Source: Flavobacterium azooxidireducens (GTDB lineage Bacteria; Bacteroidota; Bacteroidia; Flavobacteriales; Flavobacteriaceae). From it: 64,000 nt of DNA. Positions 1 to 64,000 of this stretch are shown here, piece after piece; within the stretch, counting starts at the first letter, position 1, and each line of letters opens with the position of its first letter. The DNA is taken from positions 992,001 to 1,056,000 of the forward strand of contig NZ_CP096205.1 in assembly GCF_023195775.1 (NCBI RefSeq), given 5' to 3'. The position numbers and the translations under genes were made by a program. The notes below the pieces were generated by a model that saw only the letters and a list, made by a program, of their open reading frames with translations, was not told where the DNA came from and did no database searches.

Positions 1-1632
1 ATTGGTCCCATAATTTGAAGGAAATGAAATTTCTACAACCCGAACATAAATTGTTTCATTTGTTCCATTATAACTATTAGCTGGAGAAATTGGAAAATCA
101 CCTGTATCTGCATCTAATTGTGTATTATGATAAGTAACTTCGTATAAAGTTTCATCTAAACCGTTTAAAGCAAGTGCATCATTTTGGGTTAAATCGAAAA
201 ATTCAAAGTCATCATCTAGAGTAACTTCATCACATAAAACTAAATCATTAACTTGAGGATCAAGTGTACATGGGGATTGAATTAATTCGAAAGACTGAAT
301 ACTAGAACATCCACCTCCGCCAAAAACATCAACCACACCAACAAATATAATTTCCCCAGAACCGGAACTCACATACGTCGATGGATTTGGGATATAATTA
401 AACAATTCTAAATCTTCAATAGAAAGTGCATAATTTAATTCAAATAAAAATGGGTCTAATGAGTTTAAAACAATCGGAGTATTAATCGTTAAATCAAAAA
501 CATTATCAGGTTCACAAATCACCAGATCAATAGGCTCTGCTACCGGAATTGGCGGAAAAAATTCTACCGTAATAGTATCTGTTACAGGGCAAGCCGGGCC
601 ATATGGATAAGCAATAACTGTATAAACGCCGGGTTCAGTAACAGTAAGTGTTGGCCCTGTTTCTCCCACTATTAAATCAGTACCTAAATACCACTCATGC
701 GGATCTGAAGGGTCTAAACCTGTATCTAATACTTTTGTATCTTCTTCGCACAAAGCAGACCCTCCAACAAGATCAAAACCTAAATCAATTGGATTAACAT
801 TAAAACTATTGGCTTCAAGAAAAACAGCAGACTCATAAGCATCATCCGAAGCATTTCCAATTGCTAATTTAATATGATAAACTTCACCACATTGAACATC
901 TGCTGATGCCGTTAATACAGTTGTAAAACCATCATATTGTATAGATGTACCTCCACAATTATTAACATAATACGTTGAATTCGCTCCTCCTGGCAGTGTT
1001 GTAGGACATCCATTCGCAAACCCACCGTTCACATTATTGATTGAAATAGGAATAGTAGTAGAAGGAATTAAGGCAATATTAGCAGCTATTCCTCCACTAT
1101 ACGGACCTGTAATTCCGGGGCCACTTAAAAAAAAACCAAAGACATCATTCCATATAGTACCAACAAATTCAGGATACTCTTCTGATGCAAAGACAAAATT
1201 AAAATCTAATTCAACACCCGAAGGAATAAAATCAAATTCTAAAACAGCTACATTTCTTATGCCTTGATTAGTTAGCATCGCTAAATCGGGGTCTCCCACA
1301 ACCGGATTAGCAGTAGCAGCAGGTGGGTCGAAACCATCGGAATTATTTGGACCAATTGCATAATTAGCTTGACCAGGTGCCAATATGACACCAGAAACTA
1401 AACCTAAATTAGTTGAAGTAACACCAGTAGTAAAATAACCAACCTGATCTCTTGGAACATTAGCGTTTGCTGCACTGCCATTAAAGGTAACATTAAACAC
1501 TGTTAATCCATTTCCCAAGAGCGTATTTTGAACTAATTCTGCCGGAGTAAGCGTTGTGTTATTCACAAACAACTGTGCATGAACACAAAACGGAAAAATA
1601 AAAAGAATAAATAGAAGTAGTTGTTTTTTCAT
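1..1632 (-). CDS. Choice-of-anchor L domain surface protein, 3' end outside window
   Basis: The reading frame starts at the ATG at 1632 and stays open for 544 codons to the window edge, so the C-terminus is missing. It begins with a signal peptide (MKKQLLLFILFIFPFCVHAQ). Residues of roughly 20-280 resemble the choice-of-anchor L domain, with the motif FVFASEEYPEF followed by NDVFGFFLSGPG. After it come Ig/PKD-like repeats with pairs of cysteines (CEEDTKVLD, CPVTDTITV, CEPDNVFDL), typical of long flavobacterial cell-surface proteins. Such proteins usually end in a gliding-motility or type IX secretion C-terminal domain, which cannot be checked here. Adhesion or surface exposure is inferred from the family; the ligand is unknown. 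Confidence 0.85.
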   Translation of the reverse strand, partial: MKKQLLLFILFIFPFCVHAQLFVNNTTLTPAELVQNTLLGNGLTVFNVTFNGSAANANVPRDQVGYFTTGVTSTNLGLVSGVILAPGQANYAIGPNNSDGFDPPAATANPVVGDPDLAMLTNQGIRNVAVLEFDFIPSGVELDFNFVFASEEYPEFVGTIWNDVFGFFLSGPGITGPYSGGIAANIALIPSTTIPISINNVNGGFANGCPTTLPGGANSTYYVNNCGGTSIQYDGFTTVLTASADVQCGEVYHIKLAIGNASDDAYESAVFLEANSFNVNPIDLGFDLVGGSALCEEDTKVLDTGLDPSDPHEWYLGTDLIVGETGPTLTVTEPGVYTVIAYPYGPACPVTDTITVEFFPPIPVAEPIDLVICEPDNVFDLTINTPIVLNSLDPFLFELNYALSIEDLELFNYIPNPSTYVSSGSGEIIFVGVVDVFGGGGCSSIQSFELIQSPCTLDPQVNDLVLCDEVTLDDDFEFFDLTQNDALALNGLDETLYEVTYHNTQLDADTGDFPISPANSYNGTNETIYVRVVEISFPSNYGTN

Positions 1633-1653
1633 AGTTATTAAAAAAATGTTTCA

Positions 1654-1667
1654 ACAATCATGATTGT
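1654..1667. promoter_or_regulatory. Perfect 14-bp palindrome upstream of the surface-protein gene
   Basis: ACAATCATGATTGT is its own reverse complement and lies 22 bases upstream of the ATG at 1632, inside the short divergent gap to the Nfu gene. It could be an operator, but no regulator is suggested by the neighbours. The same 14-mer also occurs inside the phosphate permease gene at 4837-4850, which weakens the case. Confidence 0.25.
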
Positions 1668-1731
1668 CAAAACACTTGGTAAAGTTGTGTTAATAAAAAT
1701 TTAAAGTTCAAATATAACCAAATACAAAAAA

Positions 1732-1739
1732 TAACTTTG
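1732..1739 (+). promoter_or_regulatory. Bacteroidota -7 box TAACTTTG
   Basis: It matches TAnnTTTG exactly. It overlaps an upstream in-frame TTG, so transcription should begin near 1746 and translation at the ATG at 1764. Confidence 0.6.
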
Positions 1740-1763
1740 TTAAATTTGCAGAAAAAAGCTCAA

Positions 1764-2663
1764 ATGACTAAATTATCGATAAAAGAAACCCAAAATTCGG
1801 CCATCATTAAATTTGAATTTCCTGATTTTATTACAAAAAATAAAAGCTATGAATTTAAAAATATTGATGAAGCAGGTGAAAGTCCGTTAGCACAACAATT
1901 ATTTTATTTGCCTTTTGTTAAAACTGTCTTTATATCCGGAAATTTTATTGCGATAGAAAGGTATAGTATTGTTCAATGGGATGATGTAAAAGATGCCGTG
2001 GCAGAACAAATTCAAGAATATGTTGACAAAGGTGGAAAAATTGTTATAGAATCTGAAACTTCAACCAAAAAACAACCTATCACAATTTATGCTGAAACAA
2101 CGCCAAATCCAGCGGTTATCAAGTTTGTTGCAAATAAATTATTAACAACAAAAACAGCCGAATTTAAAAACATAGATGAAACGATTGCTTCACCATTAGC
2201 AAAAGAATTATTTAAATTTCCATATGTAAAGGAGATTTTTATTGATGAAAATTATATTTCAATCACCAAATTTGCGAGTATTGAATGGATTGAGATTTCA
2301 AATGAAATTCGTTCATTCATTAAAGAATATGTTGAAAACGGGAATGAAATCATCAATGTAAGTCTGCTTTCAACCGCTGCAAGTTCAGAAAAGCAAGCGA
2401 TTTCTAATTTTGAATCGTTGGATGTAACTTCGCAACAAATTATTAATATTTTAGAAGAATATGTAAAACCGGCCGTTCAAGCAGATGGCGGAAATATTCT
2501 TTTTGATTCGTATGACGAAAGTGAAAAGCGTGTAAAAGTTGTTTTACAAGGAGCATGTAGTGGTTGTCCATCTTCAACTTTTACATTAAAAAACGGTATT
2601 GAAAATATGTTGAAAGATATGTTGAATGACGAAGCGATTAAAGTGGAAGCGATTAACGGATAA
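1764..2663 (+). CDS. NifU/Nfu-type Fe-S scaffold protein with duplicated N-terminal domain
   Basis: This 299-residue protein probably carries or delivers Fe-S clusters. Two consecutive Nfu N-terminal-type domains are visible (about residues 3-95 and 108-205). They share KETQNSAIIKFEF versus AETTPNPAVIKFV, then EFKNIDE and SPLAxxLFxxPxVK. The C-terminal NifU domain carries the cluster-binding CSGC in GACSGCPSSTFTLKNGIE. Most Nfu proteins have one N-terminal domain. The frame extends upstream to a TTG at 1737, but the -7 box at 1732-1739 covers that codon, so the ATG at 1764 was chosen. It faces the phosphate permease gene tail-to-tail across a shared terminator. Confidence 0.85.
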   Translation: MTKLSIKETQNSAIIKFEFPDFITKNKSYEFKNIDEAGESPLAQQLFYLPFVKTVFISGNFIAIERYSIVQWDDVKDAVAEQIQEYVDKGGKIVIESETSTKKQPITIYAETTPNPAVIKFVANKLLTTKTAEFKNIDETIASPLAKELFKFPYVKEIFIDENYISITKFASIEWIEISNEIRSFIKEYVENGNEIINVSLLSTAASSEKQAISNFESLDVTSQQIINILEEYVKPAVQADGGNILFDSYDESEKRVKVVLQGACSGCPSSTFTLKNGIENMLKDMLNDEAIKVEAING

Positions 2664-2681
2664 ATCAAAACTATAATAAAC

Positions 2682-2720
2682 AAAAAATCCTTGAAGATGA
2701 ACATTTCAAGGATTTTTTTT
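2682..2720. terminator. Bidirectional intrinsic terminator
   Basis: ATCCTTGAA (2687-2695) pairs with TTCAAGGAT (2705-2713), flanked by an A-run on the left and a T-run on the right. It sits between the convergent Nfu and phosphate permease genes and can serve both. Confidence 0.85.
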
Positions 2721-2729
2721 GTGCTTTTA

Positions 2730-4982
2730 TTATTTTTTACTCTTTACATGGATATTGAATTCTTGAAAAAGTTCGAGTAAATTCATGGTTGCTTTAATCA
2801 AATCATTTGTTTCAAGTAATAATCCGAAGTATAATTTACTGTTTTTCGGACTGGTTTCTACTGTTCTGATTCGAGTAATTTGCTTTTGGATTAATTCTGA
2901 AACATTATTCAGAATTTGTGTTTTTTCTTTTAAAACACCATCGAGTTTATCAAAACTTTGGTCTTTAAAAATAGTTTCTAATGAATCAAAAAGCTTTTGC
3001 AAATCGTTATCAATACTTTTTAAATCTCTAATTTGATTAAATTTTAATTGCTTGTGATTGTTATTAATATGCGAATAACTATTTTGAGTAATAAACGCCA
3101 ACGACTGAATCATATCTTGCAAATAGCCTAAAATCATGATGTAAAACTTACTTGCTTCAACCGAAGTTTCATCTAAATTTTTAATGAAATAATAAACATT
3201 GCTTTTCAGTTCATCAACTTCTTTTTCGAGTTTTTTAAGTGATTTTTTGTTTTCTTTTAATTTGGCTAAATCTTGCAAACCTAAATTATCAATAACATCG
3301 CTGTACACATTATTAGTAGCACCGATTACTCTTGAAATTTGATGTGAACTTTCACTGATAATTTCATTGATTGTGACAATATCTTCACGCTTTAACTTAA
3401 CTAAATCATCTGCTTCTTTTTGTTTTTTAGAATGTCTTCTAGAGCTACGATAAAGAATAATTGCTAATAAAACCAACAATCCGATGAACGCATAAACCTC
3501 ACCTGTTTTTAAGATAAATGCCATAACAAATGCTCCAATAAAAGCAACCATAGCCGTAACAAACCATCCACCAATTACATTAAAAACTCCTGCCACTCTG
3601 TACACGGCACTTTCTCTGTCCCAAGCTCTATCGGCAAAAGATGTTCCCATAGCAACCATAAAGGTTACATAAGTGGTTGATAAAGGCAACTTTAAGGATG
3701 TTCCTATGGAAATCAAAATACTGGCAATCATCAAATTTACGGATGCTCTTACCATGTCAAAAGCAGGCTCATCTTTGCGTTTTTTACCTTTTACTTCCGG
3801 TTTTTCAAATTGTTTATCAATCTTTATCTGAACAGATTGAGGTAAAAAATAATTAATCCCTTGTCCTAAATAAACGCCACTTCTCACAATAAATCGCGAC
3901 AACATATTTGGTGAAAATTTTTCAACACCATCACCTTGGCGGGATAAGTTTACTCCGGTTTCAATAACGCTTCTAGCTTTTTTGGATGTCCAAAGTGTAA
4001 CCACCATCACCAACCCTGCAAAAGCAAGAAAATAAAAGGGAGCTACTATATTTTCATTGGCCAAATCACCCATCATCAATTTATCGCCTGAAAGTCCTGA
4101 AGCTGAGAAAATTTCATAGGAATTATATGCCGCAATAGGCACACCAATAAAGTTTACTAAATCGTTTCCTGCAAAAGCTAATGCCAATGCAAAAGTTCCG
4201 ATAACAATAATTATTCGAAGAATATTTATTTTAAATACACTAATTAAAAGTTGTGATAGTAATGTGAAAAATAAAAAGTTGATTCCAATAATCATCATTT
4301 GATTATCCTGAATCCAAACATGTGTTTCTTTTCCAATGAATGAAACTCCTTTTAGACCTTTTATTAAAATGAAAAAAGTAATCGCAGTAATGGCTAATCC
4401 ACCAAATAGAGAGCCAATATATTTTATCCTTTTTTCATATTGAAAAGTAAATATTAACCTCGAAACATATTGAACCAAACTTCCTAATCCAAACGATAAT
4501 GCAACCGAAAGCAATATACTCGATACAATCTCTGTTGCTTTTTTGGTGTTGATATAATCTCCTAAACTTCTGGTACTATCTTCAGAAATATAAATATGAT
4601 AAAGTGCCAAACAAACAGCTGCTCCTAATAATTCAAAAATAATGGAAACTGTTGTAGAAGTAGGCAATCCCATCGAATTAAAAACATCCAAAAGAAGAAT
4701 GTCGGTTATCATTACTGCCAGAAAAATGATCATGACATCATTAAAACTAAACATGGAAGGAACAAAAATACCGCTTCGGGCAATCTCCATCATTCCACTG
4801 GAAAAAAGAGCTCCACAAGCTACTCCAATACTGGCAACAATCATGATTGTTTTAAAGGAAACCGCTTTTGAACCAATGGCCGAATTTAAAAAATTTACAG
4901 CGTCATTACTTACGCCAACTACCAAATCAATTAAAGCCAAGACACCCAAAACCACGAGCATCACTACATAAATTTGTTCCAT
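2730..4982 (-). CDS. PiT-family inorganic phosphate permease with long C-terminal helical domain
   Basis: The 750-residue protein is a membrane transporter of the PiT family (phosphate symport with cations, by family knowledge). Both PiT signature repeats are visible: GVSNDAVNFLNSAIGSKAVSF near residue 22 and FAGNDLVNFIGVPIAAYNSY near residue 267. About ten or more hydrophobic segments span residues 1-510. Residues of roughly 530-750 are a soluble, Lys/Glu-rich helical region that looks coiled-coil and resembles PhoU/DUF47-type modules, so the transporter may carry its own regulatory tail. This makes it much longer than the roughly 420-500 residues of simple PiT proteins. No clear -7 box was found upstream of 4982. 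Confidence 0.88.
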   Translation of the reverse strand: MEQIYVVMLVVLGVLALIDLVVGVSNDAVNFLNSAIGSKAVSFKTIMIVASIGVACGALFSSGMMEIARSGIFVPSMFSFNDVMIIFLAVMITDILLLDVFNSMGLPTSTTVSIIFELLGAAVCLALYHIYISEDSTRSLGDYINTKKATEIVSSILLSVALSFGLGSLVQYVSRLIFTFQYEKRIKYIGSLFGGLAITAITFFILIKGLKGVSFIGKETHVWIQDNQMMIIGINFLFFTLLSQLLISVFKINILRIIIVIGTFALALAFAGNDLVNFIGVPIAAYNSYEIFSASGLSGDKLMMGDLANENIVAPFYFLAFAGLVMVVTLWTSKKARSVIETGVNLSRQGDGVEKFSPNMLSRFIVRSGVYLGQGINYFLPQSVQIKIDKQFEKPEVKGKKRKDEPAFDMVRASVNLMIASILISIGTSLKLPLSTTYVTFMVAMGTSFADRAWDRESAVYRVAGVFNVIGGWFVTAMVAFIGAFVMAFILKTGEVYAFIGLLVLLAIILYRSSRRHSKKQKEADDLVKLKREDIVTINEIISESSHQISRVIGATNNVYSDVIDNLGLQDLAKLKENKKSLKKLEKEVDELKSNVYYFIKNLDETSVEASKFYIMILGYLQDMIQSLAFITQNSYSHINNNHKQLKFNQIRDLKSIDNDLQKLFDSLETIFKDQSFDKLDGVLKEKTQILNNVSELIQKQITRIRTVETSPKNSKLYFGLLLETNDLIKATMNLLELFQEFNIHVKSKK

Positions 4983-5118
4983 TACAAATGGTTAATAATT
5001 TAATGCAAAATTCCGTTAACTATTTCAATCTAATGTTAAGCGAATGTTATCAATTTAAGATGCTTTTTTTTGAGATTTTATCAAAATTCATTACCTTTAA
5101 TTCTTAAATCATATCATT

Positions 5119-5319
5119 ATGGCAGTATTAAAAGTAATCGAAGTCCTTTCCAGCTCAGAAGTTAGTTGGGAGGATGCTACACGCAAAGCAGTTGCTCAAG
5201 CAGCAAAATCATTAAAAAACATCCGTTCTGTTTATGTGCAAGACCAAAGTGCAGCTGTGAAAGACGGTCAGGTTTCAGAGTTTAGAGTGAATTTAAAAAT
5301 CACTTTTGAATTAGAATAA
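5119..5319 (+). CDS. Dodecin, flavin-binding storage protein
   Basis: The 66-residue protein matches the dodecin family in length and pattern: MAVLKVIEVLSSSEVSWEDA, a central helix (AVAQAAKSLKNIRSVYVQDQ), then the strands VSEFRVNLKITFELE. Family members form hollow dodecamers that bind flavins and protect them from light and side reactions. The gene stands alone, divergent from the phosphate permease. TACCTTTA at about 5093-5100 is a near-match to the -7 box. A hairpin terminator follows at 5341. Confidence 0.9.
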   Translation: MAVLKVIEVLSSSEVSWEDATRKAVAQAAKSLKNIRSVYVQDQSAAVKDGQVSEFRVNLKITFELE

Positions 5320-5340
5320 TCAATTAAAATCGTAATTTTA

Positions 5341-5367
5341 AGCGTTCTCAAAAGGAACGCTTTTTTT
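5341..5367 (+). terminator. Intrinsic terminator ending at the next start codon
   Basis: AGCGTTC (5341-5347) pairs with GAACGCT (5355-5361) and is followed by seven T. The ATG of the next gene begins at 5370, so the T-run fills the place of a ribosome binding site. Confidence 0.8.
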
Positions 5368-5369
5368 AT

Positions 5370-7382
5370 ATGAATGAACTAAAATTAGAAACAAGTCCGT
5401 ACCTACTTCAACATGCCAACAATCCGGTGCATTGGAAAGCGTGGAATTCAACAACATTAGCTAATGCGAAAGAAAATCAGAAGCTCATTTTAATCAGCAT
5501 TGGTTATTCTGCTTGTCATTGGTGCCATGTGATGGAACACGAAAGTTTTGAAAATGAAGAAGTGGCAAATACCATGAACCAACATTTCATCAACATTAAA
5601 GTCGATCGCGAAGAACGACCTGATGTGGATGCCATTTATATGAAAGCCGTTCAGCTCATGACAGGTCGTGGTGGTTGGCCACTCAATGTAGTTTGTCTTC
5701 CGGATGGAAAACCTGTTTGGGGCGGAACGTATTTCAGAAAAAATGATTGGGTTAATACATTGGAACAATTGCATGAATTGTATCAATCACAACCCGAAAA
5801 ACTAATTGAATATGCCGAAAAATTACATGAAGGAATTGAAACTTTAGGTTTAACTGAAGAAAAATCAACTGAATTTAACATCACTATTTTAGATACTTTC
5901 TTAGCAAAATGGCAAAAAAGTTTCGATTGGGAATTTGGCGGCTATTCTCGTGCTCCTAAATTTATGATGCCAACGAATTATCAATTTTTGTTGCAGTATG
6001 GTTTTATAACTCAAAATGAAAAACTGTTAGAATATGTCGATTTAACACTGACCAAAATGGCTTATGGCGGAATTTTCGACACGATTGATGGTGGATTTTC
6101 ACGCTATTCGGTTGATGTGAAATGGCACGTTCCTCATTTTGAAAAAATGGCTTATGACAATGGTCAACTTTTATCGCTTTATGCGAATGCTTACAAATTG
6201 ACAAAAAATGAACTTTATAAAGAAATAATCGAAAAAACCACCACTTTCATTGAAAAAGAATGGTTAACAAATGAAGGAGCTTTTTTTTCTGCTTTGGATG
6301 CAGATAGTTTAACTACTGAAAATCATTTGGAAGAAGGTGCTTTTTATGTTTGGAAAATTGATGAAATAAAAAATCTAATACAAGACGACTTTGAATTGTT
6401 TTCAGAAGTTTTTAATATCAATGACTTCGGACATTGGGAACACGGAAATTATGTTTTGATTCAGAATAAAAGTTTGGATGAAATTTCAGAGAAAAATCAC
6501 ATTTCAATTGATGAACTTCATTTGAAAAAGAAAAACTGGGAACAAATTCTTTACAAAACAAGAGAAAAAAGACCAAAACCGAGATTGGATGACAAATGCA
6601 TTACATCATGGAATGCCATTTTACTAAAAGGTTTTGTGGATGCTTATAAAGCGTTAGGAAATGAAAATCATCTGAAAATAGCCATAAAAAATGCTCATTT
6701 TATTGTGAATAAAATTTGGTCTTCCGATGGAAATTTGAGGCACACTTACAAAAATGAAAAACCTTCCATCAATGGATTTTTAGAAGATTATGCATTTGTA
6801 ATTGATGGCTTTATTGCTCTTTACGAAGCCACTTTTGACGAAACTTGGCTTTTACACAGTAAAAATTTAACCAATTATTGTTTGGATCATTTTTATGATG
6901 AAAAAAAGCAATTATTCCGATTTACTTCTGATTTGGATGAAGCTCTGATTTCTAATCATTTTGAACTGGAAGACAATGTGATTCCGGCTTCCAATTCGAT
7001 TATGGCGAGCAATTTGTTTAAACTTAGTGTATATTTTGAAAATTCGCATTACGAAGAAATTTCTCGTCAAATGATTGCACAAGTTGTTCCATCGATTGAT
7101 TATCCTTCTGCTTTTTCTAATTGGTTAATGGCAGCGTTACATTTTTCGGAGTATCAAAAAGAATTAGCTATTTGCGGAAAAGAGAGTTTGATTCATTTGA
7201 AAGACATCAATCAAAATTATTTCCCTTCGGTAGTGCTTTCAGGAAGTGAAAAAAAATCAGATTTACCCTTTTTACAAAACCGATTTGTAGAAAATGAAAC
7301 GCTATTTTATCTCTGTCAAAATAAAATGTGTTTAGCTCCAAAAAATAATATTTCTGCTATTTACAAAGATTTAAATCACTAA
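5370..7382 (+). CDS. DUF255 thioredoxin-fold protein (YyaL/SPATA20 family)
   Basis: The 670-residue protein belongs to the YyaL/SPATA20 family: an N-terminal thioredoxin-like DUF255 domain followed by an (alpha/alpha)-barrel like that of glycosidases or epimerases. Visible signatures are NPVHWKAW, the redox-like motif SACHWCHVMEHESFEN (CHWC at residues 49-52), IKVDREERPDVD, GGWPLNVVCLPDGKP and GGIFDTIDGGFSRYSVD. The substrate of this family is not established. There is no signal peptide, so it is probably cytoplasmic. The start codon directly follows the T-run of the dodecin terminator. The next ATG downstream, at 5374, is out of frame. Confidence 0.9.
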   Translation: MNELKLETSPYLLQHANNPVHWKAWNSTTLANAKENQKLILISIGYSACHWCHVMEHESFENEEVANTMNQHFINIKVDREERPDVDAIYMKAVQLMTGRGGWPLNVVCLPDGKPVWGGTYFRKNDWVNTLEQLHELYQSQPEKLIEYAEKLHEGIETLGLTEEKSTEFNITILDTFLAKWQKSFDWEFGGYSRAPKFMMPTNYQFLLQYGFITQNEKLLEYVDLTLTKMAYGGIFDTIDGGFSRYSVDVKWHVPHFEKMAYDNGQLLSLYANAYKLTKNELYKEIIEKTTTFIEKEWLTNEGAFFSALDADSLTTENHLEEGAFYVWKIDEIKNLIQDDFELFSEVFNINDFGHWEHGNYVLIQNKSLDEISEKNHISIDELHLKKKNWEQILYKTREKRPKPRLDDKCITSWNAILLKGFVDAYKALGNENHLKIAIKNAHFIVNKIWSSDGNLRHTYKNEKPSINGFLEDYAFVIDGFIALYEATFDETWLLHSKNLTNYCLDHFYDEKKQLFRFTSDLDEALISNHFELEDNVIPASNSIMASNLFKLSVYFENSHYEEISRQMIAQVVPSIDYPSAFSNWLMAALHFSEYQKELAICGKESLIHLKDINQNYFPSVVLSGSEKKSDLPFLQNRFVENETLFYLCQNKMCLAPKNNISAIYKDLNH

Positions 7383-7407
7383 TTATAAAAAAGTTAATGA
7401 AATTTAG

Positions 7408-7415
7408 TAGTTTTG
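7408..7415 (+). promoter_or_regulatory. Bacteroidota -7 box TAGTTTTG
   Basis: It matches TAnnTTTG, 23 bases upstream of the ATG at 7439. The Lys/Glu-rich protein gene therefore probably has its own promoter. Confidence 0.55.
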
Positions 7416-7438
7416 ACACTCACTAAAAAATAAACACC

Positions 7439-8002
7439 ATGGGACTAGGAAGTTTTTTTAAAAATTTGTTTGGTTCGGCCAAACAAACAGCATCGGAAAC
7501 AGTAGACAAAGCAGAAGAAGTTTTGGATCAAGCAAAAGTTAAAGCATCAGAATATGCTGAAAAAGCTGAAGATTATGTTGAGAAAGTTGTTGAAAACGTA
7601 AAGGAATCTTATCCTGAAGTAAAAGAAAAAGTAGAAGATTTTGCAGAAAAAGCAAAAGAAACAGTTTCAGAATATGCCGAAAAAGCTGGTGATGCTATCG
7701 AAAATGTGGTGGATGATGTAAAAGAAAAAGTAAGTTCGTTCACTTCCTCAGCAAAAGAAGAAACACAAGAAACTGCTTCAAATTTTATAGCAAAAGCAGA
7801 AGAAACATCTGAAACAGTTGTAGAAAATGTAGAAGAAACAGTGGAAGAGGTAAAAGAAAAAGCTACAGAAGTTGCAGTAGAAGCAACTGAAAAAGTAGAA
7901 GAAGTTGTTGAAACTTTTGAAGAAAAAGCAGAAGAAGTTTCGGAAGATTTAGAAGAAAAAGTAGATGAAATTAAGCGTGCAGCAGACGAAAATGCTGACT
8001 AA
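7439..8002 (+). CDS. Lys/Glu/Ala-rich amphipathic helical protein (YtxH- or LEA-like)
   Basis: The 187-residue protein begins MGLGSFFKNLFGSAKQTA and is then almost entirely low-complexity helix built from KAEEV, EKVVENVKE, EYAEKAED and EEVKEKA blocks. It contains no Cys or Trp. The regular spacing of Val/Ala/Phe among charged residues suggests a long amphipathic helix or coiled coil like LEA, apolipoprotein-like or YtxH-type stress proteins. No catalytic residues are present. Function is unknown; desiccation or envelope-stress protection is only an analogy. It is followed by the MscS channel gene and may share stress-related expression. Confidence 0.75.
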   Translation: MGLGSFFKNLFGSAKQTASETVDKAEEVLDQAKVKASEYAEKAEDYVEKVVENVKESYPEVKEKVEDFAEKAKETVSEYAEKAGDAIENVVDDVKEKVSSFTSSAKEETQETASNFIAKAEETSETVVENVEETVEEVKEKATEVAVEATEKVEEVVETFEEKAEEVSEDLEEKVDEIKRAADENAD

Positions 8003-8043
8003 ATTTTAAGTTTTCTTTAAAAGGATTCCTTTATTAAAAATTA

Positions 8044-8051
8044 TACCTTTG
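8044..8051 (+). promoter_or_regulatory. Bacteroidota -7 box TACCTTTG for mscS-like gene
   Basis: It is an exact TAnnTTTG match 38 bases before the ATG at 8089. A transcript starting about 6 bases downstream would begin with the hairpin at 8053-8083. Confidence 0.55.
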
Positions 8052-8052
8052 C

Positions 8053-8088
8053 AACTCTTAAATCACTAAATGATTTGAGAGTTTTTTT
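8053..8088 (+). terminator. Terminator-like hairpin abutting the mscS start codon
   Basis: AACTCTTAAATCA (8053-8065) pairs with TGATTTGAGAGTT (8071-8083) with one wobble, followed by seven T and then directly ATG at 8089. It can terminate the upstream gene. It also lies at the predicted 5' end of the mscS transcript, so it may instead be a 5' leader hairpin. Confidence 0.65.
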
Positions 8089-8940
8089 ATGGATTTAATT
8101 GTTGTAAACACTGATTACGTAACAAAATATTGGGATTATTTTACCAAGGTTTTGATGGAATATTCGCCAAGATTAATTTCTGCCACTATAATTTTAGTCA
8201 TTGGTTGGACGGCTATTCGCTTGATTAAAAAATTAATCATGAGCATCATGACAAAGCGGGATATGGAACCAACTTTGTCAAAATTTTTAGCTGATATTTT
8301 AATTTGGACATTAAAAATTCTACTTTTTGTAACCGTAATATCGAGGCTTGGGGTTGAAAATTCCTCTTTTGTGGCGATAATTGGTGCAGCTGGTCTTGCA
8401 ATTGGTTTATCCTTACAAGGTTCGTTGTCTAATTTTGCAGGTGGTGTTTTAATCATCATGTTCAAACCGTTTAAAGTAGGCGATTTTATTGAGGCACAAG
8501 GTGTTTCGGGAACTGTGAAACAAATTCAAATTTTTGTTACTCAATTAGCAACGGTTGATAATCAAATTATATTTGTGCCCAATGGAGCTTTATCAAATGG
8601 CACAATTATCAACTATTCTTATGCTACAACTCGAAGAGCCAATTTAGTAATAGGTATTAGTTATGGTTCTGATATTAAAAAGGCGAAACAAATTGCGATG
8701 GAAGTGATGGAAAATCATCCTTCTGTTTTAAAAGACCCTGCTCCTGTAGTTTTGGTAAGTGATTTAGCCGATAGTTCAATCAACTTAGCAGTAAGACCAT
8801 GGGCAAATTTACCCGACTTTTTTGTAATGCGTTCCGATATTTTAGAACAAGTAAAACTTAGGTTTGATGAAAATGGTATTGAAATTCCGTTTCCGCAACG
8901 CGATATTCATATTAAAGAAGCTCTTCCTAAGAAATCATAA
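8089..8940 (+). CDS. MscS-family small-conductance mechanosensitive channel
   Basis: The 283-residue protein is a standard-length MscS channel that releases solutes on hypo-osmotic shock. There are three hydrophobic segments in the first 130 residues. The pore-lining helix is Gly/Ala-rich (IIGAAGLAIGLSLQGSLSNF, then AGGVLIIMFKPFKVGDFI). The beta domain includes VDNQIIFVPNGALSNGTIINY, and the C-terminal alpha/beta domain ends IEIPFPQRDIHIK, all family hallmarks. The last 14 bases overlap tail-to-tail with tsaB on the other strand. Confidence 0.92.
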   Translation: MDLIVVNTDYVTKYWDYFTKVLMEYSPRLISATIILVIGWTAIRLIKKLIMSIMTKRDMEPTLSKFLADILIWTLKILLFVTVISRLGVENSSFVAIIGAAGLAIGLSLQGSLSNFAGGVLIIMFKPFKVGDFIEAQGVSGTVKQIQIFVTQLATVDNQIIFVPNGALSNGTIINYSYATTRRANLVIGISYGSDIKKAKQIAMEVMENHPSVLKDPAPVVLVSDLADSSINLAVRPWANLPDFFVMRSDILEQVKLRFDENGIEIPFPQRDIHIKEALPKKS

Positions 8941-9583
8941 AATCTTTTAAATAAAAAGGTTCAAAATAAGCTACATCTTCAAAGCGATTATTCGCGAATA
9001 GGGTGTAGCTTTTTTTAGTCATTTGTTTTGCGGATGGATAAATAACATCATCAACAAACACAAAATTATCTTTTTGAAGAAGTGTTTTCGCTTTTTGAGA
9101 ACTATCCCCAACAAAATAAATAGTTTCATTCATGTCTGAAAATGATTCTTCGTTTAGAATTTCTGCTTTTATATCTCTAATTTTTTGATGATTTTTATCG
9201 AAAATTGCCGAATAAACTTCCATTCGTCTGGCATCAATCATTGGAACAATCACACCTTCTTCAATTGAAATTTGAGAAGCCAAAACTTCTAATGTATCAA
9301 CTGCAATCAAAGGAATATCTAATGCGTAGCACAATCCTTTTGCTGCAGAAACTCCAATACGCAAACCGGTATAGGAACCCGGACCTTGACTGACAGCAAT
9401 GGCTTTTAAATCTGAGAATTTCAAATTGGCTTCGGTTAAAATTTCTTCAATAAAAACATGCAACTTTTCTGCATGTGAATAACCCATTTCTGCTATTTCT
9501 TTGCAAACAATCATTTCACCCGCTTTTGCTAAAGCAACAGAACAATTTTTGGTTGATGTTTCTATGTTAAGTATATATGCCAT
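8927..9583 (-). CDS. tsaB: tRNA threonylcarbamoyladenosine biosynthesis protein TsaB
   Basis: The 218-residue protein starts MAYILNIETSTKNCSVAL and contains the TsaB/YeaZ patterns YSHAEKLHVFIEEIL, AVSQGPGSYTGLRIGVSAAKGL and VPMIDARRMEVYSA. TsaB is the ASKHA-fold partner of TsaD in making t6A37 on ANN-decoding tRNAs in the cytoplasm. The other partners are not in the window. A -7 box (TATTTTTG read on the minus strand, 9601-9608) lies 18 bases upstream. The gene therefore seems to be transcribed apart from the efflux pair that precedes it on the same strand, which ends in its own hairpin. Confidence 0.92.
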   Translation of the reverse strand: MAYILNIETSTKNCSVALAKAGEMIVCKEIAEMGYSHAEKLHVFIEEILTEANLKFSDLKAIAVSQGPGSYTGLRIGVSAAKGLCYALDIPLIAVDTLEVLASQISIEEGVIVPMIDARRMEVYSAIFDKNHQKIRDIKAEILNEESFSDMNETIYFVGDSSQKAKTLLQKDNFVFVDDVIYPSAKQMTKKSYTLFANNRFEDVAYFEPFYLKDFMIS

Positions 9584-9600
9584 AATTGAAATTGAAGTTG

Positions 9601-9608
9601 CAAAAATA
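9601..9608 (-). promoter_or_regulatory. Bacteroidota -7 box for tsaB
   Basis: CAAAAATA on the plus strand reads TATTTTTG on the minus strand, an exact TAnnTTTG match just upstream of the tsaB ATG. Confidence 0.55.
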
Positions 9609-9616
9609 AGACATAA

Positions 9617-9655
9617 AAAAAAGGAAACTAAATTTTAATCTAATTTCCTTTTCAA
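9617..9655 (-). terminator. Hairpin after the efflux adaptor gene
   Basis: AAAAGGAAA pairs with TTTCCTTTT around an AT-rich loop, with a T-run on the minus strand. It separates the TolC/HlyD pair from tsaB. Confidence 0.6.
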
Positions 9656-9670
9656 TTTTTTAAACCGAAG

Positions 9671-10981
9671 TTATTTTTTCTTTTCCTTGGTTTTTTCTTC
9701 TTCCGTTTTTATAAAGACTAAATCTCCTGAATTCAAATCTTTGGTAACAGTTGTATAAGGCCCAACAATCACCACATCTCCTTTTTTCAAACCTTGAATT
9801 ACTTCGATATTGGAATCGTCTTGAATTCCGGTTTTAATGATTCTGATTTTTGCTTTATCACCGTCTTTCACAAAAACACACTCTAATTTTTTATCTGTTT
9901 TTTGAACTACAGATGATTCATTATTTCCATCTTCTGGTTTCACTTCAATTTTATTTGAACCCAACGTATCCGATTTCATAACCACTGCACTAATTGGAAC
10001 AGCGATTACTTTTTCTTTTCTTTTGGTAATAATATCAACCGTTGCTGTCATTCCGGGTCTGAATGGAGAATAACTTTCCGGTTTTCCTTCCAACAAATCC
10101 ATGTAGGATTCTTTTAGAATTCTAACTTTCACTTTAAAATTGGTTACCTGATCGGCAGTAACGGCGTTGCTGGCAGAGTTTGAAATGCTTGTCACAATTC
10201 CTTTGAATTCTTTTTTCAAATAAGCATCTACTTCAATGTTGGTAGAATCGCCAACACTTACTTTTACAATATCATTTTCATTTACATCTACTTCTACTTC
10301 CATATTATTTAAGTTGGCAACTCGCAAAATCTCTGTTCCGGTCATTTGCTGTGTTCCTAAAACGCGTTCACCTAATTCTACTGAAAGTAACGATACTGTT
10401 CCATCTGCCGGAGCATAAATGGTTGTTCTGCCTAAGTTATCTTTAGCTTCTGTTACAGTCGCTGCGGCACTCTGTACTCCATAATAAGCTGCTTGTTTTG
10501 CTGCTTGTGCACCTTCAAAAGTAGCCACTACTCTATCCCATTCTGATTTAGAAATAATTCCTTTATCAAATAGTGTTTTATTTCGGTTATAATTCGCTTG
10601 GGCTTCTTTAAACGTTGCATCTGCCTGACTCAAACCTGCTTTTGTGTTCGATAATCCAGCCACAGATCTGTTTAAGCTAGACGTGTATAAATCGGGATTT
10701 ATTCTAACCAACAAATCGCCTTTTTTAACTAATTGACCTTCTTTAATTGGCAATTCAATAATTTCTCCCGAAACTTCAGAAGATATTTTAATTTCTGTTT
10801 CCGGTTGAATTTTTCCGGTTGCCGAAACGGTTTCAACAATCGTCATTTCATTAACAGCGGCAGTTTCAACTTCTTTTCCTTTGTTTTTATTGCCGATGAC
10901 TCCGGATTTTGAAAGTACTACTAACAGAATTATCAATCCTACTGCGACTCCTAAAAAGGTATATATTACTTTTTTTGACAT
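9671..10981 (-). CDS. Periplasmic adaptor (HlyD/MacA-type membrane fusion protein)
   Basis: The 436-residue protein has one N-terminal membrane helix (TFLGVAVGLIILLVVLSKSG) and then the adaptor pattern. A first lipoyl half-motif (VSATGKIQPETEIKISSEVS, then GQLVKKGDLLVRI) is followed by a long alpha-hairpin (about residues 95-180). The second lipoyl half is IYAPADGTVSLLSVELGERV, followed by beta-barrel and membrane-proximal domains. It would link an inner-membrane pump to the TolC protein encoded 2 bases upstream. A MacB-type ABC or RND pump gene is not in the window, so the exported substrate and energy source are unknown. Confidence 0.88.
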   Translation of the reverse strand: MSKKVIYTFLGVAVGLIILLVVLSKSGVIGNKNKGKEVETAAVNEMTIVETVSATGKIQPETEIKISSEVSGEIIELPIKEGQLVKKGDLLVRINPDLYTSSLNRSVAGLSNTKAGLSQADATFKEAQANYNRNKTLFDKGIISKSEWDRVVATFEGAQAAKQAAYYGVQSAAATVTEAKDNLGRTTIYAPADGTVSLLSVELGERVLGTQQMTGTEILRVANLNNMEVEVDVNENDIVKVSVGDSTNIEVDAYLKKEFKGIVTSISNSASNAVTADQVTNFKVKVRILKESYMDLLEGKPESYSPFRPGMTATVDIITKRKEKVIAVPISAVVMKSDTLGSNKIEVKPEDGNNESSVVQKTDKKLECVFVKDGDKAKIRIIKTGIQDDSNIEVIQGLKKGDVVIVGPYTTVTKDLNSGDLVFIKTEEEKTKEKKK

Positions 10982-10983
10982 AA

Positions 10984-12429
10984 TTATGGTTTTTGAATAA
11001 TTGGGATTCCGAAATAAAATTCTAAAATTTTGGTTCTAAAGATATAATCGTATTTGGTTCTTAAAACTTCTGATTGTGCGTTAACCAACAACGTTTGCGA
11101 TTGATTGAAATCGAAGGCATTCATTAAACCAACCTCAAAACGTTCTTTGGCATAATTATAGGCTTCTTGTCTGGCTTCTACTGTTGTGATAGCTGCTTCA
11201 TAGGATTTCAACGCTCCTTTTACATCTGTAAAGGCTGTAAAAACATTTCTTTCTAAGGTTAATTCTTCTTGTTCATACGCAATTTTACTTCTCTCCAAAG
11301 CCACTTTTGAACGTTGCACATTGTTTCGGGTGGCAAATCCATTAAATATCGGAATCGTTAACTGAACCCCAAAATTCTGACCTTTATTATCATCAAATTG
11401 ATCAAAAATAGGTGCAGGATTACCTAAAACTGCATTGAAATTGGGTTGCAAAACATTTTGATTTGTTCCTTCCACCACACCAATTACAGAAGTTGGATTG
11501 GAAGGATTCAATTCAATTCCCGTTACACGATCTAAGTTGGAAGCTCTGGTGCTAAAACTATAAAAACCTTGTAATCTTGGTTGATAAGCCCCTCTTGAAA
11601 TGGAAACATCCTTTTCTGCAATTTCTAAATTAGTTTGAGCAATTTTTAGCTCTGTTCTTGTTTCTTTTGCTTTTTGATAAATTGCTTCCGGAGTTTGAAG
11701 TAACAATGGTGTTTGAGTCGCTTCATATTCTCTGTCGATAATATCAAAATCTTTAAAATCTTTTATTTGTAAAAGCTGGGCAAGACTTAATTTTGAAATC
11801 AACAATATATTTTCAGCATTAATAACCATTTGTTCACTTGTTGCAACGGTGGCTTTAATATCCATCAAATCGCCTCTTGGAATAACACCGGCCTCCAATA
11901 ACTGTTCAGAACGCTCCATTTGCCTTTGGTTATTGAGCAATTGTTCCTGTTGAACTTTTAAATTTTCTTTGTTGAATAAAATCTGCAAAAAAGCATTCGC
12001 TACATTTAAAGCAACATCTTCCTGCATTTTAGTTAATTGATACTGACTCGCAATTTGAGATAAACTCGCTCTACGAAGTCGGTATTGATTTTGAAGTCCG
12101 TTATAAATATCAACCCCAACATTCACACCGGCAGATGTAAACTGCGTAGTTTGATTTTCTAACAAACCCGTTGTAATATTCTGGTTTAAACCGATATTCC
12201 AAGAATGAGATGCCGTTGCATTGGCTGAAGGCAGAAAACTTCCGATAGCTGCACTTCGTTCAATATCGGCCAACTCTTTATCAAGTGCTGTGTTTTTGAT
12301 GGAAATATTATTTTCAAGTGCATGATTTACGCACTCATCCAATGTCCATTTTTTAGATTGAGAATGGGATGTAATTCCGAATAAAACTATCCAAAACCAA
12401 ACCATTTTTTTTATTGTCGAACTTTTCAT
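10984..12429 (-). CDS. TolC-family outer membrane efflux protein
   Basis: This protein (481 residues from the chosen start) has a signal peptide (MKSSTIKKMVWFWIVLFGIT, then SHSQ). The body has the two-fold TolC repeat: WTLDECVNHALENNISIKNT near the start, long helices with SQIASQYQLTKMQEDVALNV and AYNYAKERFEVGLMNAFDFN. The frame is open up to an ATG at 12456, but a minus-strand -7 box at 12464-12471 would place transcription start right at that codon. The ATG at 12429, in front of a normal signal peptide, is preferred. It forms an operon with the adaptor gene downstream, with a 2-base gap. Confidence 0.88.
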   Translation of the reverse strand: MKSSTIKKMVWFWIVLFGITSHSQSKKWTLDECVNHALENNISIKNTALDKELADIERSAAIGSFLPSANATASHSWNIGLNQNITTGLLENQTTQFTSAGVNVGVDIYNGLQNQYRLRRASLSQIASQYQLTKMQEDVALNVANAFLQILFNKENLKVQQEQLLNNQRQMERSEQLLEAGVIPRGDLMDIKATVATSEQMVINAENILLISKLSLAQLLQIKDFKDFDIIDREYEATQTPLLLQTPEAIYQKAKETRTELKIAQTNLEIAEKDVSISRGAYQPRLQGFYSFSTRASNLDRVTGIELNPSNPTSVIGVVEGTNQNVLQPNFNAVLGNPAPIFDQFDDNKGQNFGVQLTIPIFNGFATRNNVQRSKVALERSKIAYEQEELTLERNVFTAFTDVKGALKSYEAAITTVEARQEAYNYAKERFEVGLMNAFDFNQSQTLLVNAQSEVLRTKYDYIFRTKILEFYFGIPIIQKP

Positions 12430-12463
12430 TAGAAATTTTTGAAATAGTTGCTGCATTAGAATA

Positions 12464-12471
12464 CAAATTTA
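12464..12471 (-). promoter_or_regulatory. Bacteroidota -7 box for the TolC/HlyD operon
   Basis: CAAATTTA on the plus strand reads TAAATTTG on the minus strand. It lies back-to-back with the promoter of the DUF4403 gene. Confidence 0.5.
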
Positions 12472-12507
12472 ATTCATTAGAATTTTATACCCATAGGACG
12501 CTTAAAT

Positions 12508-12515
12508 TATTTTTG
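12508..12515 (+). promoter_or_regulatory. Bacteroidota -7 box for the DUF4403 gene
   Basis: TATTTTTG matches TAnnTTTG exactly. Transcription from about 12521 supports a start codon at 12567 or 12582 rather than further upstream. Confidence 0.5.
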
Positions 12516-12581
12516 TGTTACAACAAAATGAAAAAATCTGAAAATAAATTACATTTACACTCTCAAATGAAATTTGAAACA

Positions 12582-13991
12582 ATGAAATATCTTTTAATTC
12601 CCGTTATACTTTTTGTTATAATTGTTATTTTATCGTCTTGTTCTACTGCAAAAAAGTTAGACCTTATTAAACCAGAACCCGATAATGCGGATCCGGTTGA
12701 ATATGAAACAACAACTTCATTCATTAATCTTCCGGTTACTATTCAACTTAAGGATATTGAAAATCAAACCAACAAATTATTGAATGGATTGATATACAAC
12801 GATTCTATTTTAAAAGATGATGATTTAGAATTAAAAGTTTGGAAACAAGCTCCCATTAAAATTGAAATGGAAAAAGACGGAAATATTACCAAAATAAAAA
12901 CCACTTTACCATTAAAAGTGAATGGAAAATACCGTTATGGTTTTGAAAAAATGGGAATTAGTCTTTATGACACCAAAGAATTTAACCTCAATGGCGTTGT
13001 CACGTTAATTAGCGATGTTGGTTTGACGAATTGGCAACTTAAAACAAACACAAAGATTAAATCGCTGGACTGGACCGAAAGTCCTTCTGTGGTGATTGCC
13101 GGGAAAAACATTCCAATTACGTATATTATTAATCCGGCTGTGCGACTTTTTAAATCGAAAATTGAAAAAAGCATAGACGATTCAATTAAAGAATCGCTGA
13201 ATTTTAAACCTCAAGTTTTAGATGCATTAGACCAAATTGCCACGCCGTTTGAAATGAGTGAACAATATGCCAGTTGGCTCAGAATTGTTCCGATAGAACT
13301 TTATGTAACTGATGCCATTTTACAAAAAAAGGAAATCAAATTAGACATGGGTTTAAAATGTTCAATGGAAACAATTGTTGGAAAAACTCCCGAGAAAAAA
13401 TTTGATAAAAATAAAATTGTACTAAAACCGGTTACTAAAATGCCGGATCATATTTCTGCTAATATTATTGCGGTTTCTACTTACGCAGATGCTTCGAGAA
13501 TTATGACTAAAAATTTTCAAGGTCAAGAATTTGGTGATGGAAAGCAAAAAGTAAAGGTAACTAAAGTTGATCTTTGGCATAAAAACGGCAAAATGATTAT
13601 TGCATTGGACATGCTTGGAAGCATCAACGGCACCGTATATTTAGCAGGATTTCCTCAATATAATGAAGAAACAAAAGAAATTTATTTTGATCAATTAGAT
13701 TATGTTTTAAACACGAAAAGTTTCTTGGTTCGTTCTGCCAATTGGTTGGCTCAAGGTTATGTTTTGAGAAAAATTCAGGAGAGTTGTCGTTATTCTATTA
13801 AACCTAATTTGGATGAAGGAAAAGCCAATGTGATGCAATATCTTCAAAATTATTCACCGATGAAAGGAGTTTTTGTAAATGGAACGTTGAATGATTTTGA
13901 GTTTCAAAAAATTCAGTTAACCAACAAAGCCATCTTAGCTTTTATAAAAGGAAGCGGTCAAGTGGATGTAAAAATTGATGGGATTGAATAA
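12582..13991 (+). CDS. DUF4403 family lipoprotein
   Basis: Read from the ATG at 12582 this is a 469-residue lipoprotein: a short basic n-region, a hydrophobic stretch (LLIPVILFVIIVI) and the lipobox LSSC at about residues 17-20. The rest fits the DUF4403 family of unknown function, with long beta-rich segments such as LPLKVNGKYRYGFEKMGISL and WHKNGKMIIALDMLGSINGT, probably two or more lipid-binding-like repeats. Alternative in-frame ATGs lie at 12528 and 12567. The gene is divergent from the efflux pair, and its stop codon directly abuts the stop of the next minus-strand gene. The role is unknown; an envelope location is inferred from the lipobox. Confidence 0.75.
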   Translation: MKYLLIPVILFVIIVILSSCSTAKKLDLIKPEPDNADPVEYETTTSFINLPVTIQLKDIENQTNKLLNGLIYNDSILKDDDLELKVWKQAPIKIEMEKDGNITKIKTTLPLKVNGKYRYGFEKMGISLYDTKEFNLNGVVTLISDVGLTNWQLKTNTKIKSLDWTESPSVVIAGKNIPITYIINPAVRLFKSKIEKSIDDSIKESLNFKPQVLDALDQIATPFEMSEQYASWLRIVPIELYVTDAILQKKEIKLDMGLKCSMETIVGKTPEKKFDKNKIVLKPVTKMPDHISANIIAVSTYADASRIMTKNFQGQEFGDGKQKVKVTKVDLWHKNGKMIIALDMLGSINGTVYLAGFPQYNEETKEIYFDQLDYVLNTKSFLVRSANWLAQGYVLRKIQESCRYSIKPNLDEGKANVMQYLQNYSPMKGVFVNGTLNDFEFQKIQLTNKAILAFIKGSGQVDVKIDGIE

Positions 13992-14237
13992 TCAGGAAGT
14001 TATTTCTGAAGCCGGTTTCTTTTTATATTTCATTCGATAAACCACATAAAAAACAATGGCAACCATGATGTATGGAAAAGCCATGAGATAGACAATTCCG
14101 TCGTTAACGGCTTCTGCTTTAGAACTATCTCCTGCACTCTCCAAAGCTGCTCGGCACATGGCACATTGAGCAGAAGAGGAAAATCCGATAAGGAAAATAC
14201 AAACTCCGAAAATGTATTTTAAAAATTTAGTAAACAT
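13992..14237 (-). CDS. Small CxxC membrane protein at the end of the cytochrome oxidase assembly operon
   Basis: The protein is 81 residues from the ATG at 14237. An in-frame ATG at 14249 lies deeper inside the upstream gene. It has a signal peptide or first membrane helix (FLKYIFGVCIFLIGFSSSAQ), an exported motif CAMCRAALESAGD, a second membrane helix (LMAFPYIMVAIVFYVVYRM) and a basic tail. It overlaps the DUF420 gene by 11 bases, suggesting translational coupling as the last gene of the ctaB operon. I do not recognise a named family. The CxxC on the periplasmic side and the SCO gene nearby suggest a redox or copper role in oxidase assembly, but that is inference. Confidence 0.7.
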   Translation of the reverse strand: MFTKFLKYIFGVCIFLIGFSSSAQCAMCRAALESAGDSSKAEAVNDGIVYLMAFPYIMVAIVFYVVYRMKYKKKPASEITS

Positions 14238-14787
14238 AATACGGTGCAATCATTAAATAAACAATAACGCCTGTTACTGCAACATACAACCAAATTGGGA
14301 AAGTAATTTTAGCGATTTTTTTGTGCTTATCAAATCGTTCTGAAAGTGCTTTCACGTAGGTAATCAAAACCAAAGGAATTACGGCAATTGACAATAAGAT
14401 ATGCGAAATAAGAATAAAGAAATAAACATAACGAATAATTCCAACTCCGCCAAAGGGCGTACTGTCGCTAGTCATGTGATAAGCCACATACATCACTAAA
14501 AACACTACAGAACAAGCTATTGCACTTTGCATCAGGTTTTGATGCATTTTTTTGTTGCCGTTTTTAATCGCATAAACACCTAAAATCAACAACATGGCAG
14601 TAATACCGTTGATGAAAGCATAAATTGGAGGTAAAAAGGTTAATGGCTCAACATCTATACCGTAATCTTTCAATTTTACTTTGAATAAAATGGCCACCAG
14701 CACCGGAACGGCAATGGAAAGAGTAATAATTAATGCATTGAACTTCTTTTCAATCGAATACTTTTCGTCTATGTTCTTTTCTTTCAT
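14227..14787 (-). CDS. DUF420 membrane protein (CtaM-like)
   Basis: The 186-residue protein has about five membrane segments (ALIITLSIAVPVLVAILF, PIYAFINGITAMLLILGVYA and others). It shows the DUF420 pattern: NGNKKMHQNLMQSAI, then HILLSIAVIPLVLITYVKAL and a final TGVIVYLMI. DUF420 proteins lie in cytochrome oxidase clusters and are linked to oxidase maturation, for example CtaM in Gram-positive bacteria. Here it lies between the SCO gene (1 base away) and the CxxC mini-protein (11-base overlap), which supports an assembly role. Confidence 0.85.
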   Translation of the reverse strand: MKEKNIDEKYSIEKKFNALIITLSIAVPVLVAILFKVKLKDYGIDVEPLTFLPPIYAFINGITAMLLILGVYAIKNGNKKMHQNLMQSAIACSVVFLVMYVAYHMTSDSTPFGGVGIIRYVYFFILISHILLSIAVIPLVLITYVKALSERFDKHKKIAKITFPIWLYVAVTGVIVYLMIAPYYVY

Positions 14788-14788
14788 A

Positions 14789-15478
14789 TTATTTTTCTTC
14801 TAAAAGCACTTTAATATCTTGTTTTAGAGCTTGAATTCCGGTTGCTTCAATTCCGTCATAATAAACAATTGGATTTCCAAAATCGTCTTTGCGACTTCTG
14901 ATGTTTCCATTTTTATCAATTAGGGCAAATAAACCAGAATGTTCGAAACCGCCATCACTCTCTTTATTTTCTCCTGCAAAAATACTAAAACCTTTATTAG
15001 CCAAGTCATAAATATACTCTTTATCACCGGTTAAAAAGTTCCAATTAGGATTTTTCATACCTAAATGTTTAGCATGTTCTTTTAGAACTTCGGAAGTATC
15101 ATGAGCAGGATTAATTGTGATGGAAACAATTCCGAAATCGCTTTGATTTTTTTCAAAATGATTTTGCAATTCCACCATGTTTTTATTCATAATCGGACAA
15201 ATAGTTGGACAGGTTGAAAAGAAGAACTCAACAAGATAAACTTTGCCTTCATAATTTTTGTTGGTAATGGTTTCTCCGTTATGATTTGTAAGATTGAATT
15301 TTGGAGCTTTACCTATTTTTACCAATAAATCTTCAGATGTTTCGGCTTGTCCGGGAGAATTTAATCGATCGATTTTTGTAACATCATCATTTTTAATTCG
15401 ATTAATAATTCTAGGAATAAAAATAATTCCGAAAATTAAAATGATAAATGATATTCCGATGTATGATTTGTTTTTCAT
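14789..15478 (-). CDS. SCO1/SenC family copper chaperone for cytochrome oxidase
   Basis: The 229-residue protein from the ATG at 15478 has an N-terminal membrane anchor (SYIGISFIILIFGIIFIP) and a thioredoxin-like domain. The copper motif CPTICPIMNKN (CxxxC) and the distal His in FEHSGLFALID are both present. SCO proteins deliver copper to the CuA centre of subunit II. An extra upstream ATG exists at 15502 in the same frame but lies inside the preceding gene. The 15478 start leaves a 4-base gap, as elsewhere in this operon. Subunit II itself is encoded 34 kb away at 49413. Confidence 0.92.
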   Translation of the reverse strand: MKNKSYIGISFIILIFGIIFIPRIINRIKNDDVTKIDRLNSPGQAETSEDLLVKIGKAPKFNLTNHNGETITNKNYEGKVYLVEFFFSTCPTICPIMNKNMVELQNHFEKNQSDFGIVSITINPAHDTSEVLKEHAKHLGMKNPNWNFLTGDKEYIYDLANKGFSIFAGENKESDGGFEHSGLFALIDKNGNIRSRKDDFGNPIVYYDGIEATGIQALKQDIKVLLEEK

Positions 15479-15482
15479 GCTC

Positions 15483-16136
15483 TTATTTCTTTCTGTCGGC
15501 ACTATTTTTCTTTAATGCCAAACGGTATTGTGCTAAAATGATTTTAATGTCGTCGCCCATTTCATTGTGCAAATCTGCAGCTGAAATAGAGTTATAACCT
15601 TCTTTGTATTCGGGTTCTCCTTTTTTATTGTTTCCTTTTCTACCTCTTAGGTTTCTTTCTTTATCGATGATAAAAACATTGGGTGTTCTTAAATTTTCAT
15701 CTAATTGACCAATTAAATTTAATTGACTGTAGTAATTCTTAATTTCTTCAGGAGATGCAAAAACATAATTCCATTTAGACATGTCTGAAATTCTACCTAA
15801 CTCTTCTTTTAAATCAACCGTTTGCTCTTCTGTTCCAATCGGAGCAATGCAAATAAGCTGAAAATCTTTGAAACCCATTACTTTTTCATAAATCTTCTGA
15901 TTCAAATTGAAAGCATCTCCTTTATTGTAAAGAATTTGTGTTCCAGGAAAAACTAAAACGGTAATTTTATCTTCTAATGAAAATTGTTCTCCTTTATTAT
16001 TTTTCCAGTTATTTAAATCAGGAATAGACTCTGTAACGGTTGGTAAATGAGTAAAATTATGTACTCCGGAAGCAAAGAAAAGATAAGCTACGATGGGAAG
16101 TATAAACAAAGAAAACAGAACGATATTCTTTTTCAT
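15483..16136 (-). CDS. Membrane-anchored thioredoxin-like protein without redox cysteines
   Basis: The 217-residue protein has an N-terminal anchor (KNIVLFSLFILPIVAYLFFA) and an exported domain whose layout resembles SCO/AhpC folds: SLEDKITVLVFPGT, a helix, FQLICIAPIGTEEQ, and RTPNVFIIDKERNLRGRKG. Only a single cysteine is visible (in ICIAP), so the CxxxC copper or redox motif is absent. It lies immediately upstream of SCO in the same operon. It may be an assembly partner or a degenerate SCO paralogue. I do not recognise a named family. Confidence 0.7.
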   Translation of the reverse strand: MKKNIVLFSLFILPIVAYLFFASGVHNFTHLPTVTESIPDLNNWKNNKGEQFSLEDKITVLVFPGTQILYNKGDAFNLNQKIYEKVMGFKDFQLICIAPIGTEEQTVDLKEELGRISDMSKWNYVFASPEEIKNYYSQLNLIGQLDENLRTPNVFIIDKERNLRGRKGNNKKGEPEYKEGYNSISAADLHNEMGDDIKIILAQYRLALKKNSADRKK

Positions 16137-16164
16137 TTCAATTGCATTTTATTTAGTGCAAAAA

Positions 16165-16195
16165 TAAAAAAAGGTACGCAATGCGTACCTTTTTA
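16165..16195. terminator. Hairpin between COX IV-like gene and downstream assembly genes
   Basis: AGGTACGC pairs with GCGTACCT around a 3-base loop, flanked by A- and T-runs. It lies within the operon and could lower expression of the assembly genes relative to the structural subunits. Confidence 0.7.
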
Positions 16196-16211
16196 TTTAA
16201 CTAATATGGTG

Positions 16212-16652
16212 TTAAAAATTCCATTTAATAAAGGAAGTTTTATAAATCTCATAAATATAATCACCTTCTAACAAAAAGATCAAAGCGATGTATAGTGCAA
16301 GGAAAACAAATGTCCAAACCACAGCTTTTCTCAAACTTGCTTTTTCATCTCTCATGTGCATAAAATCCCATGTGATGTAGTAGGCTTTTACGATAGTTAA
16401 AACTAAAAAGATAAAGTTTAACGGAATCAAAAAGATGAAAGGAGATAAAATGATATTCATCAATGTTGCTCCCAAACCACCTTCAAAAGGAGTCATCCAA
16501 GGCGACATTAATCCGGCTGGCTTATAGATACCTAATACTACTTCTATTGCTGTAATGATAGACAGTAAAATCAGTACACCCCAAATTTTTTGTTCATTCG
16601 ACTTAAATTTAAGTCTACCTCTAAAAATTGCTAAGTTATGTTCGTGTGCCAT
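16212..16652 (-). CDS. Cytochrome c oxidase subunit IV-like membrane protein
   Basis: The 146-residue protein has three to four hydrophobic segments (WGVLILLSIITAIEVVLGIY, FIFLIPLNFIFLVLTIVKAY, AVVWTFVFLALYIALIFLLE). It has the motif YYITWDFMHMRDEKASLRKA typical of prokaryotic COX IV / CyoD-like subunits in Bacteroidota. It begins 22 bases downstream of the long COX III gene. Such subunits assist assembly of the oxidase core and hold no cofactor. Confidence 0.85.
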   Translation of the reverse strand: MAHEHNLAIFRGRLKFKSNEQKIWGVLILLSIITAIEVVLGIYKPAGLMSPWMTPFEGGLGATLMNIILSPFIFLIPLNFIFLVLTIVKAYYITWDFMHMRDEKASLRKAVVWTFVFLALYIALIFLLEGDYIYEIYKTSFIKWNF

Positions 16653-16674
16653 TTTCTTAAATACTTTTTTAAAA

Positions 16675-17688
16675 TTATACTAAGTAGAAGAAGGTAAATA
16701 CAAATACCCAAACTAAATCTACAAAGTGCCAATACAATCCAACTTTTTCAACCATTTCATAACTTCTTCTTTTTTCATACGTTCCTAAAATTACATTTAA
16801 GAAGATGATAAAGTTGATTACAACCCCAGAAAAAACGTGGAATCCGTGGAATCCGGTAATAAAGAAAAAGAAATTAGCAAACTGCTTGCTTCCGTATTCA
16901 TTTCTAACCAAACTAGCTCCTTGAACCACATGAACTGCATCGTTTAAACGAGCTAATGATTCTTCTCTGGTTAAAATAGTTTTGTGCTTCTCTTTATTTA
17001 AAGTTGGATGAACTCCCTTTTTATCATTTTTATCAAAATAGGCTTCTTGCGTTCTAACATAAATGTTGGGATTGGCTTTGAAACCTTCTATTACTTCTGC
17101 AACAGAATAGTCCGGCAAAGAAGCTTCACTGGTAAACCAAATACCGTTTTTACGTTCGTGTTGAGCACGATCTTTTGGCAAAGTAACCGCTAAATCAGAC
17201 ACTTTATATCGTTTTCCTTCTGCATCAACAAATTGGATGATACTTCCTCCTTTTGTTTCGATTGCACCGTATTCACCTTTAATAAAGTTTTTCCATTCCC
17301 AGGCTTGTGATCCAACGAAGATCAATCCGCCAATAACGGTTAAAAACATATAAAAAGCTACTTTCGATTTTTTCATGTGATGACCTGCATCCACGGCAAG
17401 CACCATCGTTACAGATGAGAAAATCAAGATAAAAGTCATTAACGCCACATAAAGCATCGGCAAATCATGACCATGCAAAAAAGGAAAGTGATTAAACACT
17501 TCATCGGCAATTGGCCAACTATCGGCAAATTTGTATCGAGAAAAGCCATAAGCTGCCAAGAACCCTGTAAAGGTTAAAGCATCTGATAAAATGAAAAACC
17601 ACATCATCATTTTGCCATAACTTGCTCCCATTGGCTCGTTTCCGCCGTCCCAGATTTTTTCTTCAGTTGTAGTAACTGTCGCTCCCAT
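16675..17688 (-). CDS. Cytochrome c oxidase subunit III with a large hydrophilic insertion
   Basis: The 337-residue subunit shows COX III features: MMMWFFILSDALTFTGFLAA, the second helix pair, FFFFITGFHGFHVFSG and the ending YWHFVDLVWVFVFTFFYL. Typical bacterial COX III is about 190-290 residues. Here roughly residues 135-255 are a charged, soluble insertion between membrane helices (includes GGSIIQFVDAEGKRYKVSDL and LNKEKHKTILTREESLARLN). The short paralogue without the insertion is encoded just upstream. Both are probably structural subunits of the aa3-type oxidase whose subunits I and II lie at 47584-50576. Confidence 0.9.
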   Translation of the reverse strand: MGATVTTTEEKIWDGGNEPMGASYGKMMMWFFILSDALTFTGFLAAYGFSRYKFADSWPIADEVFNHFPFLHGHDLPMLYVALMTFILIFSSVTMVLAVDAGHHMKKSKVAFYMFLTVIGGLIFVGSQAWEWKNFIKGEYGAIETKGGSIIQFVDAEGKRYKVSDLAVTLPKDRAQHERKNGIWFTSEASLPDYSVAEVIEGFKANPNIYVRTQEAYFDKNDKKGVHPTLNKEKHKTILTREESLARLNDAVHVVQGASLVRNEYGSKQFANFFFFITGFHGFHVFSGVVINFIIFLNVILGTYEKRRSYEMVEKVGLYWHFVDLVWVFVFTFFYLV

Positions 17689-17734
17689 ATTTAGTTATTA
17701 GTTAAAAAGTTCCCAAATTTACATTTTTTTTCTA

Positions 17735-18313
17735 TTAGTAAAAATAGAAAAATAAAAACAACAAAATCCATAATATATCAAGAAAATGCCAAAACATTGC
17801 ACCTAGCTCAATTCCAAGGGTTTGAGTTGAATTGTATTTTTGTTTAAAATGATTATAAATTATGATTAAAAGTGCCAACAGCCCTGCAAAAAGGTGAGCC
17901 ATGTGCAAAATTGCTATGATATATAGAAAAGAAGTATTGACTGTACTTTCACTTCCTGTAAAAAAATAGCCCATTTCTATGATTTGACCAAATCCTATAA
18001 ATTGGAAAATTACAAACAAAATTCCCAATGCCAACGTAACCAACAACCACAAAGATGTTTTGTTTCGATCATTTTTTCTAATTGTAGTTAATGCCGAATG
18101 AAAGGTTAAACTACTAATGATAATTATAATGGTACTGATGATAAATGCTTGGGGCAACACAAAATCCTCAAGCCAATCTTTTCTCGAAGTGCTCACGATG
18201 TATGCACTCGTTAATCCGGCAAACATCATTACCATACTAATCATAGCAAACCAAAGCAACAATTTATACGATTGTCCTTTTCTACTTTGATATTCCTGAG
18301 CGGTCATTTCCAT
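17735..18313 (-). CDS. Short cytochrome oxidase subunit III paralogue
   Basis: The 192-residue protein with five hydrophobic segments belongs to the heme-copper oxidase subunit III family. It starts MEMTAQEYQSRKGQSYKLLL and contains AMISMVMMFAGLTSAYIVS, ILHMAHLFAGLLALLIIIYN and the typical ending LGAMFWHFLDILWILLFLFF. It lies 2 bases after ctaB and upstream of the longer COX III gene. Tandem subunit III paralogues of different length are seen in flavobacterial cta clusters. Their division of labour is not clear from sequence. Confidence 0.9.
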   Translation of the reverse strand: MEMTAQEYQSRKGQSYKLLLWFAMISMVMMFAGLTSAYIVSTSRKDWLEDFVLPQAFIISTIIIIISSLTFHSALTTIRKNDRNKTSLWLLVTLALGILFVIFQFIGFGQIIEMGYFFTGSESTVNTSFLYIIAILHMAHLFAGLLALLIIIYNHFKQKYNSTQTLGIELGAMFWHFLDILWILLFLFFYFY

Positions 18314-18315
18314 AA

Positions 18316-19245
18316 TTATCGTAAAAATTTATCTGCAATATAAACCAATTGAAGAAGGGTTATATAGCTCACACTAATCAACATTAATTTTCTGGCAGCT
18401 TTGCTGTCACGTTTTTTATATAATTCAAATGCGGAGTACAACATCCAAATTCCGAGCAAAAATACAACAATTGCTGAAACCGGCGTTAAATATAATCGAC
18501 TTCCTACTATTCCGATGTACGGAAAAATTGCCGGTAACAACGAAGCAATAATCAACCAAATGGTATATAATATGATTTGCAAGGCCGTTCCTTTGTCTTT
18601 TTCTCCGGTTGGAAGCATAAAAAAACCTGCTTTTTTATAATCATCATATAAAAACCAACCAATTGCCCAAAAATGTGGAAATTGCCAAAAGAATTGAATT
18701 AAAAATAACGTTCCTGCTTCTAAACTAAAATCGTCGGTTGCGGCTACCCATCCTAACATAAACGGAATAGCTCCCGGAATGGCTCCCACAAAAACAGAAA
18801 GTGGCGTAAGGGTTTTTAATGGCGTATAAACACTAGTATATAAAAAAATTGAAATCGCCCCAAACATCGCTGTTTTAGGGTTTATCAGATATAAAATTAT
18901 CAATCCAATTAGGGTTAGAACCGTCGCTAAAATAAAGGCTGTGTTTACTGACATTCTTCCGGCAGCAATTGGACGGTTTTTAGTTCGTTCCATCAAACCA
19001 TCTAAATCTCTTTCGATAATTTGATTAAACGCATTGGAAGCTCCAACCATGCAATATCCACCAACAGAAAGCATCAACAAAGTAATCCAACTGAAGGTTG
19101 AAATATCTAAAATCCCTAAAAAATAACCTGCTATTGATGAAAAAACAACGCTAATAGACAACCCTGCTTTAGTGATTTGCTTAAAATCAAAATAAAGAGA
19201 TTGAATTGTAAACGAATTTTGGGTTGCGTTCAAGACTTGTTTCAT
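18316..19245 (-). CDS. ctaB: Protoheme IX farnesyltransferase (heme O synthase)
   Basis: The 309-residue UbiA-type membrane prenyltransferase adds a farnesyl group to heme b to make heme O, the precursor of heme A. Visible are the Asp-rich substrate motif NQIIERDLDGLMERTKNRP, ARMS-free loop GRMSVNTAFILA, YTPLKTLTPLSVFVGAIPGA and FFWQFPHFWAIGWFLYDDYK. The open frame extends to a TTG at 19272, but the -7 box at 19262-19269 overlaps that region, so the ATG at 19245 was chosen. It is the first gene of the oxidase assembly operon. Heme A synthase is not in the window. Confidence 0.93.
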   Translation of the reverse strand: MKQVLNATQNSFTIQSLYFDFKQITKAGLSISVVFSSIAGYFLGILDISTFSWITLLMLSVGGYCMVGASNAFNQIIERDLDGLMERTKNRPIAAGRMSVNTAFILATVLTLIGLIILYLINPKTAMFGAISIFLYTSVYTPLKTLTPLSVFVGAIPGAIPFMLGWVAATDDFSLEAGTLFLIQFFWQFPHFWAIGWFLYDDYKKAGFFMLPTGEKDKGTALQIILYTIWLIIASLLPAIFPYIGIVGSRLYLTPVSAIVVFLLGIWMLYSAFELYKKRDSKAARKLMLISVSYITLLQLVYIADKFLR

Positions 19246-19261
19246 TGTTTGTAAACTTCGG

Positions 19262-19269
19262 CAAAGATA
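19262..19269 (-). promoter_or_regulatory. Bacteroidota -7 box for the ctaB operon
   Basis: CAAAGATA on the plus strand reads TATCTTTG on the minus strand, an exact match 17 bases upstream of the ctaB ATG. It decides the start codon. Confidence 0.65.
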
Positions 19270-19320
19270 CAAATTAGAAACTTTAAAAAGAATTGAACAA
19301 ATTAGAAAATTGGTGTTAAA

Positions 19321-21426
19321 TTAATAATCAAAATACCAATTAAACAAATCTGCTCTCAATCCAACAGAAAACCAAGTTGTATCTTGTTTAAAAGTGGTTA
19401 GCGTATTTTGCGTTGGATCAAAACTTCTGTAAATCAAATTGGCAAAAACTTTTAGGTTTGAAGCCGGATTTACTAAGTAACCCGCTTGCAAATCGGCAAT
19501 CATAATTGTGGTTTTATTTCCTTGACCAATACTTACACCAGTATCAAAAGGTCTTTGATCGTCGTAATCTTTATAAATATTTCCTCCATAATTAAAAGAA
19601 TTTTCGGCTGTATCAAAATCTAAACCACGAACACCGTAGGTTAATTTTGCATCACCAAACCATCTTCCTTTAAAATATCGGGCAATGGCAACTACTTCTT
19701 TGGCATTCCCACCCCATTGATGCCCTAAACTTTGGTTATTGTGACCATAGTTTGTGATGGGTGTGCTATGCGAATAAACATAAGGCCTGATGTGGTTATA
19801 TTCCAATTGCAATAACAGATTTTCTACATTGAAAGCATTATAGTATTTTGCTCCAATTTGATAACCAAATTTATTTTTCCAACTTTGATTGGCATCCTTT
19901 ACATCGGCTAATGAAAATTCATCAATTAAAAATTGACCATACAATCCAACTTGATTGCTCCATTTATATTTTGCGGTTAATCCCAAAAGAGCATTTCCTG
20001 TTTTGGAAGATGAATTAAATTCTACTGTTCTATAGAAAATTATTGGATTAACAAAGCTAAAATCGAAACCTCTGTCATTGGTATTTGTCCAAATTACAGA
20101 TTCAAAAAAACCTATATTTAAACGTTTGGATGCATTCCAACTTAAATAATGATTGGCCATATATTTAGTTCCATAGGTCCCGTCGAGAGTGGCTTCCGGA
20201 CGAATATCTTTTAACCACATATACGTATTAGTGTATTTTATTTTCCAAAAAGTGGTGTTGATTTTAAAATACGGATACGGACTGGCTCCATCACTTGTTA
20301 AAAGCGAACGATAACCATCACCAATAAAATTTCTTCCGTAACCCAATTGAAGATTGATAAAATCGCTTGGTGTATAAGTTAAATTTGCTTCGGATAACGG
20401 AAAATCATAGGCATCATCTTTGAATCTTTTGGCAATTCCTACTCCCGGAATGACAGCTGGATTTCCTCCGGAAGGAGCAATACTTTCGGCATATTGGTTG
20501 TAATAATCGGCAAATCTTCCTTGACTTTCATAAATGGAAGTTGTAAAATTTAATTGCTTGCCCAAACCACCTTGAATTTGAAGACCTCTGGTGTTTTGGT
20601 AGGTGTAACTTGCTTCGCTTGGGCTGCTTTTTCCAACTCTTAAATCTAAGATAGGATTCATTGTAAACCAATAATCTTTCCCTTGAATGGCGACTAAATT
20701 TTCGTTCCAAAATTTTCTTCCCCACCAACCGGTTTTATTTTTCATTAATTTTTGATTGGCTTCTTCCAAATTATAATATTTATTTACTTCGGAATATGTA
20801 TATGGTTTGGAAGATGTGTGATTATTTGAACCCACTTGATTTAAAGCTGCATCAAATTGAGCATAATTACTGTGAGAAAATGGTATATTTAAATGACTTT
20901 GAAACTGAGGATTTGAAAATTTTTCATATTTGATATTATCATATTCATCCAATTCATTTTTATTGACTTTAAATTCGGAAGCACTTTTTTTAGCTGCTTC
21001 TTCTTTAGCCAATTTTGCCTGAACCGGATCTTGCAACGGAATACTGATGCGAATAGAATATCTTGAATACGTTGGATTTCCTGCATAAGTTGGCGGACCA
21101 ATTGGTTCCATTTCATTAAAAACTCGTTTGATTTCTTCATTTAATTCAGGATAAGCAGCATCCGAATATTGCATGATGAATTTTCCTTCACTATTAACTT
21201 CAAACAAAACAATAAAATTTCCTTTAAAATTATTGTCTATCACATTTTGTGGAACTTTAAAATTTGTGAAAACTTTTTGCTGTACTTCATCATAAAAACA
21301 ACTTTCCAACTCTTCGTTGAATTTATTTTCACACGATGGAAAAACCGGAAATTGTTCTACTTTTTTGCCTTGAGACCACAAAAACCCTGAAACAAAAAGC
21401 ACTAAAAGAATACTATATTTTTTCAT
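19321..21426 (-). CDS. remB: RemB-like gliding motility outer membrane protein
   Basis: The 701-residue protein has a signal peptide (MKKYSILLVLFVSGFLWSQ) and two parts. Residues of about 25-135 resemble a TonB C-terminal-like module (FPSCE, CFYDEVQQKVFTNFKVP, GNFIVLFEVNSEGKF, YSIRISIPL). From about residue 190 on it looks like an outer-membrane beta-barrel: many alternating aromatic strands, PILDLRVGKS and LQLGYGRNFIGDGYRSL, ending in an aromatic C-terminus (FNWYFDY). Family recall points to RemB of Flavobacterium johnsoniae, required for normal surface motility. The name is recognised from memory and is not certain. It follows deoC by 11 bases and probably shares its transcript. Confidence 0.65.
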   Translation of the reverse strand: MKKYSILLVLFVSGFLWSQGKKVEQFPVFPSCENKFNEELESCFYDEVQQKVFTNFKVPQNVIDNNFKGNFIVLFEVNSEGKFIMQYSDAAYPELNEEIKRVFNEMEPIGPPTYAGNPTYSRYSIRISIPLQDPVQAKLAKEEAAKKSASEFKVNKNELDEYDNIKYEKFSNPQFQSHLNIPFSHSNYAQFDAALNQVGSNNHTSSKPYTYSEVNKYYNLEEANQKLMKNKTGWWGRKFWNENLVAIQGKDYWFTMNPILDLRVGKSSPSEASYTYQNTRGLQIQGGLGKQLNFTTSIYESQGRFADYYNQYAESIAPSGGNPAVIPGVGIAKRFKDDAYDFPLSEANLTYTPSDFINLQLGYGRNFIGDGYRSLLTSDGASPYPYFKINTTFWKIKYTNTYMWLKDIRPEATLDGTYGTKYMANHYLSWNASKRLNIGFFESVIWTNTNDRGFDFSFVNPIIFYRTVEFNSSSKTGNALLGLTAKYKWSNQVGLYGQFLIDEFSLADVKDANQSWKNKFGYQIGAKYYNAFNVENLLLQLEYNHIRPYVYSHSTPITNYGHNNQSLGHQWGGNAKEVVAIARYFKGRWFGDAKLTYGVRGLDFDTAENSFNYGGNIYKDYDDQRPFDTGVSIGQGNKTTIMIADLQAGYLVNPASNLKVFANLIYRSFDPTQNTLTTFKQDTTWFSVGLRADLFNWYFDY

Positions 21427-21437
21427 TTGAGACTTAA

Positions 21438-22181
21438 TTAATAATTACCATCTGCCACCAATCCTGCTGCAATTGCTTTTGCTGAAGAAGTTCCTATTCT
21501 TTTTACGCCAAGATTAATCATTTCTATTGCTTCTTGATACGTTCGTACTCCACCCGCTGCTTTAACAGGCAACGGAGAACTGTTTTCTAACATCATTATG
21601 ATGGTTGAAACTGTTGCTCCGTTAGGTTTGTTATCTTGTGTTTTATAAAAACCAGTAGACGATTTTACAAAAACTGACGAATAGCTGTCTTCTTTAAAAT
21701 TGGCAATTACAACATTTTTTATCAATGCAGATAATTGCACAATTTGTTGGTCTGTTAAAGCGGCAACTTCAATAATCCATTTTACAGTTTTGTTGTGCGA
21801 TAATCCGAGTTGTGTACATTTTAAAACTTCTTCCTTCACTAAACTTGATTGACCGACTTTAAACAATTCATAATTAACAACAAAGTCCAGATCATCTGCA
21901 CCGTCTTCAATAGCTTTTTTTGCTTCTGAAAGTTTTTCTTCAATACTAACTGTTCCTTCATGAAAACCAATAACAGTTCCTATCAACACTTTTGATTTGG
22001 CTTCTGAAATCATTTTTTTTGCCAATGCAACCATATCCGGTCGAATCATAATAAGTTTAAAGCGTTCTTGAATGGCTTCGGAAATGAAACCTTGAACTAC
22101 TTTTTTATTTTCTTCAAAAGACAATCCGGCTTGCTCAGCTGTTTTTAAATACGTTGAATCTAAATATTGTTTGATATCCAT
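21438..22181 (-). CDS. deoC: Deoxyribose-phosphate aldolase
   Basis: The 247-residue class I aldolase cleaves 2-deoxyribose 5-phosphate to acetaldehyde and glyceraldehyde 3-phosphate in deoxynucleoside salvage. Visible signatures are DDLDFVVNYELFKVG, the downstream VKWIIEVAAL, FVKSSTGFYKT (Schiff-base lysine region) and PVKAAGGVRTYQEAIEMINL, ending GVKRIGTSSAKAIAAG. Length and motifs are normal. No other nucleoside catabolism gene is adjacent. The downstream partner remB is unrelated in function. Confidence 0.94.
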   Translation of the reverse strand: MDIKQYLDSTYLKTAEQAGLSFEENKKVVQGFISEAIQERFKLIMIRPDMVALAKKMISEAKSKVLIGTVIGFHEGTVSIEEKLSEAKKAIEDGADDLDFVVNYELFKVGQSSLVKEEVLKCTQLGLSHNKTVKWIIEVAALTDQQIVQLSALIKNVVIANFKEDSYSSVFVKSSTGFYKTQDNKPNGATVSTIIMMLENSSPLPVKAAGGVRTYQEAIEMINLGVKRIGTSSAKAIAAGLVADGNY

Positions 22182-22189
22182 TGCGTAAA

Positions 22190-22219
22190 AATAAAAAATC
22201 CCACCGAAGTGGGATGCTT
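22190..22219 (-). terminator. Intrinsic terminator after the first TonB gene
   Basis: TCCCAC (22199-22204) and GTGGGA (22209-22214) form a hairpin with a CGAA loop. The minus-strand side is followed by a T-run, which ends the transcript of the gene at 22237. Confidence 0.75.
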
Positions 22220-22236
22220 TTTAGCTATAAATATTT

Positions 22237-23013
22237 TTATTTACTTAAGCGAAATGTAATTGGGATTGTATAACGCACATTAACCGGCTCACCTTTTATC
22301 TTTCCGGGTTTTAAATTTGGCAATTTACTGATTACTCTTAAGGCTTCTTTTTCTAAATCTTTATCGTTGAATTTTGCCGCATTTGCAGGTTTTACACCAC
22401 TAATTGAACCATTTGAATTAATAACAAACTCTACATAAACCGAACCTTGTTTGTTGTTTTCTCGTGCTGTTTCAGGATATTGTAAGTTCCTTTGCAAGTA
22501 CTTTTTCATTTGTTCATTAAAGCAGACTTTTTGAGCATCTCCTTTTAAACCTGAACAAGCTGCAAAAGTTGGCAATTCGTCTAATTCATATCCTTCATAA
22601 GAACTTTTTTTCACTGTTGGAATGTCTGCTGTTAATGAAGTTGTTGGTGTTTCTGTTGGGATAAGATTCTCCAAAGGCGTATCATCAGGTGAAGCTGTTT
22701 CAACATTTTCAGGTTCAGGATTACTGTTGTCAATTGGCTTAAATGTATCAACAACCGGCTTATGAGGTGTTAATTTCGGCTTGGGCTCAACTTTTGCAAT
22801 TTCCTTTTGAGGTTCTTTTTCAATAGTAAAATCATGAATATAATCCTTTTCTGAAAGATCAATCGGTTGTTTTCTTTCAAAAGCATCTAGGTCTGATGCC
22901 GGAGTTTCTAATTCAATAATAAAATAAACAGCAATTAAACTTGCCAAAAGCCCAAGTTGGAAGTAAATTTTTCCGTTGTGCTTTACATTTGGGTAGTCAT
23001 CTAAATTTCTCAT
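22237..23013 (-). CDS. TonB-family energy transducer
   Basis: The 258-residue protein has one N-terminal membrane helix (FQLGLLASLIAVYFIIEL), a Pro/Glu/Lys-rich periplasmic linker (about residues 50-150) and a C-terminal TonB domain: LQYPETARENNKQGSVYVEF, VINSNGSISGVKP, NLKPGKIKGEPVNVRYTIPI. It passes proton-motive energy from ExbB/ExbD to outer-membrane TonB-dependent receptors. The exbBD genes are not in the window. It lies 98 bases downstream of a second TonB gene of the same architecture, a tandem duplication with diverged linkers. Confidence 0.9.
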   Translation of the reverse strand: MRNLDDYPNVKHNGKIYFQLGLLASLIAVYFIIELETPASDLDAFERKQPIDLSEKDYIHDFTIEKEPQKEIAKVEPKPKLTPHKPVVDTFKPIDNSNPEPENVETASPDDTPLENLIPTETPTTSLTADIPTVKKSSYEGYELDELPTFAACSGLKGDAQKVCFNEQMKKYLQRNLQYPETARENNKQGSVYVEFVINSNGSISGVKPANAAKFNDKDLEKEALRVISKLPNLKPGKIKGEPVNVRYTIPITFRLSK

Positions 23014-23061
23014 GGTTTCTATGGATTAGTTATAAAAAATAGAAACCAAAAGTTATGCCAA

Positions 23062-23100
23062 AAAAATAATCCGCTCAAATTGAGCGGATTATGGTATGTT
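23062..23100 (-). terminator. Intrinsic terminator after the second TonB gene
   Basis: ATAATCCGCTCA pairs with TGAGCGGATTAT (about 23066-23077 with 23081-23092), preceded on the plus strand by an A-run that becomes the T-run on the minus strand. Confidence 0.8.
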
Positions 23101-23111
23101 TTATCTAAAAA

Positions 23112-23834
<723 letters not shown>

Positions 23835-23883
23835 AATTCGTTAATTGAGTTGCTAATATAGCTATTTGTCAAAAAAATTAAAA

Positions 23884-24261
23884 TTATTTTATAAAATTTA
23901 ACCTTTTTCTATTTAGGTAAACAACAATTGTTGCTACAAAACTTCCAAAGGAATTGAATAAAGCATCTGCTAATTCGGGTCTTCTGTTTTCGGTTAAAAC
24001 ACCTTGTAATACTTCAATAATTATGCCATAAAAAACAGCAATAACGAAAGAGATAATAATTGAACGTTTTAGTCCAAACTTATTTACCAAAGTTAAAATA
24101 AGTAATAAAGTTAAAACAAAATAGAATATAAAATGAACGTATTTATCTCCATTTTCAGGAGAAACTTTCGGCAAACCATTCAAACTTACCAAGCTTAATG
24201 TTGTGATAAATACTATCCAAAAAAACAAGGCAAGAATAAGAAAGTTTTTTTTATGCACCAA
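23884..24261 (-). CDS. VanZ family membrane protein
   Basis: The 125-residue protein has four hydrophobic segments: [59 protein letters not shown] and [13 protein letters not shown]. The VanZ-like pattern is [10 protein letters not shown] and [10 protein letters not shown]...[14 protein letters not shown]. VanZ-like proteins are small membrane proteins of uncertain function. The original VanZ gives low-level teicoplanin resistance. Its start overlaps the end of gcvH by 11 bases, so the two are translationally coupled. This pairing with gcvH downstream of sprA is common in Bacteroidota. Confidence 0.85.
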
Positions 24262-24631
24262 TCAAATCTTTATAAGCTTCACTGGTTAATAAATCAGCAA
24301 AATCGTTTGGATTAGAAACTCTAATTTTTATCATCCACCCATCTCCATACGGATCTGTGTTCACACTTTCCGGTTTGGTTTCAAGGTCTTCATTAAACTC
24401 TATAATTTCACCAGCTAAAGGTAAAAATAAATCGGAAACGGTTTTTACTGCTTCTACAGTTCCAAAAACTTCGTCTTTATCCAATGTTTGATCAAGGGTT
24501 TCTACTTCTACATAAACAATATCGCCTAATTCTTTTTGGGCAAAATCGGTAATTCCTACAGTAGCAACGTCTCCCTCTAAACTAACCCATTCGTGGTCTT
24601 TTGTGTACTTTAAATTTGATGGTATATTCAT
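24251..24631 (-). CDS. gcvH: Glycine cleavage system H protein
   Basis: The 126-residue lipoyl carrier shuttles the aminomethyl group between the P and T proteins of glycine cleavage. It is full length: [38 protein letters not shown], the lipoylation site in [19 protein letters not shown] (the Lys in AVKT), and NPDFADLL-like ending. The P and T genes are not in the window. A -7 box at 24650-24657 gives it its own promoter within the sprA-gcvH gap. Confidence 0.95.
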
Positions 24632-24649
24632 TATTGTAAATTGTTTCTA

Positions 24650-24657
24650 CAAATGTA
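24650..24657 (-). promoter_or_regulatory. Bacteroidota -7 box for gcvH-vanZ
   Basis: CAAATGTA on the plus strand reads TACATTTG on the minus strand, an exact match 18 bases upstream of the gcvH ATG. Confidence 0.6.
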
Positions 24658-24702
24658 ATTTTTATACGATTATTTTAAACTATTTTTTGATTAATTTTTC
24701 TG

Positions 24703-27700
24703 TTAATTTCCAAAATTATATCGTAGAGTAAATCCTGCTCTAATGTTGGTTAACGGGAAAGCCGTAGAAATTACTGCTTTAGAAAAAGTGTGATCGTAAT
24801 AGAAAATTGCTGTAAGATTTTTACTAAACGCATAATCTGCAGTTAATTTAGCAGACCAGATATTTTGACCTCCAGATAATTGATTGTTATCATAATCTAA
24901 ATAACGTACAATTGTTTTATTATCTCTAAATGAGAAATCTGTTCTAATATTGATATCACTTTTAATCACACCTTGTGGATTATCTGCTAAAGCAGAGGTA
25001 AAAGTGACATCTTTAAATCGAAAACCAAGTCCAACCACATATTCTAATCCTTGAATTTCGGTAAGCAAATTATTATCGAAACTCATAGATAATGCTCTAT
25101 CTTTTTTCATTTCGGCTAAAAACTTAAATGAGTTTTGCATTTCAAAATCTACTCGAATCAATGGATTAAATTGCTCAACAAGGTTTACATTTTGAATCAG
25201 CGTTTTATTATAGAAATTACCTCCTTGATCTAACTGATTAGGATTTTGTTCAAATTCAAAATTAGAACGGAAAGAGTTAATTGTATAAGCCGCTTTGTAA
25301 CTATGTTGTAATGAAAAACGCTTAAATCTATCTTTAAAGAATTTATAACGCATTAATCCACTATATTTTACTGTCCAGTTTGGAAGAGGAAAATCTCTAA
25401 ATGCACCTAGAGAAACTCCGCCCGATTCTTTTCCTGAATAAGCTGCTAAGAATGATGGAATTAAAACGGCTTGGCTATTTCTTCCAAATCCTACCGGATA
25501 ACCAAAATTAGGATTAGACGGATCAGTTACTCTTGGAATATCACCTATATAATATTGTGCTGCCAAACGATTAGCAATTTCTATACGATTATCTCTGAAA
25601 TCTTGAAAAGCAGCGGAATTGAACTCATCACTTTTACTAAAAGAAGTTTTAATTAAAACAGTTGAAATTGAAAAATTTCCTGTTGTATATGGTGATCTTG
25701 AATTATAAATACCGCTTTCAACATCATATTGTTCGGTATAATTTTCCATATAATTTCTATCGGCCGTTAAGTCGATGGTAAAATCAGGGAATAAATCAAC
25801 TTTTGCTGTACCGTTTAATTGTTTTGTAACAACTTGCGTATAATTTTGGTTAAATTCTGGATAAATGGTAAGCCATCCTCTACGTGCAGCTTCGTAACGC
25901 ACATCGTCTTGAAGTCCGAACACGAATCCGGTAGTTGGTTTTGATGTTCCGAAAAAGCCTAATGATTGTGTATAACCAGGCAAAACTGTTCCTTCGTTTT
26001 GAGTATAATTTATTTGAATGTTTTTTACACTTGTTACAACACCAATCAATCCATCCATAAACACACTACCTTCCGATTGTTGTGGCTGTCTGGTACTCAC
26101 AATTTTTTCACCCGGTTTCGGTGCAGCAGGTTTTGGTTGCGTTGCCGGCTTTTTTGGTCCTTTTGTTAAACCGATATATTTGTAAAACATATCCATGTTC
26201 ATGGTTGCATTTAATCGATGAGAGCCAGAATTTTGAATAGTATTTCCTAAATCATACACAAATCCGTCTTCTGTTTCAAATGTTGATAATGCATCGGAAG
26301 AACGCATCCAGCTGTAAGTACCCGTATAAGAATAATTGGATTTTAAGAAAGTTAAAAACGGTAATTTATTCAAAGGAATTTCATAATTCAACACAAATTG
26401 TTGGTTGTGTTGATCGGGTGTACCAATATTCCAATAATCATCAAAAATTCTATTTTCTTCTTCCGGAAATCCTTGTTCGTCAAAATAATTTCGAACAATA
26501 TTACTTCTGCTAACAGTATAATTTAATTTCAATGATTTTGTTAAATTGAAATTGAAACCGTATTGATAGTTGAATAAATAATTTCTTCTATACAAAGCAG
26601 ATAGAGGAATTCCTTCTACTTCAACTTGTCTGAATTGCTGACGGTTGAACTGTCTGATTACATTTGTACTAAAGTTTATATTTGATGGTAAATAATTAAA
26701 ATTGAAGTCGCTCAATAATTTCCAATACTGCGATTTCTTCAAAAACTTATTGCTTTTTAAAGGCTCTATCGGTTTGTTTTGGAATGTGTGGGCATAATCT
26801 ACAGATGTTCTGGTTTGTTGATCGATAAAATCTTCAATTTCATAATTGTGTTTTTCTACCTCATTAAACGAATGAGAAAGCGTGAAATTTTCAACATCAT
26901 ACACACGGGCTTTTTGTTCGGCTCCGCGTTCTTTTCTTACACCGATAAAGTTTATGCTTTTTCGTTTGGTATAATCGACCGCTCTTTTTTCAATATTTTC
27001 TCTTTCTGCAGCATCCGGTGTTATGTCAATTAGTTGTTCGAGTCTGATATCTTGATTAAAAGGATCATACTCTGGCGTAATGGTTTGTTCGCCAATAGCA
27101 TAATTAAACGGTAAATTAATTCCCCATTTTTTTGGAAGCAGCTGACCAACATTGATATTGGTTACAATGTCATATTGTTGCATGTCTTCTCGACTTCTTT
27201 CATTTACGCCTTGTTCTAAAGCTCCAAAACCAATAGTACTCATTCTACCGGTTGCAGAAACTGTAGCAAAATCGGCGGCATTGGCATCTACATTCAAAAT
27301 AGCGGCATATCCACCTTTATTTTTTAATCCGGCTACACGTAATTCATTGAACCAAACTTCACCTCGAATACTTTCTAATTCAACCTGACCCGTTTTGGTA
27401 TTTCGCAATCCAATCATCAACGTTCTTACTAATCCAAAGTTTGGATTTCCTTTTATCCCTAAACGAAGTTTATTGGGTTTGGATGCTGTTGAAGGATCCA
27501 ATTGATCCTCATCTTGAAAATAAATTTCATCCGGATTAGGGTTGGCTCCATTGATTGCTAAAATTTTAAGCTGAGTAAGCAATGCTAAATTTAAGTCGAT
27601 TTCATTAGCTTCCGGCCAAACTTCTTCTGGAACGGTTGCTCCATGAGGCGTAACTTTCAGCGGAATTTCAACTTGGTAGAAGTTTTGCGTAAAGTCATTT

Positions 27701-30700
27701 CCAAAACGGATAAAAGCAACCATTTCATCGTCTTGCAATCTATTTGCATCAACATTATTTTCTATTGCTTCGGCATGAATAAACATTTTTAGTTTTTCAA
27801 ACTGACGCATGTCTACCTCTAAATTTTTAAATACAGCCCTTGAATCTTCTGGTTCCAAACCTCCAGGAAGACTAGTATTTTTTTGGGCAACACGAAGAGA
27901 AAGCGATTGTTCGTTCTGATTAATAACGGTATTGTTATTGAACAATTGCTCACGATTAACTCCAGGAGGCATTATATATCGAACTGGTGTTCTGTTGCTA
28001 TTTTCTTGAATATTGACAGATTGAACATCAAAAGCTGTATTATCATCTTCATCTTCTGCTACAGTTTCATTTGGATCTAATGTACCTAAGAATCTTCTCC
28101 ATTCGCCACGTACTAATTCTAAAACACCAAAACGCACTGTCATTTCTTCTGTAAATCCGGTCATAAACATTCTCATGAATCGAATGGAACGAAAATCTGA
28201 GATACTTCCAATTCTATTTTGAAATTGAGATACAGGTATTTTAAATTGAAGCCATCTTGCCTCAGGTAAACCAGGCCCACTGCTGCTTGGTGGAATTGCT
28301 GCAACAGGAACAATGTCTGTTATATAATTTTGACCAACTACCATGTTGGGAGCTACTTCAATTTTATATTCAAAATACGCATTAATCGTATTCATCGTAT
28401 TATCTCTATTGATATCTTCTGTATCCGGTAAGGTTGAATTTCCTCTATTATTATCTGAAACATTTACAGGAGAATTTCTTTCTAAACCATTATAGTTTTT
28501 ATAGCGTTCGATCACATTTCCGGTTGCATCTAAATAGAATTGATAGTTGTCTGCCGCCGGATCTGTAAAACCTTGAAAAACAGCAGGCAATCCGTCTAAT
28601 TGAGCTTCTTCTTCATCATTAACACCATCTAGACCAACATCTTGAAGAGCTCTATTTCCATCTTCTGTATCAAATGCATAAATAAGCGATTGAGAAGCAG
28701 GAACTTTACCCCAAAATGTAGGTATGGTTGGCTGAGTTGAGCCTACTCCCGGCAAACCATTTTCATATTGCTTTCTTCCGTCTTTTAAAACATCTTCTGA
28801 AATTTCTCCTAAGTTCAAATAAATTTCTCCCGTATTTGCCGGATTAAATTCGTCTGTTCCATGATAAGGATCCATCATCCAAAACTGAATATACTCCACA
28901 TTTCCTTGTTCAAAATTAGTAGAATTTATGGCTCGCATAATCCCTCCAAAATTTGTTTCCGGATTTGGCAATGTGTTGTCTGATGTTGTTAAAGGATTGT
29001 AATTGTATGGTCCTCGCTCTGTAGGGAAATAGGTTAAATCTAAAGTATTGATAACAGTTTGTTGTCCTTGAGCGATGTCTGTTACAGGAAAAATTTCGTT
29101 TATAAAGATTCTTCTTGTTCTGTTTAAAGCCATTTCTTCATCAGAAATACTATTTGGCCTTTGACTTGTATAGAAAATTGGATCTACAGTGTACCATGCT
29201 AATTTTGCTCTTTTAAAACCTGTATCTCTTCCCGTTAATGTTTCACCAAAATTATAGGTACTTTCATTATTATGAAGCGGCACACTAGACAAGCTCCAAG
29301 CTAATGCAGATTTCATATCAATTGTTGATTGAGAACCTTCAAAATCATCTACATATAATGTTGATTCACCATCAAAATTATCTGCTTTTGGTGTACCTGG
29401 TTTTAAGAAAGCGACTTCACCACGAACAGAAATGTTAGAGGGAACATCTGTATCTATATTTGGTAATTTATTTACTAATCTAGTTAAAAAAGGAACTTCT
29501 GTTGAATAATTTCCATTAAATCCAAAAATAGAATTGTTTACAGACTCTTGACCAAACGAAGATTTTTGTGTAAATGGTCGTTCTGTCATTCTTAAATAGG
29601 TTGCACCAATTTGGAATTTATCTGAAAATTTATGATCCACATTCACTCCCATAAAACGTCTTGTTTGCTGACCAAAAACGGAGTTGTTTTCTACCGAAAT
29701 GTTGATTGGTGTTCCAGATGCTTGAAGTGAAGGGTCTAAAATTCTAACTCTTCCTAATTGATAGTTTACGGTATAATCAATTCCTTCTGCCAATGTTCGT
29801 CCGCCAGCCGTTACAACCACCGATCCTCTTGGTACGTTAAATGCTCCGATTGGAATTCCGTCTCCTCCAGAAGATTTATAACGTCCGCGAAGTAAGAATT
29901 TGTTTTTCTCACTATCCTGAAGTGCGGCCGCCTGCGTGCTGCGATACATACTGCGGTAAACATATTTATTTTGATTGGCATTATATCCCGTAATTGTATT
30001 GTTATAATCTTCACCAGGACTTGATTTCAATTTTTCAAATAAGTGTTTACCAAAAGGTTCAACGGTGGTGAAAATCAATCGTCCGTTTTGACTATCAACA
30101 GTTAAACCGGGTATAAAGTCATAAAACCCATCTCCACCTTGTTGCGGATCATTTGTATAATTTAATCGGTCAACGTTAAAAACTCTTAATAGTGGCGTTT
30201 CCGAAACTTCATCTTCAGGCGAAGGCAACGGATTGGTTAATGTAATGTAATTTAAAGGTGATGGGTCCGAATATAAAATGTTAAATCTAAAATCTTCTTG
30301 TTCAAGTTGAAATGCACCCGGTATTTGATAGATGTTTTTCATCATCAAATTCCAAATTGGCTTATCAACATTTGTTAAATTACTTTTTAACATTTTTAAA
30401 ACCAAACATTGAGTTACAGGAATATTTGTTCCCGGATCTACAACTGTTGATTCTACACCATCATTTCCAAACTCTCCTACTTGATAGACATCATCTCCGA
30501 TTGTATATTGATAGGCTACTGCAATAACTTCGTCGTTTGCTAATTTTTGCTGAAGCGAAATATACCCTAATTGTGGATGATAAGTAAATTCATTGGGCGT
30601 TAATTTTCTGGCATTTTCTAGTTTTGAATAATCTAATCCTTCAACAGCATTATAGTTGAACCCCTCATTTGAAGTTACTATTTCTCTAATTTGTGGACGC

Positions 30701-31938
30701 AACAAACCACTACCACTTTGAATCAAAGCTGGATCAAAGTCATTATTAGAGTTTTTGGAAGGTGTGTTAGCCATCACATTAAAGAAACCTGGAGGAATTG
30801 GATCTATCCCTACAACTTCGGCATCGGTTAATCCGGGCAATTGAGCTTCTCCTAAATCTTGAAGAGCAATAATATTTCTTAAATTATTTCCTTCTTGCGA
30901 AGTATTAACTCTGTTTTGACGATTCGTAATCCAAACTTCGATACGTGTAATTTGAACACGGCTATCAATCATTGGATATTGTCTTAAAGAACCGTCATAT
31001 CTGTTTCTAAAATATTGAGAAAGGAAAAAGTGTCTGTCTGCATCATATTCCAAAGCAAACATTTGAAAGTCTTGCACTGTTCCTCCTCCTTCTGCGGTTA
31101 CGGAGCGTGTTTGTGATTTTTGTTCGGAGAAAACACCGGTAATTGTTGTTCGCCCAAATTGCAACTGTGCTTTCACTCCAAATAAACTCTGTGCACCACG
31201 AATTAAAGTATTGTTTAGCGGCATACTAACGTTACCTACTTCTAACTTTTGCAGAATAGCATCTTCCTCGGGAGCATATTCTAACTTAATTAAGTTTTGA
31301 AATGCAAATGTTGATTGCGTGTCATAATTGGCATTTACATTTAATCTTGTTCCAACTTTTCCGGTTAAACTCATGTTTATCCGTTGATCAAAATCAAAAG
31401 TAGTAGTTGTTCTGTTTCGTGGAGAAAAGGAAGGATTATCTTGTTTGGTATAACGAACTCCCAAATCTATTTCAACTGATCCACGTGGCTGAACATCAAT
31501 GGTATTACTTCCAAAAATAGTTTCAAAAAAACCGGAGTTTACATAATAACGCGGCAGTAAATCTTTTTTAGCATCTTCTGAGCCTTCTTTTTTACCATCG
31601 ATAGCGTCTAATTTTTGCTTAAAATAATTTCGCATCGACTCGCGAAGCACCAATTCTTCATATTCTTTTGGCGTTAAAATAACTGGATAATTAATATTGA
31701 ATTCGCCCAACTTACTATTGTAAATATAACGATCAGTAACCGGATCATAGGTATAAGCCGAGACAATACTTGGTGGATTGTTCAATTCTACTTTTCCAAC
31801 ATTATAACCAACAGAATCTGTGGGAGTTTCTAAATCATCATCTTCTTGCGAAAATGCGGTGAAACTTAAAAGTAAAATGAGCCAAAAAAAGCATGCTTTA
31901 ATTGACACAACAAAATTATAATTATACGTAGTTTTCAA
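24703..31938 (-). CDS. sprA: SprA, outer membrane translocon of the type IX secretion system
   Basis: The 2411-residue protein has a signal peptide (VSIKACFFWLILLLSFTAFS) and the size of SprA (Sov in Porphyromonas). SprA forms the very large single-chain beta-barrel pore through which type IX cargo, including gliding adhesins, leaves the cell. Recognisable parts are the N-terminal FFETIFGSNTIDVQPRGSVE, GKVGTRLNVNANYDTQSTF, GDIRIEGS-type hairpin regions, VDDFEGSQSTIDMKSALAWS near the middle, RGEVWFNELRVAG, and a C-terminal barrel ending in FTLRYNFGN. It lies 3 bases after ruvA, a conserved order in Bacteroidota. The frame is intact over all 7.2 kb. Confidence 0.95.
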   Translation of the reverse strand: MKTTYNYNFVVSIKACFFWLILLLSFTAFSQEDDDLETPTDSVGYNVGKVELNNPPSIVSAYTYDPVTDRYIYNSKLGEFNINYPVILTPKEYEELVLRESMRNYFKQKLDAIDGKKEGSEDAKKDLLPRYYVNSGFFETIFGSNTIDVQPRGSVEIDLGVRYTKQDNPSFSPRNRTTTTFDFDQRINMSLTGKVGTRLNVNANYDTQSTFAFQNLIKLEYAPEEDAILQKLEVGNVSMPLNNTLIRGAQSLFGVKAQLQFGRTTITGVFSEQKSQTRSVTAEGGGTVQDFQMFALEYDADRHFFLSQYFRNRYDGSLRQYPMIDSRVQITRIEVWITNRQNRVNTSQEGNNLRNIIALQDLGEAQLPGLTDAEVVGIDPIPPGFFNVMANTPSKNSNNDFDPALIQSGSGLLRPQIREIVTSNEGFNYNAVEGLDYSKLENARKLTPNEFTYHPQLGYISLQQKLANDEVIAVAYQYTIGDDVYQVGEFGNDGVESTVVDPGTNIPVTQCLVLKMLKSNLTNVDKPIWNLMMKNIYQIPGAFQLEQEDFRFNILYSDPSPLNYITLTNPLPSPEDEVSETPLLRVFNVDRLNYTNDPQQGGDGFYDFIPGLTVDSQNGRLIFTTVEPFGKHLFEKLKSSPGEDYNNTITGYNANQNKYVYRSMYRSTQAAALQDSEKNKFLLRGRYKSSGGDGIPIGAFNVPRGSVVVTAGGRTLAEGIDYTVNYQLGRVRILDPSLQASGTPINISVENNSVFGQQTRRFMGVNVDHKFSDKFQIGATYLRMTERPFTQKSSFGQESVNNSIFGFNGNYSTEVPFLTRLVNKLPNIDTDVPSNISVRGEVAFLKPGTPKADNFDGESTLYVDDFEGSQSTIDMKSALAWSLSSVPLHNNESTYNFGETLTGRDTGFKRAKLAWYTVDPIFYTSQRPNSISDEEMALNRTRRIFINEIFPVTDIAQGQQTVINTLDLTYFPTERGPYNYNPLTTSDNTLPNPETNFGGIMRAINSTNFEQGNVEYIQFWMMDPYHGTDEFNPANTGEIYLNLGEISEDVLKDGRKQYENGLPGVGSTQPTIPTFWGKVPASQSLIYAFDTEDGNRALQDVGLDGVNDEEEAQLDGLPAVFQGFTDPAADNYQFYLDATGNVIERYKNYNGLERNSPVNVSDNNRGNSTLPDTEDINRDNTMNTINAYFEYKIEVAPNMVVGQNYITDIVPVAAIPPSSSGPGLPEARWLQFKIPVSQFQNRIGSISDFRSIRFMRMFMTGFTEEMTVRFGVLELVRGEWRRFLGTLDPNETVAEDEDDNTAFDVQSVNIQENSNRTPVRYIMPPGVNREQLFNNNTVINQNEQSLSLRVAQKNTSLPGGLEPEDSRAVFKNLEVDMRQFEKLKMFIHAEAIENNVDANRLQDDEMVAFIRFGNDFTQNFYQVEIPLKVTPHGATVPEEVWPEANEIDLNLALLTQLKILAINGANPNPDEIYFQDEDQLDPSTASKPNKLRLGIKGNPNFGLVRTLMIGLRNTKTGQVELESIRGEVWFNELRVAGLKNKGGYAAILNVDANAADFATVSATGRMSTIGFGALEQGVNERSREDMQQYDIVTNINVGQLLPKKWGINLPFNYAIGEQTITPEYDPFNQDIRLEQLIDITPDAAERENIEKRAVDYTKRKSINFIGVRKERGAEQKARVYDVENFTLSHSFNEVEKHNYEIEDFIDQQTRTSVDYAHTFQNKPIEPLKSNKFLKKSQYWKLLSDFNFNYLPSNINFSTNVIRQFNRQQFRQVEVEGIPLSALYRRNYLFNYQYGFNFNLTKSLKLNYTVSRSNIVRNYFDEQGFPEEENRIFDDYWNIGTPDQHNQQFVLNYEIPLNKLPFLTFLKSNYSYTGTYSWMRSSDALSTFETEDGFVYDLGNTIQNSGSHRLNATMNMDMFYKYIGLTKGPKKPATQPKPAAPKPGEKIVSTRQPQQSEGSVFMDGLIGVVTSVKNIQINYTQNEGTVLPGYTQSLGFFGTSKPTTGFVFGLQDDVRYEAARRGWLTIYPEFNQNYTQVVTKQLNGTAKVDLFPDFTIDLTADRNYMENYTEQYDVESGIYNSRSPYTTGNFSISTVLIKTSFSKSDEFNSAAFQDFRDNRIEIANRLAAQYYIGDIPRVTDPSNPNFGYPVGFGRNSQAVLIPSFLAAYSGKESGGVSLGAFRDFPLPNWTVKYSGLMRYKFFKDRFKRFSLQHSYKAAYTINSFRSNFEFEQNPNQLDQGGNFYNKTLIQNVNLVEQFNPLIRVDFEMQNSFKFLAEMKKDRALSMSFDNNLLTEIQGLEYVVGLGFRFKDVTFTSALADNPQGVIKSDINIRTDFSFRDNKTIVRYLDYDNNQLSGGQNIWSAKLTADYAFSKNLTAIFYYDHTFSKAVISTAFPLTNIRAGFTLRYNFGN

Positions 31939-31941
31939 GAA

Positions 31942-32523
31942 CTATAAATTTTTTAATGCTTGTTTAATGATTGATTCGATAGTTGCGTCGGGGCTTTCTC
32001 TCACAATTTTTTCTACTGCTTTTTCTGCTAATTTTTTGTTAAAACCTAAAACTTCCAAAGCAGATAACGCTTCATCTTTATTTGTATTGTTTGACGACAT
32101 AGAAACTTCGTCTAAATCATACACTTTTAACACTTTTTCTTTCAAGTCCAAAATTACTCGTTGTGCGGTTTTTGCTCCAATTCCTTTGATAGATTGAATA
32201 GAAACCACATCTCCCGTAGCAATGGCGTGCAAAATCTGTTTAGGTTCCATCGAAGATAGCATTGTTCTGGCAATGCTTGCTCCGATTCCTGAAACAGAAA
32301 GCAACAATTTAAATATCTCACGTTCAGACTTTTCCACAAAACCAAATAAGGTATGGGCATCCTCTTTAATTTGAAGATGGGTAAACAACTTGATATTTTC
32401 TGAATTTGGAATTAATGAAAACGTGTGCAAAGAAATATGTAGATGGTAGCCCACACCGTTGCAGTCGATGACCACATCAGTTGGCGATTTTTCTACCAAA
32501 CGACCTTGTATATGAGCTATCAT
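31942..32523 (-). CDS. ruvA: Holliday junction branch migration protein RuvA
   Basis: The 193-residue protein binds four-way junctions and loads the RuvB helicase. Present are the N-terminal OB-fold start MIAHIQGRLVEKSPTDVVID, the helix-hairpin-helix motifs (LLLSVSGIGASIARTMLS, SIKGIGAKTAQRVILDLKEK) and the flexible-linked C-terminal domain ALEVLGFNKKLAEKAVEKIV that contacts RuvB. Its -7 box lies at 32543-32550, and sprA follows after 3 bases. ruvB is encoded separately at 45900-46922. Confidence 0.95.
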   Translation of the reverse strand: MIAHIQGRLVEKSPTDVVIDCNGVGYHLHISLHTFSLIPNSENIKLFTHLQIKEDAHTLFGFVEKSEREIFKLLLSVSGIGASIARTMLSSMEPKQILHAIATGDVVSIQSIKGIGAKTAQRVILDLKEKVLKVYDLDEVSMSSNNTNKDEALSALEVLGFNKKLAEKAVEKIVRESPDATIESIIKQALKNL

Positions 32524-32542
32524 GGATGAAATAAGTAATTTT

Positions 32543-32550
32543 CAAATGTA
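32543..32550 (-). promoter_or_regulatory. Bacteroidota -7 box for ruvA-sprA
   Basis: CAAATGTA on the plus strand reads TACATTTG on the minus strand. A TTG lies about 18 bases further upstream on that strand, matching the -33 element. Confidence 0.65.
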
Positions 32551-32602
32551 ACAAAAAACTTTAATTACCAATCAATAAAACGATTAATAACTAAAAAATA
32601 AG

Positions 32603-34900
32603 TTAAAAACTTACTTTGAGCGATTTGTAACGCTTTTCTTTTTCTTGAGCATCAACCACAGCAACTGCTGCCATATTGACCATTTCTTCTACGCTAGCTC
32701 CTAATTGAAAAATATGTACAGGCTTGTCTAACCCTAACATTATTGGTCCAATTGAATCTACTTTATACAACTCTTTTAACATTTTATAATTGATATTTGC
32801 CGCTTCCAAATTAGGATAAATCAATGTGTTGACTTTTTTTCCTGCTAATTTTGAAAATGGAAATTTATCTTTTAACATTTCAGGATTTAAAGCAAAATCA
32901 GCTTGAATTTCGCCATCAACAATTAAATCCGGATAATATTTATGAAGATAAGCAACTGCTTGACGAACTTTCACAGCACTTTCGTTGCTTGAAGAGCCAA
33001 AATTTGAATAGGAAACCATGGCAATAACCGGTTGCATTCCAAACATTTTAACTGTTTTGGCTGTCATTAAGGCAATTTTTGCTAAATCATCTGCACTCGG
33101 ATCAACATTGATAGCCGTATCGGAGAAAAAAATCGGCCCTCGGTTGGTCATCATCATATTGGTAGTGGCAATTCGGCTAACACCAGGAGCTTTATCAATT
33201 AGTTCCATAATTGGCTTTACCACGGTTGGATAACTTCTGGAATATCCGGTTACCAAAGCATCTGCTTCACCTTCGTTGACCATCATCGCGGCAAAATAAT
33301 TGCGTTCTCTCATCCACTTTTGAGCATCCAATAACGAAATTCCTCTGCGTTTTCTGCTTTCCCAAAAAGTGGTGGCATATTGCATTCGCTTATCATCACA
33401 TTCTTTTGTTTTTGGATCTAAAATTGGCACATCAACATCAAAACCAATTTCTTCTTTTAATTCTAAAATAATTTCTTTATTTCCTAAAAGGATGGGTTTT
33501 CCGATGCCTTCTTCCATGACAATTTGAGCCGCTTTCAACACATCTAAATGATCTGCTTCGGCAAACACAATTCGTTTTGGGTCGGTTTTCGCACGGTTGG
33601 CTAAAAGTCGAACCATTTTGTTATCAGAACCTAATCTTTCAGCTAATTCTTCTTCGTATTTATCCCAATCTAAAATAGGATTCAAAGCTACTCCAGAATC
33701 CATAGCTGCCTTGGCAACAGCAGGTGCAACAATGGTAATTAATCGTGGATCGAATGGTTTTGGAATAATATAATCGCGACCAAAATTCAACTTTGTTTCG
33801 CCATACGCAATGTTTACTTGTTCAGGAACAGGCATTTTAGCCAACACGGCTAATGCTTTAACAGCAGCCATTTTCATTGCTTCGTTAATTTTGGTTGCTC
33901 TTACATCCAACGCTCCTCTAAAAATATAGGGAAAACCAAGCACGTTGTTCACTTGGTTAGGATGGTCTGAACGGCCCGTTGCCATAATAATGTCTTTTCT
34001 GGTATTGATGGCTACGTTATAATCTACTTCCGGAATTGGATTTGCCATAGCAAAAACAATTGGATCATTTGCCATAGATAATAGCATTTCTGGTGTCAAA
34101 ATATTTCCTGCAGAAAGTCCTAAAAACATATCGGCTCCAACTAAAGCTTCATGTAAAGTTCCGCCAATTTTGCCGTTTGCATATTTGGTTTGCAATTCTG
34201 ATAAATCTTCACGGTTTTTATACAAAATTCCTTTGCTATCAAACATTACAATATTTTCAACCTTTACACCTAATAGAAGATAAAGGTTTACGCATGCTAG
34301 TGCTGCCGAACCTGCTCCTGAAACTACTAACTTAATGTCTTCTGCCTTTTTTCCGGCTAAATCAAGAGCATTTAAAAGTGCTGCTGAAGAAATAATAGCG
34401 GTTCCGTGTTGATCATCGTGCATCACCGGAATGTTTAATTCTTCCACCAAACGGCGTTCGATTTCAAAAGATTCGGGAGCTTTGATGTCTTCTAAATTTA
34501 TTCCTCCAAAAGTAGGTGCAATATTTTTTACGGTTTCAATGAAAGCATCAATGTCTTTTGTGTCAACTTCTATATCAAACACATCAATATCGGCAAAGAT
34601 TTTAAAGAGTAACGCTTTTCCTTCCATCACAGGTTTTGAGGCCTCTGGACCAATGTCTCCTAAACCTAAAACCGCAGTTCCATTAGAAATTACGGCTACT
34701 AAATTCCCTTTAGCGGTGTATTTATAAACGTTATTTACATCTTTGGCTATTTCCAAACAAGGTTCGGCTACACCTGGTGAATAGGCCAACGACAAATCAC
34801 GTTGAGTGGCATATTTTTTGGTTGGCACGACCTGTATCTTTCCGGGATTTGGTTTGGCGTGGTATAAAAGGGCTTCTCTACGTTTTGAATCTTTGTGCAT
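32603..34900 (-). CDS. maeB: Malic enzyme with C-terminal phosphotransacetylase-like domain (MaeB type)
   Basis: The 765-residue fusion has an N-terminal malic enzyme (about residues 1-410) and a C-terminal phosphotransacetylase-like domain (about 430-765). The first carries SLAYSPGVAEPCLEIAKD, GLGDIGPEASKPVMEGKALL, FGGINLEDIKAPESFEIERR, VMHDDQHGTAII and the nucleotide site VVSGAGSAALACVNLYL. The second carries RIVFAEADHLDVLKAAQIV, ADALVTGYSRSYPTVVKPIM and VDGEIQADFALNPEM. It oxidatively decarboxylates malate to pyruvate, usually with NADP in MaeB enzymes. The C-terminal domain is regulatory in E. coli. The start is supported by a -7 box at 34928-34935. Confidence 0.93.
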   Translation of the reverse strand: MHKDSKRREALLYHAKPNPGKIQVVPTKKYATQRDLSLAYSPGVAEPCLEIAKDVNNVYKYTAKGNLVAVISNGTAVLGLGDIGPEASKPVMEGKALLFKIFADIDVFDIEVDTKDIDAFIETVKNIAPTFGGINLEDIKAPESFEIERRLVEELNIPVMHDDQHGTAIISSAALLNALDLAGKKAEDIKLVVSGAGSAALACVNLYLLLGVKVENIVMFDSKGILYKNREDLSELQTKYANGKIGGTLHEALVGADMFLGLSAGNILTPEMLLSMANDPIVFAMANPIPEVDYNVAINTRKDIIMATGRSDHPNQVNNVLGFPYIFRGALDVRATKINEAMKMAAVKALAVLAKMPVPEQVNIAYGETKLNFGRDYIIPKPFDPRLITIVAPAVAKAAMDSGVALNPILDWDKYEEELAERLGSDNKMVRLLANRAKTDPKRIVFAEADHLDVLKAAQIVMEEGIGKPILLGNKEIILELKEEIGFDVDVPILDPKTKECDDKRMQYATTFWESRKRRGISLLDAQKWMRERNYFAAMMVNEGEADALVTGYSRSYPTVVKPIMELIDKAPGVSRIATTNMMMTNRGPIFFSDTAINVDPSADDLAKIALMTAKTVKMFGMQPVIAMVSYSNFGSSSNESAVKVRQAVAYLHKYYPDLIVDGEIQADFALNPEMLKDKFPFSKLAGKKVNTLIYPNLEAANINYKMLKELYKVDSIGPIMLGLDKPVHIFQLGASVEEMVNMAAVAVVDAQEKEKRYKSLKVSF

Positions 34901-34927
34901 GAATTTGGTTCTTCTATGATTGACTCA

Positions 34928-34935
34928 CAAAGGTA
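34928..34935 (-). promoter_or_regulatory. Bacteroidota -7 box for maeB
   Basis: CAAAGGTA on the plus strand reads TACCTTTG on the minus strand, 27 bases upstream of the maeB ATG. Confidence 0.6.
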
Positions 34936-35047
34936 AGAGAGTTGAAGATAATAAAAAAAATAAATTTCACTTCCACCTAAATCAAACTTATCAAATGAGA
35001 AAACAATTTTTAATTTCAATAAAAAGCGAACCAATCTAATTTTTAAA

Positions 35048-35055
35048 TACCTTTG
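35048..35055 (+). promoter_or_regulatory. Bacteroidota -7 box for the histidine kinase gene
   Basis: TACCTTTG is an exact TAnnTTTG match. Expected transcription start is near 35062, inside the palindrome at 35059-35075. Confidence 0.6.
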
Positions 35056-35058
35056 AAA

Positions 35059-35075
35059 CGGGTAAATTTTACCCG
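35059..35075. promoter_or_regulatory. Operator-like palindrome over the predicted start site of the kinase/regulator operon
   Basis: CGGGTAAA (35059-35066) and TTTACCCG (35068-35075) are a perfect 8-bp inverted repeat around one central T. It overlaps the predicted transcription start of the two-component operon, a position suited to repression. No second copy was seen near the sigma-54 promoter at 37641. Confidence 0.5.
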
Positions 35076-35101
35076 ATTATTAATATAAGAATCATACTAA
35101 G

Positions 35102-36193
35102 ATGAATCAATTCTCAACAGAAGAAAAATTAACCGAACGAATTAAAGAACTAAGTTGTCTTTATGAAGTGACAAATATTCTTAATCAACAGGAATTGACT
35201 AACGAGGAAGTATTTGTTGCAATTGCATCGAGACTAAAGGAAGCTTGGCGTTTTTCTGAAAAGGCAATTGTAGAAATTTCTTTTAAAGATTTGTGCTTTT
35301 TTACAAATGAAAAGATTGAAAACACAATTTTTGTAAAAGATAATTTACTCATTGATGAAAGTATTGTTGGTGAAATAAAAATTCATTATCCGGCAGATGA
35401 TTTTACTGAAAACGATTTTTTGGAAGATGAAAAAAAATTATTAAAAAAAGTATGTTACGAAGTTGGTTTCTACCTAGAAAAAAAGGAAAATCAACTTAAA
35501 GAAGCTCATCTAAAAAGGAGTGCAGAAAGGGTTGATAGACTATCAATTTTAGGAGAAATTACCGCTGGAATTGCTCATGAATTGAATACTCCACTGGGAA
35601 ATATTTTAGGCTTTGCTGAATTAATTAAACAACAAAATAATAATCCTCAAATTGATCGCGATATTGCAAAAATTATTAATGCCGCCATTTATTCCCGTGA
35701 AATAGTAAAAAATTTAATGTTTTTTTCATGCGAAATGCCTCAAAATAAAAGTGTTTTTGCTGTCAAACCAATTATTATGCAGGCATTAACATTGCTTGGC
35801 CCGAATTTTAAAAAAGGTGAAATTAATTATAAAGTTAGTTTTGCAGATGATGATATTAAGGCACAAATTGACAACATTCAACTTACTCAAGTTTTGTTTA
35901 ATATACTTTTGAATGCCATCTATGTTTCGCCTCCAAAAAGTGAAATTCACGTGAATGTTTTTTCAACTGAAAGTCATTTTGTTATAGAAATTAAAGACAA
36001 CGGAAAAGGGATTGATGATGAAATTAAACATAAAATTTTTGAACCGTTTTTCACCACAAAACCACTTGGTGAAGGAACCGGATTAGGATTAAGCGTAGTA
36101 CATGGAATCATTAAAAGTCACCAAGGAACGATTGAAGCATTGGACAACAAACCTAAAGGAACGATTTTCAGCATTAAATTACCTCTAAAATAA
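35102..36193 (+). CDS. Soluble sensor histidine kinase with GAF-like N-terminus
   Basis: The 363-residue kinase has no membrane segment, so it should sense a cytoplasmic signal. Residues 1-130 form a GAF-like sensor region ([20 protein letters not shown], then [20 protein letters not shown]). The phospho-acceptor box is [20 protein letters not shown] with His159. The ATPase domain has the N box ([17 protein letters not shown]), G1 ([11 protein letters not shown]), F box ([19 protein letters not shown]) and G2. It lies 5 bases upstream of a sigma-54-type response regulator, so the pair forms one two-component system. The signal is unknown. Confidence 0.9.
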
Positions 36194-36198
36194 TTATC

Positions 36199-37524
36199 AT
36201 GAAACTTAAAAAAGAAAATATTTTAATTGTAGATGATAATTATGATATGTTGGAACTGCTTCAACGCCATTTGAAATCATTTAATTTTCATGCCTACAAA
36301 GCTTCTTCTGTTAATGAGGCGATTGAGGTTTTAAAATCAACTTCCATCGATTTACTAATTACCGATTTGCAGATGCCTGAAATTAATGGGATTGAATTAA
36401 TCAAATATGCTTCGGAACATTTTCCTTCTATTCCAAAATTGGTGATTACAGGTTTTCCATCTGTTGATACAGCCATAACTGCTGTAAAATCGGGAGCTTT
36501 AGATTATTTAATCAAACCCTTTACCAGTGAAGAATTAAAAAAAGCTATTCAAATTTGTTTGAAGAATTCTGTTCAAAATTCGAATCAATCTATCGATAAA
36601 AAAGTTTTAAAAGAAACATTTTATGCCGGAATTGTAGGTGATTCTGAAGAACATTATAAATTGATTGATGTAATTGAACGTGTAAAAGACAATCGCGTAA
36701 CTGTTTTAATCGAAGGAGAAAGTGGAACCGGAAAAGAACTTATTGCAAGAGCGATTCACTACAATGGCCGGTTCGCTTCACAGCCATTTATTACCGTTAA
36801 TTGTGGTGGAATACCTGAAACTTTACTTGAATCGGAATTATTTGGTTATGTAAAAGGAGCTTTTACCGGTGCAAATGAAACGAAAAAAGGTTTGTTTCAT
36901 GCGGCCGCAGGCGGAACTATTTTTTTGGATGAAATTGGAAACGCTTCATTAACCGTTCAAAGCAGATTATTGAGGGTTTTGCAAGAAAAAGAAATCACGA
37001 TGGTTGGTTCGCAAACAGCAGAAAAAATTGAAATTAGAATAATTTCTGCGACCAATAGCAATCTGCAAAATATGATTAAAAACGGAACTTTCAGAGAAGA
37101 TTTATATTATCGCTTGAATGTTGTGAGTATTGAATCGACACCTTTACGAAATCGAAAGTCGGATTTATTACCATTAATCAATACGTTCATTAAAAAATAT
37201 GAAAAAGAGTATGGAAAATCTAACATTACCATTACTCCAAAAGCGATTGAAATTTTAACTCGTCACGATTGGCCGGGAAACGTTCGGGAATTAGAAAATA
37301 TTATGCAACGATTAATTGTGATGTGTGACTACGAAATTGATATTGACTTAATTCCGAAACAATTGAAATACAAACAACCATCGGAAAGTTCACCATTAAA
37401 ACCACTTCACGAGATTGAAAAAGCATACATTTTAAAAGTGCTATCAGCTGTAAACAATAATAAAACAAAAGCGGCAGAAATTCTTCAAATTGACCGCAAA
37501 ACGCTTCGTCAAAAACTTCTCTAA
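36199..37524 (+). CDS. NtrC-family sigma-54-dependent response regulator
   Basis: The 441-residue protein has three domains. The receiver (1-120) has phospho-acceptor Asp56 in LLITDLQMPE. The AAA+ sigma-54 activator domain (about 145-370) has Walker A GESGTGKE (173-180), the sigma-54 contact loop GAFTGA (210-215) and FLDEIGNASLTVQSRLLRVL. The C-terminus is a Fis-type helix-turn-helix (NNKTKAAEILQIDRKTLRQK). All activator motifs are intact. It is co-transcribed with the kinase. A consensus sigma-54 promoter 116 bases past its stop is the obvious target, implying that it switches on the glutamate dehydrogenase operon. Confidence 0.93.
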   Translation: MKLKKENILIVDDNYDMLELLQRHLKSFNFHAYKASSVNEAIEVLKSTSIDLLITDLQMPEINGIELIKYASEHFPSIPKLVITGFPSVDTAITAVKSGALDYLIKPFTSEELKKAIQICLKNSVQNSNQSIDKKVLKETFYAGIVGDSEEHYKLIDVIERVKDNRVTVLIEGESGTGKELIARAIHYNGRFASQPFITVNCGGIPETLLESELFGYVKGAFTGANETKKGLFHAAAGGTIFLDEIGNASLTVQSRLLRVLQEKEITMVGSQTAEKIEIRIISATNSNLQNMIKNGTFREDLYYRLNVVSIESTPLRNRKSDLLPLINTFIKKYEKEYGKSNITITPKAIEILTRHDWPGNVRELENIMQRLIVMCDYEIDIDLIPKQLKYKQPSESSPLKPLHEIEKAYILKVLSAVNNNKTKAAEILQIDRKTLRQKLL

Positions 37525-37640
37525 AATCGGGGAGAAATGAACCGGTCGAGCGTTTATTCCTCAGTTAAAAATTTTTCTATTTTACGACCTCTATTTACAT
37601 TTTATTCATTATCAACGCTTTATAGTTAATGAATTTCTTT

Positions 37641-37656
37641 TGGCACACACCTTGCT
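37641..37656 (+). promoter_or_regulatory. Consensus sigma-54 (-24/-12) promoter
   Basis: TGGCAC, five bases, then TTGCT matches the sigma-54 consensus at every key position, with GG and GC spaced by 10 bases. It lies 33 bases upstream of the small Cys-rich gene at 37689 and directly downstream of the sigma-54 activator gene. The interval 37525-37640 is AT-rich and would hold the activator sites. Confidence 0.85.
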
Positions 37657-37688
37657 TTGGAGTAGATCGAAACAAGTTTACAATTATT

Positions 37689-37886
37689 ATGGAAATCTTA
37701 AATAACCCCTCTTTTGAAAAAGGGAAGGAAATGCTATGGGAAAAAATGAACTTTGAGAACAAAATTAAAGTTTCATCTCATTTAAAAAACAATAAAATGG
37801 TGTTTGGCATCTGTAGCAATTGTTTGAACAACAACAATTGTGTTTGGATGGAAAACAAAAAAATAGAATGTGAAGAATATAGTTAA
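37689..37886 (+). CDS. Small Cys-rich protein, first gene of the sigma-54 operon
   Basis: Read from the ATG at 37689 this is a 65-residue soluble protein. The longer frame from 37629 is ruled out because it would start upstream of the sigma-54 promoter core. The C-terminal part carries four cysteines, CSNC, C six residues later, and C within KIECEEYS, an arrangement suited to binding zinc or an Fe-S cluster. The N-terminus is helical and charged (FEKGKEMLWEKMNFENKIKV). I do not recognise a named family. Its position as first gene after the promoter and 13 bases before glutamate dehydrogenase suggests a regulatory or accessory role. Confidence 0.7.
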   Translation: MEILNNPSFEKGKEMLWEKMNFENKIKVSSHLKNNKMVFGICSNCLNNNNCVWMENKKIECEEYS

Positions 37887-37899
37887 AAACAAACAGAAA

Positions 37900-39180
37900 A
37901 TGGAAATTTTAAAAGAACAAAAACAGAAAACAATGTTGGATAATGTAATTGAGCAGTTTGATAAAACCGCCGATTCAATGAATTTAAATCCAAATATTCG
38001 AAAAATTTTATCAATTACAAACAATGAAATTATTATTCATTTTCCTGTAAAAATGGATGATGGTTCCATTGAAATTTTCACCGGATACCGTGTGCAACAT
38101 AACAACGCATTGGGGCCATATAAAGGTGGATTGCGTTATCATCCTACTGTGGATGTTGATGATGCCAAAGCGTTAGCGATGTGGATGACTTGGAAAACCT
38201 CGTTAGCCGGATTGCCTTATGGTGGTGCAAAAGGAGGAATTCAAATTGATCCGAGAAATTATTCTTTAAGTGAATTAGAGCGAATCACTCGTCGATTTAC
38301 GTTTGCTTTAGGCGAAAATATCGGGCCGGAGTACGACATTCCTGCACCGGATGTGAATACAAATGAACAAACTATGGCTTGGATTGCCGATACATTTATG
38401 TCGACAAAATCACCATCGGAAAGATCAAACAATAAACATGTAGTTACCGGAAAACCAGTAGGTTCAGGCGGATTAGAAGGACGTGATAGAGCAACCGGAT
38501 TTGGTGTTTATATCACGTTGCGATTACTTTTTGAAGGACGAAAAGAAACCTTGAAAGGCAAAAAATTCATCGTGCAAGGTTTTGGAAATGTAGGTTATTG
38601 GGCTTCGAAATTCTTAACTGATGATGGTGCTATTTTAATCGCTGTTCAAGATGCTCATGCCACTTTGATTAATGAAAATGGAATTTCAGTTGCCAATTTA
38701 TACGAACATTGCAAACCAAGAAAAGGTTCGGTAAAAGGTTTTGAAGGAGCAACAGAAATGGAACCGGAAGACTTTTTCGGTTTAGAATGTGATTTCATTA
38801 TTCCGGCGGCGTTAGGTAATCAAATTACTGAAAAAAATGCAGGGAAAATTAAGTCGAAAGTAATTGCCGAAGGAGCAAACGGACCAACGAATAATGAAGG
38901 AGAACGAATTTTATTGGCAAATGGTGTAACAATTATTCCGGATATTCTTTGTAATTCGGGAGGTGTAATTGGAAGTTATTTTGAATGGCTTCAAAACAGA
39001 AATGGTGAACTTTGGCCATTGGACGAAGTGATGGTAAAAATTGAAAAGAAACTGACCGAAGTTTTCAAAAAAGTTGAAAATTTAGTTCACGAAGATCAAA
39101 TTGACCATCGAACTGCGGCTTATATTCTAGCCATCAAACGAATTGAAACAGCCTACATTCAAAGAGGTATTTTCCCATAA
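37900..39180 (+). CDS. Glutamate dehydrogenase (Glu/Leu/Phe/Val dehydrogenase family)
   Basis: The protein is 426 residues from the ATG at 37900. Another in-frame ATG lies at 37933. Signatures: YRVQHNNALGPYKGGLRYHP, LPYGGAKGGIQIDPRN (catalytic lysine region), GPEYDIPAPDVNTNEQTMAW, KPVGSGGLEGRDRATGFGV, and the Rossmann motif FIVQGFGNVGYWASKFL. The family interconverts glutamate with 2-oxoglutarate and ammonium. The length is close to NAD-type hexameric enzymes of the roughly 420-residue class. The sigma-54 promoter upstream fits nitrogen or energy-state control, though the trigger cannot be read from sequence. Confidence 0.92.
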   Translation: MEILKEQKQKTMLDNVIEQFDKTADSMNLNPNIRKILSITNNEIIIHFPVKMDDGSIEIFTGYRVQHNNALGPYKGGLRYHPTVDVDDAKALAMWMTWKTSLAGLPYGGAKGGIQIDPRNYSLSELERITRRFTFALGENIGPEYDIPAPDVNTNEQTMAWIADTFMSTKSPSERSNNKHVVTGKPVGSGGLEGRDRATGFGVYITLRLLFEGRKETLKGKKFIVQGFGNVGYWASKFLTDDGAILIAVQDAHATLINENGISVANLYEHCKPRKGSVKGFEGATEMEPEDFFGLECDFIIPAALGNQITEKNAGKIKSKVIAEGANGPTNNEGERILLANGVTIIPDILCNSGGVIGSYFEWLQNRNGELWPLDEVMVKIEKKLTEVFKKVENLVHEDQIDHRTAAYILAIKRIETAYIQRGIFP

Positions 39181-39198
39181 ATAATAATCAAAAAAATC

Positions 39199-39591
39199 AT
39201 GAAGTACGAAAAAGTAGTAGTTGACAAAAAAGAACTCGATGTTTTAAAAAATCTTTTTTCAACTATTCATAATGAAAAAGACAAAACATACCGATTATCA
39301 TTTGAAAAATTGATGGAAGAAATTAAAAAGGCTAAAGTTGTAGATTCAATTAAAATGCCTTCGGACGTAATTAGATTAAATTCTGTAGTTACGATAAAAA
39401 CAGATTTTGGTGGAGAGAAAAAATTTCAATTAGTCATCCCGTCAAAAAGTGATTTATCTCAAAACAAATTATCGGTTATGGCTCCAATGGGACTTGCTCT
39501 TTTTGGCTATGCGGAAAATGATGAAGTAGAATGGGAGTTCCCGTCGGGATTAAACACTATTAAAATAATAAAAGTAGAACAACCACTATAA
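39199..39591 (+). CDS. Rnk/GreA C-terminal-domain protein
   Basis: The 130-residue protein has a helical N-terminus (residues 1-50) and a C-terminal FKBP-like GreA/GreB domain: MPSDVIRLNSVVTIKTDFGG, FQLVIPSKSDLSQNKLSVMA and PMGLALFGYAENDEVEWEFP. This is the layout of Rnk-type proteins, which bind RNA polymerase near the secondary channel but lack the long GreA coiled coil. It follows glutamate dehydrogenase by 18 bases, so it is probably induced with it. A role in transcription under stress is inferred from the family. Confidence 0.8.
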   Translation: MKYEKVVVDKKELDVLKNLFSTIHNEKDKTYRLSFEKLMEEIKKAKVVDSIKMPSDVIRLNSVVTIKTDFGGEKKFQLVIPSKSDLSQNKLSVMAPMGLALFGYAENDEVEWEFPSGLNTIKIIKVEQPL

Positions 39592-39598
39592 TTGGGAT

Positions 39599-40015
39599 AT
39601 GAATTTATTGAAGAAATTTTACAGTCAAGATACCATTCAACATCAATTTCTTGATCGTGACATCAAACTTTGGCGAGAAGAATTGGAAGGAATTGAGGAA
39701 GAAATTATTTTTTTGAAAAACTTCTTTGAAACAGCAAAAAACACAGCTATTAAAGAATTAATTTCAGACAAGTTAACGCTTAAACTCAATGTAAAACAAT
39801 TGGAAAATGAAGTTTTTTTATCACGTTTAAACAATTTTTCCATCAAATTAGAAGGGATGAATGAATGCGACGATATTCAATGCGAAACGTTCTATTTTAA
39901 TGATTTTGTGGATTTCAAAATACAAATTGAATCCTTTTTGTCCCAATACAGAAAGCTCAAAAAAACTCTTTTTTTAAAGATAAACAGTTATAACAAAAGC
40001 GAAAATAGTTTTTAG
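39599..40015 (+). CDS. Coiled-coil protein of unknown function, last gene of the sigma-54 operon
   Basis: The 138-residue soluble protein is mostly helical and charged (LWREELEGIEEEIIFLKNFF, LKLNVKQLENEVFLSRLNNF, SFLSQYRKLKKTLFLKINSY). Two cysteines lie close together in MNECDDIQCETF. No signal peptide or catalytic motif is visible. I do not recognise the family. It starts 7 bases after the Rnk-like gene and is followed about 100 bases later by a terminator, so it closes the operon. Confidence 0.6.
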   Translation: MNLLKKFYSQDTIQHQFLDRDIKLWREELEGIEEEIIFLKNFFETAKNTAIKELISDKLTLKLNVKQLENEVFLSRLNNFSIKLEGMNECDDIQCETFYFNDFVDFKIQIESFLSQYRKLKKTLFLKINSYNKSENSF

Positions 40016-40310
40016 TTTCTTATTTTTTTCAACAAAAATGCAATTGGAATACTTTCTTGCTTTTCATCTGTTATGCGTAGAACGTTTTCGTTTGTTACAA
40101 TTGCTTTTTCAACACCGGTTTTTGCCGGTGTTTTTTTTTTGTTTAAGCTTTTGTTTTACCATAATACAATGGCTAAGATTTGATTCTATTTATAATCCAT
40201 TTTGAAATTTAGGACGATTTATTAGCTATATTTACATCAGTTTAAATCTGAAAAACTTTTTGAATTTAACATCATCTAGTAATAGTTGTTGTTTTTTGAT
40301 AAATTTAATA
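40016..40310. other. Intergenic region between the sigma-54 operon and the Crp/Fnr gene
   Basis: About 295 bases, AT-rich. The terminator at 40111-40140 ends the upstream operon. The stretch 40141-40310 should hold the promoter of the Crp/Fnr gene, but no exact TAnnTTTG was seen. No RNA gene or reading frame is supported. Confidence 0.5.
40111..40140 (+). terminator. Strong intrinsic terminator of the sigma-54 operon
   Basis: AACACCGG (40111-40118) pairs with CCGGTGTT (40125-40132), followed by a run of T to 40140. Confidence 0.9.
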
Positions 40311-40880
40311 ATGTATTCCACCTTAAAACTATTTTTAAACAAAAAAGCTGAATTTGATACAGAATCGCTTGAATTCATTTGTTTTCATTTTAAACCTTTG
40401 AAAACTAAGCGAAATGAAATTTTAATCAGTTATAACGACATTGCAAAAAACTATTATTTTATCAACAAGGGTTGTATAAGGCTTTTTACAACAACTAATG
40501 CAGGACAAGAAATTTCGAGGTATTTTGCCTACGAAGGTAATTTTGTTACAGCATTGCCTAGTTTTATTGATCAGCATCCTACTGAGGAGTTTTTACAAAC
40601 CATTGAAAAATCTGAATTACTTTCGATTACAAGAACTGATTTTTATAAATTAGTAAATAAATTTCCTCAATTTGCAAAAATCTATACCGAAATACTTGAA
40701 CTGGGCTTCATCGTAGCACAAAAAAGAATCTACGGATTTCAAGGTTTTGATGCCAAAGAAAAAGTGCAGTGGGTCATAAAAAATCAACCGCAATTACTAG
40801 TAAGAGTTTCAAATAAAATGGCCGCCTCCTATTTAGGAATATCCCCTTCAACATTAAGTAGAATTAAATCAAAGCTTTAA
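40311..40880 (+). CDS. Crp/Fnr family transcriptional regulator
   Basis: The 189-residue protein from the ATG at 40311 has a cyclic-nucleotide-binding-like beta-barrel (FKPLKTKRNEILISYNDIAK, YFINKGCIRLFTTTNAGQEI, GNFVTALPSFIDQHP) and a C-terminal helix-turn-helix (VSNKMAASYLGISPSTLSRI). It lacks the N-terminal cysteine set of oxygen-sensing FNR, so its signal is unknown. Bacteroidota have many such regulators. The HbpS-like and HIU-hydrolase genes begin 64 bases downstream, so they may be targets or co-transcribed. Confidence 0.85.
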   Translation: MYSTLKLFLNKKAEFDTESLEFICFHFKPLKTKRNEILISYNDIAKNYYFINKGCIRLFTTTNAGQEISRYFAYEGNFVTALPSFIDQHPTEEFLQTIEKSELLSITRTDFYKLVNKFPQFAKIYTEILELGFIVAQKRIYGFQGFDAKEKVQWVIKNQPQLLVRVSNKMAASYLGISPSTLSRIKSKL

Positions 40881-40944
40881 AAACGTTGACTTAGGACAAC
40901 AGTTGTGCTTTTTCTGTATAGTAACTTTACAGAAAAAATACACT

Positions 40945-41472
40945 ATGAAATATTCAATCTATTTGTTTGTTTTTATAACTTCTTTCGGTTATAGTCAAAA
41001 GAAAGTACCGGAGCAGTTGAAACCAATTCAGGAAAATAAGTATTTAAGTACTGTTGATTTGTTGACTCAAGATGCTGCTTTTGAATTGATGAAACGTGCT
41101 AATCAAGAAGCCCAACGCCTCTCAAAAAATGTTTCTATTGCTATCTTAGATCATTCAGGAACTTTAGTTTTACTGGTAAAAGGAGATGGTGTTGGCCCTC
41201 ACAATACCGAAGCTGCCAGACGAAAAGCCTATACCGCTTTATCAACTAAAACTTCAACCTTAATGCTATTAAGAAATGCAGAAAGCAATAATGATACTAA
41301 AAATTTAAATACACTTCCGGAGTTATTGTTGTTAAGTGGTGGAGTTCCATTATGGCATAATGGAATAGTCATCGGAAGTATTGGTGTTGCCGGCGGAGGC
41401 AGTCCTGAAAATGATGATGCTATTGCAAAATCGGCTTCGATTCCTGAATTTGGTATTCAACCTTCAAATTAA
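40945..41472 (+). CDS. Secreted GlcG/HbpS-family heme-binding-like protein
   Basis: The protein is 175 residues from the ATG at 40945, in front of a signal peptide (YSIYLFVFITSFGYSQ). The longer frame has a non-signal N-terminus. The mature part fits the GlcG/HbpS family: AFELMKRANQEAQRLSKNVS, IAILDHSGTLVLLVKGDGVG, ARRKAYTALSTKTSTL, LPLWHNG-like region and GSIGVAGGGSPENDDAIAKS. Family members bind heme or act as small-molecule-binding modules. Reaction and ligand cannot be told from sequence. It lies 24 bases upstream of the HIU-hydrolase gene. Confidence 0.85.
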   Translation: MKYSIYLFVFITSFGYSQKKVPEQLKPIQENKYLSTVDLLTQDAAFELMKRANQEAQRLSKNVSIAILDHSGTLVLLVKGDGVGPHNTEAARRKAYTALSTKTSTLMLLRNAESNNDTKNLNTLPELLLLSGGVPLWHNGIVIGSIGVAGGGSPENDDAIAKSASIPEFGIQPSN

Positions 41473-41496
41473 TTTTAACTTTAAAAAACATAAACT

Positions 41497-41904
41497 ATGA
41501 AAAATTTAATCTCAACCTTTCTATTTATTTTAATTTCGATGACTTCTTTTGCTCAAACAAGTAGACACCAATTATCGAGTCACATTTTAGACATTTCTAA
41601 AGGCATGCCTGCTTCGAATGTATCCATTAAATTAGAGAAAATGAATGAAAAAACAAAAGTATGGACTTTTATAGAAGAGAAGAAAACAGACAAAAATGGA
41701 AGAATTACTGACTTTCTTAGTACTGAAAAAGACAATAATGGAATTTACAAACTGACCTATTTTACTAGTGATTATTTCAAAGAAAATAAAACTGAGAGTT
41801 TTTATCCATTTATTGAAGTTGTTTTTGAGATAAAAGACAATAGTCATTATCATGTTCCTATTACTCTTTCGGCATTTGGTTATTCCACTTACAGAGGGAA
41901 TTAA
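41497..41904 (+). CDS. uraH: Exported 5-hydroxyisourate hydrolase (transthyretin-like)
   Basis: The 135-residue protein has a signal peptide (NLISTFLFILISMTSFAQ) and a transthyretin-fold domain with HIUase hallmarks. These are the N-terminal QLSSHILDISKGMPASNV, the middle FYPFIEVVFEI and the C-terminal HYHVPITLSAFGYSTYRGN, which carries the catalytic His and YRG(S/N) tail. HIUase hydrolyses the unstable product of urate oxidation. Most HIUases are cytoplasmic, so the export signal points to a periplasmic form. Urate oxidase and the decarboxylase are not in the window. A very strong terminator follows. Confidence 0.85.
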   Translation: MKNLISTFLFILISMTSFAQTSRHQLSSHILDISKGMPASNVSIKLEKMNEKTKVWTFIEEKKTDKNGRITDFLSTEKDNNGIYKLTYFTSDYFKENKTESFYPFIEVVFEIKDNSHYHVPITLSAFGYSTYRGN

Positions 41905-42056
41905 ACTTTTCAAATTCAAAAAAATTACTTGAGATGATATTTTTATTTTTAAATATCATCCCAAGTAATTTAAGAGGTATTGTACATTTTCATTTGTGAG
42001 GATTATTTTTTAAGAAAGACAAAGCAATTTAAAGCTTTAAAAACTTAATCTACAAA
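41905..42056. other. Intergenic stretch before the queG relic
   Basis: The first half is the long terminator hairpin of the uraH operon. The remainder is AT-rich with no reading frame or RNA feature that I can support. Confidence 0.5.
41920..41972. terminator. Very long hairpin terminator after uraH
   Basis: About 20 bases (AAATTACTTG, A, GATGATATTT) pair with AAATATCATC, C, CAAGTAATTT with one mismatch, around an AT-rich loop. Confidence 0.8.
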
Positions 42057-42273
42057 TTAATCTCTCAAAAACGCAACATTCCTCTTCAACCCTTCCAACT
42101 TAGTCCTTTTCACCGCTGAATTTTTAAATACTTTTTTAAAAACATCTTCTGTAATTTCTTCCCAATCTTTTTTGGTAAAAGAAAGTAATTCGGGATTTAC
42201 TTGAAAAAGCGGTTCGTTATGTGGTTTTGAGAATCGGTTCCAAGGGCAAACATCTTGGCATACGTCACAACCA
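42057..42273 (-). pseudogene. Truncated duplicate of the 3' end of queG
   Basis: Read on the minus strand this stretch encodes the last 71 residues of an epoxyqueuosine reductase, including [34 protein letters not shown] and [11 protein letters not shown], with an intact frame and stop. A hand alignment to the intact gene at 44480-44693 gives about 18 differences in some 210 bases. Similarity ends abruptly after position 42273, where the IS110-type element begins. The rest of the gene does not continue on the far side of the element. It has no start codon of its own and is treated as a relic. Confidence 0.85.
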
Positions 42274-42371
42274 TGCTCTGCATTCTATGATAAAAAAGAC
42301 ATTTGCATTGTATTTTGTAAACTTCGGATAGCCTTTAGATTTGTTCATTGAAAATTTCGTAATTTTAGATT

Positions 42372-42548
42372 AACAACCAAACTGACAAAGTGAACCAGTT
42401 CGGTGGCAAGAATTTAAGGTCTATCCCCAGATTAGGACTTTGTCAGTTTATATTGAATAAGCATCAAATAGTTATTCAGGCATTTAGGCCTATTATTAAG
42501 GTTGTGATTGTATTCAATGTTTGGTTGCTAACCTTTTAAAACTTTTCT
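42372..42548 (+). ncRNA. Candidate bridge (guide) RNA of the IS110-family element
   Basis: The non-coding leader can fold strongly. AAACTGACAAAGT (42379-42391) pairs perfectly with ACTTTGTCAGTTT (42437-42449) around a 45-base loop. ATTGAATA (42452-42459) pairs with TATTCAAT (42511-42518) around a 51-base loop. CAACCAAAC (42374-42382) can pair with GTTTGGTTG (42519-42527) as an alternative outer stem. Two large looped domains upstream of the recombinase match the plan of IS110 bridge RNAs. TAATTTTA just upstream is a near-match to a -7 box. The ends given are estimates. Confidence 0.6.
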
Positions 42549-42549
42549 T

Positions 42550-43551
42550 ATGAACAAATTTAAACATTTTTTAGGTATTGATGTATCAAAAGAATATTTT
42601 GATGCTGTTGTGATTTTGAATGGTAATAACAAGAAAACATTTCACAATCAATTCACTAATGATTTCAAAGGGATTAGGTCACTATGCAAGTGGCTTAAAG
42701 ATCAAGACGCAACGTTTGATAACACACTTGTATGTTTAGAGCATACAGGGATGTATAGTAAGTTAATTATTAAGTATTTGACGGGTTATAACTTCTCGCT
42801 TTGGGTTGAAATGTCTCTTAAAATTATACGAAGTATAGGAGTTCAACGTGGAAAAAATGATAAAGTTGATGCTGAAAGAATTGCCTATTATGCAATGAAA
42901 AATGCTGATGAAGCAACTATTTATAAAGCACCTAGTATGTCTGTAGAGAAGATTAGAAAACTACTTTCTCTTAGAGATAAATTAACCACTACTAAAGCTT
43001 GTTTGATTCGTAATGTTAAAGAACTTAAAACTTTCGATTTAGAACTATCAAAATTGTTAGACAAATTTCAAAAAAATACTATCAAAGGAATTGAAGAAGA
43101 TTTAAAAAAAATTGAAAAGCAATTAGATGAACTAATAATAGAAGATGAAAATATCAATAAAATTTTCAATCAAGCTACATCAGTTCCAGGAATAGGTAAA
43201 ATAACTGCTTTGTTTTTAATATGTTTTACTAATGAATTTACGCTATATTCAAATCCAAGGCAATTGGCTTGTTATGCAGGCGTAGTTCCATTTGAATACA
43301 CTTCGGGTAAATCAGTCAGGGCAAAACCTAAAGTCCATTATATGGCAAATAAAAAATTAAAAAAGCAATTACATCTATGTGCTCTCTGTGCTGCGACTTA
43401 CGATTCTGAGATAAAAGAATACTATCAAAGAAAAGTTGCTGAAGGGAAAAATAAAATGCTTGTATTAAACAATGTTAGAAACAAATTAATACATCGAGTT
43501 TGTGCTTGTATCAGAGAAGATAAAATGTACGAGAAAAGACAAATAGCTTAA
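42550..43551 (+). CDS. IS110-family transposase (DEDD recombinase)
   Basis: The 333-residue protein begins KHFLGIDVSKEYFDAVVIL, the first Asp motif of the DEDD RuvC-like domain. It continues with LVCLEHTGMYSKLIIKYL (Glu motif) and GVQRGKNDKVDAERIAYYAM (paired Asp motif), has a coiled-coil middle (about 165-205), and a C-terminal Transposase_20 domain: TSVPGIGKITALFLICFTNE, QLACYAGVVPFEYTSGKSVR. The catalytic Ser of the C-terminal domain probably lies in the TSGKS region. It appears full length and intact, so the element could be active. Confidence 0.92.
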   Translation: MNKFKHFLGIDVSKEYFDAVVILNGNNKKTFHNQFTNDFKGIRSLCKWLKDQDATFDNTLVCLEHTGMYSKLIIKYLTGYNFSLWVEMSLKIIRSIGVQRGKNDKVDAERIAYYAMKNADEATIYKAPSMSVEKIRKLLSLRDKLTTTKACLIRNVKELKTFDLELSKLLDKFQKNTIKGIEEDLKKIEKQLDELIIEDENINKIFNQATSVPGIGKITALFLICFTNEFTLYSNPRQLACYAGVVPFEYTSGKSVRAKPKVHYMANKKLKKQLHLCALCAATYDSEIKEYYQRKVAEGKNKMLVLNNVRNKLIHRVCACIREDKMYEKRQIA

Positions 43552-43827
43552 ACTTTAAAAACATATTTTCTTTTGAAAGGGAAAAGATAAAAACTCTCTT
43601 CCCCTTCGCAAGACTTGTGTTTTTCCTAAATCAAATTTATTGAATTATTCTCAAAATATCAATGAAAAAATTAACATTTTTTATTTGCTTAAACCATAGT
43701 TATCAGGGGAAAAAGGAAATTTTAATGGGAATTCTTTTGGGGTTAAATTTTGGAGGCAACAAGAGTCAAATACCTCGTAATGCTGAAAGACCTATAATAT
43801 CTTAAAAAAAATGATCTTTGATAAATT
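43552..43827. other. Non-coding region after the transposase
   Basis: About 276 AT-rich bases containing the undefined right end of the insertion sequence. I see no reading frame, RNA gene or continuation of the queG relic in it. Confidence 0.5.
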
Positions 43828-44385
43828 TTAAAAAGCTTTTATATATTCTCGAGTAGTTGTGATATTTGTTCTTATCCACCTTTGATTTACAGAATCATAA
43901 TTTGTTGGATACAATTGATTTGTTACTTTAATCAATTTATCTTCTACCAGTGTTAATTCTTCTTCAACTGGACCATTTTCAACTACAACAACATTATGGT
44001 ATTTAAATTTTATTTTATTACTATCTATCATTTTATAGTCTCCAAAAATAGGAATCGTTGGAATCAACTCTTCATCTTCAATACAACCGATGTTGAAAAT
44101 TATAAAATTACCATTTATAAATTCACCTTCTGTATTTAATCCGGAAATAAAATATCGAACCATACCGGGATTTAGGAAACTATATCCTTCATTTTTTATA
44201 CATTCAAATTCTAATACCATATCTGTAGAGGTGACACCATCTCTATTAAGATCAATTGGAACACTAGTTTTGAAAGAATTTAAAACCCAAGTATAATTAG
44301 TTATTGGTGAAGAATCAATAATATCGTTCTCACTTGAACACGAAGTTAATAGCATTAATAATAAACTTAAAAATATTGCTTTCAT
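43828..44385 (-). CDS. Orphan lipoprotein of unknown function
   Basis: The 185-residue protein has a lipoprotein signal (MKAIFLSLLLMLLTSCSSEN) with Cys at about residue 16. The mature part begins TNYTWVLNSFKTSVPIDLNR and contains DLNRDGVTSTDMVLEFEC, then alternating beta-strand-like segments, resembling the lipocalin-like lipoproteins common in Flavobacterium. No catalytic motif is seen. It has its own -7 box and sits between the insertion sequence and queG, inside the patch bounded by duplicated queG ends. It may have arrived with that patch. Confidence 0.7.
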   Translation of the reverse strand: MKAIFLSLLLMLLTSCSSENDIIDSSPITNYTWVLNSFKTSVPIDLNRDGVTSTDMVLEFECIKNEGYSFLNPGMVRYFISGLNTEGEFINGNFIIFNIGCIEDEELIPTIPIFGDYKMIDSNKIKFKYHNVVVVENGPVEEELTLVEDKLIKVTNQLYPTNYDSVNQRWIRTNITTTREYIKAF

Positions 44386-44426
44386 ATATAAAATTCAACA
44401 AGATAAAATTTTCAGGTATTTTTTTA

Positions 44427-44434
44427 CAAATTTA
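44427..44434 (-). promoter_or_regulatory. Bacteroidota -7 box for the orphan lipoprotein
   Basis: CAAATTTA on the plus strand reads TAAATTTG on the minus strand, 41 bases upstream of the ATG at 44385. Confidence 0.45.
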
Positions 44435-44479
44435 TTAATTTAATCATATCTATTTTTTTAAAATTTAAAATAATAAATT

Positions 44480-45397
44480 TTACTTCAAAAACTCCACATT
44501 CCTCTTCAACCCTTCCAACTTAGTTCGTTTAACCGCTGAATTTTTAAATACTTTTTTAAAAACATCTTCGGTGATTTCTTCCCAATCCTTTTTGGTAAAA
44601 GAAAGTAATTCGGGATTCGCTTGAAAAAGCGGTTCGTTATGTGATTTTGAAAAACGATTCCACGGACAAACATCTTGGCAGACATCACAACCAAAAACCC
44701 AATTATCGAATTTGTCTTTCATTTCTGTGGGAATATTTTCTTTTAACTCGATGGTAAAATAGGAAATGCATTTGCTGCCATCCACCACATACGGAGCAAC
44801 GATGGCTTCGGTTGGGCAAGCATCAATACAGGCTGTGCACGAGCCACAGTGGTCGGTAGTTGGGTTGTCGTATTCTAATTCTAAATCAACAATTAATTCG
44901 GCAATAAAATAGAAAGAACCCACTTTTTGGGTAATGAGGTTGGTGTTTTTTCCCATCCAACCCAGACCGCTTTTGGCTGCCCAAGCTTTGTCTAAAACCG
45001 GAGCCGAATCAACAAAGGCTCGTCCGGAAACTTCGCCTATTTCGGTTTGAATAAAATGTAAAAGTTCTTTGAGTTTTTCTTTGATTACAAAATGATAGTC
45101 TTGTCCATAAGCATATTTTGAAATTTTGTAACTCTCTTCGTTTTGAAATTCGGAAGGATAATAATTCAGCAATAATGAAATGACACTTTTGGCTCCATCC
45201 ACTAATAACGTTGGATCCAATCTTTTGTCAAAATGGTTTTCCATATAACTCATTTGACCGTTCATATTTTTGTTGAGCCAGCTTTCTAATCTTGGTGCTT
45301 CTTCTTCGAGGAAACCAGCTTTGGAGATTCCGCAGGAGAGGAAGCCGAGGCGTTTGGCTTCGGATTTTATGATGGATGATAGGTGATCTTTGTTCAT
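44480..45397 (-). CDS. queG: Epoxyqueuosine reductase
   Basis: The 305-residue enzyme reduces epoxyqueuosine to queuosine in tRNA, using cobalamin and two [4Fe-4S] clusters. Visible are [40 protein letters not shown], the cobalamin/active-site region [20 protein letters not shown] and [11 protein letters not shown], and both cluster motifs, [16 protein letters not shown] and [11 protein letters not shown]. It is full length for proteins lacking the C-terminal HEAT extension. Its last 71 codons are duplicated at 42057-42273. Purine-rich repeat sequence lies directly upstream of its start. Confidence 0.93.
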
Positions 45398-45462
45398 TGA
45401 TGGGAGATGGAAGATGGAAGCGGGAAGCGGGAAGAGGGAAAATGGAAGAAATTCGGGCTAAC
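45398..45462. repeat. Purine-rich GGAAG repeat tract, left of the S23-type gene
   Basis: On the plus strand it is a run of GGAAGA, GGAAGC and GGGAAG units. A pyrimidine-rich counterpart in opposite orientation lies at 45856-45899, so the two tracts bracket the gene at 45472-45825. Confidence 0.7.
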
Positions 45463-45471
45463 TTTCTGCTA

Positions 45472-45825
45472 TTATTTTAATTGTGCTTTGAATGCTAATG
45501 TCATATTCATTAAATCAAAAGCATCTTTATATAATTTATCGAATAATCCTTGATTGATATAATTTCTCCGTTTTGCTTTATGCAAACAAGTGACTACTTC
45601 TGCAATAGAACGAACAGAATATCCCAAAAAACGATTGAATTCCGGTTTTGATTGCTCAATTGAACCTTCAGAAATATTTAAGGCGATAGAATCGGCAGCT
45701 CTAGAAATTTGCGAGGATAAATTATAAATTTCTCTTTTGGGAAAACTTTCGGCTAAAAGATTTATTTCTTCACCAAAATCCATCGCCTTCTGCCAAATAA
45801 TTAATTTTTCAAATTTAAATCCCAT
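45472..45825 (-). CDS. Four-helix-bundle protein (S23 / rRNA intervening-sequence family)
   Basis: The 117-residue protein shows the four-helix-bundle S23 family pattern: KFEKLIIWQKAMDFGEEINL, FPKREIYNLSSQISRAADSI, ALNISEGSIEQSKPEFNRFL, GYSVRSIAEVVTCLHKAKRR. Relatives are found as ORFs inside 23S rRNA intervening sequences, as Avd accessory proteins of diversity-generating retroelements, and as scattered single genes in Bacteroidota. The fold binds nucleic acid in Avd. No reverse transcriptase or rRNA is nearby. The gene is bracketed by inverted purine/pyrimidine tracts and separates queG from ruvB, which suggests it was inserted as a small mobile unit. Confidence 0.85.
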   Translation of the reverse strand: MGFKFEKLIIWQKAMDFGEEINLLAESFPKREIYNLSSQISRAADSIALNISEGSIEQSKPEFNRFLGYSVRSIAEVVTCLHKAKRRNYINQGLFDKLYKDAFDLMNMTLAFKAQLK

Positions 45826-45855
45826 AACTAAAAATTCAATTTAATTCACAAAACA

Positions 45856-45899
45856 TGTGCTTTTCTTCCCTCTTCCATCTTCCTTCTTCCCGTCTTCTC
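45856..45899. repeat. Pyrimidine-rich CTTCC repeat tract, right of the S23-type gene
   Basis: On the plus strand it consists of TCTTCC, CTTCTTCCC and similar units. Its reverse complement resembles the tract at 45398-45462, so the pair forms imperfect inverted repeats around the S23-type gene. Confidence 0.65.
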
Positions 45900-46922
45900 C
45901 TAAAAAAGACCGCCTTGTATATTGGTTTTAATTTTACCAAGATGCTTATAAGCCTTCTCGGTTACTTCCCTTCCACGTGGTGTTCGCATAATGAAACCTT
46001 CTTGAATTAAAAAAGGTTCATAGACTTCTTCGATGGTTTCACCACTTTCGGAAACAGCAGTTGCAAGCGTAGATAGACCAACTGGGCCACCTTTGAATTT
46101 ATCAATGATGGTGTTTAGGATTTTATTGTCCATTTCATCTAAACCGTGAGCATCTACGTTCAAAGCTTTTAGTGCATATTTGGCAATTTCAATGTCGATT
46201 TTTCCGTTACCTTTTATTTGAGCAAAATCACGAACTCTTCTAAGTAATGCATTGGCAATACGTGGTGTCCCACGACTTCTTCCTGCAATTTCAATGGCTG
46301 CTTCCATAGAAATTGGCACTTTCAAAATGGAAGAACTACGTTGAACGATGGTAGTTAATAATTCGGTGTTATAGTATTGCAATCGACTTTGAATTCCGAA
46401 ACGGGCACGCATTGGTGCGGTAAGTAAGCCTGAACGAGTGGTTGCTCCAACTAATGTAAACGGATTTAAATTGATCTGAACCGTTCTAGCATTTGGTCCG
46501 GATTCAATCATAATATCAATTTTGAAATCCTCCATTGCAGAATACAAATATTCTTCTACAATTGGACTCAGTCGGTGAATTTCGTCAATAAAGAGCACAT
46601 CTCTATCTTCTAAATTCGTAAGTAATCCGGCCAAATCGCCCGGTTTATCCAACACTGGTCCAGATGTGATTTTTATACCAACCCCTAATTCATTTGCTAG
46701 AATATTCGCTAATGTTGTTTTTCCTAATCCGGGAGGTCCGTGAAAAAGGGTGTGATCAAGAGCTTCTTCCCGTTGATTGGCTGCTTCTACAAAAACTTTT
46801 AAATTTTCTAAAACCTGGTCTTGCCCGGCAAAATCATCAAATGAAAGCGGTCTCAACTTTTTTTCGAGGTCGAGTTCTTCCGGATTAAAACCTTTGTTGG
46901 TTGGGTCTAAATATTCATTCAT
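45900..46922 (-). CDS. ruvB: Holliday junction branch migration helicase RuvB
   Basis: The 340-residue AAA+ motor of the RuvAB branch migration complex is full length: [20 protein letters not shown], Walker A in [19 protein letters not shown], Walker [11 protein letters not shown], sensor [20 protein letters not shown], the arginine-finger region [20 protein letters not shown] and the winged-helix C-terminus [19 protein letters not shown] -7 box lies at 46928-46935. It is encoded 13 kb from ruvA. Confidence 0.96.
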
Positions 46923-46927
46923 AAAAG

Positions 46928-46935
46928 CAAAGATA
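46928..46935 (-). promoter_or_regulatory. Bacteroidota -7 box for ruvB
   Basis: CAAAGATA on the plus strand reads TATCTTTG on the minus strand. It is only 6 bases from the ruvB ATG, so the transcript would be nearly leaderless. Confidence 0.4.
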
Positions 46936-46964
46936 AGACAAAGTCTATTTATAAAAAGAAATAG

Positions 46965-47279
46965 TTAAACGTGATAACCGGGAGCTAAAATTTCTTTCCA
47001 TTCCGGATGTCTTTTTAAGTAAGCCGCAACAAAAGGGCAAAGTGGAGCTAATGTAAAATTGTTGGATTTGATAAAATTTAATGCTTTGACAACGATGCTA
47101 CTTCCCACACCTTTTCCTTCTAATCCAATAGGCACTTCGGTATGGGTTAGATACATTACGTTTTGATTGGTAAGGATATATTCGATAAAAGCCACATGTC
47201 CTTCAACATGAAGTTCAAATCGTTTCTTTTCTTCATTTTTCAGCAATTCTACTGATTCATATTTATCTGCCATAGTCAT
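46965..47279 (-). CDS. Small GNAT-like acetyltransferase (YjdJ type)
   Basis: The 104-residue protein (or 102 from the ATG at 47273) matches the short GNAT-like domain: FELHVEGHVAFIEYILTNQN, VMYLTHTEVPIGLEGKGVGS (acetyl-CoA loop GKGVGS), VVKALNFIKSNNFTLAPLCP and the typical ending FVAAYLKRHPEWK. These proteins are about 90-110 residues, and their substrates are unknown. The start codon directly follows the stop of the 4Fe-4S protein gene, a pairing (YjdI-YjdJ) also known in E. coli. Confidence 0.85.
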   Translation of the reverse strand: MTMADKYESVELLKNEEKKRFELHVEGHVAFIEYILTNQNVMYLTHTEVPIGLEGKGVGSSIVVKALNFIKSNNFTLAPLCPFVAAYLKRHPEWKEILAPGYHV

Positions 47280-47498
47280 TTATTTTTTAGTTAGATAATA
47301 GGATAGTGCTCCCGAAGGACATTTATTAACTTGATTGATAATTTCTTCTGAAGTTGCATCATTTGGTTTGATCCATGGTTTTTCTTTGGGTTGAAAAACC
47401 GCGGGCAAACCTTTTACACAATTTGCAGAGTGTGTACACAATTCAGCCTTCCAAACGATAGTAACTTCATCATTTGAATACTCTTTTTCTTTTCCCAT
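47280..47498 (-). CDS. Mono-cluster (4Fe-4S)-binding YjdI-type protein
   Basis: The 72-residue protein has the YjdI pattern: VTIVWKAELCTHSANCVKGL, then FQPKEKPWIKPNDATSEEII, and VNKCPSGALSYYL. Three cysteines are visible, in CTHSANC and KCPSGAL, so cluster coordination by cysteines alone would be incomplete. A His or other ligand may complete it. It lies directly upstream of the GNAT-like gene in one transcript. The biological role is not established. Confidence 0.85.
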   Translation of the reverse strand: MGKEKEYSNDEVTIVWKAELCTHSANCVKGLPAVFQPKEKPWIKPNDATSEEIINQVNKCPSGALSYYLTKK

Positions 47499-47528
47499 AA
47501 TATCAAAATTTATCAGAATAAAGATAAA

Positions 47529-47565
47529 TAAAAAAGCCCTTTCAAAAAAATGAAAGGACTTTTAA
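47529..47565 (-). terminator. Terminator of the act-cox operon
   Basis: Minus-strand AGTCCTTTCA pairs with TGAAAGGGCT, with one wobble, across a T-rich loop, followed by T on the minus strand. It lies 19 bases after the ctaD stop. Confidence 0.75.
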
Positions 47566-47583
47566 ATATGAATTAATAATATA

Positions 47584-49386
47584 TTAGTGATGTAATTTTT
47601 CTTCGTCCGGACCCATTGGAACGGTTTGCGGCACAAAATCTTCTAAATGCCCAGGCTTACTATAATCATAAGGCCATCTGTGAACTTCAGGAAGAGCACC
47701 TGGCCAGTTTCCATGAATGTGCTCTACTGGAGCTGTCCATTCTAATGTATTTGATCTCCATGGATTCATTTCGGCTTTTTTACCGTAGAACATACTGTGG
47801 AAGAAATTCCAAATAAATACTAATTGGAAAGCACCACCTACTAAAGCAAACATTGTAATGATAACATTTACGTTTTGTAAATCATCAAATAATGGGAAAG
47901 CAGTGTTGGTGTAATAACGTCTTGGTAAACCGGCCATTCCAATAAAGTGCATTGGGAAGAAAACTCCATACGCACAAACAGCAGTTACCCAGAAGTGAAC
48001 ATAACCTAAATTTTTGTTTAACATTCTTCCGAACATTCTTGGGAACCAATGATAGATTCCGGCAAACATTCCGTAAAGAGCAGAAATACCCATTACTAAG
48101 TGGAAGTGAGCAACTACGAAGTAAGTATCGTGAACGTTAATATCAAGTGTACTATCTCCTAAAATAATACCCGTTAAACCTCCGGTGATAAAAGTAGAAA
48201 CTAATCCGATAGAAAATAACATCGCAGGATTTAACTGAAGGTTACCTTTCCATAAAGTTGTGATATAGTTGAACGCTTTTACTGCGGAAGGAATTGCAAT
48301 CAACAAAGTTGTAAAGGTAAACACAGACCCTAAGAATGGATTCATTCCTGAGATAAACATGTGGTGACCCCATACGATAGTTGATAAAAATGCAATCGCT
48401 ATAATGGAAGCAATCATGGCACGGTAACCAAAAATTGGCTTACGTGAATTGGTTGCAATAATTTCTGATGTGATTCCTAATGCTGGTAATAAAACGATGT
48501 AAACTTCCGGGTGTCCTAAGAACCAAAATAAGTGTTCAAACAAAACTGGCGAACCACCTTGGTAATGCAATACTTCACCGGCGATAAAAATATCCGAAAG
48601 GAAGAATGAGGTACCAAAACTTCTATCAAAAATCAACAATAACGCTGCTGATAAAAGAACAGGGAAAGATACGATACCGATAATTGCTGTTACAAAGAAA
48701 GCCCAAATTGTTAAAGGTAATCTTGTCATAGACATTCCTTTTGTTCTAAGGTTGATAACGGTAACCACATAATTTAATGATCCCATTAATGAAGAAGCAA
48801 TAAAAATAGCCATAGAAACCAACCACAACGTCATACCGGTTCCAGAACCAGGTATTGCCTGCGGAAGAGCACTAAGTGGTGGATAAATTGTCCATCCGGC
48901 AGAGGCTGGTCCTGATTCTACAAACAATGAAATAACCATGATTACACTTGATAAAAAGAATAACCAATAGGAAATCATGTTCAAGAAACCAGATGCCATA
49001 TCACGAGCTCCAATTTGTAACGGAATTAATAAGTTACTAAACGTTCCGCTCAAACCAGCAGTCAATACAAAGAATACCATGATGGTTCCGTGAATTGTTA
49101 CAAGTGCTAGATAAACATCATTTTGCATTACTCCGTCAGGAGCAAATTTATCTCCTAGAAGGACGTTAAAAATTTTGAATGATTCTTCAGGCCAAGCTAA
49201 TTGCATTCTGAACAACAATGACATAGCCACACCAATAATACCCATAATCAAACCAGTGATTAGGTATTGCTTAGCAATCATCTTATGATCGATACTAAAG
49301 ATGTACTTTGTTATAAAAGTATCTTTGTGGTGATGCTCGTGCTCGTGTCCGTGATCGTGTTCGTTTGCGTGATCGTGTGCTGACAT
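47584..49386 (-). CDS. ctaD: Cytochrome c oxidase subunit I
   Basis: The 600-residue catalytic subunit has twelve or more membrane helices and binds heme a and the heme a3-CuB centre. Visible are WTIYPPLSALPQAIPGSGTG, LFWFLGHPEVYIVLLPALGI (the CuB His and cross-linked Tyr), IVWGHHMFISGMNPFLGS, and LDINVHDTYFVVAHFHLVMG (heme ligands). It opens with a His-rich cytoplasmic tail (HDHANEHDHGHEHEHHHKD) before the first helix. It is the last gene of the actABCDEF-coxB-ctaD operon. Confidence 0.96.
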   Translation of the reverse strand: MSAHDHANEHDHGHEHEHHHKDTFITKYIFSIDHKMIAKQYLITGLIMGIIGVAMSLLFRMQLAWPEESFKIFNVLLGDKFAPDGVMQNDVYLALVTIHGTIMVFFVLTAGLSGTFSNLLIPLQIGARDMASGFLNMISYWLFFLSSVIMVISLFVESGPASAGWTIYPPLSALPQAIPGSGTGMTLWLVSMAIFIASSLMGSLNYVVTVINLRTKGMSMTRLPLTIWAFFVTAIIGIVSFPVLLSAALLLIFDRSFGTSFFLSDIFIAGEVLHYQGGSPVLFEHLFWFLGHPEVYIVLLPALGITSEIIATNSRKPIFGYRAMIASIIAIAFLSTIVWGHHMFISGMNPFLGSVFTFTTLLIAIPSAVKAFNYITTLWKGNLQLNPAMLFSIGLVSTFITGGLTGIILGDSTLDINVHDTYFVVAHFHLVMGISALYGMFAGIYHWFPRMFGRMLNKNLGYVHFWVTAVCAYGVFFPMHFIGMAGLPRRYYTNTAFPLFDDLQNVNVIITMFALVGGAFQLVFIWNFFHSMFYGKKAEMNPWRSNTLEWTAPVEHIHGNWPGALPEVHRWPYDYSKPGHLEDFVPQTVPMGPDEEKLHH

Positions 49387-49412
49387 AATCTTAAATATAA
49401 ATTTTTATTTAG

Positions 49413-50576
49413 CTATTTTTTATCTACTACTTGAGCTACTAAAGTTGAATCTACCACAACTTTTGTAGAATCTGTTTCTGTTTTAATCTCTTCAATAGTT
49501 TGTTCCTGAGCTTTCATAACTTGTGCAAGTGTTTGCTTTTCGCTTAACCACTTCTTGAAGTCTTCTTTGCTCTCAACTACAATTTTCATTTGCATGTTGT
49601 AATGAGATTTTCCACAAATTTTGTTACACAATAAAAGGTAATCAAATGTATATGGGTCTAAAGCGGCTTCACCTTTTGCAACTAAATCTTTGCTTTTCTC
49701 TGCTCTGATTTTATTGATTGTAGCAACTTTTTCCTGCATTTCAGGAGAGTTTCTCATATCAAGCGTTGTAACAGTAGGAACAAATGCAAATTGTGTAACC
49801 ATACCCGGAACACAGTTCATTTGAGCTCTAAAGTGAGGCATGTAGGCTGAGTGCAAAACGTCTTGTGAACGAATTTTAAAAATCACTTTTACACCTTTTG
49901 GTAAATGTAATTCTGAAGCAGGAATATCATCTTGAGCATTTGGATCTGCTAAATCTACACCTAAAGTATTAATTCCTTCAATATAACGAACGTTTGCTTT
50001 TCCTAACACATTATCTTCACCGGCATAACGAACTTCCCACCCGAATTGTTTTGCGTAAATTTCCACAACCATTGGGTTTTCTGTTTCTTCATCCACAAAC
50101 ATAATATTTGTCCAAGCATATAATCCGTAAAGAATTAAACCGGCTAATGTAATCGCAGGAATGATACTCCAAATCATTTCTAATTTGTTGTTATCCGCAA
50201 AATACAAGGCAGTATTTCCTTTTTTCCCTCTGTATTTGTAGGCGAAGTAATGTAATAATGCTTGCGTAATTGTTTGAACGAAGAAAATTAAAATCATCGA
50301 AATCCACATCAAACGATCCACTTCTACTCCATGTTCTGAAGCCGAATTACTCATTAATGGAAAATGACCATACTTAACTACACAAACAATAGTTGTAATA
50401 TAAATGAACACCAAAAAGGCAAACATTAAATAACCATTTACATTATTATCATTGTCATTAGCCACTTGAGAATTATCAGCGTCACCTCCTATTTGCGTTA
50501 AATCAAATATTTTGGTCAATTGCCAAATGGCTACTGATACTAAAACTAAAACAACTAGTACTAACAAACTTGTCAT
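49413..50576 (-). CDS. coxB: Cytochrome c oxidase subunit II
   Basis: The 387-residue subunit carries the CuA electron entry site. It has an N-terminal hydrophobic segment, two anchoring helices (YLMFAFLVFIYITTIVCVV and MILIFFVQTITQALLHYF; a third hydrophobic run at MIWSIIPAITLAGLILYG), and a periplasmic cupredoxin domain. The latter has DVLHSAYMPHFRAQMNCVPG and the CuA motif LLLCNKICGKSHYNMQMK. A Lys/Glu/Val-rich tail follows. It lies between actF and ctaD. Copper loading would use the SCO protein encoded at 14789. Confidence 0.95.
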   Translation of the reverse strand: MTSLLVLVVLVLVSVAIWQLTKIFDLTQIGGDADNSQVANDNDNNVNGYLMFAFLVFIYITTIVCVVKYGHFPLMSNSASEHGVEVDRLMWISMILIFFVQTITQALLHYFAYKYRGKKGNTALYFADNNKLEMIWSIIPAITLAGLILYGLYAWTNIMFVDEETENPMVVEIYAKQFGWEVRYAGEDNVLGKANVRYIEGINTLGVDLADPNAQDDIPASELHLPKGVKVIFKIRSQDVLHSAYMPHFRAQMNCVPGMVTQFAFVPTVTTLDMRNSPEMQEKVATINKIRAEKSKDLVAKGEAALDPYTFDYLLLCNKICGKSHYNMQMKIVVESKEDFKKWLSEKQTLAQVMKAQEQTIEEIKTETDSTKVVVDSTLVAQVVDKK

Positions 50577-50595
50577 CTGTCTAAATCTTTAAATA

Positions 50596-51936
50596 TTAAT
50601 AATGAAAATGTTTACTTTCTTCGATAAATGGATTTCTTTTTGGTAATAATGGTGCTTTTGTTAAAGCTGTGAACACTATTAAAATAAATAATCCAAGGAA
50701 GAAAAGCAATGAACCAATCTCTCCGATTCCAATAAACCATCTGTCTCCAACGGTAGCAGGCATAATCATGTTGAAGAAATCAACATAATGACCTAATAAA
50801 ATTACTACTCCTGCCATTACCAAAACCCAAGTAATACGTTTGAAATCCGTATTAATTAAGATTAAGAATGGGAAAATAAAGTTCATGGCAACCATTCCGA
50901 AGAAAGGTAAATTATATTGTTCTATTCTTGTTACAAAATAAGTAACTTCCTCAGGGATGTTAGAGTACCAAATCAACATGAATTGTGAGAACCATAAGTA
51001 CGTCCAAAACACACTGATACCAAACATAAATTTAGCTAAGTCGTGAATGTGGCTTGTGTTTACATGTTCTAAATAACCTCTTGATTTTAGGTATAATGTT
51101 ACCATTGCAATCACTGTAATTCCACTTACGAAGAAGGAAGCAAATACATACCATCCAAATAAGGTAGAAAACCAGTGTGGATCAACAGACATAATCCAGT
51201 CCCAAGACATGATTGATTCTGTTACGATAAAGAACACTAAAAATCCTGCTGAAATATTAAAATTCTTTTTGTAGAAAGCATTATCTGAAGCTTCGTCTTG
51301 AGCCAAACAATTTTTTCTGGAGAAGTAACGATATAAATTCCATCCAATGATGAATACTGCTGCTCTGATTAACCAGAACCATTCGTTCAAATATCCAATT
51401 TTGCCATTTAGAAGTTTATCAAATTTTGGACTTTCCGGATTAACTAATTCAGGATCCATCCAAACAAATAAATGATTAAAATGTAAAGCAGAAACTACTA
51501 ATAATATAAAAAAGATAGCAGAACCCCATGGCAAATAGGCCGTGATTCCTTGCATTACTCTAAACAATACCGGAGACCAACCTGCTTGAGCAACATTTTG
51601 AATTGCATAGAAAGCCAATGCTCCAAGTGAAATTAACATGAAAAAGATAGCCGCAACATACAATGCAGCCCAAGGTTTATTTTGCAACTGATGTAAAACA
51701 TGGTTTAAATGTTCTTCGTGTTCTGTGTGTGCTTCTGCACTGTGAGCATCGTGTCCGTGTGCATCATGAGCATGAGCATCGCGAGCACCGTGATGACCAT
51801 GAGCTTCAGCTTCAAGAATTTTTTCTACATCGGCTGTGGTTTTTGGAGCAGAAATAAAACTATATCCAATTCCCAACAATCCAACGATTATTAGAACAAA
51901 GGAAAAAACTTTTAATTTACTTGAAAAGGTATACAT
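50596..51936 (-). CDS. actF: Alternative complex III subunit ActF
   Basis: The 446-residue membrane protein has about ten hydrophobic segments and is related to ActC/NrfD-like subunits. Membrane motifs include WAALYVAAIFFMLISLGALA, WFWLIRAAVFIIGWNLYRYF, SIMSWDWIMSVDPHWFSTLF and FWTYLWFSQFMLIWYSNIPE, typical of ActF. Between the first and second helices there is a strongly His-rich loop (about residues 45-80; GHHGARDAHAHDAHGHDAHS). It belongs to the quinol:cytochrome c oxidoreductase that replaces complex III. Confidence 0.93.
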   Translation of the reverse strand: MYTFSSKLKVFSFVLIIVGLLGIGYSFISAPKTTADVEKILEAEAHGHHGARDAHAHDAHGHDAHSAEAHTEHEEHLNHVLHQLQNKPWAALYVAAIFFMLISLGALAFYAIQNVAQAGWSPVLFRVMQGITAYLPWGSAIFFILLVVSALHFNHLFVWMDPELVNPESPKFDKLLNGKIGYLNEWFWLIRAAVFIIGWNLYRYFSRKNCLAQDEASDNAFYKKNFNISAGFLVFFIVTESIMSWDWIMSVDPHWFSTLFGWYVFASFFVSGITVIAMVTLYLKSRGYLEHVNTSHIHDLAKFMFGISVFWTYLWFSQFMLIWYSNIPEEVTYFVTRIEQYNLPFFGMVAMNFIFPFLILINTDFKRITWVLVMAGVVILLGHYVDFFNMIMPATVGDRWFIGIGEIGSLLFFLGLFILIVFTALTKAPLLPKRNPFIEESKHFHY

Positions 51937-51961
51937 ATCTATACAATCTAGTTGTCAATAA

Positions 51962-52525
51962 TTATAATTTACTTTTTAACTGAAGAACATAATCAGTCAC
52001 TAACCAACGTTCGTGTTGCGATAATTGATTAGCATGAGAACCCATAGAGTTCAATCCGTAGGTTATCACATGAAAAACACTTCCTTGCGTAACCGGTCTA
52101 TCAGCATAACTTGGAACTCCCAAGAATTTTTCTCTTTCTACTAATTTTCCTTTACCATTTCCGGAATCTCCGTGACAAATGGCACAATAAATTCCGTAAA
52201 GTTCTTTTCCTTTAGCAGCTTCTTTATCAGAAATTGAATCAAGAGGAGAAACTAGGTTAGCTTTTGCTAATTCGTATCCGGCTGTTGAATTTTCATAATC
52301 ATAAATTTCAAAACCTCTTTTCACACTTCCTACTGGCGGTTCTTGTGCGGTTTGTCCTTTCAATTGATTTTCACCATTAAATGCTTCTGATTCAGCATAA
52401 GTTTCATACCCAACTGATTCGTACATATTTGGAAAAAATTGATAATTTGGACTTTTGCTGTTAAAACAAGAGGTAACCGAAACGGCTAATCCAAACAATA
52501 GGGCTATTTTAAATAAGCTTTTCAT
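51962..52525 (-). CDS. actE: Alternative complex III cytochrome c subunit ActE
   Basis: The 187-residue protein has a lipoprotein signal (FKIALLFGLAVSVTSC) with the lipid-anchored Cys near residue 20. One heme c site is GIYCAICHGDSGNGKG, with a distal Met region in ITYGLNSMGSHANQLS. ActE is the mono-heme subunit that passes electrons towards the oxidase or a soluble cytochrome c. It lies 9 bases after actD. Confidence 0.93.
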   Translation of the reverse strand: MKSLFKIALLFGLAVSVTSCFNSKSPNYQFFPNMYESVGYETYAESEAFNGENQLKGQTAQEPPVGSVKRGFEIYDYENSTAGYELAKANLVSPLDSISDKEAAKGKELYGIYCAICHGDSGNGKGKLVEREKFLGVPSYADRPVTQGSVFHVITYGLNSMGSHANQLSQHERWLVTDYVLQLKSKL

Positions 52526-52534
52526 ATTTCTATC

Positions 52535-53059
52535 TTAATGCTTTTCTACAACTTTAATTTCAACTGCTCCTGTTTTCTTTAAAAAGTCAGACAGTTCTTG
52601 TTCGTTATTATGAACAGCAACTTCCATTAAAAAGTGGTCGTCTGTTGTTCTAACATCCGGATTTTCTGCTTCTTTGAATGGCCATAATTTACTTCTCATA
52701 TAAAAAGTAATTACCATTAAGTGAGCAGCAAAGAAAACCGTTAGCTCAAACATAATAGGCACGAATGCCGGCATGTTTTCGATATAACTAAAACTTGGTT
52801 TTCCTCCGATATCTTGTGGCCAATCTTGAATCATGATGTAATTCATCATCCAAGTAGCAAATGAAAGTCCGACACAACCATACATAAACGACGCAATTGC
52901 TAATCGAGTTGGAGCTAACCCCATGGCTTTATCCAAACCGTGAACCGGAAAAGGAGTGTAAACTTCTTCAATATGATGATGAGCTTTGCGAGTCTCTTTC
53001 ACGGCATCCATTAGGATGTCATCATCATTATATAGTGCCTGTATAACTTTAGTACTCAT
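52535..53059 (-). CDS. actD: Alternative complex III subunit ActD (DUF3341)
   Basis: The 174-residue DUF3341 protein has a cytoplasmic N-terminal domain (VIQALYNDDDILMDAVKETR, EEVYTPFPVHGLDKAMGLAP), then two membrane helices (TRLAIASFMYGCVGLSFATW and FVPIMFELTVFFAAHLMVIT). A soluble tail ends in DHFLMEVAVHNNEQELSDFL. ActD is a structural subunit without cofactors. Position and length are standard. Confidence 0.94.
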   Translation of the reverse strand: MSTKVIQALYNDDDILMDAVKETRKAHHHIEEVYTPFPVHGLDKAMGLAPTRLAIASFMYGCVGLSFATWMMNYIMIQDWPQDIGGKPSFSYIENMPAFVPIMFELTVFFAAHLMVITFYMRSKLWPFKEAENPDVRTTDDHFLMEVAVHNNEQELSDFLKKTGAVEIKVVEKH

Positions 53060-53079
53060 AATTTCTTATACTAATTATC

Positions 53080-54483
53080 TTAATGATTATGGTGATGTCC
53101 TTCTTCTTCTCTCTTACGCTTATAATTATCTCCTGATGATTTCAAGATAGTTTTTACCTCTGCTTGAGCAATCACTGGGAATGATCTTGCATATAATAAG
53201 AACAATACAAAGAAGAAACCGATTGTTCCGATAAAAATTCCGATATCTACAAATGTTGGTGAGAACATCGTCCAAGATGATGGAAGGTAATCTCTGTGTA
53301 ATGAAGTTACGATAATTACGAAACGTTCAAACCACATACCAATATTTACCACAATTGAGATTACGAAAGAGAACATGATGCTCGTTCTTAATTTTTTGAA
53401 CCACATGAATTGTGGGGAAAACACGTTACATGTCATCATCGCCCAATATGCCCAAGCATACGGCCCTGTTGCTCTGTTCAAGAAAGCATATTGTTCATAT
53501 TCTACACCGGAATACCAAGCAACAAACAGCTCTGTAATATAGGCGACTCCCACAATAGAACCTGTAATCATAATTACAATGTTCATTAATTCGATATGTT
53601 GAATCGTGATGTATGCTTCTAATTTAGATACTTTACGCATGATAATCAACAACGTGTTTACCATTGCGAATCCTGAGAATACCGCTCCAGCTACGAAATA
53701 AGGCGGGAAAATGGTCGTATGCCAACCCGGAATTACCGACGTTGCAAAGTCAAAGGATACAATTGTGTGTACAGAAAGTACAAGAGGAGTTGCTAATCCG
53801 GCAAGAACCAAAGATACTTCTTCAAAACGTTGCCAATCTTTTGCTCTTCCACTCCATCCGAAGGATAAAATCGAATAAACTCTTTTTGTAAAAGGTGTAA
53901 TAGCTCTGTCTCTCAACATCGCAAAGTCAGGAAGTAAACCTGTCCACCAGAAAACTAAGGATACAGAAAGATACGTTGAAATTGCAAATACGTCCCAAAG
54001 TAATGGTGAGTTAAAGTTAACCCATAACGAACCAAATTGGTTTGGAATTGGAAGTACCCAGTATCCTAACCATGGACGACCCATGTGAATAATTGGGAAC
54101 AAACCTGCTTGCATTACAGAGAAGATGGTCATTGCCTCCGCAGAACGGTTAATCGCCATTCTCCATTTTTGACGGAATAATAACAATACCGCAGAAATCA
54201 AAGTTCCGGCGTGACCGATACCAACCCACCAAACGAAGTTAGTGATATCCCAAGCCCATCCAACAGTTTTATTTAATCCCCATGTTCCGATACCGGTAGA
54301 AATGGTGTATATCATACAACCTAATCCCCAAAGGAAAGCGGTTAATGCGATTGAAAATACAATCCACCATTGTTTGTTTGCTCTTCCTTCAACAGGAGCA
54401 GCGACATCTACTGTTACATCGTGATAAGATTTATCACCTATAACTAAAGGTTTTCTAATGGGTGCTTCGTAGTGAGACGACAT
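53080..54483 (-). CDS. actC: Alternative complex III quinol-binding subunit ActC (NrfD-like)
   Basis: The 467-residue NrfD-family protein has about ten membrane segments. Typical motifs are WVGIGHAGTLISAVLLLFRQ, AEAMTIFSVMQAGLFPIIHM, GRPWLGYWVLPIPNQFGSLW and FVAGAVFSGFAMVNTLLIIM. ActC contains the quinol oxidation site in known structures of this complex. The C-terminal tail ends EEEGHHHNH, a further His-rich segment in this operon. It lies 36 bases after actB. Confidence 0.95.
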   Translation of the reverse strand: MSSHYEAPIRKPLVIGDKSYHDVTVDVAAPVEGRANKQWWIVFSIALTAFLWGLGCMIYTISTGIGTWGLNKTVGWAWDITNFVWWVGIGHAGTLISAVLLLFRQKWRMAINRSAEAMTIFSVMQAGLFPIIHMGRPWLGYWVLPIPNQFGSLWVNFNSPLLWDVFAISTYLSVSLVFWWTGLLPDFAMLRDRAITPFTKRVYSILSFGWSGRAKDWQRFEEVSLVLAGLATPLVLSVHTIVSFDFATSVIPGWHTTIFPPYFVAGAVFSGFAMVNTLLIIMRKVSKLEAYITIQHIELMNIVIMITGSIVGVAYITELFVAWYSGVEYEQYAFLNRATGPYAWAYWAMMTCNVFSPQFMWFKKLRTSIMFSFVISIVVNIGMWFERFVIIVTSLHRDYLPSSWTMFSPTFVDIGIFIGTIGFFFVLFLLYARSFPVIAQAEVKTILKSSGDNYKRKREEEGHHHNH

Positions 54484-54519
54484 AATCCTTTATAGTATTT
54501 CTTATTAATTAAATTTTAA

Positions 54520-57500
54520 CTACGTATTTCTAACTTTAACATGATAGAATACATTTGGTTTTGTTCCAACGTGTTCCAATAAATGATACATTCTATCATC
54601 TTCGACTAATTTGGCCACTTCACTTTCTTTATCATTTACATCACCAAACATCATTGAACCGGTAGAACAAGCACTTGAACAAGCGGTTTGGAATTCGTCT
54701 TTGCTTACCGGACGACCTTCTTTCTTAGCTTTTAAGATAGTAGCTTGCGTCATTTGGATACACATAGAACATTTTTCCATTACACCTCTTGAACGAACAT
54801 TTACATCCGGATTCAATACCATACGACCTAAATCGTCATTCATATGGAAATCGAATTCGTTATTTTTGTTGTATAAGAACCAGTTGAAACGACGTACTTT
54901 ATACGGACAGTTGTTTGCACAGTAACGAGTTCCCACACATCTGTTGTATGCCATGTGGTTTTGACCTTGACGACTGTGTGATGTTGCTGCCACAGGACAA
55001 ACTGTTTCACATGGTGCATGGTTACAGTGTTGACACATTACCGGTTGAAATACGACTTGTGGATTTTCTGCAGGACTTTCCATTTCTCCAAATCCACCTA
55101 ATGAACCTTTTTCTCCGAATAATCCGTCGAATTCATCTTTTCGCTTCACATCTCCGGCAAACGTTTCTTCCGAAGAATAATATCTGTCGATACGCAACCA
55201 ATGCATATCTCTACTTCTTCTTACTTCTGATTTTCCTACTACAGGAACGTTATTTTCTGCATGACAAGCGATTACACATGCACCACATCCGGTACAAGAG
55301 TTCAAATCGATTGATAAGTTGAAATGATGCCCAACTGATCTGTCAAAACTATCCCATAAATCTACTTTTGTAGCTTCAATAGGTTTGTGATCCATAGAAA
55401 CCATTGGTGGTGGATTCCATTTTTTTGCATCTTTTTCTGTATTGAAAATCGTTAACGTAGTTTCTTTAACAATATCACCACGACCCATTAAGGTTTTTTG
55501 TGATTGAACTGAAGCAAATTCATGTGCTCCGCTTTCTAAAGCAATAGTTACCGGCTGCGTTGCAATAAATCCTTTGTATAAAGAATAAGCATTCACACCA
55601 ACTTGCATTGCTTCTTTTAAAGCCTCTTTTTTTCCATAACCAAATGCTAAACCAACAGTTCCTTTGGCTTGACCCGGTTGAATGATTACCGGAACTTTTT
55701 CAAGTTTTGTGTTTCCTACTGTTATCGTTACATAGCTTCCGTTAAGAGCGCCATTAGCAACTATTTCATTTTCTATCCCTAATTTTTCTGCATCTGCTTT
55801 AGAAACAGTTAAATAGTTATCCCAAGAAACTCTTGTAATTGGATCCGGGAATTCTTGTAACCATGGGTTGTTGGCTTGTTGCCCGTCTCCCATTCCGGTT
55901 TTGGTATATAAATTTAATTCGAATGGACTTGATTTTGCTTGAGCTAAAGCTGAAGCTGCTGTTGAAAAATCAGCACCACCGGCACTATTGGAGGAAGCTG
56001 TAGCCGAAACAAAAATTCCGTCGTGAACTGCTTGACTCCATGTTTTTCCAACTAAAATTCCAGCCCATGATTCTTTTAAGAAATCATAATAGGTTTTATC
56101 ACTTCCGTTCCAAACCAATAAATTATCTTGTAACTGACGAGAATTAAACAACGGACGAATTGTTGGTTGAGTTAATCCGAAAGTTCCTTTGATAATTTCA
56201 ACATCACCCCAACTCTCCAAATAATGAGGTGCAGGAGCAGCGATGGTTGTTAAAGAAGCAGTTTCATCCTCTTTTAATGAAATAGCTACTGAAAGTTTAG
56301 CTTTTTTCAAACCATCAGCAAATGTTTTACCATCTGCTAACGTATAAACCGGATTTACACCACTCATAATAAGTGTGTGTACTTTTCCACCATTCAAATC
56401 GGCTACCAACTGAGCTACTGCTTGGTTAGAACCTTTTCTGATTTGACGTGTTTGATTTGGATTGAATGCTTCGCTGCTTAATTTAGCATTGATTGCTAAT
56501 ACTAATAACTGAGCATTTTTATCATCGATACCGGAAACTAAAACTCCTTTAGAACCCGATTGATTTAATTGTTCTGCAATTTTTGTTATTTCAGCTTCGT
56601 TTGCTAATTTCCCAACATTCACAGAAGTTCCTGTAACAATACTGAAAATTTTAACTAAAGCTAATTTTTGTTCTGCCGTTGACATTGGAATTCTTTTGTC
56701 TGCTGCAGCACCGGATAATGTCATATTCGCTTCTAATTGAATATGTTTTGACATTTTTCCTTGTTTTGGAACTCTTCCTTGAGCATATCCTTTATCGAAA
56801 CCACCACCTTGCCAATCTCCTAAGAAATCTGCTCCAACGGAAACAATGGTTGATGCTTTTGAAAAATCATATTCTGCTAAAGCTCTTTCTCCATACACTG
56901 CTTCAAAAGCATCTAACGCTTCTGAAGAAGAAACAGCATCATAAATTACATGTTTTGCTGTTGGATTGTTTGCTATAAATTCCGCAACTAATTTATCGGT
57001 AGAAGGACTTGCTAATGTTCCGGTTAAAAGAACTACTTGAGCACCTGTTGCTTTTGCATCGGCTAAACTAGCTTTTACTTTTGCATCAACTTCTGACCAA
57101 GAGGTGTCTTTTTTATTTAGCTTAGGCTGCTTTAAACGCATGTTGTCATACATAGACAAAACCGAAGCATGAACACGAGCGTTGGCACTAAAAGAAGCAC
57201 CTTCGATCGTATTGTTTTCTATTTTGATAGGACGACCTTCGCGAGTTTTTACTAAAATGTTAGCAAAATCGAAACCGTCGAACATTGTTGTAGCGTAATA
57301 ATCTGCAATACCGGGAATAATTTGTTCCGGTTGCACCACATAAGGAATAGATTTGATCACTGGTCCTTCGCAGGCAGCCAATGAAGCGGCAGCTGTACTA
57401 AAACCAACGTATTTTAAGAAATCACGTCTTGAAGTAGAAGAGTTAGACAAACTGTCTTTATCTCCCAAAAACTCATCCGTTGGAATTGGCTCCACGAATT

Positions 57501-57582
57501 CATTGTCTCTTAACGTCTCAACAATAGAACTGTTATCGCTTAGCTCTTCAACACTTTTCCAGTATTTTTTGTTTGATGACAT
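54520..57582 (-). CDS. actB: Alternative complex III iron-sulfur subunit ActB
   Basis: The 1020-residue protein has an N-terminal twin-arginine-like signal (STSRRDFLKYVGFSTAAASL) and lipobox-like LAAC. Residues of about 50-740 form a molybdopterin-oxidoreductase-like domain, which in ActB is known to have lost the cofactor. The C-terminal ferredoxin domain has the cluster motifs CTGCGACVIACHAENNVPVV, CQHCNHAPCETVCP, CVGTRYCANNCPYKVRRFNW and CSMCIQMTQ. It carries electrons from ActC to the heme subunits on the periplasmic side. It is full length and uninterrupted. Confidence 0.95.
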   Translation of the reverse strand: MSSNKKYWKSVEELSDNSSIVETLRDNEFVEPIPTDEFLGDKDSLSNSSTSRRDFLKYVGFSTAAASLAACEGPVIKSIPYVVQPEQIIPGIADYYATTMFDGFDFANILVKTREGRPIKIENNTIEGASFSANARVHASVLSMYDNMRLKQPKLNKKDTSWSEVDAKVKASLADAKATGAQVVLLTGTLASPSTDKLVAEFIANNPTAKHVIYDAVSSSEALDAFEAVYGERALAEYDFSKASTIVSVGADFLGDWQGGGFDKGYAQGRVPKQGKMSKHIQLEANMTLSGAAADKRIPMSTAEQKLALVKIFSIVTGTSVNVGKLANEAEITKIAEQLNQSGSKGVLVSGIDDKNAQLLVLAINAKLSSEAFNPNQTRQIRKGSNQAVAQLVADLNGGKVHTLIMSGVNPVYTLADGKTFADGLKKAKLSVAISLKEDETASLTTIAAPAPHYLESWGDVEIIKGTFGLTQPTIRPLFNSRQLQDNLLVWNGSDKTYYDFLKESWAGILVGKTWSQAVHDGIFVSATASSNSAGGADFSTAASALAQAKSSPFELNLYTKTGMGDGQQANNPWLQEFPDPITRVSWDNYLTVSKADAEKLGIENEIVANGALNGSYVTITVGNTKLEKVPVIIQPGQAKGTVGLAFGYGKKEALKEAMQVGVNAYSLYKGFIATQPVTIALESGAHEFASVQSQKTLMGRGDIVKETTLTIFNTEKDAKKWNPPPMVSMDHKPIEATKVDLWDSFDRSVGHHFNLSIDLNSCTGCGACVIACHAENNVPVVGKSEVRRSRDMHWLRIDRYYSSEETFAGDVKRKDEFDGLFGEKGSLGGFGEMESPAENPQVVFQPVMCQHCNHAPCETVCPVAATSHSRQGQNHMAYNRCVGTRYCANNCPYKVRRFNWFLYNKNNEFDFHMNDDLGRMVLNPDVNVRSRGVMEKCSMCIQMTQATILKAKKEGRPVSKDEFQTACSSACSTGSMMFGDVNDKESEVAKLVEDDRMYHLLEHVGTKPNVFYHVKVRNT

Positions 57583-57614
57583 ACTGTATATATATTAGCT
57601 TCTTAATAAATTAA

Positions 57615-58949
57615 TTAATAGTGACATTTTCCACATTCTAAACCTCCCATTTGTGCAGCAGTTAATTTCTCTACACCATATTTTTTAGAAAGTTCTTCGT
57701 GAATTTTTTTGTAGTAATCATTGTCTTTCAATTTCACATCGGTTTCTCTGTGACAATTGATACACCATCCCATGGTTAATGGAGAATGTTGTTTCATGAT
57801 TTCCATTTCTTCTACCGGACCGTGACAAGTTTGACACTCAATTCCAGCTACAGTAACGTGTTGTGCATGATTGAAATAAACTAAATCTGGTAAGTTATGA
57901 ATACGAACCCATTTAACAGGTTGTGTTTTTCCGGTATATTTTTGTTCTGCTTTGTCCCATCCAACAGCATCATACAATTTTTGAATCTCTCCATCGTAGA
58001 ATGCTTTGCTGTATTCTGGCGTAGCAGTTGTTTCTGCAACTTCTGAAACATTTTTATGACAGTTCATACAAACATTTAAAGAAGGAATTCCTGAATGCTT
58101 ACTTTCTCTGGCAGACGAGTGACAATATTTACAATCAATACCATTGTCTCCCGCATGAATTCTGTGTGAATAATGAATTGGCTGAATTGGCTCGTAACCT
58201 TGATCTACACCAATTTGCATAAACCATCCGTAAACAAAATAAGCACTAGACAATAAAAGGAAAATAACGGTTACTAAAACCAAGAATTGATTTTTAGCAA
58301 ATGCTTTCCAAATTGGCAATGTTTTTTCTTTTTGAGCTACTTCAATTCCGTTTGCTTTTGCAATTTTGGATAACACATTGTTTACCAAGAAAAGCATTAC
58401 TACCAACATAGCTAATACTAATGCTAGAGCACCAAGGATTACTTCGTTAGAAATTCCACCTGTTTGATCAACAGCTCCTTCCGGAAGCGGTGGAGGTGGA
58501 GGCATCGTCGCAACTGGCTCCATCGTATAAGCAACAATATTATCAATATCTGCATCAGACAACTGAGGAAACGCAGTCATTGGAGACTTGTTGTACTCAT
58601 TAAAGATTTTGTTTGCTCTGTCGTCTCCCGATTTGATTAAATCGGCACTGTTACGAATCCATTTATACAACCATTCTTTTTCATATTTATCACCCACCCC
58701 ACGTAAAGCAGGACCGGTGCTTTTAGAATCCAATTTATGACAAGCCGCACATTGAGCATTAAACAATGCTTTTCCCGCAACAGGATCTCCTGAAGCAGTA
58801 GCCGGTGCAGGTGCAGCAGCGGTTGCATCAGCAGCTGGAGCCGGAGTGGCTGCATCTTGAGCAAAAATTTGAATAGAAAAAGTTAGCATAAATGCTAAAC
58901 TAAACAGTAGAACTCTTGAAATCGAATTAGGGTAACCCACCTTTTTCAT
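57615..58949 (-). CDS. actA: Alternative complex III multiheme cytochrome c subunit ActA
   Basis: The 444-residue protein has a signal peptide, an Ala/Pro-rich linker, then a mono-heme cytochrome c domain (CAACH at about residues 67-71). A membrane helix follows (VILGALALVLAMLVVMLFLV), then a second (QFLVLVTVIFLLLSSAYFVY) and a pentaheme domain with CKYCH, CMNCH, CQTCH, CINCH and the C-terminal CGKCH. That makes six CxxCH sites, one more than a bare pentaheme ActA. It is the first gene of the act-cox operon. A -7 box lies 88 bases upstream. Confidence 0.95.
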   Translation of the reverse strand: MKKVGYPNSISRVLLFSLAFMLTFSIQIFAQDAATPAPAADATAAAPAPATASGDPVAGKALFNAQCAACHKLDSKSTGPALRGVGDKYEKEWLYKWIRNSADLIKSGDDRANKIFNEYNKSPMTAFPQLSDADIDNIVAYTMEPVATMPPPPPLPEGAVDQTGGISNEVILGALALVLAMLVVMLFLVNNVLSKIAKANGIEVAQKEKTLPIWKAFAKNQFLVLVTVIFLLLSSAYFVYGWFMQIGVDQGYEPIQPIHYSHRIHAGDNGIDCKYCHSSARESKHSGIPSLNVCMNCHKNVSEVAETTATPEYSKAFYDGEIQKLYDAVGWDKAEQKYTGKTQPVKWVRIHNLPDLVYFNHAQHVTVAGIECQTCHGPVEEMEIMKQHSPLTMGWCINCHRETDVKLKDNDYYKKIHEELSKKYGVEKLTAAQMGGLECGKCHY

Positions 58950-59036
58950 ATATTAGAATATAATTTGTCGACTAATTTTTTGGTATGATTTTTTCTATAG
59001 TTCACAATAAAACGTACATTTTATTTTAAACTCCGA

Positions 59037-59044
59037 CAAAAATA
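59037..59044 (-). promoter_or_regulatory. Bacteroidota -7 box for the act-cox operon
   Basis: CAAAAATA on the plus strand reads TATTTTTG on the minus strand, 88 bases upstream of actA. That predicts a leader of about 80 bases before an eight-gene respiratory operon. Confidence 0.5.
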
Positions 59045-59142
59045 CGACTTATGAACTATTCTCAAAACCTTAAAATACCCTTAAATAGTAATTTATATTT
59101 ATTCTAAATAATATTTATTGTTTTGTTTTATTTCATAACCAT

Positions 59143-59150
59143 TACATTTG
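59143..59150 (+). promoter_or_regulatory. Bacteroidota -7 box for the SPOR gene
   Basis: TACATTTG is an exact match 19 bases upstream of the ATG at 59169, with TTTTG about 17 bases further upstream as a possible -33 element. Confidence 0.6.
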
Positions 59151-59168
59151 CATTAAAATCAATTCATT

Positions 59169-59558
59169 ATGTTATCAAAAGAAAGAAAAAAACTGTTTTA
59201 CTCCCTTATTTTACTTGTTTTATTATTTACAAATAATGAAGTTTTCGCACAAACTACAACTGTTGAACAAGATGCAAAATTCGAACAATTGTTAAATGAA
59301 AAAAGACGAGTAAACGCTTCATTGACGGTGAATGACCGTTGGAAAATTCAAATTTTTACCGGAAATAATGAAAACTCAAGAAAAGAGCTTATTACTTTTA
59401 AAAGAGAGAATAAAGATTTTGATGCTACAATTGTTTTTCACACGCCGGTTTATAAAGTTTGGGTTGGAAACTACAAAACCAGAATTGAAGCAGAGAGAAA
59501 TTTGAAGGAATTAAAAGCTAAATATCCGAATGCTTTTTTGATTAAACCAAATAAGTAA
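59169..59558 (+). CDS. Secreted SPOR-domain protein
   Basis: The 129-residue protein has a signal peptide (LFYSLILLVLLFTNNEVFAQ) and a C-terminal SPOR domain (about residues 55-127): WKIQIFTGNNENSRKELITF, FHTPVYKVWVGNYKTRIEAE and RNLKELKAKYPNAFLIKP. SPOR domains bind peptidoglycan stripped of stem peptides, often at division sites. The protein has little else, so it may be a small cell-wall-binding factor. It ends in a terminator shared with infB on the opposite strand. Confidence 0.9.
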   Translation: MLSKERKKLFYSLILLVLLFTNNEVFAQTTTVEQDAKFEQLLNEKRRVNASLTVNDRWKIQIFTGNNENSRKELITFKRENKDFDATIVFHTPVYKVWVGNYKTRIEAERNLKELKAKYPNAFLIKPNK

Positions 59559-59577
59559 ATTTCACAATCTTATAGAA

Positions 59578-59608
59578 ACAAAAAATCCCGATTGCTCGGG
59601 ATTTTTTT
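59578..59608. terminator. Bidirectional terminator between the SPOR gene and infB
   Basis: ATCCCGA and TCGGGAT form a stem around TTGC, flanked by an A-run and a T-run. It serves both convergent genes. Confidence 0.9.
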
Positions 59609-59615
59609 ATGCTTC

Positions 59616-62450
59616 TTATTTCAGCTTTTTCTTAACTTCTACTTGGCTGAAGGATTCGATTAAATCGCCTACTTCAATGTCGTTGTAGCCTTTAATTTGC
59701 ATACCACAATCATATCCTTTCGAAACTTCTTTTACGTCGTCTTTGAAACGTTTAAGAGCAACCAGTTCACCAGTGTAAATTACAACACCTTCTCTAATTA
59801 ATCTGATTTTAGAGCTTCTGATGATTTTTCCATCAATAACCATACAACCTGCGATTGTTCCAATTTTCGAAATTTTGAATGTTTCACGGATTTCTGCTGT
59901 TCCTGAAATTTCTTCTTTTAATTCCGGAGACAACATTCCTTCCATTGCATCTTTTAAATCATCAATTGCATCGTAGATAATTGAGTATGTTTTAATATCA
60001 ATTTCTTCTTTGTCAGCCAATTGTTTAGCATTTCCGGCAGGACGAACATTAAATCCGATAATAATTGCATCGGAAGCCGAAGCCAACAATACATCTGATT
60101 CGGTAATGGCACCAACACCTTTATGAATAATTTTGATTTGAATTTCTTCGGTTGACAATTTAGAGAACGAGTCAGAAAGTGCTTCTACCGATCCATCCAC
60201 GTCACCTTTCAAGATAATATTCAATTCTTTAAATTGACCTAATGCAATACGTCTTCCAATCTCGGCCAACGTAATGTGTTTTTGAGTTCTAACGGATTGC
60301 TCACGCATCAATTGTGAACGTTTTGCAGCAATTTGTTTTGCTTCACGTTCATCTTCAAACATATTGAATTTATCTCCGGCAGTTGGAGCTCCATCCAATC
60401 CTAAAATAGAAATTGGTGTTGAAGGTCCGGCTTCTTTGATACTATTGCCACGTTCATCATGCATCGCTTTCACTTTACCATGATTTTTACCTGCCAACAC
60501 GTAATCTCCAATTCTAACTGTTCCGGCCTGAATCAATACGGTTGAAATATATCCTTTTCCTTTATCTAAATAGGCTTCAACAACAGTACCAACAGCTGGT
60601 TTGTTTGGATTAGCTTTTAAATCTAAAAGTTCAGCTTCTAATAAAACTTTTTCAAGTAATTCTTTCACACCAATTCCCATTTTAGCAGAAATGTCGTGCG
60701 ATTGAATTTTTCCACCCCAATCTTCTACCAATAAGTTCATTCCGGCTAATTTTTCTTTGATTTTTTCAGGATTAGCATTTGGTTTATCCACCTTGTTAAT
60801 CGCAAAAATCATAGGAACATTCGCCGCTTGAGCGTGACTAATGGCTTCTTTGGTTTGTGGCATGATGTCATCATCAGCAGCAATTACGATAATCGCAATA
60901 TCTGTTAATTGAGCACCACGAGCACGCATTGCGGTAAACGCTTCGTGACCCGGTGTATCAAGGAATGCGATTTTTTGACCATTTTCCAACGTTACTCCGT
61001 AGGCTCCGATGTGCTGTGTAATACCTCCGGACTCACCGGCAATTACGTTGGCTTTACGGATATAATCCAGCAACGATGTTTTACCGTGATCAACGTGACC
61101 CATCACAGTAACAATTGGAGCTCTGTGCACCAAATCTTCCTGTTTGTCTTCTACTACCTCAATTGCATCTTCGATATCTGTTGTAATGAATTCTACTTCA
61201 TAGCCAAATTCATCTGCCACAATAGATAAAGTTTCAGCATCCAAACGTTGGTTCATGGTTACCATGATTCCTAACGACATACATGTTCCGATTACTTTGG
61301 TAATTGGCACATCCATCATGGTTGCAATTTCACCAACGGTAACAAATTCGGTTACTTTGATTGTTTTGCTTCCTTCTTCGATTGCTTTTAATTCATCATC
61401 CGAACGTTGACGGTGCGAATCTCTTTTATCTCTACGGTATTTTGCCGCTTTGCTTTTATTTCCTTTACCTTGAAGTTTTTCTAAGGTTTCACGAATTTGT
61501 TTTTGTACTTCTTCTTCGGTTGGCTCTACTTTGGCAACAATTGCCGGACGAGCACTTTTATTAAATCCAGGTCTGATTGCTTGACCTTGGCGAGGCGGAC
61601 CTCCTTGAGTATTTCCTGTACTTTGACCACCTGTTCCCGGCTTTGGTATAATTCTTTTTCTTTTATTTTTATTAGCATCCGAATTTCCCGCCGCTTGTTG
61701 CGTAGCCGAACGAGGTTGAATTTTTGGTTCTTCCTTTTTCTTTTTTGGTTTATCAAATTGAGACAAATCAATTTTTTGTCCGGTAGTTGTTGTTCCTGAT
61801 AACTTTTTATACTGTGTCTCAAATTTTTCATCGCCTGGAGCTGGAGTAGCAACAGGAGCTTGAGCAGAAGTAGTCGTAGTTGGTGTTATAGCTGGTTTTT
61901 TGGGCTCTTCCGTTTTTTGAGCTACTGGTTTAGGTTCAACTTTTTCTGGAGTAACTTTTGGTTTTTCCTCTTGAACAACAGGTTTTTCTTGAACAGGCTC
62001 TTCTTTTTTAACTACTTCTTGAACTGGTTCCGGCTTAACTTCTTCAACTACTTTTTCAACTTCTGGAGTAGGTTGTTTTTTTGGCTCTAAGTCAATTTTT
62101 CCAACCTGTTTTGGTCCTGTTACAGTTGCTTTGGCTTTTATAACTTCCTGTTGTTGTTTTAAAAGTTCTTCTTCATGCTTTTTCTGCAATTCCAATTCCT
62201 TTTCTCTTTCAACACGGAGAGCTTCTTTTTCTTTACGTTTTTCTTCACTCACTTCTTTAGAAGCTTCTTTATTCCCCTTATCGCCGGCAAATTCATTACA
62301 AAGAATTGAATATTCATTTTCAGAGATTTTTGTGTTTGGACTAGCTTCAATAGTAACACCTTTGTCTTTTAAATAATCGACAGCTCTCTCCAAAGAAATA
62401 TTTAATTCCCTTAAAATTTTATTAATTCTTATGTTCTTTTCTTCAGACAT
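59616..62450 (-). CDS. infB: Translation initiation factor IF-2
   Basis: The 944-residue GTPase places initiator tRNA on the ribosome. The first 60 residues are an IF2-N domain (INKILRELNISLERAVDYLK). A long low-complexity Lys/Glu/Pro-rich linker runs to about residue 350. A second IF2-N-like region comes before the G domain. GTPase motifs are TVMGHVDHGKTSLLDYIRKA, FLDTPGHEAF and AINKVDKPNA, followed by domains II-IV. It lies 35 bases after nusA, in the conserved rimP-nusA-infB order. Confidence 0.97.
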   Translation of the reverse strand: MSEEKNIRINKILRELNISLERAVDYLKDKGVTIEASPNTKISENEYSILCNEFAGDKGNKEASKEVSEEKRKEKEALRVEREKELELQKKHEEELLKQQQEVIKAKATVTGPKQVGKIDLEPKKQPTPEVEKVVEEVKPEPVQEVVKKEEPVQEKPVVQEEKPKVTPEKVEPKPVAQKTEEPKKPAITPTTTTSAQAPVATPAPGDEKFETQYKKLSGTTTTGQKIDLSQFDKPKKKKEEPKIQPRSATQQAAGNSDANKNKRKRIIPKPGTGGQSTGNTQGGPPRQGQAIRPGFNKSARPAIVAKVEPTEEEVQKQIRETLEKLQGKGNKSKAAKYRRDKRDSHRQRSDDELKAIEEGSKTIKVTEFVTVGEIATMMDVPITKVIGTCMSLGIMVTMNQRLDAETLSIVADEFGYEVEFITTDIEDAIEVVEDKQEDLVHRAPIVTVMGHVDHGKTSLLDYIRKANVIAGESGGITQHIGAYGVTLENGQKIAFLDTPGHEAFTAMRARGAQLTDIAIIVIAADDDIMPQTKEAISHAQAANVPMIFAINKVDKPNANPEKIKEKLAGMNLLVEDWGGKIQSHDISAKMGIGVKELLEKVLLEAELLDLKANPNKPAVGTVVEAYLDKGKGYISTVLIQAGTVRIGDYVLAGKNHGKVKAMHDERGNSIKEAGPSTPISILGLDGAPTAGDKFNMFEDEREAKQIAAKRSQLMREQSVRTQKHITLAEIGRRIALGQFKELNIILKGDVDGSVEALSDSFSKLSTEEIQIKIIHKGVGAITESDVLLASASDAIIIGFNVRPAGNAKQLADKEEIDIKTYSIIYDAIDDLKDAMEGMLSPELKEEISGTAEIRETFKISKIGTIAGCMVIDGKIIRSSKIRLIREGVVIYTGELVALKRFKDDVKEVSKGYDCGMQIKGYNDIEVGDLIESFSQVEVKKKLK

Positions 62451-62485
62451 ATATTTTTTTTAGTGTGTGTTCTTTTTTGTGAAGT

Positions 62486-63730
62486 TTATGCTTCAAATTC
62501 TGATTTTAAAATTTTCATCACATCTTGAACAGTTTCTTCTTCTAAGTCTGTTCTTCTGACTAGATCTTCTATAGTATGTTTTAGTACGCTTCTTGCTGTA
62601 TCTAAACCTATTTTTGCAAACTCATCGATTACCCATGCGTCGATTTCATCAGAGAACTCTGTTAATTCAACGTCATCTTCTTCTTCGGCAACATTTCCTT
62701 CACGGATAACATCTAATTCATATCCGGTTAATAAGCCTGCCAATTTAATATTGTGTCCGCCACGGCCGATTGCTTTTGAAACTTCTTCTAATTTCAAAAA
62801 CACTTCTGCTCTTTTTTTCTCTTCATCAATTTTGATTGAAGAAACTTTTGCAGGGCTCAATGCTCTTGTTATAAATAATTGATTGTTACTTGTGTAATTG
62901 ATAACATCAATATTTTCATTTCCTAATTCGCGAACGATTCCGTGAATTCTAGATCCTTTCATTCCAACACATGCTCCAACCGGATCAATTCTGTCATCAT
63001 ACGAATCTACTGCAACTTTTGCTTTTTCACCCGGAATACGAACCACTTTTTTAATCATTATTAATCCGTCGAAAATTTCAGGAATTTCTTGTTCAAATAA
63101 TTTTTCCAAAAACTTTTCTGAAGTTCTTGACATAATAATTTGAGGTTTATTTCCTTTTAATTCTACGTTTTCAATGATTCCACGAACATTATCTCCTTTA
63201 CGAAAAAAGTCTGATGGAATTTGTTTTTCTTTTGGCAATACGATTTCGTTTCCGTCATCATCAACCAAAATTACAACTCTTGGACGAACATGGTGTACTT
63301 CGGCAGTATAAATTTCACCAATTAAATCTTTAAATTGTTTGTAAAGATTTGTGCTATCGTGTTCATGTATTTTAGAAATCAAGTTTTGACGAAGGGCTAA
63401 AATGGCTCTTCTTCCTAAATCGATTAATTTCACTTCTTCTGAAACATCTTCACCTACTTCAAAATCAGGCTCGATTTTTCTGGCTTCAGACAATGAAATC
63501 TCAGAATTTTCATCTTCTACTTCTCCATCGGCTACCACCACACGATTTCTCCAGATTTCCATATCTCCTTTATCAGGATTGATAATAATATCGAAATTGT
63601 CATCTGAACCATATTTCTTTTTCAAGGCATTTCTAAAAACATCTTCTAAAATGGCCATGAGGGTCACACGATCGATTAATTTATCGTCTTTAAACTCTGA
63701 AAATGATTCGATTAATGCTATATTTTCCAT
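62486..63730 (-). CDS. nusA: Transcription termination/antitermination factor NusA
   Basis: The 414-residue protein has the N-terminal RNA polymerase-binding domain (residues 1-130), S1 domain (FKDLIGEIYTAEVHHVRPRV), KH1 with VACVGMKGSRIHGIVRELGN-like motif (seen as GACVGMKGSRIHGIVRELGN), and KH2 (AIGRGGHNIKLAGLLTGYEL). It lacks the two C-terminal acidic repeats of E. coli NusA, as usual outside proteobacteria. It follows rimP by 18 bases. Confidence 0.96.
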   Translation of the reverse strand: MENIALIESFSEFKDDKLIDRVTLMAILEDVFRNALKKKYGSDDNFDIIINPDKGDMEIWRNRVVVADGEVEDENSEISLSEARKIEPDFEVGEDVSEEVKLIDLGRRAILALRQNLISKIHEHDSTNLYKQFKDLIGEIYTAEVHHVRPRVVILVDDDGNEIVLPKEKQIPSDFFRKGDNVRGIIENVELKGNKPQIIMSRTSEKFLEKLFEQEIPEIFDGLIMIKKVVRIPGEKAKVAVDSYDDRIDPVGACVGMKGSRIHGIVRELGNENIDVINYTSNNQLFITRALSPAKVSSIKIDEEKKRAEVFLKLEEVSKAIGRGGHNIKLAGLLTGYELDVIREGNVAEEEDDVELTEFSDEIDAWVIDEFAKIGLDTARSVLKHTIEDLVRRTDLEEETVQDVMKILKSEFEA

Positions 63731-63748
63731 GCTAAACTACTTGTATTT

Positions 63749-64000
63749 TTAAAATGTTATTGTCACTATTGCTTCTTTAATTTCCGAATAAGGTAGCTCA
63801 ATCTTTTTTTCTACCGTTTCTTTTCCTTTACCTATTTTTTTGGGCTCTCTCGCCGTCCAAGTCAAGGTAATAAATTCTTCGTTTGCATCGGCTAAAACAG
63901 CTTCTATTACATCTGTTGCGGTTTTAACTTTTAGCGTTCTTCCTATATTTTTTTTGTATTGTCTTACTAATTTTAGCGGAGTTGAAACACCGGCTGAAGC
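63749..64000 (-). CDS. rimP: Ribosome maturation factor RimP, 5' part outside window
   Basis: The last 83 codons of a minus-strand gene run from the window edge to the stop at 63749. The translation begins [20 protein letters not shown] and continues [26 protein letters not shown] and [19 protein letters not shown], the C-terminal half of RimP with its Sm-like domain. RimP helps assemble the 30S subunit. Its position directly upstream of nusA confirms the call. Confidence 0.9.

Follow-up and report, generated by a model that had tools for sequence, protein, structure and literature searches.

Bridge RNAs are predicted in 85.7% of IS110-group elements in one study (PMC11208160). Another (PMC11187229) demonstrates seekRNAs for ISEc21 and reports that the ISEc21 leader, supplied in trans, restores transposition of a leader-deleted element. 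The ISEc21 seekRNA involves an essential non-coding region upstream of tnp and a stretch complementary to each target strand, a likeness to the element analyzed here, but ISEc21 has another host and target, and its promoter is generated by joining of the ends. The IS1111 group (ISKpn4, ISPst6, and ISPa11) is likewise described as combining a DEDD transposase with a guide RNA. The attC sites given there as targets of ISKpn4 and ISPst6 recall the sites of sister elements in two genomes of our set (G260 and G112), which appear to be of the same kind. In contrast, the RNA downstream of tnp and the subterminal inverted repeats of 7-17 bp given there for the IS1111 group are both absent from our element.

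Here, we analyzed a stretch of 64,000 nt from Flavobacterium azooxidireducens (the window) and conclude with high confidence that nucleotides 42331-43704 are an IS110-group element with a bridge RNA guiding its recombinase. Sequence comparison makes it very probable that an IS110-type bridge RNA is encoded at about 42371-42533; a preliminary description of this DNA had inferred one at about 42372-42548, a reading that covariation and guide matches support. The element resembles IS621 in its recombinase family, in the position of the RNA upstream of the recombinase, in the order of the loops (target loop before donor loop), in loops whose 5' side corresponds to the top strand on the left of the core and whose 3' side complements the right, and in a discontiguous nine-to-seven right donor guide. 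It differs from IS621 in the core, which is CT in IS621, whereas the base shared here is C (N-C); in an outer stem closing both loops, in place of the separate 5' stem-loop of IS621; and in a promoter-like motif wholly within the left end, where IS621 reconstitutes its promoter at the RE-LE junction.

Extent, ends and copies of the element

The element, its cores, and its donor and target sequences are placed as follows.

42331-43704, + strand: IS110-group insertion sequence, core to core, about 1.37 kb (from the identical second copy, the tips of relatives, and the filled and empty sites of sisters)
42331-42332, + strand: left core GC, of which only C is common to both joints (from tips and sister sites; N-C is a putative reading of the core)
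42333-42338, + strand: right donor (RD) CTTTAG, the left tip of the element, conserved with few variants and able to pair with the right donor guide
43695-43704, + strand: left donor CATAGTTA with right core TC (from the copy comparison and the tips of relatives)
42319-42332, + strand: left target remnant AAACTTCGGATAGC (flank sequence)
43704-43710, + strand: right target remnant CAGGGGA, core C included (flank sequence)

The genome holds two identical copies, the one in the window (L001) and a second one (L002), which agree over window positions 42330-43705 and then diverge. Because identity is confined to this interval, the element spans about 42331-43704, and 42274-42330 is flank. The preliminary description had the element begin at 42274, a coordinate about 57 bp too far out on the left; the extent of identity with the second copy, which begins at 42330, rules out 42274 as the left end. 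In the neighboring DNA, 42036-42273 is a second, partial copy of queG that covers the 3' part and shares 87% identity with 44456-44693 in the intact gene; matches to this queG-like stretch in other genomes mostly stop at window positions 42272-42274, and the queG homology ends at 42273, 57 bp left of the element.

A search of the whole genome (3.82 Mb, one contig) gave 16 IS110-type matches, namely the 2 identical copies, 1 match at 41%, 7 at 36-37%, and 6 at 27%. Relatives at E <= 1e-75 are found in 12 of 398 same-genus genomes, 3 of 397 at the family level, and 5 of 395 at the order level (own genome included in each), and no relative of the element was found in the viral contigs searched. 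Close relatives have the left tip CCTTTAG, with few variants, and the right tip CATAGTnATC. The non-coding ends of the element measure 217 nt on the left, upstream of the recombinase, versus 151 nt on the right. In agreement with the layout of the IS110 group, the longer non-coding end is thus the one upstream of the recombinase, and the left end carries a conserved non-coding RNA with two loops.

The relatives in G260 and G112 sit in a repeated site of which empty copies are available. The empty site reads ...CTGGCACTACAGCGGGTTTGGG, the filled sites read ...CACTAC/CTTTAG... and ...AGTAATC/AGCGGG at the two joints (slash), and C is the sole base common to both. The empty sites asked for in the preliminary description could therefore be had for these sisters, where they fix the ends of the element, and none was readable for the insertion in the window: the left flank of that insertion, searched in 60 genomes (own included), gave no foreign match reaching the joint and hence no empty site. 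In the window, C is preceded by G at the left joint and by T at the right one, so that again only C is shared; the 36-37% IS110 family of the same genome has TC at both joints. We read the core as N-C, in which the base before C would differ between the donor (T) and the target (A, G, or T in most copies). The predicted circle junction is CATAGTTATCCTTTAGATTTG, and on the N-C model the empty site of the window insertion is predicted to be ...ACTTCGGATAGC joined directly to AGGGGAAAA.

Recombinase

42550-43551, + strand: IS110 recombinase, 333 aa, with D11, E64, D104, D107, and S252 present (from Pfam and NCBIfam, IS621 structure 8wt6, and residue positions)

The recombinase had been called intact, and the open reading frame 42550-43551 bears this out. 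Pfam finds DEDD_Tnp_IS110 (PF01548) and Transposase_20 (PF02371) in the 333-aa product, which scores 158.4 bits against NCBIfam NF033542, 'IS110 family RNA-guided transposase' (cut-off 140), and matches IS621 (8wt6, E 3.1e-26) and ISCro4 (9t56, E 6.4e-24) in the PDB. The score against the TIGR-Tas endonuclease family NF052498 is 22.6 bits, below its cut-off of 100. The acidic residues were placed by what we take to be the catalytic D/E/D/D set of IS621, and the serine is S252, compared with S241 in IS621. A Bacteroidota host, as first suggested, fits the six loci at 71-78% identity, five of which are from Flavobacterium and one from a Flavobacteriia bacterium.

Structure and covariation of the leader RNA

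42371-42533, + strand: bridge RNA, modelled extent (covariance model R1, 176.8 bits, E 2.5e-33, with the window sequence itself in the model)
42379-42391 and 42437-42449, + strand: target-loop stem, AAACTGACAAAGT and ACTTTGTCAGTTT, 13 bp with a 45-nt loop (sequence, covariation)
42452-42459 and 42511-42518, + strand: donor-loop stem, ATTGAATA and TATTCAAT, 8 bp with a 51-nt loop (sequence, covariation)
42374-42382 and 42519-42527, + strand: alternative outer stem, CAACCAAAC and GTTTGGTTG, 9 bp (sequence)
42374-42380 and 42521-42527, + strand: outer stem as modelled, 7 pairs (covariation)
42409-42422, + strand: target-loop inner hairpin AGA/TCT, which covaries among relatives
42478-42491, + strand: donor-loop inner hairpin AGGC/GCCT (covariation)

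The 13-bp, 8-bp, and alternative 9-bp outer stems of the preliminary description are all present letter for letter, and the first 2 nt on the 5' side of the target-loop stem compete with the outer stem. The folding energy of 42372-42548 is by itself moderately better than chance (z = -2.56; 2 of 200 shuffles as good), and that of the longer leader 42284-42549 is less distinct (z = -1.22; 26 of 200 shuffles as good), so that folding energy is weak evidence overall; it is covariation that sets the leader structure clear of chance. A scan of the 64-kb window against 4227 Rfam families gave no match at the gathering score.

The preliminary description had staked its reading on covariation of the stems among related leaders, and strong covariation was found. 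The set comprised 19 leaders with 53-100% recombinase identity, several of them near-identical, aligned by MAFFT; the structure scored (target stem, donor stem, two inner hairpins, and outer stem) was drawn from the window sequence. In this alignment, which is not fitted to the structure, 92.8% of 642 cells are paired and both sides change at 17 of 34 pairs, with 48 doubly changed cells versus 12.0 in shuffles, a number reached in 0 of 500. Slid control structures show 25-45% paired cells, a comparison in which a structure drawn from one of the aligned sequences is favored by itself. Of the five measures, one, the count of further pair types, does not exceed shuffles (25 versus 27.6). RNAalifold, applied to a first, rougher alignment of 24 leaders (L094 row wrongly cut, poor alignment of L003), gave 15 pairs, with double change at 13; from that alignment it returned the target stem and donor inner hairpin only, with the outer and donor stems not predicted.

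The covariance model built from the 19 leaders was run on 38 sources (208 kb); loci outside these sources include L006-L009, L012, L014-L016, and L054-L059. In the window, 42371-42533 is the sole + strand match at E up to 1, accompanied by a weak antisense overlap (22.4 bits) and otherwise nothing. Thirteen of the 16 sources not in the model (27-51% identity) match directly upstream of the recombinase at E <= 3e-4; among these 16, L004, L005, and L010 are members of one family, and L003, L045, L046, L094, and L095 had already been in the 24-leader alignment. L004, L005, and L010 are the three copies tested of the 36-37% family of the same genome, and the model matches the leader in all three. 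L047 shows a weaker match (E 0.0016), about 100 nt further out, and no match was found in L011 and L013, the two copies tested of the 27% family. The top opposite-strand match in any source has 28 bits (E 0.0043). In the model-fitted alignment of 34 matches, which leans to the structure, double changes occur at 33 of 34 pairs and 94.3% of cells are paired; for the outer stem, double changes are seen at 7 of 7 pairs there and at 1 of 7 in the MAFFT alignment of 19 leaders.

The stems could also be viewed as inverted repeats, terminal or subterminal, through which the recombinase binds the DNA ends directly, given that IS1111-group elements are described with subterminal inverted repeats. We consider this hardly credible and reject it: when the outer 50 bp of one end are compared with those of the other, no inverted match exceeds 8 bp, the 8-bp match lies at unequal depth and falls in the range of shuffles (mean 6.4, maximum 9, n=300), and the stems sit within the leader at 42374-42527.

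Promoter-like motif in the left end

42340-42366, + strand: promoter-like motif TTTG-N16-TAATTTT, inside the left end (from the motif search in related leaders)

Of 24 related leaders, several of which are near-identical, 19 carry ahead of the RNA the motif TTTG-N16-TAnnTT, which we take to resemble the Bacteroidota promoter consensus; the motif occurs in 2.6% of mononucleotide shuffles. Spacings of N17 and N18 occur in one leader each, and the motif is absent in L043, L045, L046, L094, and L095. Should the motif be functional, transcription of the RNA from the integrated element would be possible.

Target loop and insertion sites

42399-42407, + strand: left target guide TTCGGTGGC, matching the left flank of L001 at 8 of 9 positions with wobble (5 strict) and that of L002 at 7 of 9 (4 strict)
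42424-42430, + strand: right target guide TCCCCAG, matching the right flank of L001 at 6 of 7 positions and that of L002 at 4 of 7 (3 strict)
42431-42434, + strand: possible handshake guide ATTA, proposed by analogy with IS621

We compared guides and flanks in 33 element copies of 15 target-loop types (14 types for the right guide; L093, without a right end, was counted for the left guide only), with the best register from -2 to +2 allowed alike for cognate and non-cognate pairs. L041 and L044 had been removed in advance because they seemed to repeat L019 and L021, and L042/L098 and L052/L096, each of which looks like one insertion present in two collections, were kept and averaged within one loop type. 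The left guides share 5.78 of 9 strict identities with their own flanks versus 3.81 with those of other types, and the right guides 5.17 of 7 versus 2.85; in both cases the difference was reached in 0 of 20,000 permutations of types, a procedure that treats the loop types as independent although they are interrelated. At a fixed register, the left guide shows 3.98 versus 2.69 strict identities (4 of 20,000) and 5.48 versus 4.11 with wobble (0 of 20,000). The matching of loop bases to donor and target, put forward at the outset as a check, comes out in favor, though several individual fits are poor.

Clear fits (left of 9, right of 7) are seen for L020 (9 and 7), L024 (8 and 7), and the G260/G112 type (8.1 and 5.9). 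The left fits of L021, L028, L035, L043, and L092 are 3-4 of 9 strict, no better than the non-cognate mean of 3.81, and the right fits of L028 and L092 are 3 and 2 of 7. The left end of L043 was taken at the wrong place because of a partial second RNA upstream of it. The strand rule of the IS110 group, with the bottom strand on the 5' side and the top strand on the 3' side of the loops, holds over the element set; the types that depart from it are L028 and L092 on both sides and L021, L035, and L043 on the left. By eye, the left flank of L093, CGCGCCAGC, fits its own guide CGCGCC-GC with one extra target base, and the left flank of L028 likewise fits the guide of L022 from the same genome with one extra target base; these two fits suggest that a bulge in the target pairing may be tolerated.

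With wobble allowed, the total score of L001 is 14 of 16, matched by 2 of 21,721 C-centred window positions on both strands, and the total of 11 for L002 is reached by 602 of 21,721. These scores make the window copy a good two-sided match and the second copy a fair one on the left and a poor one on the right. The poor right flank of the second copy, the presence of just two copies in the genome, and the broken queG fragment adjoining the window copy would all suit a true bridge RNA gene in an element that is inactive or was relocated by other recombination, its flanks not being true targets. We regard this as unlikely in view of two identical copies at different places, an intact recombinase with its catalytic residues in place, and the good two-sided fit of guide and flanks in the window copy.

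Donor loop and element ends

42467-42475, + strand: left donor guide AATAGTTAT, of which seven bases equal the right end of the element before C
42493-42501, + strand: right donor guide TTATTAAGG, whose nine bases would pair with seven of the donor by analogy with IS621

In 27 of 28 elements, the seven bases before the terminal C of the right end recur in the left donor guide of the same element, and this seven-mer takes five forms (TAGTTAT, TAGTAAT, TAGAAAT, TGGAAAT, and TAGAATG). The exception is L043, whose donor guide disagrees with its own right end. Three of the 34 matches had been left out beforehand (the second RNAs in L043 and L094 and the second copy in L017), and 3 of the other 31 rows have no right end. 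Because the right-end search pattern fixes four of the seven compared bases, the agreement is partly circular for elements resting on the pattern alone; the free evidence consists of the other three bases and of the families with ends set by comparing copies.

The right donor guide TTATTAAGG can pair with the left tip CCTTTAG if two of its nine RNA bases loop out opposite the seven of the DNA. Co-variation by eye is seen in L095, where a guide ending in CAGGG goes with the left tip CCCTTAG, and in L051, where the guide ending AAAGGG goes with CCCTTTAG; in L094, with the same guide ending, no such tip was found in the stretch searched. The first two bases of the handshake candidate ATTA complement the donor A-T preceding C.

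The leader lies directly upstream of the recombinase start, with 16 nt between 42533 and 42550, and would share its transcript, and the stems taken alone would suit a regulatory leader. A rival reading is that it only controls translation of the recombinase, as a structured 5' untranslated region, and contains no guide. We think this very improbable, as the element-variable letters of the loops track the flanks and ends of the same element, which a regulator would not predict. Since the loops match the element's own ends and its place of insertion, the RNA very probably guides insertion.

Related elements and their sites

The sisters in G260 and G112 lie among attC-like repeats, of which at least 31 occur 208-2512 bp apart in G260 (C1, about 3925220-3961091, loci L115 and L116), and repeats of this kind are also found in G112. 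Of 12 intervals examined between the repeats, 10 carry an open reading frame of at least 112 aa. A 370-aa open frame beside the repeats of G260 gives a partial integron-integrase match in two pieces (112 and 97 bits, cut-off 265), where the same model also gives below-cut-off matches in all 14 control genomes. The right flanks are of the attC-like repeat type in 12 of the 12 sister copies examined, and the target loops of these elements therefore look programmed to integron-like sites.

Second bridge-RNA-like matches were observed upstream of the element's own RNA at L094:2761-2917 (- strand) and L043:1191-1297. By eye, the one in L094 is complete with different guides and the one in L043 comprises the target loop only; tandem guide RNAs and nested remnants are candidate readings of both. 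In the own genome, the 36-37% family (L004-L010, 7 copies) sits in a palindrome like GATTTCTCCTTCGTC/GAAATGACA, and its target, sought in the window with up to 3 mismatches, gave 0 matches. The 27% family (L011-L016, 6 copies) has TCCCGATAG at the left edge and the inverted CTATCGGGA at the right.

Discussion

The sequence anatomy of the element, the covariation of its leader RNA, and the matches of the guides to flanks and ends are established here. As bridge RNAs are predicted across the IS110 group and ISEc21 has its seekRNAs, this RNA belongs to a known kind and would work by the mechanism published earlier for the IS110 family. The core base, the internal promoter motif, and the outer stem are a possible variant with respect to IS621, which we do not claim as new. 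A literature search that reached a minority of subscription papers and preprints returned no paper joining IS110, bridge RNA, and Flavobacterium or Bacteroidetes.

By analogy with IS621 and ISEc21, the RNA would be made, bound, and used to guide recombination. The left end would be transcribed from about 42371, probably from the motif at 42340-42366, giving an RNA of about 165-180 nt. This RNA would fold into a target-binding loop and then a donor-binding loop, joined by the outer stem, and would bind the recombinase. At the genomic target, loop 1 (42399-42407 and 42424-42430) would pair with the bottom strand on the left and the top strand on the right; in the circular element, loop 2 (42467-42475 and 42493-42501) would do the same where the right and left ends are joined. 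Strand exchange by the DEDD/serine recombinase would follow, beside the shared core ending in C.

We tentatively propose, as a possibility that we do not yet favor, a Bacteroidota branch with a core fixed at C, a Bacteroidota-type promoter wholly in the left end, and target loops that have been rewritten repeatedly, in the sisters toward integron attC-like sites. If this is true, the guide RNA (and the recombinase) could be made from the integrated element without a prior circle, and the branch would naturally offer recombinases that differ in their core requirement.

The present analysis extends to Flavobacterium a computationally well-supported bridge RNA, with its ends, guides, donor, and one good target. 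If active, the element would widen the programmable set by a recombinase whose core preference is different and by a possible promoter in the integrated state, and its sister elements suggest natural re-targeting to integron-like arrays.
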